Assembly: GCA_002368715.1 (NCBI GenBank)
Contig: DFEO01000089.1
Span: 1-10,787 of the forward strand
Direction of reading: 5' to 3'
DNA from: Ruminococcus sp. UBA3800
GTDB lineage: Bacteria > Bacillota > Clostridia > Oscillospirales > Ruminococcaceae
DNA length: 10,787 nt
In this document: positions 1 through 10,787 of the stretch, piece after piece
How positions within the stretch are numbered: position 1 is the first letter of the stretch
How the letters are laid out: each line of letters opens with the position of its first letter
The notes under the pieces: generated by a model
What the model was told of the DNA's origin: nothing
What the model saw: only the letters and a program-made list of their open reading frames with translations
The model's database searches: none
Program-made: the position numbers and the translations under genes

Positions 1-82
1 TTTCCTTCAGCCACGGAATGATGATAGATGTATCAAGTCCGCCCGAATAAGCCAGTACAACCTTTTTGATCTCTTTAGCCAT
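1..82 (-). CDS. argG: Argininosuccinate synthase, N-terminal fragment (3' part lies outside the window)
   Basis: Argininosuccinate synthase joins citrulline and aspartate using ATP in the penultimate step of arginine biosynthesis, in the cytoplasm. Only the first 27 codons are present. They read MAKEIKKVVLAYSGGL followed by DTSIIIPWLKE. The SGGLDTS stretch is the ATP-pyrophosphatase P-loop that opens nearly every ArgG, and the short basic lead before it is also typical. The ATG at 82 is preceded by GGAGG (complement of 91-95) at a suitable distance, which fixes the start. A consensus promoter lies at 142-169, giving a leader of about 50 nt. The partner argH would be expected further left, outside the window. 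ThiI and other PP-loop enzymes carry similar loops, but the surrounding residues fit ArgG best. Confidence 0.93.
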   Translation of the reverse strand, partial: MAKEIKKVVLAYSGGLDTSIIIPWLKE

Positions 83-141
83 TTATGATTCCTCCGTTAA
101 AAAACTTTTGTGTCAATACAAATCGCTTTCGCTATATTCAT

Positions 142-169
142 ATTATACACCAAAAAATGCCTTTGTCAA
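142..169 (-). promoter_or_regulatory. Promoter for argG
   Basis: On the minus strand, TTGACA (164-169) and TATAAT (142-147) are both perfect matches to the vegetative consensus, separated by 16 bp. The predicted transcription start is near 135, leaving about a 50-nt leader before the argG ATG at 82. Upstream, the 9-mer TGCATAAAA occurs twice on the plus strand (177-185 and 219-227), exactly 42 bp apart. That could be a regulator site, but no clear ARG box is visible. Confidence 0.85.
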
Positions 170-333
170 GAGCTTTTGCATAAAAATTTTATATTTATAC
201 ATATTTCTCGCATATTACTGCATAAAATATGGAAATATACAGGAATTATTGTATAAACTCCGATTTTCAGCACCCAGCCGATGAAAAGCGCAGCAGACAA
301 ATATCCTCCCACAGAGAAAACGTCCGCATTCAT
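166..333 (-). CDS. Possible 55-residue hydrophobic small protein or gene remnant
   Basis: An open frame starts with ATG at 333, directly at the predicted transcription start of the promoter at 340-368, so it would be a leaderless message. The N-terminal half has a plausible membrane segment, around residues 11-36 (YLSAALFIGWVLKIG and onward). The C-terminal half is AT-rich with rare-looking codons and reads like non-coding DNA. A stop codon lies just two codons upstream of the ATG. An alternative TTG start at 300-298 would have GGGAGGA upstream, giving 44 residues. The SAALFIGWVLK segment loosely resembles the last transmembrane helix of sodium:neurotransmitter-symporter-type transporters, so this may instead be a gene fossil. 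The frame ends inside the argG -35 box. No homology can be asserted. Confidence 0.25.
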   Translation of the reverse strand: MNADVFSVGGYLSAALFIGWVLKIGVYTIIPVYFHILCSNMREICINIKFLCKSS

Positions 334-339
334 AAGCTA

Positions 340-368
340 ATTATACCACAGCTTGCAAAAAAATGCAA
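340..368 (-). promoter_or_regulatory. Promoter-like sequence between the acyltransferase gene and argG
   Basis: On the minus strand, TTGCAT (363-368) and TATAAT (340-345) are 17 bp apart. Transcription would begin near 333 and run through the 166-333 frame into the argG promoter. It could drive a small RNA, a leaderless small ORF, or a second and longer argG transcript. The -35 box lies in an A/T-rich stretch just downstream of the acyltransferase gene, where a weak hairpin (CGTAAAA with TTTTGCG, about 371-389) followed by a minus-strand T run could act as a poor terminator for that gene. Confidence 0.5.
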
Positions 369-416
369 CCGCAAAAAGCCTGTTTTACGCATTTTTTTGA
401 AAAATCTCCGATGCTT

Positions 417-1472
417 TCAGATAAGCTCTGCGGCCCTTGTAACGGCCTTTTTAGCAAGGTCAGATACCTTTGCACAAAGAGTATCTATCCTGAGCACTCT
501 GAAAAGCAGTCCTCTCAGGATATCGAACAATGCAGCCGCCATAAAGAACACCACAGCATATCCGAGAATGAAGCTTACGGAGAACAAAGGCGACCGATCC
601 ACAATGAACTTGAATTTATTATAATACCATTTGAACCAATCACGCTGTGTATTTACAAGATATACTGCAAAGGAATGATCCGACAGCAGCTTTATGCCTT
701 TGCCGCCCTTGATAGGCAGCCTTTTAAACAGCAGAAACAGCGCAAAAGAAGTAAGGATGACCGGCATATAGGTATAGTAAAAATCATCGTTTGTTCCGGA
801 AAGAACAACGCCCAATACGGCAGCCAGAACGATCCACATGGATTTTATCTTGTCAAAAGCGCCTGTCTTTGCGATCAGTATACCGCATATATAAAGATAT
901 ATGAGCCATATCGCATTGTAGCCCTCTACAAATGTAAATATATCCGCATCCTGATCTTCTGTCGAAACAAAGAAAGTATAAAGCGGCAGCAGCACCACCA
1001 TAACTACCAGCATCTTCTTTGCAGTCTGTTCGGAAACAGCGACAGCTATCTTTCTTAATAGCGGTGTCAGTATAGTCAGAGCTGTATACGCAGTGAAATA
1101 CCAGTAGCAGCAGTTTGACACCGGCATAAGATTTGTAAGGATATCCAGCTTTGTCCCAATGATGAAATGAGCCGCTATATCCAGACCCACACCGTAGAAA
1201 ACGACCTCCAGCCACAATCCCAGCCAGCGTTTTATTGAAAAAGGCCTGTCCGCAGAATGAAACGCCAGATAGCCGGTGGTGATAGCAAAGCAGTTTACCG
1301 CACAGCAGGCGAGAGGCAGGATAAGAAACTGACACGACACTTTAAGCACAGAGGGCACCCTTGCAAAATGGTATACACCTCCGATGTTAAGTGTGTGAAG
1401 AATTACTATCCCTATCATCGAAACGATCTTCAACAGCGCAAGTCCGTAATTATATTGTTTTTTCTCACCCAT
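417..1472 (-). CDS. Membrane-bound acyltransferase, acyltransferase-3 family
   Basis: The 351-residue product fits the acyltransferase-3 family (OafA/WecH/NodX type). These are integral membrane enzymes that move acetyl or other acyl groups onto cell-surface sugars or peptidoglycan-linked polymers. It opens with the family signature: a short polar head, then LKIVSMIGIVILHT with the conserved His at residue 26. About ten hydrophobic segments follow. The C-terminus is a basic amphipathic tail (residues about 325-351), and there is no extra periplasmic SGNH domain. The ATG at 1472 has GGGGTGA (complement of 1477-1483) four bases upstream, which supports this start. A promoter lies at 1505-1533. 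No glycan gene cluster surrounds it, so the acceptor cannot be guessed. The family call is firm, the substrate unknown. Confidence 0.85.
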   Translation of the reverse strand: MGEKKQYNYGLALLKIVSMIGIVILHTLNIGGVYHFARVPSVLKVSCQFLILPLACCAVNCFAITTGYLAFHSADRPFSIKRWLGLWLEVVFYGVGLDIAAHFIIGTKLDILTNLMPVSNCCYWYFTAYTALTILTPLLRKIAVAVSEQTAKKMLVVMVVLLPLYTFFVSTEDQDADIFTFVEGYNAIWLIYLYICGILIAKTGAFDKIKSMWIVLAAVLGVVLSGTNDDFYYTYMPVILTSFALFLLFKRLPIKGGKGIKLLSDHSFAVYLVNTQRDWFKWYYNKFKFIVDRSPLFSVSFILGYAVVFFMAAALFDILRGLLFRVLRIDTLCAKVSDLAKKAVTRAAELI

Positions 1473-1504
1473 ATGCTCACCCCAAAAGCCGCTTTTTCAG
1501 TTCA

Positions 1505-1533
1505 ATTTTATCACAGGCAGGGTCAAATGTCAA
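1505..1533 (-). promoter_or_regulatory. Promoter for the acyltransferase gene
   Basis: On the minus strand, TTGACA (1528-1533) and TAAAAT (1505-1510) are 17 bp apart. The predicted start is near 1498, leaving a leader of about 26 nt. The promoter sits between an 8-bp inverted repeat, CCGCTTTT (1489-1496) and AAAAGCGG (1552-1559). It is divergent from the promoter at 1562-1590. Confidence 0.8.
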
Positions 1534-1561
1534 TTATCGGGAACAAAAAAGAAAAGCGGTG

Positions 1562-1590
1562 TTGATTTTCACGAATGAATGTAGTATAAT
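1562..1590 (+). promoter_or_regulatory. Promoter for the flavin-reductase-like gene
   Basis: TTGATT (1562-1567) and a perfect TATAAT (1585-1590) are separated by 17 bp. Transcription would start near 1597, about 26 nt before the ATG at 1623. Only about 28 bp separate its -35 box from that of the divergent acyltransferase promoter, so a single bound regulator could affect both. Confidence 0.8.
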
Positions 1591-1622
1591 AGTATCACAA
1601 ACAGGAAAGGCAGGTAAAACAT

Positions 1623-2165
1623 ATGAGTTTAACAGATATGGGTTTCAGGGCGCTTTCGGGCGAGGAGATAAAAAAGCTGGACTTTAATCCTTTCACAAGG
1701 ATAGGCGACCAGTGGTTTTTGGTAACGGCAGGCGACCCTGACAGCCACAACACAATGACAGCTTCTTGGGGCTATGCAGGCGTTATGTGGAACAAGAACA
1801 GCTTTATCACAGCTATCAGGCCTCAGAGATACACCAAGGAGTTTCTTGACAAAAGCGCTTATTTCACCGCAAGCTTCTTCCCTGCTGACATGAGAGAAGC
1901 TCTGGCGTTCTGCGGCTCGCACAGCGGCAGGGATCATGATAAGGAAAAGCAGACCGGGCTTACACCCGTAAGCATCGACACAGGGGACGGCAGCACGACA
2001 ACGGCCTATGCACAGGCGGAGCTTATCATCGTCTGCAAAAAGACCTATGTACAGCTGATGAAGTCCGAGTGTTTCATCAGTCCCGAGGTCGACAAGGCAA
2101 ACTATGCCGCAGGCGATTATCACACTCAGTACATCGGAGAGATAGTTGCAGTATACACTAAATAA
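1623..2165 (+). CDS. Flavin reductase-like FMN-binding split-barrel protein
   Basis: The 180-residue product matches the flavin-reductase-like family, cytoplasmic FMN-binding split barrels that pass electrons from NAD(P)H to flavin or that act as small flavoproteins in anaerobes. Visible features are an early strand ending WFLVTAGD, the NTMTASWG segment (about residues 40-47, a flavin-phosphate contact region in this family), and RPQRYTKEFL, followed by a strand reading YFTASFF. It has no signal peptide and is close to the usual family length. The ATG at 1623 follows a purine-rich AGGAAAGG/GCAGG stretch at about 1603-1613. It is a single gene with its own promoter and a terminator at 2172-2213. 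The electron acceptor is not indicated by the neighbours. Confidence 0.88.
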   Translation: MSLTDMGFRALSGEEIKKLDFNPFTRIGDQWFLVTAGDPDSHNTMTASWGYAGVMWNKNSFITAIRPQRYTKEFLDKSAYFTASFFPADMREALAFCGSHSGRDHDKEKQTGLTPVSIDTGDGSTTTAYAQAELIIVCKKTYVQLMKSECFISPEVDKANYAAGDYHTQYIGEIVAVYTK

Positions 2166-2171
2166 TCATAT

Positions 2172-2213
2172 AAAACAGCACGCTGCCGTCTTTAAATGGT
2201 AACGTGCTGTTTT
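2172..2213 (+). terminator. Terminator of the flavin-reductase-like gene
   Basis: AAAACAGCACG (2172-2182) and CGTGCTGTTTT (2203-2213) form a perfect 11-bp stem with a 20-nt loop, beginning six bases after the stop codon. The descending arm ends in TTTT followed by a T-rich stretch (GTGTTTG). Confidence 0.75.
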
Positions 2214-2333
2214 GTGTTTGTATCAGCGCAGGTTAGCCCGTCAATCCGAAAGCAATTGTCAAGCTGCAAGCAGCTTGAGGAGAAATTGTTCTTGCTTCTC
2301 ACAAGGGGCGACCTCTCTTGCAGGTCGCCCCTC

Positions 2334-2366
2334 TTGAAAAAAGTGTCCACCGGACACTTTTTTCAA
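2334..2366. terminator. Bidirectional terminator inside the repeat region
   Basis: TTGAAAAAAGTGTCC (2334-2348) and its exact complement (2352-2366) enclose a 3-nt loop, ACC. Both strands read a GC-containing stem followed by six T residues, so it can stop the plus-strand flavin-reductase transcript and the minus-strand argS transcript. Confidence 0.8.
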
Positions 2367-2654
2367 TTCACCCCTGCCGAGCGCCTCCGTATAAAGGGGA
2401 TTTCGCCCTCTGCGGAGGGCGACCAGGGGCGCCGCCCCTTGGATCCCTGCGAGCCTTTGAAAAGGCTCGACCCAAACTTTTAATTCCCTGGCGAACTTTT
2501 TCAGCTTTGTTGTTAAACGGACATATCAGCTATCTTTCAAGGTTCACGCAGTGTGCAACTGAAAAGCCCCCAACAAAGCTATCCCCCTCCCCTCCGGGGA
2601 GGGCAGGGGGAGTTATTAGTTAGCACTAAAGCCCGATGGGTGGGGGAATTGGGT

Positions 2655-2672
2655 GCAGGCGTACACGCCTGC
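2655..2672 (-). repeat. Perfect hairpin directly after the argS stop codon
   Basis: GCAGGCGT (2655-2662) and ACGCCTGC (2665-2672) form an 8-bp stem with a 2-nt loop, immediately after the TAG of argS (2675-2673). There is no T run behind it, so it is more likely a 3'-end stabilising hairpin or part of the neighbouring repeat element than a classical terminator. Confidence 0.55.
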
Positions 2673-4424
2673 CTACATGAGGTCTACCGACTCGATGCCG
2701 AGGATGTCCAGATGCTTTTCAAGGACCTTTCTGAGGATCACACAGGCTCTGAGCCATGCGTTTTTCTTCTGCTCGTCCTCTTCTGTCAGGATGTGGTTGT
2801 CGTGGTAGAACTTCGAGAAACTGGAAGCCAGCTGATAAGCGTTCTCGCAGACAATGTTGGGAGCTCTGTCCTTAAATGCCAGCGCATAAGCTTCGCCGCT
2901 GAGCGCTATTTTCAAAAGCAGATCTCTTTCGCTGTCAGTAAATACTCCCGAAGCCGCCGAGATAGCACTCTCGTCGGTCTTTTTAAGAATGGAGTTTATT
3001 CTTGCCACGGTGTAAAGCAGGAACGAGCCTGTCTTTCCGTCAGCTGCCATAAACTTGTCGAGGTCGAAGATATAATCCTTAGCCCTGTGGTTGATAAGGT
3101 CGCCAAACTTGATGGTCGCCACAGCTATTTTTCTTGCAACATCAGCCTTGTCCTCTTCGGCACTGAACTTTGACTCCTTAACTCGCTCCATAGCCGCATC
3201 GTAAACGGTCTTGTAAAGAAGCTCCAGCCTCATAACTCCGCCGTCACGGGTCTTATAGGGCTTGCCGTCTGTTCCGTTCATGGTTCCGAAGCCAAGATGC
3301 TCGGGAACGGTATCACCGAGTATTCCTGCCTTTTTCGCACAGCGGAACACCTGAGTGAAATGGAGCCCCTGACGCTGGTCAACTACATACCATATCCCCT
3401 GCGGCGCAAAGTCTTTTTCTCGCTGAACAATGGTCGCAAGGTCTGTTGTGGCATAAATGCTGGAGCCGTCGGACTTCTTGATTATTACAGGGGGGACTGT
3501 TATCTTGTCGTCGTCCTCTGCAACGTCCACGACCATAGCGCCCTCGCTCTCATAGAGAAGACCCTTTTTCTCAAGCGTTTCCACAAGCTCATCCTCGTAT
3601 CTCGAAGCATCGCTCTCACCATACCAGTAATCGAAATCGACATTCAGGTTTTCGTAGTTTTTCTTTATATCGGGAAGTGATATCTTTGTTATCTCCCTGC
3701 CGAGATACTCATATCTCGGGTCGCCGTTCTGCATCCTGACGGTGAGATCCTTAGCCTTTTCCTTGAACTGCTCGTTCTCCTTGCTCTTGGCGCTCGCAAA
3801 CGGATAGACCTCGTTCATCTCGTCAACGGTCAGCGGAAACTCTCCGCAGTTTTCAGGATCAAAGCCCTCACTAAAGCATTCCCAATCGGGGTGGCGCTCC
3901 TCCAGCTCAGCCATGACAAGACCCATTTGCAGTCCCCAGTCACCAAGGTGAACATCAGCGACAGCAGTCCTGCCCGTTGCTCTCACAAGTCTCTTCAGAG
4001 CCTCTCCGATAACGGCAGCTCTGAGGTGGCCTATATGTAGCGGCTTTGCAACATTAGGTCCGCCGTAGTCGAGCACGATAGTTTCGGGCTTTTCACACTG
4101 CGGCACGCCTGTCTTGTCATCGGCAAACACCTGCTCCACAAAATCAAGCAGCAGCTTGTCCGAAACGTCGATATTTATAAAGCCTGCCCCTGCTATCTCG
4201 ACCTTTGCAAGGTCCTCATCCTCTCTGAGTGCGGCTGCAACGTCCTCGGCTATCATCCTCGGAGCCTTGTGATAAAGCTTTGCACCGCCGAAAGCGCCGT
4301 TGCACTGGAACTGGCAAAGGTCGGGTCTGTCGGAAACAGTTGCAAAGGCAAGCTCCTTCGAGTATCCGCATTTTTCAAAAGCCGCTTCAAGCTTCCGGTT
4401 CAGCAGGTCGGTAAGTGTTTTCAT
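2673..4424 (-). CDS. argS: Arginyl-tRNA synthetase
   Basis: A class I aminoacyl-tRNA synthetase that charges tRNA-Arg with arginine in the cytoplasm. With the ATG at 4424 the protein is 583 residues, normal for bacterial ArgRS. An N-terminal Add-1-type domain (about 1-105) contains CQFQCNGAFGGAKLYHKAPR. The class I signature follows as GPNVAKPLHIGHLRAA (about 118-133). The KMSKS equivalent is degenerate, as usual for ArgRS (GKPYKTRDGG, about 380). The C-terminal DALR anticodon-binding domain includes DKFMAADGKTGSFLLYT. The start at 4424 is chosen because AAAGGA (minus strand) lies eight bases upstream. The longer frame from 4472 would begin upstream of the predicted transcription start. The leader is about 28 nt, too short for a T-box. 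The promoter is at 4459-4487. Confidence 0.96.
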   Translation of the reverse strand: MKTLTDLLNRKLEAAFEKCGYSKELAFATVSDRPDLCQFQCNGAFGGAKLYHKAPRMIAEDVAAALREDEDLAKVEIAGAGFINIDVSDKLLLDFVEQVFADDKTGVPQCEKPETIVLDYGGPNVAKPLHIGHLRAAVIGEALKRLVRATGRTAVADVHLGDWGLQMGLVMAELEERHPDWECFSEGFDPENCGEFPLTVDEMNEVYPFASAKSKENEQFKEKAKDLTVRMQNGDPRYEYLGREITKISLPDIKKNYENLNVDFDYWYGESDASRYEDELVETLEKKGLLYESEGAMVVDVAEDDDKITVPPVIIKKSDGSSIYATTDLATIVQREKDFAPQGIWYVVDQRQGLHFTQVFRCAKKAGILGDTVPEHLGFGTMNGTDGKPYKTRDGGVMRLELLYKTVYDAAMERVKESKFSAEEDKADVARKIAVATIKFGDLINHRAKDYIFDLDKFMAADGKTGSFLLYTVARINSILKKTDESAISAASGVFTDSERDLLLKIALSGEAYALAFKDRAPNIVCENAYQLASSFSKFYHDNHILTEEDEQKKNAWLRACVILRKVLEKHLDILGIESVDLM

Positions 4425-4458
4425 TTTTCTCATCCTTTCAAAAAATACATACGCAGTT

Positions 4459-4487
4459 ATTATAACACACAATTGTTAACAAGTAAA
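4459..4487 (-). promoter_or_regulatory. Promoter for argS with an internal palindrome
   Basis: On the minus strand, TTTACT (4482-4487) and TATAAT (4459-4464) are 17 bp apart, with a predicted start near 4452. The perfect 10-bp palindrome TTGTTAACAA (4473-4482) lies in the spacer and touches the -35 box, a position where a bound repressor would block RNA polymerase. The promoter is strong by inspection; the operator role is inference. Confidence 0.75.
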
Positions 4488-4497
4488 GTATCCGGGC

Positions 4498-4549
4498 AAA
4501 AAAGATCCCCCTTACCTCACAAGAGGTCAGGGGGACTCTCTGTTTTTTT
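4498..4549. terminator. Bidirectional terminator between the dockerin-LRR gene and argS
   Basis: TCCCCCT-T-ACCTC (4506-4518) pairs with GAGGT-C-AGGGGGA (4523-4535) around the loop ACAA, with a single mismatch. The minus strand continues into six T residues (complement of 4498-4503), and the plus strand reaches seven T residues at 4543-4549. Its main job is probably to end the minus-strand dockerin-LRR transcript before the argS promoter. Confidence 0.85.
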
Positions 4550-4579
4550 ATCACGGATATCCGGAAAGGTTAAAGCTTC

Positions 4580-7186
4580 TCACCAAAGATACCTGGTTCC
4601 CTTCAGATGTGACTTGATCGCTGTGATGTCTCCGGTCTGGACTGCTCCGTTTGCGTCTGCATCTGCACAAGCCACCTGGTATTGTTCAAGATTTACCGTC
4701 CTCTTGAGATACTTCTTTACCAGCGTGATGTCTGCCGTGTTGACTGAGCCGTTTGCATCGACGTCACCTTTCAGGCACAAAACGATCCCGGGGTCGGAAG
4801 TAAGATTGCCATTCGAGACTGTGACAGTGTATGTCCTTGTTACAAAGCTGTCCGATGAAACTGTCAGTGTGTAAGTTCCGTTTGCAAGACCCGAAGGTAC
4901 GGAGAACTGCTTGTTCGAGGTCGTTACTGTCTTTGTTGTCGAGCCCTTGAATGTGAGCTTGACCTGATTGTTTGCATATGCGTAGCTTCTGTCAGTGGTC
5001 TTTGTGCCTGTCTTCAGCGTTATGCTGTAAACGGCTGTCTGACCTATCGGGTCGGTATAGTTGTCCTTATACTCAGCTCCGCATACCGAACACTTGTGGA
5101 GCGTGTAGCCCTGTTCGGTGGCAGTGGGTGCAACGACCGTGGTCTGATAGCTGTGCTCTGCAAGAGGTATATCCTGAATATACTTGGTCTGGGTGGAGTA
5201 AGCACCGTTCGAGAAGGTGGCTGTATAACGTGTCGTTCCCATGGTCTTGCAGGTCGCCGGTGTACTTACAGACGAGTTCACTGTCGCACTTACGGTCTCG
5301 ATGTGGCTCTTATCTCTCGAGCAGATCCTCTTTCCTGTGCAGCTCTTGCCGTCTGCGCTCCAGGTATAAGTCGGGCTGCCCCAGCTGTGGCCGGCGGCTA
5401 TAACTGTCGATGCCTGAGTTATCTCCTTGGTGCAGGCCGAATCGCTGAAATACTTGTTGCACCTCGAGCAGTACCAGTAAGCGATATTTCCTGCGCTCGT
5501 GCAGGTGGCTGCCTTTGCGGCAACAGCCTGTTTGTTGTGGCCAAGAGCACTTATAACCGTGCTTGCCTGAGTTATCTCACTGGTCATAGCGCTGTTGCTG
5601 AAATACTTCTTGCACACAGGGCAATACCAGTAAGCGGTGTTTCCTGCGCTCGTGCAGGTAGCTGCCTTTGCAGAAACGGACTGCTTGGTGTGGCCTGTCG
5701 CATTGATAGTTGCTGTCTCGGTCTCACCGCAGGTGCAGTATCTCTTCTTCTCACCAGCTGTTGTGCATGTCGCAGCCTTGGTCACTTCCCACTCGCCGAA
5801 GGAATGGGTATGAGAGCCTCCGCCTATGATATCGTAATTGACATTATTCTGCTGTGCATAAGCATGGGCAGTGGAATCCTCGTAAACATGGAGAGTAAAG
5901 TCGTTCTTTACGGAGGTCGTGCTTGAATAGCCGACGCAGCGTGTGCCCATAGCACAGCTGGTCGAGGGTATGGTCATCTCGGTCATCCAGTTGCAGCCTG
6001 TAAAGCAGTCTGCACCGATAGATGTGATACCGGAAGGAAGTGTTACTTTATTAAGTCCGTCATCAAAAGCCGAGCAGCCGGAGAAAGCCTCCTCGTCCAG
6101 CACTCTCAGAGTGTTCGGGAATGTCACTGTTCTTAATCCCTTACAGCCGCTGAATGCCTTGAAGCCTATGCTCGTGCATCCCTCCTGGAAGGTCAGCGAG
6201 GTAAGAGCGTCGTTGTTTGCAAAAACCTGATCTGCTATATGCACTGCCTTTGCAGGGATAGTGACGCTTGTCAGTGAGGAGTCGGCATAAACGAGCCAGT
6301 TGCCGACATATTTAAGCGTACCGCTCTGTCCTGTAAGAATGGGAGCATTGTCAAACGCAGAAACGCCAACGCTTGTGACCGACGATGGTATGCTGAATGT
6401 CGAATCGACAGCAGTGTTTTTGAAAGCAAAATCTCCGATCCGTGTCAGATTCGATGACATATTCACGGTCTTCAGATTTGTGCAGCCGTCAAAAAGGCTG
6501 TTCGGTATAGTCTTGACAGCGCTGAGGTTTGCGGTGGTCAGGGCTGTGCAGCCGCCGAACACACGGTTGCCGATATACTTGATACCGTCAGGAACGGTAA
6601 CGCTGCCAAGAGATGTGCAGCCGCTGAAAGCTGAGTCTGCAAGGCCTATCGTGCCTGACTTAACGCTGGCGCTTGTTATTCCGGAATCTGCGCCTATCGC
6701 CCAGTTGCCGGCATAAATGATGCCGCTCTGATCGTTATAAAAAGAAGTTCCCTTGAACGCCTGATAACCTATGGATGTAACTGTCGAAGGGATCTGAACG
6801 CTCGTTATGCTCGAACAACCCATAAATGCCTGCGATGGGATGCTGGTTACACCCTCTTCAAAAACGATCTTTGTTGCAGTGCCGTTTGACAAAGCAGGCG
6901 AAAACATTTTCAGCAATGACGCTGTGGCTGTTCCTGTAATGGTATAGCCGTCCACCTTTGCCGGATAGGTCAGAGTTGCAGAATTCTCCAGAAAAGCAGA
7001 TATAGTTGCTGTTTTTGCCGTGTCATTGGTCGACAGCTTGTATTTTCCGTCCGAAGATGTGATCGTTGCTGCCTCTGCGACCATATTGCTGCGGCCGAAA
7101 ACATCCTGAAAGACCTCAGCGGGTAGCCCTGCACCTGCAAACGCCATTGACAGCGCCAGAGCGCAGGCTGCCAGTTTCTTTTTCAT
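4580..7186 (-). CDS. Secreted leucine-rich-repeat (BspA-like) protein with CxxC repeats and a C-terminal type I dockerin
   Basis: The 868-residue product starts with a signal peptide (MKKKLAACALALSMAFAGAG, mature end probably before about 40). Residues about 105-455 are BspA/LRR_5 repeats (patterns such as AFSGCTSLGSVTVP, TSIGYQAFKG). Residues about 459-705 hold Cys-rich repeats, two of which form a 51-residue tandem duplication with H-x11-C-x10-C-x2-C spacing. A beta-rich Thr/Ser region (718-798) leads to a dockerin (805-868). Its two calcium loops are D808-D810-N812-N816-D819 and D842-D844-N846-Q850-D853, each followed by a helix. No catalytic domain is recognised, so it is probably a binding or adhesion protein docked by a cohesin. 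The ATG at 7186 has GGAGGT seven bases upstream. It is monocistronic, with promoter 7275-7303 and terminator 4498-4549. The dockerin call is strong; the ligand is unknown. Confidence 0.92.
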   Translation of the reverse strand: MKKKLAACALALSMAFAGAGLPAEVFQDVFGRSNMVAEAATITSSDGKYKLSTNDTAKTATISAFLENSATLTYPAKVDGYTITGTATASLLKMFSPALSNGTATKIVFEEGVTSIPSQAFMGCSSITSVQIPSTVTSIGYQAFKGTSFYNDQSGIIYAGNWAIGADSGITSASVKSGTIGLADSAFSGCTSLGSVTVPDGIKYIGNRVFGGCTALTTANLSAVKTIPNSLFDGCTNLKTVNMSSNLTRIGDFAFKNTAVDSTFSIPSSVTSVGVSAFDNAPILTGQSGTLKYVGNWLVYADSSLTSVTIPAKAVHIADQVFANNDALTSLTFQEGCTSIGFKAFSGCKGLRTVTFPNTLRVLDEEAFSGCSAFDDGLNKVTLPSGITSIGADCFTGCNWMTEMTIPSTSCAMGTRCVGYSSTTSVKNDFTLHVYEDSTAHAYAQQNNVNYDIIGGGSHTHSFGEWEVTKAATCTTAGEKKRYCTCGETETATINATGHTKQSVSAKAATCTSAGNTAYWYCPVCKKYFSNSAMTSEITQASTVISALGHNKQAVAAKAATCTSAGNIAYWYCSRCNKYFSDSACTKEITQASTVIAAGHSWGSPTYTWSADGKSCTGKRICSRDKSHIETVSATVNSSVSTPATCKTMGTTRYTATFSNGAYSTQTKYIQDIPLAEHSYQTTVVAPTATEQGYTLHKCSVCGAEYKDNYTDPIGQTAVYSITLKTGTKTTDRSYAYANNQVKLTFKGSTTKTVTTSNKQFSVPSGLANGTYTLTVSSDSFVTRTYTVTVSNGNLTSDPGIVLCLKGDVDANGSVNTADITLVKKYLKRTVNLEQYQVACADADANGAVQTGDITAIKSHLKGTRYLW
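5390..5692 (-). repeat. Tandem duplication of a 51-residue Cys repeat in the dockerin-LRR gene
   Basis: Protein residues 499-549 and 550-599 are nearly the same (AAKAATCTSAGN-type core, YWYC-xx-C-xKYFS, EITQASTVI). The coding DNA is also similar, for example TTTCCTGCGCTCGTGCAGGT occurs in both units (about 5488 and 5640). This points to a fairly recent in-frame duplication of about 153 bp. Confidence 0.85.
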
Positions 7187-7274
7187 ATAATGACCTCCAT
7201 TTTTATCAGGCGCTGCCTGGACCCCAAAGCTTCAAAGCGAATGGTGATCCAAGCATTGCCGCTGAACTATTAAA

Positions 7275-7303
7275 ATTATAGCATACCGTATAAAAAAAGT
7301 CAA
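7275..7303 (-). promoter_or_regulatory. Promoter for the dockerin-LRR gene
   Basis: On the minus strand, TTGACT (7298-7303) and TATAAT (7275-7280) are 17 bp apart. The predicted start is near 7268, leaving a leader of about 80 nt. Close to the ribosome-binding site the leader has a small hairpin, CAGGC/GCCTG (7208-7220), which might tune translation. Confidence 0.85.
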
Positions 7304-7369
7304 CAAAGCATATATAAAATTTACGCCTTTCAAAAGCCGCTCCTTTGGGCGAAATGTGTATATCCGGAC

Positions 7370-7401
7370 AAAAAAATGCCCCTCCCCGAGGGGAAGGGCA
7401 T
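7370..7401 (-). terminator. Terminator of the cohesin-like surface gene
   Basis: On the minus strand, ATGCCC-T-TCCCC pairs with GGGGA-G-GGGCAT (7376-7401) with one mismatch and a tight loop, followed by seven T residues (complement of 7370-7376). It lies 24 bases beyond the stop codon at 7425. Confidence 0.88.
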
Positions 7402-7424
7402 AAACATTTTAAACGTTCATACGT

Positions 7425-9926
7425 TTACTTTTGTTTTTTCTTTACAATAGCGAGTGCTGCTATGATAGCTGCTCCTGCCATTGCTGTTCCTGCTGCCGCA
7501 CCTGTTGTAGGATTGGTAGCGGTGTTTGCAGCTGTTGCAGCGCTTGTTGTGGAAGCTGCCTTGCTGCTTGTGTCAGCCTTGGATGAGGAATCCTTTGAAG
7601 AATCCTTGGAATCTGCCGACTTATCAGAAGACTCTGTGCTCTCTGTGCTCTCGGTGCTCTCTGTGGATTCTGTGGACTCTGTGGACTCTGTGCTCTCATC
7701 GGAAGAAACGTCCTGCTTACCTGTTGCAGGGATGACCTCTTCCTCGAAGTGCTCTTCATTTCTCTTGCAGACACGTCTCTTGAGGCCGTCCTCAGTCTCT
7801 GTGGGTTCGGTAATTACCTCCCACTCGCCCCAGTCGTGACCACCGAGGTCAGGGATAACAATATCCTCATCAGAAACCTCTGTAAGAGTTTCGTCCTCTT
7901 CTTTGATGAACTTCTTGCCGCAATCCTCACAAAGCTCATAAGCGATGTTGCCGTCCTCTGTGCAGGTAGCGGGTATTTCATCTACATGAGTAAGATTAAC
8001 GTGGATGCCTGTTGCAGGGATAGTCGGGATCGCATCTATCGGGTCGCCTTCCATATCGAACAGAGCTCCGCAGACTGTACACTTCTGATAAGAATAGTAT
8101 CCGGCTTCTCCGCAGGTAGGATCCTTGCCCTCTACGGTCTCAAGCTCGTGCTCATCAGTCTTATGAAGTGTAACTGTTTTACGGTCGAGCTCCGCGCCGC
8201 AGCCGTCTCTCTTGCAGTAGAGGACCATATCTACCGAGCCATCATCCTTGCAGGTAGGAGGTACCAGTGTAGACTCATCCCTTACATAATCGCCGGTATC
8301 ATCATGACCAAGCTTTCCGATAACAGGTACTGCCTGAAGCTCGTTATCGTTTTCATCGATAATCTTGCCGCAGACACTACACTTCTTGTAGAAAGCGTGT
8401 CCATCCTCAGTGCAGGTAGGTTCAGCGCCAACGAATGTTGTATAGTCATGAACTCCTGTCGGATCAAGAGTAACGGTTCTGCGTCCGATCTCTTCGCCGC
8501 AGCCGTCTCTCTTACAGTAAAGGACTTCATCGACCGAGCCGCTGGCTCCGCAGGTAGGTTCTACAAGTGTAGACTCATCTCTTACCCAATCGCCGGTATC
8601 ATCATGACCCAGCGGACGTGTAGTAGCTGCTGCATCGATCTCTGTCGTACCTTCTGCATCAGCAAAAAGCTTGTTGCAGACCGAGCACTTGTAGCAAGCC
8701 TCATGTCCGGGCTCTGTACAGGTCGCAGCCTCAGCTTCAACAGGCACGATCGTGTGCGGTGCCAGAGCAATAGGAGTAGATGTCCTGCTCAGCTCTGTCT
8801 CACAGTTACTGCAGTAAACGACACTGTCATAGCTGCCGGCAACCGTGCAGGTAGAAGCAACATAGTTTTCTACAACAGCTTCTGCCGGAACGTGATCCTT
8901 CTTAGGATCAACGGGAACTTCGGTTATCTCTGTCTGACCGTTTGCATCAGCGAACATCTTGCCGCAGGTCTCGCACTTCCAGTAGTCCTTTGTTCCTGCT
9001 GCCTGACAGGTTGCCGGTGTTCCGGGCACCTTGGTCAGATCCTCAGCTGTGTGAACGATAGCCACTGTTACGACTGTTGTAGCCTGAACGCCTTGCTTTG
9101 AAGCCTTTGTGATGATGTTTGCAACACCGTCAGCAACGGCTGTTACAGTTCCGTCAGCAGAAACTGTTGCGACATCAGTCTTATCGCTCTCAAAGGTCAC
9201 AGACTTGTCCGTAGTATCATCGGGGTTAACAGTAGCTCCGATAGTAAAGGTCTCGCCGTGCTTGGTAAGAGTCTTCGTCGTAGGATCTACCGTTACCGAC
9301 TCAGGATCGACAACGTTGACAGTAACAGGTGTTTCTTCTTCTTCATGGAAGCTTTCATCGCCGTATACGATAGACTGTGTTTCGTCACTGCCGACAACGA
9401 AATTGACCTGATTATCAATGTCCGGATCGAGAGTGACTGTCAGATTGCCCGAAAAATCGTTGTTTACCGTACACTGGAAGGTAACAAGAGGCGTCTTTGC
9501 AAGCGGTGTCGCAATAGGCGTATTGTTTCCGTCATCATCAAGGAAGAAACCGGTGAAGATTTTACCGTCTTCTCCTTCCTCAAGAGCGCTCGGATCATAG
9601 TTCCAGTAATACTCTAGATCCTCACTGTTCACCCATTCATCAACGATGCTAGACATTTCAAGTCCAAATCCCTGCTTCTTGCCTTTTTTAACAAAGGTAA
9701 GACCATCGGGGATATAAAACCCAACGAAGATGTTGTTGAAACCTTCGCCGCCGGTAACTTCTAACGACACTGTATATGTAATTGTATCGCCAGGGGCAGC
9801 CGTTGTCTTGTCAGGCTCGATGTAGAACTTAACAGTCGGTGCAGCTTCAGACGCTGAAACATAGACCGAAGGCACAGTGCTCAAAGCCATAGCCGCAGCA
9901 AGCAGTGCACTAAAAGCCTTTTTCAT
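7425..9926 (-). CDS. Sortase-anchored surface protein with cohesin-like, Big_2-like and CxxC-repeat domains
   Basis: With the ATG at 9926 the protein has 833 residues. A signal peptide covers about 1-26. Residues about 30-205 form a beta-sandwich region resembling cohesin domains (APGDTITYTVSLEV, NNIFVGFYIPDGLTF, later TPLVTFQCTV). Residues about 207-291 look like a Big_2 immunoglobulin-like domain (DVATVSADGTVTAVADG). Eight Cys repeats follow (about 300-690), most with T-C-x10-C-x2-C; two use C-x4-C (CKRDGC). A Ser-Thr-Glu stalk (745-766) and a Ser/Ala/Thr linker lead to NPTTG (805-809), a hydrophobic helix and KKKQK, a variant sortase sorting signal. No enzymatic domain is seen. The start at 9926 has AAGGAG eight bases upstream and begins the signal peptide; the frame extends to an ATG at 9989, but that lies at the transcription start. 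The cohesin assignment is tentative. Confidence 0.85.
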   Translation of the reverse strand: MKKAFSALLAAAMALSTVPSVYVSASEAAPTVKFYIEPDKTTAAPGDTITYTVSLEVTGGEGFNNIFVGFYIPDGLTFVKKGKKQGFGLEMSSIVDEWVNSEDLEYYWNYDPSALEEGEDGKIFTGFFLDDDGNNTPIATPLAKTPLVTFQCTVNNDFSGNLTVTLDPDIDNQVNFVVGSDETQSIVYGDESFHEEEETPVTVNVVDPESVTVDPTTKTLTKHGETFTIGATVNPDDTTDKSVTFESDKTDVATVSADGTVTAVADGVANIITKASKQGVQATTVVTVAIVHTAEDLTKVPGTPATCQAAGTKDYWKCETCGKMFADANGQTEITEVPVDPKKDHVPAEAVVENYVASTCTVAGSYDSVVYCSNCETELSRTSTPIALAPHTIVPVEAEAATCTEPGHEACYKCSVCNKLFADAEGTTEIDAAATTRPLGHDDTGDWVRDESTLVEPTCGASGSVDEVLYCKRDGCGEEIGRRTVTLDPTGVHDYTTFVGAEPTCTEDGHAFYKKCSVCGKIIDENDNELQAVPVIGKLGHDDTGDYVRDESTLVPPTCKDDGSVDMVLYCKRDGCGAELDRKTVTLHKTDEHELETVEGKDPTCGEAGYYSYQKCTVCGALFDMEGDPIDAIPTIPATGIHVNLTHVDEIPATCTEDGNIAYELCEDCGKKFIKEEDETLTEVSDEDIVIPDLGGHDWGEWEVITEPTETEDGLKRRVCKRNEEHFEEEVIPATGKQDVSSDESTESTESTESTESTESTESTESSDKSADSKDSSKDSSSKADTSSKAASTTSAATAANTATNPTTGAAAGTAMAGAAIIAALAIVKKKQK
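7636..7698 (-). repeat. Seven 9-bp units encoding a Ser-Thr-Glu stalk
   Basis: Seven imperfect copies of a 9-bp unit (GTGCTCTCT or GTGGACTCT on the plus strand) encode successive Ser-Thr-Glu triplets, residues about 745-766. Being a multiple of three, gain or loss of units changes the stalk length without shifting the frame. Confidence 0.9.
8007..8612 (-). repeat. Tandem duplication of a 300-bp two-repeat unit in the cohesin-like surface gene
   Basis: Residues 439-538 and 539-638 are a duplicated 100-residue unit, each containing one C-x4-C repeat (LYCKRDGCG) followed by one C-x2-C repeat. The DNA also matches at a 300-bp offset, for example ATCGCCGGTATCATCATGAC at 8588 and 8288, and CCGCAGCCGTCTCTCTT near 8501 and 8201. 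Confidence 0.88.
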
Positions 9927-9998
9927 ATAACTTTCTCCTTCTCTTAATATTAGTCCTGTCGGCAGAAAACAGATATTATCCGCCAACATACCATGTAC

Positions 9999-10027
9999 AT
10001 TATATCATAACAATAATTATTTGTCAA
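9999..10027 (-). promoter_or_regulatory. Promoter for the cohesin-like surface gene
   Basis: On the minus strand, a perfect TTGACA (10022-10027) and a perfect TATAAT (9999-10004) are 17 bp apart, the full vegetative consensus. Transcription would start near 9992, leaving a leader of about 66 nt before the ATG at 9926. This suggests high constitutive expression unless repressed. Confidence 0.9.
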
Positions 10028-10102
10028 CAAGATGAGCACAGTTGTAACATGGCAATTTTAACAAAAATTATATACCTGTTTTTGCTATTCTCCTCAAATA
10101 TT

Positions 10103-10134
10103 TATCCCTCACACCATATATGGTATGAGGGATA
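10103..10134 (-). terminator. Terminator-like hairpin downstream of ricT and the dockerin remnant
   Basis: TATCCCTCA (10103-10111) pairs with TGAGGGATA (10126-10134), and after one mismatch ACCA pairs with TGGT around a TATA loop. On the minus strand it begins eight bases after the stop codon of the dockerin remnant. The T run behind it is weak on the minus strand (AAATATTTG) and somewhat better on the plus strand (CTTTT). Confidence 0.5.
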
Positions 10135-10142
10135 TCTTTTGG

Positions 10143-10252
10143 TCAGTTAAGAGACTTCGTCCCTTTCAGATGCGCTTTGGCAGGTGTCAAGTCCCGAGCA
10201 TTGACAGCCGCTTCATTCAGGACGTCAGTCTTTTAAAATACTTTTTGCGCAT
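10143..10252 (-). pseudogene. Decayed 3' end of a dockerin gene
   Basis: On the minus strand, codons 10229-10146 read TDVLNEAAVNARDLTPAK followed by AHLKGTKSLN and a TGA at 10145-10143. This aligns without gaps to the second calcium-loop and helix of the dockerin encoded at 4580-7186 (DADANGAVQTGD-I and KSHLKGTRYLW): the D at loop positions 1 and 12, the AV pair, and K-x-HLKGT all match. Loop position 3 is L instead of D and position 5 is E instead of N, so calcium binding is damaged. Just upstream, in a different frame, 10249-10229 reads RKKYFKR, matching VKKYLKR of the first dockerin helix, with about ten linker residues missing between. The fragment begins right after the ricT stop and has no start or first loop. 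I infer a truncated, frameshifted remnant. The second half is well supported, the first less so. Confidence 0.72.
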
Positions 10253-10254
10253 TA

Positions 10255-10787
10255 CTATTTATCCTCGAGTTTTTTCAGTGCCTTCATCTCATTCCTGTCA
10301 ACTCTGATGACCGCATCCTTGATGACCTCGATATCATCCTTCTTGACAGTCACCACGTTATCGGACTGATCTATCTTCACCCTGAGCTTTCCGGTAAGGA
10401 GATTGACCTCCTGAACGACACCCTTGCCCTCTGTTGTCTTTACGACAGCGCCGACCTTCGGGGTATGCTTCAAAAGATCCTCATAGCTGTCCTGCTCATA
10501 TTTCAGGCAGCACATAAGCCTGCCGCAGGTGCCGGATATCTTAGTGGGATTGAGCGAAAGGCCCTGCTCCTTTGCCATTTTGATAGACACAGGCTGGAAC
10601 TCTCCCAGAAACCTCGAGCAGCAGAACGGCTGACCGCATATGCCCAAGCCGCCGAGCATCTTTGCTTCGTCCCTCACGCCTATCTGTCTGAGCTCTATCC
10701 TTGTTCTGAAAACAGATGCCAGATCCTTTACCAACTCACGGAAATCCACCCTGTTTTCAGCGGTGAAATAAAACAGCAGCTTATTGT
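10255..10787 (-). CDS. ricT: PSP1 domain protein RicT (YaaT), 5' end outside the window
   Basis: RicT is the PSP1-domain subunit of the RicA-RicF-RicT complex, which carries iron-sulfur clusters and in Bacillus subtilis promotes RNase Y-dependent mRNA maturation and sporulation phosphorelay activity. The visible 176 codons contain the family core: FYFTAENRVDFRELVKDLA, then RTRIELRQIGVRDEAK, GICGQPFCCSRFL and CGRLMCCLKYEQ. The clustered cysteines are the likely cluster ligands. The C-terminal part (VGAVVKTTEGKGVVQEVNLL) is the usual small beta domain. The frame stays open and conserved to the window edge (NKLLFYFTAEN upstream), so the GTG at 10749 is not the start. Genes of the tmk-holB type often lie upstream in Firmicutes but are outside the window. 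A dockerin remnant starts immediately after its TAG. Confidence 0.95.
   Translation of the reverse strand, partial: NKLLFYFTAENRVDFRELVKDLASVFRTRIELRQIGVRDEAKMLGGLGICGQPFCCSRFLGEFQPVSIKMAKEQGLSLNPTKISGTCGRLMCCLKYEQDSYEDLLKHTPKVGAVVKTTEGKGVVQEVNLLTGKLRVKIDQSDNVVTVKKDDIEVIKDAVIRVDRNEMKALKKLEDK

Follow-up and report, generated by a model that had tools for sequence, protein, structure and literature searches.

An 833-amino-acid protein predicted to be anchored in the cell wall (7425..9926, minus strand) carries at its N-terminus a domain which, judged from structure models and sequence comparison, is very probably a divergent cohesin, and its gene lies beside a gene for a secreted leucine-rich-repeat (LRR) protein of 868 amino acids which carries a type I dockerin (4580..7186, minus strand). 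The reading favoured here, with a probability of about 0.6, is that the wall cohesin is the receptor of the main dockerin class of its genome, with the LRR protein as one client among several. The stretch of DNA analysed (the window, 10,787 nucleotides) is the entire contig C118 of genome G000 (1.84 Mb, 175 contigs, 80.2% complete). The host is a rumen bacterium, and among named genomes the wall protein was matched most closely in the Ruminococcus sp. metagenome genomes RUG14607 and RGIG4819 (roe deer reticulum).

On the favoured reading the wall protein would be a sortase-type wall-anchored receptor bearing its single divergent cohesin at the tip, which an Ig-like domain, Cys-rich repeats and a Ser/Thr-rich stalk would keep away from the wall. 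The LRR protein would be exported without an anchor and then retained at the surface when its dockerin docks, in a calcium-dependent manner, on the wall cohesin, its LRR region presumably facing a ligand of its own. As the LRR dockerin is a member of the genome's main dockerin class, the receptor would probably also hold the GH5, GH25, second LRR and cohesin-dockerin proteins.

Both open reading frames were found, on the minus strand, at the coordinates given to them in an initial annotation of the window. That annotation had also seen no enzyme domain in either protein, and Pfam likewise lists none over its cut-off. The wall gene probably does start at 9926: an AAGGAG is found shortly 5' of this position, which was favoured over the earlier ATG at 9989 because a promoter-like site (TTGACA-17-TATAAT with TG before the second hexamer, 12/12; 9999..10027, minus strand) ends at 9999, too near to 9989. 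The LRR-dockerin gene is preceded by a promoter-like site of its own (11/12; 7275..7303, minus strand), and a terminator-like hairpin of 11 pairs lies 3' of the wall gene (7376..7401, minus strand), all three being consensus matches only; as 7 promoter-like sites were found in the 6 kb scanned and 5.4 were expected, single sites are weak except for the 12/12 and 11/12 sites. With a promoter-like site for each gene and a terminator-like hairpin between, the two genes look like separate transcription units, which counts against the favoured reading. The next gene after the LRR-dockerin gene is argS in the window, in G024 and in G010. PADLOC gave no match for either protein, and Rfam gave none in the window at gathering scores.

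The features of both proteins are all on the minus strand. In the wall protein a signal peptide of about residues 1-26 (9849..9926), read directly from the sequence, is followed by the divergent cohesin domain (residues 27-207; 9306..9848), a Big_2 Ig-like domain (residues 210-284; 9075..9299; Pfam, 39.3 bits) and Cys-rich repeats of the pattern ATCT..G...Y..C..C (about residues 289-735; 7722..9062; six pattern matches, boundaries set by eye), and the protein has 27 Cys in all. The C-terminal wall-sorting signal (residues 805-833; 7428..7514), which the initial annotation had recognised by its NPTTG, can be read in the sequence as this motif, a hydrophobic stretch and the basic tail KKKQK; the NCBIfam model Rumino_NPXTG (NF033846) gave residues 805-832 a score of 20.3 bits, short of its 23.5-bit cut-off. 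One cohesin together with an NPTTG motif makes the protein a candidate anchored single-cohesin scaffoldin of the ScaE type. The Cys-rich repeats are common to both window proteins (7722-9062 and 5042-5812), and at 70 of the 75 loci matched by the wall protein the alignment begins only from residue 261 on, so that these repeats appear common in gut bacteria. No Pfam family over its cut-off names them in the window proteins; in the relative P0197 Pfam lists them as RYYR-CCHC (59.5 bits).

The LRR-dockerin protein comprises a BspA-type LRR region (about residues 60-455; 5822..7009; Pfam LRR_5, 208.5 bits in four stretches, outer limits by eye), Cys-rich repeats (about residues 459-715; 5042..5812; two pattern matches, boundaries by eye), a putative CarboxypepD_reg-like beta domain (residues 738-794; 4805..4975; Pfam, 20.9 bits, below the cut-off of 32.3) and a type I dockerin (residues 806-861; 4604..4771; Pfam Dockerin_1, 36.5 bits, cut-off 22.9), which was found at the same place in the genome search. 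The claim that this protein is exported with an intact type I dockerin held up, in that two full 12-residue F-hand calcium loops, DVDANGSVNTAD and DADANGAVQTGD, were read directly; export, as would befit a BspA-type LRR surface protein, was judged from a signal peptide recognised by eye.

A cohesin resemblance in the wall protein had been put forward in the initial annotation as its own inference, with structure prediction as the proposed check. Two AlphaFold models of the domain were made, the first from 13 sequences (pLDDT 82.8) and the second from 10, three of them shared with the first (pLDDT 85.6); together with structure searches they uphold the resemblance at the level of the fold, a cohesin jelly roll. 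Among the best 50 Foldseek matches, cohesins numbered 48 with the first model, where 9ifr ranked first and an integrin was also listed, and 49 with the second (the other being 9ifr, at rank 4). Among the 50 matches listed by VIA they numbered 49 with the first model, the remaining one again being 9ifr, and 48 with the second, next to 9ifr and the pilin BcpA. Entry 9ifr, a CLIPPER domain from a fibrillar adhesin of Gram-negative origin, is structurally close to the cohesin model of 9306-9848; such a domain is not known to bind dockerins. That it matches the cohesin model nearly as well stands against the favoured reading.

Profile A3 was built from 13 sequences. A single one of them, L126, barely exceeds the cut-off of Pfam Cohesin, and the Pfam cohesins of G000 are not included. 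Against PDB sequences it matched the cohesin 3l8q (E 8.7e-4), its best match being 9ifr over a shorter stretch (E 4.5e-4), and it matched the C108 cohesin of G000 itself (E 9.4e-4); hhalign against three cohesins gave a probability of 96.7. Five relatives of 558 residues, none of them a row of A3, are listed with both Cohesin and Big_2, and A3 matched all five at positions 3 to 155 or 156 (58.7 to 64.1 bits). Three of these were scanned and passed the Pfam Cohesin cut-off of 24.1 (P0229, 35.3 bits; P0239, 33.8; P0245, 27.1), with A3 and Pfam Cohesin matching the same residues; in these three Big_2 comes next, the domain order of the wall protein. Through the profile matches, hhalign and these bridging relatives, sequence homology of the wall-protein domain to known cohesins was found.

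The window domain itself had no match to PF00963 at E up to 10, and its only Pfam match was a partial one to DUF11 (23.2 bits, below the cut-off of 24.6), a further point against the favoured reading. When repeat fragments of P0005 and P0051 were compared with Pfam Cohesin, three of five passed (24.6, 25.8 and 28.2 bits), one reached 18.9 and one had no match, while among eight fragments from other wall-family loci L126 passed (24.6), four scored 15.8 to 23.2 and three had no match. A single-sequence search of PDB sequences with the window domain returned 9ifr alone (E 0.11), and phmmer with the entire P0005 returned nothing from the PDB at E up to 0.01. An iterative profile started from the window domain drifted into the DUF11-type repeat proteins P0009, P0010, P0011 and P0013 and was rejected; these four proteins were excluded from alignments A1, A3 and A5.

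Searching the 29 genomes of the genus with the window sequence gave a match to the domain in 4, and searching 297 genomes of the family with profile A1 gave one in 26, at 34 places; dockerins were sought in searches of their own. Neighbourhoods were annotated for 23 of the 34 places and for a G016 locus, giving 24 sources, and contigs C168 of G000 and C10 of G024 were also read; nine weak places of the 34 lay outside this annotation. At 11 loci the domain scored over 100 bits to A3. These scores are inflated, since each domain, with one or two exceptions, is itself a row of A3 or nearly identical to one; the seven new loci among the 11 had been found with A1, which did not include them, at 36.7 to 112.9 bits.

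A dockerin gene directly adjoined the divergent-cohesin gene on the same strand at 10 of the 11 strong loci (the window, G024, G010, G016, two loci in G250, G302, G091, G183 and G062). A rough count, taking 0.9 genes per kb and treating the loci as independent, would predict 0.09 such loci; the 11 loci are not independent, since 9 of them come from two genera. The adjacency of these two kinds of gene is thus supported as a recurrent arrangement. The cohesin gene precedes the dockerin gene in the window, G024 and G010 and follows it at the remaining seven loci, and each genus has its own flanking genes. The dockerin neighbour in G062 was masked by an overlapping reading frame and then read; it contains a region that is cohesin-like by eye and has no Pfam name. 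The eleventh locus, in G256, had no dockerin neighbour despite 20 dockerin matches in that genome.

Among the 13 weaker sources a dockerin gene adjoined in two, L197 (a C108-type pair) and L206 (a sub-threshold Pfam cohesin, 19.9 bits). With a wider profile 14 loci were read in the 29 genus genomes, six of which were C108-type anchored cohesins; an anchored relative in G014 (62.1 bits) had no dockerin gene on the visible side, the other side meeting a contig end 386 bases away. This locus and that of G256 weigh against the favoured reading. All nine genomes with an A1 match of at least 36 bits have dockerins, which is weak evidence for a link because dockerins occur in 132 of the 297 family genomes and the nine come from only four genera. 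At the level of the order (A3, 394 genomes), scores over 100 bits were confined to the domain's own family, where the domains concerned are rows of A3; the next best match was in G630, from another family (40.7 bits, positions 2-155), and many further matches were partial.

These neighbourhoods bear on a second reading of the domain, namely that it kept the cohesin fold, lost dockerin binding and now acts as a stalk or binds a ligand, as DUF11 and CLIPPER-like domains may. The DUF11 and CLIPPER matches, which fall at the N-terminal strands, and the relatives in G256 and G014 would fit such a loss, which is nevertheless the most improbable of the alternatives weighed here, given the repeated adjacency to dockerin genes and the fusion of the same kind of domain to a dockerin in G000 (C168), G024 (C10) and G009 (C19).

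The adjoining dockerin proteins are of the LRR type in the window, G024, G010, G016 and G250-C15, and carry a GH25 domain at 4 of the 10 adjoining loci (G250-C12, G302, G091 and G183). Dockerins were compared at their recognition positions (10, 11, 17 and 18 of each repeat, in cellulosome numbering). In G000, six of the seven dockerins have T-x/K-x in the first repeat: those of the window LRR protein, a second LRR protein, GH5 and GH25 proteins, the C93 protein (transglutaminase-like by eye, with the dockerin alone given by Pfam) and the C168 cohesin-dockerin protein. In G010, AS/KS or AS/KA occupied the first repeat in 9 of the 10 dockerins examined (11 matches, one fragment left aside), across GH5, GH25 and LRR proteins, so that the two species differ in their whole set of dockerins. 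Main-class dockerins often end, across genera, in Leu, Ile or Met followed by Trp directly after the second loop (YLW, RIW, LLW, LMW; in the window at 4583-4600), an ending that the C108-type class does not have.

The initial annotation had paired the two window proteins with each other, the wall protein displaying the LRR protein at the surface for adhesion. The adjacency in G000, G024 and G010, with argS next in each, would suit a dedicated pair in which the wall protein displays the LRR protein alone, as would the LRR-dockerin neighbours in G016 and at one G250 locus; such a pair is unlikely all the same, as the LRR dockerin is similar at its recognition positions to the genome's GH5, GH25 and further dockerins, and GH25-dockerin proteins take the neighbouring place at 4 of the 10 loci. 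Of the proposal, a divergent cohesin and a recurrent adjacency to dockerin genes are supported; exclusivity and adhesion are not supported in the form proposed, the dockerin class being common to five of the six other dockerins.

Two further proteins of G000 have Pfam cohesins, C108 (34.7 bits, NPNTG-anchored) and C156 (24.1 bits, membrane-anchored), both at or over the cut-off of 24.1. Either could be a receptor of the LRR dockerin in place of the wall cohesin, which would then have another partner; this counts against the favoured reading and, although improbable, is the least so of the competing explanations. Set against C108 is that a C108-type cohesin lies beside a dockerin gene of its own in G000, G024, G010 and G019, that this dockerin falls into another class (VT/MR in G000, where it is the seventh dockerin, and in G024, VV/NR in G010; G019 lies outside the table), and that the C108-type cohesin was conserved while the main dockerin class changed. 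In G000 (C108:4194-8259, L004) the NPNTG-anchored cohesin gene stands head to head with the gene for its dockerin neighbour, an SH3-dockerin protein. Between G000 and G010 identity was 40% for the wall cohesin, 68% for the C108-type cohesin and 83% for ArgS. The rest of the wall protein, at 51%, and the whole LRR-dockerin protein, at 44%, have also changed fast, which speaks against a strong reading in which fast change is special to the binding domains. On balance the comparison of dockerins and cohesins favours the wall protein as receptor of the main class and the LRR protein as one of several clients.

The closest known arrangement is that of Ruminococcus flavefaciens, in whose sca cluster the anchored single cohesin ScaE lies beside the adhesion dockerin protein CttA, according to PMC4081043 and PMC5301203. 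ScaE is a sortase-anchored single cohesin, as the wall protein is predicted to be; it differs in that its cohesin is of type III and has X-dockerins among its ligands, whereas the wall protein combines a divergent cohesin with Big_2 and Cys-rich repeats. CttA carries carbohydrate-binding modules where the partner in the window carries LRRs. In R. bromii, PMC5814915 describes Sca2 and Sca5 as anchored cohesins and the cells as capturing a dockerin in a calcium-dependent manner; these amylosome proteins have C-terminal sortase signals, as is predicted for the wall protein, but their clients are amylases and Sca5 has two cohesins and other modules. Among the dockerin proteins of R. flavefaciens FD-1, PMC2930009 counts 28 leucine-rich-repeat entries. 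Most LRR dockerins of this strain showed no interaction with the cohesins tested, according to PMC5301203, whose Table 1 includes LRR-dockerins binding ScaA/ScaB cohesins and one group-2 LRR-dockerin binding ScaE and ScaH. The window protein resembles them in joining LRRs to a dockerin and differs in that a candidate receptor adjoins it.

What is new is a cohesin missed by Pfam in a Cohesin-Big_2-Cys-repeat-anchor architecture, and its recurrent pairing with a dockerin gene; neither was found described in titles and abstract beginnings of the literature, at partial coverage. That relatives have the two genes side by side as well suggests a small display system not solely for plant-fibre digestion. 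If so, cohesin-dockerin pairing would dress the cell with proteins that do not degrade fibre, even in genomes with as few as one dockerin match. A wider reading, possible though on balance doubtful, is that of a self-contained two-gene display cassette, in which an anchored cohesin missed by Pfam would be encoded beside its own dockerin client, the client module being swapped between lineages (LRR adhesin-like, GH25 lysozyme-like or cohesin-like); in some species it would be nearly the sole cohesin-dockerin pair, unrelated to fibre digestion, and the receptors that the orphan LRR dockerins of ruminococci lack would be divergent cohesins of this kind. With a cohesin class marked by its neighbourhood, partners for the orphan LRR dockerins of R. 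flavefaciens FD-1 could be tested directly by binding, and the class may offer a lead on R. albus, for which PMC4081043 and PMC4300822 give many dockerins and at most one recognised cohesin.

Divergent cohesins fused to a dockerin were seen in G000:C168 (L009:834-2696, minus strand), G024:C10 (L095:5471-7099, minus strand) and G009:C19 (L269:5459-6913). The gene next to the fusion is CotH-like by eye in G000 and G024, while in G009, where the protein is cohesin-like and ends in a dockerin, an LRR_5-dockerin gene takes this place, in the same orientation. These proteins may be likened to a ScaC-type adaptor, the C168 protein having divergent cohesin and dockerin in one chain; it differs from such an adaptor in the Cys-rich repeats between them. 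Distant anchored relatives were observed in G002 and G023. The one in G002:C5 (L250:1144-2001, minus strand) has 285 residues and an NPXTG anchor (23.9 bits, cut-off 23.5); it matches A3 distantly (24.0 bits), has no match among PDB sequences, and is a candidate for another missed cohesin; its relative in G023 lies beside the same gene, an alanine racemase by eye.
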